Assembly: GCA_009663005.1 (NCBI GenBank) | Contig: CM018914.1 | Span: 10,348,319-10,365,818 of the forward strand | Length of the DNA stretch: 17,500 bases | DNA from: Actinidia chinensis | Lineage: Eukaryota; Streptophyta; Magnoliopsida; Ericales; Actinidiaceae | Direction of reading: 5' to 3' | Shown: one piece after another, positions 1-17,500 of the stretch | Layout of the letters: the number at the start of each line of letters is the position of its first letter | Numbering within the stretch: the stretch's first letter is position 1 | Made by a program: the position numbers and the translations under genes | Notes under the pieces: model-generated | Database searches by the model: none | What the model was told of the DNA's origin: nothing | What the model saw: only the letters and a program-made list of their open reading frames with translations

Positions 1-9874: not shown

Positions 9875-10200
9875 CTAGCCGAACTCAAAGCAAGTCTTGA
9901 GCTAGATCCTTTGAGATTTGAATTTTGGCAAAGTATACTTAGCAAAAATTTAGAGAAAAGTTAGCCAACCTCTAAGCGAGCTCCGAAATTGTTCCATCAG
10001 ATTTGCCTAGATATACTTAACAAAATTCAAGAAAGAGTTAGCCGAGCCCCATGTGAGCTTCGAGCTTTTTCCCATGAAATTTCAGTTTACTTAGCAAAAA
10101 TTTTAAAAAGAGTTAGCCGAGCTTTATGCGAGTTTCGAACTCTGTCCCACGGTTGTCTCCCAAGTATCCTTAGTAAAAATTTGGGGAATGCTAACGAGAC
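9875..10200. repeat. ~78-bp repeat cluster 1 (about four diverged units)
   Basis: Units begin at about 9875, 9961, 10038 and 10113, with a truncated one at 10191. Each runs TTAGCCGAGCTC, then GCGAGTTCCGAGCTCTGTCCCA, then (AAGT)ATACTTAGCAAAAATTT, then a purine-rich tail ending AGAG. Spacing is 75-86 bp. They belong to the same family as the cluster at 11196-11708 but are more diverged. Confidence 0.8.
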
Positions 10201-10217
10201 ACAAAAAGGAAAAATTT

Positions 10218-10352
10218 TATTCAAGCACAGACACAGAGTTATTGGAATTACAAAGATATTCAAGCACAGAACTGTTCGAATTACAAAGATATTAAAGCAC
10301 AGAGTTGTTCAAATATGAGGTTGTTCAAGAACAAAGTTATTCAATTACAAAA
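10218..10352. repeat. ~33-bp tandem repeat, about four copies
   Basis: Units start near 10218, 10257, 10290 and 10321. The theme is TTCAAGCACAGAGTTGTTC followed by GAATTACAAAGATA. The first copy has a 6-bp internal duplication (ACACAG) and the last is diverged. Confidence 0.7.
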
Positions 10353-10447
10353 TTTCTTAAACTAGGTGTCCTAAAGTAATGCCGACGCCCGAGCTCTATT
10401 AGGTAGTCCTTGTGGATAGTTGCCTCGAGATGATGTATACAATATTC

Positions 10448-10545
10448 ATCAAGCAGGTATCCATTATGACTAACTAGGGACCCAGTCATCAAGCAGATAT
10501 CCATTATAATCAATTGAGGAAACAATCATCAATCAGATATCCAAA
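10448..10545. repeat. 40-bp tandem repeat, 2.5 copies
   Basis: ATCAAGCAG(G/A)TATCCATTAT starts at 10448 and 10488, and a third, partial unit starts at 10528 (ATCAATCAGATATCCA). The period is exactly 40 bp. Confidence 0.7.
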
Positions 10546-11072
10546 GGATTGCTTTTGGGAAAGTGTAAGTCTACAATATCTGACACCAGCAAGACCATAA
10601 TATATTGCTTATCAGCTATAGGAGAGTTGTTTGCCATGAACATAAATTCGATCAGGCCGAGTAGAAGCATCATATTACAGAACCTTTGGGGACATAGGTA
10701 GACGAGCCATTAGCATGTGCCGAGCTCTGCCCTGCTAAGACTACTCATTATTTTCCAAGGGATAGCTACTAGACCCTTCCACTGCCTCAGACCCATCTCG
10801 GTAGCAGATAGGCCAGAGGTGACGAAACTCTAAGATCATCAACTATAATCCTAGAGGATAGTAGAAGACTCAAAAAGATTTGAGATGCAGAAACAGCAAG
10901 GGGACTACGAAATGTATACTGGTGGAAGGAAGGCACATAGACCGCCATCAATATGAAAGGCAAGCGGACCGCCATCAATGAGGAAGGTCAATAGAACATC
11001 GTTGAAAAGGGGGGTAAACTACCATTAAAGAAAGAAGGCAGCTAAAGCGTCGGAGCGTGCACTTGGAGTGCG

Positions 11073-11145
11073 ACGTTTTACGGGCTAACCACTATCCATA
11101 AGAAAACAAGAGATAAGTACGTTGTTGCTCCTACCCATGCCATGT
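11073..11145. repeat. Direct repeat, copy 1, of the region upstream of the antisense promoter
   Basis: TTTTACGGGCTAACCA and the following ~55 bases match 15045-15115 in the same orientation, where TTTCACGGGCTAACCA is followed by ACGATGAGAGGCGAACAC. Similarity is imperfect but continues past the core. Confidence 0.55.
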
Positions 11146-11195
11146 GTCCCACCAGGTTTGCACATAAATACACTTAGTAAATATTTGAGAGGAGT

Positions 11196-11708
11196 TAGCC
11201 GAGCTCTACATGAGTTCTGAGTTCTGTCCCACAAAGATGTCTAAGTAGACTTGGAAAAATTTCGGGAAGTGCTAGCCAAGCTCTATGCGAGTTCCGAGCT
11301 CTGTCCTATGAGTCTTGCCCAAGTATACTTAGTAAAGATTTGGGGAGTAGTTAGCCGAGCTCTAAGCGAGTTTCAAGCTCTGTCCCACGAGGATGGCTAA
11401 GTATACTTGGCAAAACTTTGGGAAGTGCTAGACGAGCTCTACGCGAGCTCCGAGCTCTGTTCCCCAAGTGTTGCCCAAGTATAATTAGGAAAGATTTGTG
11501 GAGGAGTTATTCAAGCTCTACGCGACTTCCGAATTCTATCCCACGAGGATGGCTAAGTATGCTTGGCAAAATTTCATGAGGTGCTAGCCGAGTTTTACGC
11601 GAGCTCCGAGCTCTGTCCCATGAGGGTTGCCCAAGTATAACTAGCAAAGATTTGGAAAGAGTTAGCCGAGCTCTATGTGAGCATCGGACTCTATCCCACG
11701 AGAAATGT
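11196..11708. repeat. ~78-bp repeat cluster 2 with dimeric A/B organisation
   Basis: Seven units start near 11196, 11273, 11352, 11429, 11509, 11585 and 11663, spaced 76-80 bp apart. Each has TAGCCGAGCTCTAYGCGAG, then CCGAGCTCTGTCCCACGAG, then AAGTATACTTGGCAAA. Units alternate. A-type units carry GATGGCTAAGTATACTTGG and a GAAGTGC end. B-type units carry GTTGCCCAAGTATAAYTAG and a GAGGAGTTA end. The real period is therefore about 156 bp. The last unit is cut short. It lies beside the 3' end of the antisense gene. Confidence 0.85.
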
Positions 11709-12514
11709 GAAAACAAAAATTGCAACTACGCTAATGACATCCAGGCAAGAAATGAACTGAGAAATAAAAACAGTGAGCAAGCTGTAAGCATATTTACAAC
11801 AAAGTTATAAATGTTCAAAACTAAGAATATTACAGTTGGGAGAAAAAATCAAAAGCAATGCAAAATCAGACTACTCCGCTGGCTGTGTGTTCGGGTCGCC
11901 TTCATTGACAGTATCTCCTTCAGCTCCCCTAGTCTTCTTGCTTTCACCTTCACCGGCAACCTCTTCTTCTCCTCCCACAAACTCATTGCTCAGAGTCGTA
12001 CCAACCTTAACAACACCACCTCCCTTCTCATCTGTTGCCTAATTCATATACTCCTCTTCATTAAAGCTTGGCAGGATGAGTGGAGAGTAAATCGCGGGCA
12101 GATCCGAGGGCTCAATGGGAGGAGCCGCAACATTCCAAGCTAGGTGATTTGAGGGAACTCTAAGCACTTTAAGGCAGGTGAGCCAACCTTCTTCAAAAAT
12201 GCTTAGACGAAGCTTGGCTACCTATTTCTCATAGGAGTCTCTAGCTCTATTAAAGCCATGGTTAAAAACCGTCTAGAAGACTTCTCCGGAGGCCACTTCT
12301 TAAGCTCAATATTCTCTTGCAGAGTCTTGTTCATTTGCTCTAGTGTAACCTTGGCTTCACCTCGGGCATGAACGATGACCTTCTCTTCCGCATCCAAATC
12401 AAGCTTGGACTATTTCAGCTCATTTTCAAAGATATGGGCCCTTTGATTGGCCTTCTTCAGCTTGGTGGAATACTTCTTTAAGCGTTCTGAGTTCGCCATA
12501 ACTTGCTAGAGGAT

Positions 12515-12590
12515 CTGCAAAACAAACCCAAGAAATTTATTGAATATCATTACAAAATAAAGTAAGGACTGACCGAGCTGGGTAACACAC
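12515..12590 (-). other. Intron 2 of the antisense gene
   Basis: On the minus strand it starts GTGTGTTACCC and ends GGGTTTGTTTTGCAG. It is 76 bases long, T-rich near its 3' end, and falls between complete codons (LIMKGVQ, then IL and the coiled-coil segment). Its removal keeps the frame. Confidence 0.75.
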
Positions 12591-13632
12591 CTGAACGCCT
12601 TTCATGATCAGCTTGTTTTTGAACACCTTCAGGCCCTCCATAGTTAGGTTAGCAACATCTTAGGAGAGCATGATGGCATTCCCCTAGGCCAAACAGGTTT
12701 TATGATCCCTCGAGGAATCAGCATTGGTAACCTACTTCCTTAGCTCAACCACGACAAATTTGGGAACCTAGAGCTCGAAAACACCACCAATCGTTAAGGG
12801 GGTAACCAAGATACCGACACTCCTTCCCCTTTTTGGATGGGAAGGCCCTTCCGCGGGGAGCTTTCCATTCCTCTTGCTAGCTCATTTGGACGGCAGGGCG
12901 CTTAACTAAACCTCTACTGCTAGGTTGGGGAGAGCCAAAATAGGGTCAGGGGCTAGGTGATCGAGCTTAAACCCTGCAACCTTTTTCTTTCCTAGAGCTC
13001 TGAATTTGGGCACCATGCCAACTTCTTCTTCAGAGATTGAACCCAAGCTACCCCTTTGATTGAAAGAGTGACCGATTAAATCTTCAGTAGCGGGTGCAAC
13101 CACTAGAAATCCGAGGTCGTCAGCAGCCTTAATATCCGAGCTTAACATGAGTATGAGCTCGACAACTAAGATTTGGGCTGGAGGGGCAATGGCTAGGGCC
13201 AGGTCTTCAACCTGGTTAACTTCTTCACCGTCTTTGACCTCGGCATCTTCCTCCTCGTCCCATGCTACTTCTTCGCCAACTGCCTCTTCACCCACCTCTT
13301 TTCACTAAGACCAAACAAATCAAAAGACCTCGATCTGCTAAAACCTGTGCTCAGCTCTTCTGCCTTTTCCTTGAGCCACATAAGCTTGGCAACAACACCT
13401 TTAATCAAGTCACTGAACTCTATTGAGAAGGAATGCCTTGGGGTCCACTCGCGAATGCGTATAAAGGGAAGCCTTGATTGCCTCTAGCGGTCAACTCGGT
13501 GAGGGATGACATGGCGGTAAACTGGAATGTAGTTCAGTAACTTGGCAACTTTTCTTGTCTCACAATAATTGGTCATTACCTCGATCACGATGGGGTAGCA
13601 ATTAGATCTCCTCCAGAATTTGGCATTGAATC

Positions 13633-13744
13633 CTACAACAATCAAACCGAGATGGAAGAAATATCAGACCATCAAAAATGAAATAAGTAAAAGATCTACT
13701 TGAAAAATTGAGGTAAGATAAACCAAAAACAAATTTACTCTTAC
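13633..13744 (-). other. Intron 1 of the antisense gene
   Basis: On the minus strand it starts GTAAGAGTAAATTTG (a strong plant donor), is T-rich, and ends GATTGTTGTAG. Removing the 112 bases joins GYVLV and FNAKFWRR through a split AGA codon and keeps the frame. Confidence 0.75.
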
Positions 13745-14362
13745 TAACAAGGACATAGCCCCTAAATCTTGGAAAGAAAAAATAGTCAAGGTCATCATCC
13801 TAGAACTCCCAATTCCTTGAGACCCAAACGCAATCGTCCAGATACAAGTCCTTGTCATGGGGAATTGGTAACCAACCTCGTTTGAGGCTGATTAGGCTTC
13901 CGGAGATGCAAGTAGTGGTTACCAGTGTACATCTGGGTCTCAAGGCCTTTCTTAGTCCTCACTACGCAATATACATGAAGTAAATCCTCGGCGGTGAATT
14001 CTTTGCCTTCCATCTTTATCAGAACGTCTATCGCCAGCACGGTTCAGACAAAATTTATCAAAACTTGCATAAAGGTGAGGTGGCACAAAGCCATGACCTC
14101 CTTCAGTAGACGACTTGTGGGGAATTTCAGTCCGGCCTGGTGGATGAAACAAGTCCGACCAGTACACAATTGCCTTCCTTTCTACCCAATTGGTATCTTT
14201 ATTCGGGCCCAATTTCTCTACTAGAACATCATCTCGGATGTTGTGGTCGGCACAGAATTGAGCTAGGGCCACATCATCATGGACGAACAGTTGAGCATGG
14301 TTCAAATCCATGTTTTGAAAGACAGAAGCAAATGGTGAGAACAAGTTCAACTACAGAGTCAT

Positions 14363-14993
14363 GGCAGACGCAGGCTGCAAAAACTAAGGGACAAAGTTAG
14401 CCGAGCTCTATGTGAGTTACGAGTTCTGTCCCACGAGTTTTTCCTAAGGGAGATTCAACCGAGATCGGTGCAAGCTCTAAAGCTCATTTCAGGGGACACT
14501 AAGTTATAAATGGCATTCAATTGATAGAAGATCAAATCACCCTACTACCTCAAGCTAACCTCGAAAGCAAAAGGATTTGGGGGGTAAACTCGTCTCTATA
14601 AAGCAAACAAGTTAGGATCAACCCGAATAAAAACCCGAAATGCCTAAGCATCCATCAATGGTGGATGGGTGACCATAGATAGACGCAGTGAAAAGACGTG
14701 CAAGTCACTTGACCAAAAAAATTGACGCATAAAAGAAGACCAAAAACTCAAAAAATGAAAAAATAGCAGAAGAAGAATCATATAAGCATGAACAGAAAGA
14801 AATAAAGAAGTTTCTACAAAAAATTACAAATGCAAGACGGAAGGAAGCAACTGTCAATTAAAAAAATGAAAGTAAAATCAGCGTCAGATATAGGAACCGA
14901 CGTAAAAAATGGCAAAAAAATAGTAATGGTGCTCTTTCTCTCTAGAAAACTCTCTGAAAAGTGTTGTGAATAGTGATTGGGGAGATGAACGGG
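14363..14993 (-). other. Presumed 5' leader of the antisense gene
   Basis: About 600 bases lie between the antisense TATA candidate and the first plausible ATG. A lone copy of the 78-bp repeat lies at about 14395-14450 (TTAGCCGAGCTCTATGTGAG, then GAGTTCTGTCCCACGAG). The TATA-proximal part has CTTTTCAGAGAG and TCTAGAGAGAAAGAGC on the minus strand, a typical CT/GA-rich plant leader. Further introns are possible here but could not be fixed. Confidence 0.45.
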
Positions 14994-15003
14994 CTTATAT
15001 AGG
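14994..15003 (-). promoter_or_regulatory. TATA-box candidate of the antisense gene
   Basis: The minus strand reads CCTATATAAGCCCGTTC. It lies outside the LTR, about 300 bases inside it, and points toward the antisense gene. A transcription start is expected about 30 bases downstream, near 14965. No other strong TATA was seen between it and the gene. Confidence 0.55.
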
Positions 15004-15044
15004 ATGCCGAAATGGCAGGAAACTACCTAAACACACCTTTAGGG

Positions 15045-15115
15045 AGCATCATTTCACGGGCTAACCATCACTCCCAAAACGATGAGAGGCGAACACATAG
15101 CAGCTCCCACACCGA
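15045..15115. repeat. Direct repeat, copy 2, upstream of the antisense TATA
   Basis: This is the partner of 11073-11145; the core is TTTCACGGGCTAACCA. It sits just upstream, in the antisense direction, of the TATA candidate. Confidence 0.55.
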
Positions 15116-15307
15116 GCGTTCGTGCCAAACAAACCCCAGGAGAAAGTGAAAGAGCCTCAGCATCAGTGTTAGAACCAAGCTACTAAGCCAATCAAGTCCC
15201 GACAGGCGACATGACAACACGATAAAGCCAAGCCTCAAAAAGAAAACAAATCTAGTTCGCATCACCTCAGCAAGCATTGACTTAACCCATGTGAACTGAG
15301 GGACAAT

Positions 15308-15976
15308 TGTAATAGGATAAAATAGACGACTACAATTTCGGATCATACCAAGGCCATAGCCACTCCAGGATAACCATCATGGAGCAAGGTAGGGATACTA
15401 CGCTCTCTTGAGCTTGGTTGAAACAATACCAAGCATTGACATCATGCAATACTAAAGGATCTGCATTGCAATCGAGTTGTCGCTATACAACAAGCTCGGT
15501 GAGCCAATCGTACTGAGCATTGGTCGAGAGACAATGATCGATGGCGAGCCCGAGGTATGTCAGGGGATAGAGGATGACTTGCACAACAAAATTATCTCTG
15601 ACAACCCTCATACCTGAAACACAACATCTATAGTATAGAGACGTGCTACGACCTAGGTCATAGAGGCATAGTTGGGGCAGTCACCTACCTACTGACACAA
15701 CAGTTGGCACGTTGAGATACGTGTCGAGCTACGCTATATAAAGAGAACTCCTGTTCTCACAAAGGTACTCAGGATTTGCTATTTAAACATACATTCTAAC
15801 TTGACCGACGGAGAGCCGTTTTCCAAAAACAACTCCAGTGGCCGAAGTCACTACTCATGTGTTGTAACTAGGACATTGCTTGTGGACAAGTTGAAGCTAC
15901 CCTCACTGCCGTATAACCACCGCAAGTTCCTATCCTTGATTTCCTTCCTCTCACCTCTCAAACACTACACCCCACA
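15308..15976 (+). repeat. 3' LTR
   Basis: It starts TGTAATAGGATAAAATAG and ends CCCCACA, directly followed by AAATC, the copy of the target duplication at 7183-7187. Its TATA box is at 15734-15743. It is about 26 bp shorter than the 5' LTR because a pyrimidine-rich segment after ACATACATT is absent. Differences from the 5' LTR are mostly transitions, and by eye identity is about 85%, so the insertion is old. Confidence 0.85.
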
Positions 15977-15981
15977 AAATC

Positions 15982-16443
15982 ATATACCAACGATTGATTA
16001 TGGATCCAATAATTCTCTCGGCCTTAATCATCAAACACACCACACACAGCTATGCTAATGTATGTATGCCTTCTTATTACAAACTTGAATTAGAAGCATA
16101 ACCAAGAGATATCCAAACAACAAAATAAATGACAACAGATAATTGGAAAAAAAATAAATTATAAAAACAATTCTATAAACTTACAAGAATATCTGAATTA
16201 GATTCAGTGTCCTTAAGTCATTTTAAATCCCACACTTGGTACTCACGGAATATGACGTACACTCCTAAGATATAACAATTTTAATTTTCTCATATTAGTA
16301 CATCAAATTAGAAGATCATAACGAACTGTTTTCTCTCTCCCAAATGTATACTAAGATGTTGAATGATGTTATGCAATTTTAGCACTCTATATTTCAATCT
16401 ATATATGAAATGAATTGATTGTAAGATTAAATAGAAGTTATTA
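15982..16443. other. AT-rich intergenic, right flank; nothing recognised
   Basis: The short open frame across the 3' LTR end and this flank is a chance reading. No gene, RNA or clear repeat was found. Confidence 0.5.
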
Positions 16444-16560
16444 CACCTCTCAGAATTGTTATGGTGTCTTTCTGAGTGGTCACAACTTTTAGAATAGTTA
16501 TGATATCTTTATGGGTGATCACATCTCTTTAAAAAAATATGGTGTCTTTTTGGGCAATAG
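16444..16560. repeat. 39-bp tandem repeat, three copies
   Basis: Units start at 16444, 16483 and 16522, exactly 39 bp apart. The theme is CA(C/A)CTCTCAGAATTGTTATGG, then TGTCTTTCTGAGTGGTCA. A partly complementary stretch follows (CGCCCAAAAGATACTC, about 16584-16599, against TGTCTTTTTGGGCA), so the array ends in a hairpin-like structure. Confidence 0.75.
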
Positions 16561-17208
16561 TTACATCCCAGAAGACACTCAGTCGCCCAAAAGATACTCA
16601 TTCTCCTAAAGGTTTGTGAAGGAAAGAAAAAATTCAGGAAATAAAATGTAATTTTTAACAATTTTTCTCCCAAAAATTATTATTCAAATAGCCTAAGCCC
16701 GTGAACCCAGACCGGGTTGGGCAATTGCAGCGCAGCCGCTCGTGGGTTAGAATCATGGGTTAAGTGGATCAAGCCCACTTCGTATATAACTCCTATCATC
16801 TAAAAACTTGTGATTCCTTCAACAACTTTCCTTCATACTTCCAATGTGGGATAGAAGTTTATATCCCTATTTTCACTTCGTAACAGTGCTTCTTTAAGAA
16901 ATAATTTCTCATTCAAATCAAATTGATTTTGGATAAATGAATATACTAAATTTATTTACTCATTTACGAGAACATGAATGAATCATTATTCATGTATGGA
17001 ACTCAATTAACTTTTAATCAAAAAATGTGTTCACAACACTTTTTAAAATTCAAATTCTAACATTTTTATGATCTAAATCGTTCATATTATATACTTTATT
17101 ATGAATATCAATATAGTAAAAAATTATGTTGATCGGATACAAAATGATATTCATTCCGTACTGTTTTATAACTTAATAAATGAGTGTGGCACACATGATT
17201 ATATTCAT
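16561..17208. other. Intergenic; possible fragment of an unidentified repeat
   Basis: A less AT-rich block at about 16690-16870 contains ACCGGGTTGGGCAATTGCAG, CGTATATAACTCC and a CCAATGTGGGATAGAAG phrase. It looks like a piece of a dispersed plant repeat or LTR, but no termini or partner copy are in the window. The remainder is AT-rich with no gene. Confidence 0.35.
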
Positions 17209-17384
17209 TTATCTTGATATAAATTAATATTGATCGACCATTGATCTATATCTCATTAACGTAATTTTTTTTAAATATTAAAGTTTAGATAAACTCTACA
17301 ATATAATCATCAAAATAGAATCCAAAATACTTGATCTGCACCATGCAATCCAAACCTTTAAACTTCAGATGAGGCATGTCTTAT
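17209..17384 (+). repeat. Dispersed repeat, copy B
   Basis: This is the partner of 5742-5918, in the same orientation and of similar length. The last ~115 bases of the window beyond it hold no recognised feature. Confidence 0.65.
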
Positions 17385-17500
17385 TATTTATTAGGGTAAC
17401 TTATAATGACACCGGCTCTATTCCTCTGAAATCTCACTATTACCCCCTCTATTTTTTGGACCATGATAATTGTTTTGCTTTTGAGTAGTAGTTAGATTCA

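Follow-up and report, generated by a model that had tools for sequence, protein, structure and literature searches.

Introduction

The window analysed here, a stretch of 17,500 nucleotides from Actinidia chinensis, contains an LTR retrotransposon for which a preliminary description had placed a spliced gene on the antisense strand. This raised the question of whether such a gene is present, and how introns could be kept in an element that is copied through RNA. Plant LTR elements have been described as generally intronless, with Ogre and EVADE as exceptions (PMC12786077). In Ogre, a partly spliced intron separates gag-protease from RT in the sense transcript (PMC6317226), and EVADE forms subgenomic RNAs by alternative splicing (PMC12786077). 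A review from 2020 called for a search for antisense and spliced transcripts (PMC7264820). The reading presented here, which we consider quite probable, is that a Ty3/gypsy family carries an antisense accessory gene that is split by introns and has been under selection, with a promoter, splicing and a nuclear role that are predicted.

The Host Element

The following features were identified for the element in the window:

7188..7865, plus strand: 5' LTR (TG...CA), from blastn against the 3' LTR
7615, plus strand: sense TATATAAAG (TATA), within the 5' LTR
8140..9131, plus strand: broken gag, open pieces 8140-8421 and 8553-9131 (PF03732)
9307..9743, plus strand: broken aspartic protease and linker, from weak Pfam matches and tblastn matches in relatives
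9707..9708, no strand: deletion point, RT-RNase H-integrase missing, from comparison with L035, L039 and L037
9932..10149, no strand: tandem array with a 75-bp unit, from repeat analysis
11174..11675, no strand: second tandem array, with the same unit as the first (77/156 bp), from repeat analysis
15308..15960, plus strand: 3' LTR, from blastn against the 5' LTR; the antisense gene begins just interior to it

The LTR pair was aligned by blastn with 85% identity over 493 columns and 78% identity over 167 columns, giving a distance of 0.163 (Jukes-Cantor 0.184). With a rate of 1.3e-8 per site per year, this divergence corresponds to an age of roughly 7 million years. A target-site duplication was sought at the element ends, where the sequences AAATC and AACAC are not identical. 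Gag matched PF03732 (Retrotrans_gag) with an E value of 0.0012 and 19.4 bits, under the cut-off of 24.1, and is conserved among relatives of the element. The protease region gave weak Pfam aspartyl protease matches (E 0.15-0.17), and contains a DTGSS motif which we take to be that of the aspartic protease.

By Pfam, no RT, RNase H or integrase was identified in the 15 plus-strand pieces of the window. Relatives carry RVT_1, RVT_3 and rve (RNase H in L035, RT and integrase in L038), and the sequences on the two sides of window position 9707 are separated by 2.7 kb in L035 and by 3.4 kb in L039. The flank of copy L011, designated L037, aligns across position 9707 with 81% identity and 9 gap letters. 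Positions 5437-5696 of L037 form the stretch which spans the same pol deletion junction as the window. Since the deletion is common to the window and to L011/L037, a pol-less form exists in two copies and has probably spread itself. This suggests that the pol-less form was spread in trans, retaining gag, the protease and the antisense gene.

The distance from the deletion point to position 15307 is 5.6 kb, which fits the long pol-to-3' LTR region of Retand/Tat elements; for Retand, this region was reported to comprise 2.9-6.6 kb, with tandem arrays in about half of the clusters (PMC11963269). Two further traits of Retand/Tat elements were found in the same region, namely the tandem arrays (9932-10149 and 11174-11675) and an antisense ORF, which is here a split gene in a broken copy. 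The element is a decayed, pol-less copy of a Tat/Retand-like Ty3/gypsy family, for which membership of the Tat lineage is plausible.

Several other repeats were observed. A single copy of the tandem unit, 82% identical to the reference, is located at 14389-14437, about 2.7 kb from the array and within the antisense leader region. A CCACC-rich low-complexity repeat is present at 6195-6344, upstream of the element, and the flanks contain short tandem repeats at 5264-5426 (45-bp unit) and 16460-16554 (39-bp unit). Rfam gave 0 matches.

The Antisense Gene and Its Homologues

For the identification of homologues, the minus-strand open pieces were joined, with X at the breaks, and used as a query. 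At least 21 proteins were matched with E values down to 6e-89 (7997 candidates scored), and a second search with one matched protein gave 66 proteins (1135 candidates). Altogether 70 distinct homologues were found, 69 of them gene models of Actinidia rufa, which are gene predictions, and the remaining one another ORF; together with the window's own genome, these formed the comparative data. A single open piece of 132 aa gave no relatives when used as a query. Scans of viral contigs and genome contigs gave no relatives of the antisense gene, and the scan of viral contigs gave none of gag.

By tblastn, all 70 homologues matched the window, with 347 of 347 HSPs on the minus strand and 0 on the plus strand. 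The long minus-strand protein which had been proposed from the open reading frames was thereby recovered, and the minus strand from 14311 to 11871 encodes a protein family. The gene consists of the following parts:

13745..14314, minus strand: exon 1, ATG at 14311, two frame breaks, tblastn frames -1, -2 and -3
13858..14157, minus strand: best conserved part, a TRP28-like (PF04195-like) segment inside exon 1
13633..13744, minus strand: intron 1, 112 bp, GT-AG, from HSP edges, composition and copies
12591..13632, minus strand: exon 2, one frame break, with an acidic middle and an NLS-like stretch
near 12875-12818, minus strand: NLS-like KR...PKRGR, in exon 2
12515..12590, minus strand: intron 2, 76 bp, GT-AG, from HSP edges and copies
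11871..12514, minus strand: exon 3, one frame break, with a helical part and an acidic tail, stop at 11873-11871

The segment 14157-13858 shares 68% identity over 100 residues with the A. rufa protein P0005. In exon 1, the frame beyond 14160 was set by tblastn with relatives. The two introns of the originally proposed gene structure were retained. That structure had to be amended by four frame breaks (near 14160, near 13857, between 13304 and 13253, and near 12295), by 14 in-frame stops and by a likely third intron in the leader. The window copy of the gene is a fossil.

Parts of the antisense transposon gene are also included in five A. rufa models named as a pyruvate kinase, an insulinase, a MATE transporter, a methyltransferase and a pyruvate dehydrogenase (P0001, P0016, P0018, P0024 and P0050). 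These are either annotation artefacts or insertions into genes.

Position Relative to Gag and LTR

In the window's own genome (638 Mb), at least 55 matches to the gene region were obtained (40 scored of 244 candidates), and 26 further copies, from both strands, were aligned. The downstream flanks of 20 copies, many of them partly masked, were examined. Gag was detectable in 7 of these, and in all 7 the antisense gene was opposite to gag. Of the 26 copies, 8 have at least 60 bp of LTR in colinear position upstream of the antisense gene. A homologous gene is thus found in the antisense position in related elements, as the preliminary description had implied.

It might be argued that an intron-bearing host gene was captured in antisense orientation and is merely carried along by the element. 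Intron-bearing genes are typical of hosts, and the origin of such antisense regions is treated as open in the survey of Retand elements (PMC11963269). However, a passenger of this kind is very unlikely in view of the many dispersed copies, with LTR or gag adjoining in part of them, and of the contrast among codon positions of the antisense gene (see below), which resembles the one determined for gag-protease (0.223/0.208/0.324 at positions 1/2/3, from the window together with up to 8 relatives). An ancient capture may still have been the origin of the gene.

The Introns

Two GT-AG introns had been placed at the junctions 13745/13632 and 12591/12514, and the edges of the HSPs are located there. 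At the first junction, 15 HSPs end at 13746 and 23 start at 13654, which is 22 bases before the predicted exon 2, BLAST extending slightly into intron 1. At the second, 12588 or 12591 is the end point of 29 HSPs, and for 16 the alignment begins at 12517 or 12505. The T content is 51% in intron 1 and 45% in intron 2, compared to 23-28% in the exons. Away from intron 1, 0 of 2109 windows of 112 bp reached 51% T; away from intron 2, 113 of 2217 windows of 76 bp reached 45% T, so that the composition of intron 2 is not exceptional.

On the protein level, the sequence GYVx[VI]GFN is found across junction 1 in 25 of 70 proteins, 7 of 70 begin exon 2 from the same base while reading a different frame, and 22 of 70 continue across junction 2. 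P0068 spans exon 2 and then runs into other sequence at both ends, and is apparently an ORF from unspliced DNA. P0001 and P0012 include translated intron-1 sequence, which shows that the intron is present in the A. rufa DNA of those copies.

In the copies of the window's own genome with both flanks aligned, intron 1 was retained in all 18 testable cases and intron 2 in all 24, so that no loss of either intron was found. For intron 1, 18 of 20 copies have a GT donor and 13 of 19 an AG acceptor; for intron 2, the counts are 21 of 25 and 16 of 24. Dinucleotides within the introns match the commonest form in 66% on average. This retention fits the explanation given in the preliminary description: the introns would persist because reverse transcription uses genomic RNA of the opposite strand, where they go unrecognised.

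One further reading is that the two segments are not spliced at all, and represent linkers or frame-shifting insertions which were skipped by the gene predictors. The commonest departure from the AG acceptor is AA (5 of 19 copies for intron 1, 7 of 24 for intron 2), and overlaps of more than 30 bases were seen for 11 HSPs with intron 1 and for 9 with intron 2, which would speak for this reading. Against this stand the T-richness of intron 1, the canonical sites in most copies, and differences by phase of 0.291/0.241/0.233 and 0.239/0.275/0.220 in the two introns, which have no exon-like codon rhythm. In addition, both lengths in the window are not divisible by three, so that retention would break the frame. 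Unspliced segments therefore appear highly improbable.

Purifying Selection on the Protein

The absence of purifying selection had been named in advance as a finding that would speak against the gene. For the analysis, the window and 26 copies were aligned over 728 codons, and pairwise differences were determined on these broken copies. The differences at codon positions 1, 2 and 3 were 0.265/0.223/0.379, a ratio of 1.56 reached in 0 of 2000 permutations, and the third position was the highest in 7 of 7 segments. With transversions alone, the values were 0.086/0.079/0.116 (ratio 1.40, 0 of 2000 permutations), and in 3 of 7 segments (e1a, e1c and e3a) the third position no longer ranked highest. 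In columns in which the commonest base is A or T, the differences were 0.169/0.133/0.374, with 0.18 for the introns. Since the rhythm persists in these columns, methylation-driven C-to-T change is not its cause.

The median dN/dS was 0.28, compared to 0.72 and 0.94 in the shifted frames, as determined for the 340 pairs, out of 351, that share at least 150 codons; all 340 values in the coding frame were below 1. By exon, values of 0.25, 0.29 and 0.29 were obtained. Stops make up 2.2% of the codons, and 5.7% and 7.9% in the shifted frames. Taken together, these values, although measured on broken copies, clearly point to purifying selection on the antisense protein in the past.

When 13 disjoint closest pairs were compared, dN/dS was lowest in the coding frame for 9 of them. 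The four exceptions (L006-L008, L021-L030, L014-L020 and window-L004) are all among the six closest pairs, and have dN/dS values of 0.41-0.67, where the better of the shifted frames has 0.37-0.50. For the six pairs of the 13 that are furthest apart, 0.31-0.45 was obtained. This pattern fits a neutral decay after insertion on top of a constrained ancestry, which is expected of dead copies and is no proof of it.

A functional product might also be the antisense RNA itself, acting by pairing with the genomic RNA, through small RNAs or in self-restraint, the protein being irrelevant. Such a role has been discussed for antisense retrotransposon transcripts (PMC7264820). An RNA of this kind would not account for the codon-position pattern, the low dN/dS and the fewest stops in one frame, so that there is only a slight chance of the protein being irrelevant; the RNA may act additionally. 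That the rhythm stems from an overlapping sense-strand gene, as one of the plus-strand frames might suggest (median dN/dS 0.71, 1.09 and 0.39), can be given almost no credence, since the frame with 0.39 shares the wobble positions and contains 4.5% stops against 2.2%, and none of the 347 HSPs maps to the plus strand.

Candidate Promoter and Leader

Upstream of exon 1, three further features were assigned:

14995..15001, minus strand: TATA box candidate TATATAA, about 300 bp interior to the 3' LTR and outside of it
14879..14968, minus strand: candidate leader exon, with an SDTD-like motif in A. rufa models
14315..14878, minus strand: candidate leader intron, with mutations at both splice sites in the window copy

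The TATA candidate outside the LTR which had been pointed out previously was found at 15001-14995. It is the only TATAWAA in the 7.4-kb interior on either strand; by chance, 0.9 are expected on the minus strand, and at least one occurred in 60% of simulations. The site is covered by 8 copies, with TATNTAA in 7 and TATATAA in 1. The region upstream of the antisense gene diverges like the LTR (0.275 and 0.280). The TATA box is thus weak evidence for a promoter.

Sequence ahead of the MALN-type start is present in 29 A. rufa models, and in 14 of them it ends in an SDTD-like motif, as judged by eye. A third intron in the leader, from 14878 to 14315, is likely from these models; splice-site support in the copies is weak, the donor GT being present in 4 of 6 and the acceptor AG in 6 of 14.

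P0001 and P0069 hold translated sequence which matches the LTR edge in antisense (window 15331-15122). This might represent an alternative upstream exon, or a start near the LTR as in HTLV.

The Predicted Protein

In the 15 antisense pieces of the window, Pfam identified no family at the cut-off, PF04195 included (0 of 15). The best matches on these pieces, PHBC_N (E 0.0027) and PMT2_N (E 0.0095), were below the cut-off and were taken as chance. PF04195 is the Pfam family matched by most relatives, under threshold: at E 0.1 it was found in 0 of 10 relatives, and sub-threshold matches were obtained in 4 of 14 and then in 12 of 31, the best with an E value of 0.0036. Scores were 12.5 bits for P0006 and 12.2 bits for P0004, with a cut-off of 26.2. 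The conserved positions of TRP28 are G21, P25, L34, P46, N47 and F55 (PMC11963269). The pattern G-x3-P-x8-L-x12-N was found in 27 of 70 proteins, and all six TRP28 positions in 0 of 70. An NLS-like basic pattern, defined by ourselves, was present in 26 of 70.

An AlphaFold model of P0004 (31 rows) had a mean pLDDT of 49.6, and a long helical stretch at 425-546 in this poor model would fit a coiled coil. No solved structure matched the protein profile at E 0.1. By analogy to the published view of this class of proteins (PMC7264820, PMC11963269), we infer a nuclear accessory role.

From these data, the following pathway can be proposed. The accessory gene, which is situated between the pol region and the 3' LTR, runs opposite to gag-pol, and an internal promoter just interior to the 3' LTR would give rise to an antisense pre-mRNA. 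The host spliceosome would remove two, probably three, introns. The mRNA would be translated into a nuclear protein with a divergent TRP28-like N-terminal domain, a basic NLS-like stretch, a coiled coil and an acidic tail, and this protein would act on the element, whose transcription or nuclear phase of the life cycle is the most likely target.

Comparison to Known Systems

Antisense TRP28 ORFs are known in Retand-lineage elements (Vicient 2025, PMC11963269). Like these, the gene described here is antisense between pol and the 3' LTR and is accompanied by tandem arrays; non-autonomous forms exist for Retand as they do here, and a DNA-binding role was proposed there. It differs from the Retand ORFs by its two conserved introns, the word "intron" being absent from the available text of that paper, and by a TRP28 match below the Pfam cut-off. 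For gene23 of the maize element Grande, which is likewise antisense between pol and the 3' LTR, a promoter of its own upstream and a nuclear protein were reported (review PMC7264820). In Grande, promoter and localisation were measured, while here the candidate TATA and the NLS-like pattern are derived from sequence. Introns of gene23 are not mentioned in the available text of the review. In common bean, ORF2 was identified in 15 Ty3-gypsy families, with an SMC-like domain in some of them (Gao 2014, PMC4093653). ORF2, too, is inverted relative to the polyprotein and is found between the latter and the 3' LTR; unlike the gene in the window, it is described in terms of ORFs, and "intron" is absent from the available text.

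Spliced antisense genes for a regulatory protein are present in human retroviruses, namely HBZ in HTLV-1 and APH-2 in HTLV-2 (Barbeau and Mesnard 2011, PMC3185765). The likeness is that of a spliced antisense gene in an element copied via sense RNA, and no kinship of the proteins is claimed. In HTLV, antisense transcription starts inside the 3' LTR (PMC3185765), whereas the TATA candidate and the candidate leader exon described here are outside of it. With Ogre and EVADE, the element would share functional introns in a plant LTR retrotransposon, the Ogre intron being sense and the present ones antisense (PMC6317226, PMC12786077).

Antisense accessory genes, and one with its own promoter, were thus already known, the conserved introns are a variant of them, and no first report is claimed. 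The principle is not new either, because spliced antisense genes are known in HTLVs (PMC3185765). Conserved introns in an antisense accessory gene were not found in the literature searched, in which older work was covered in part. The oddness that had been seen in introns of an element copied through RNA is softened by the promoter of Grande gene23 and by the HTLV genes, and the placing of introns in such an element stands.

Implications

A wider interpretation, which is tentative and rather doubtful, would be that in a clade of plant LTR elements the antisense strand is a refuge for a spliced nuclear regulator maintained by selection, with introns that are functional and cannot be lost by retrotransposition, since the RNA that is copied comes from the opposite strand. 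Under this interpretation, the introns may serve in export, in boosting expression or in distinguishing the antisense mRNA from the genomic RNA, and even pol-less parasitic copies may have retained the antisense gene.

For the annotation of such elements, a split antisense gene can be fragmented or missed by surveys of uninterrupted ORFs such as the one on Retand, in which ORFs of at least 600 bp were counted (PMC11963269). The 69 models found here suggest that many "hypothetical proteins" of A. rufa are transposon genes. The family gives exact junctions for RNA-seq, and the evidence for selection indicates that the protein matters, and not the RNA alone. It also represents a natural case of introns persisting through retrotransposition.
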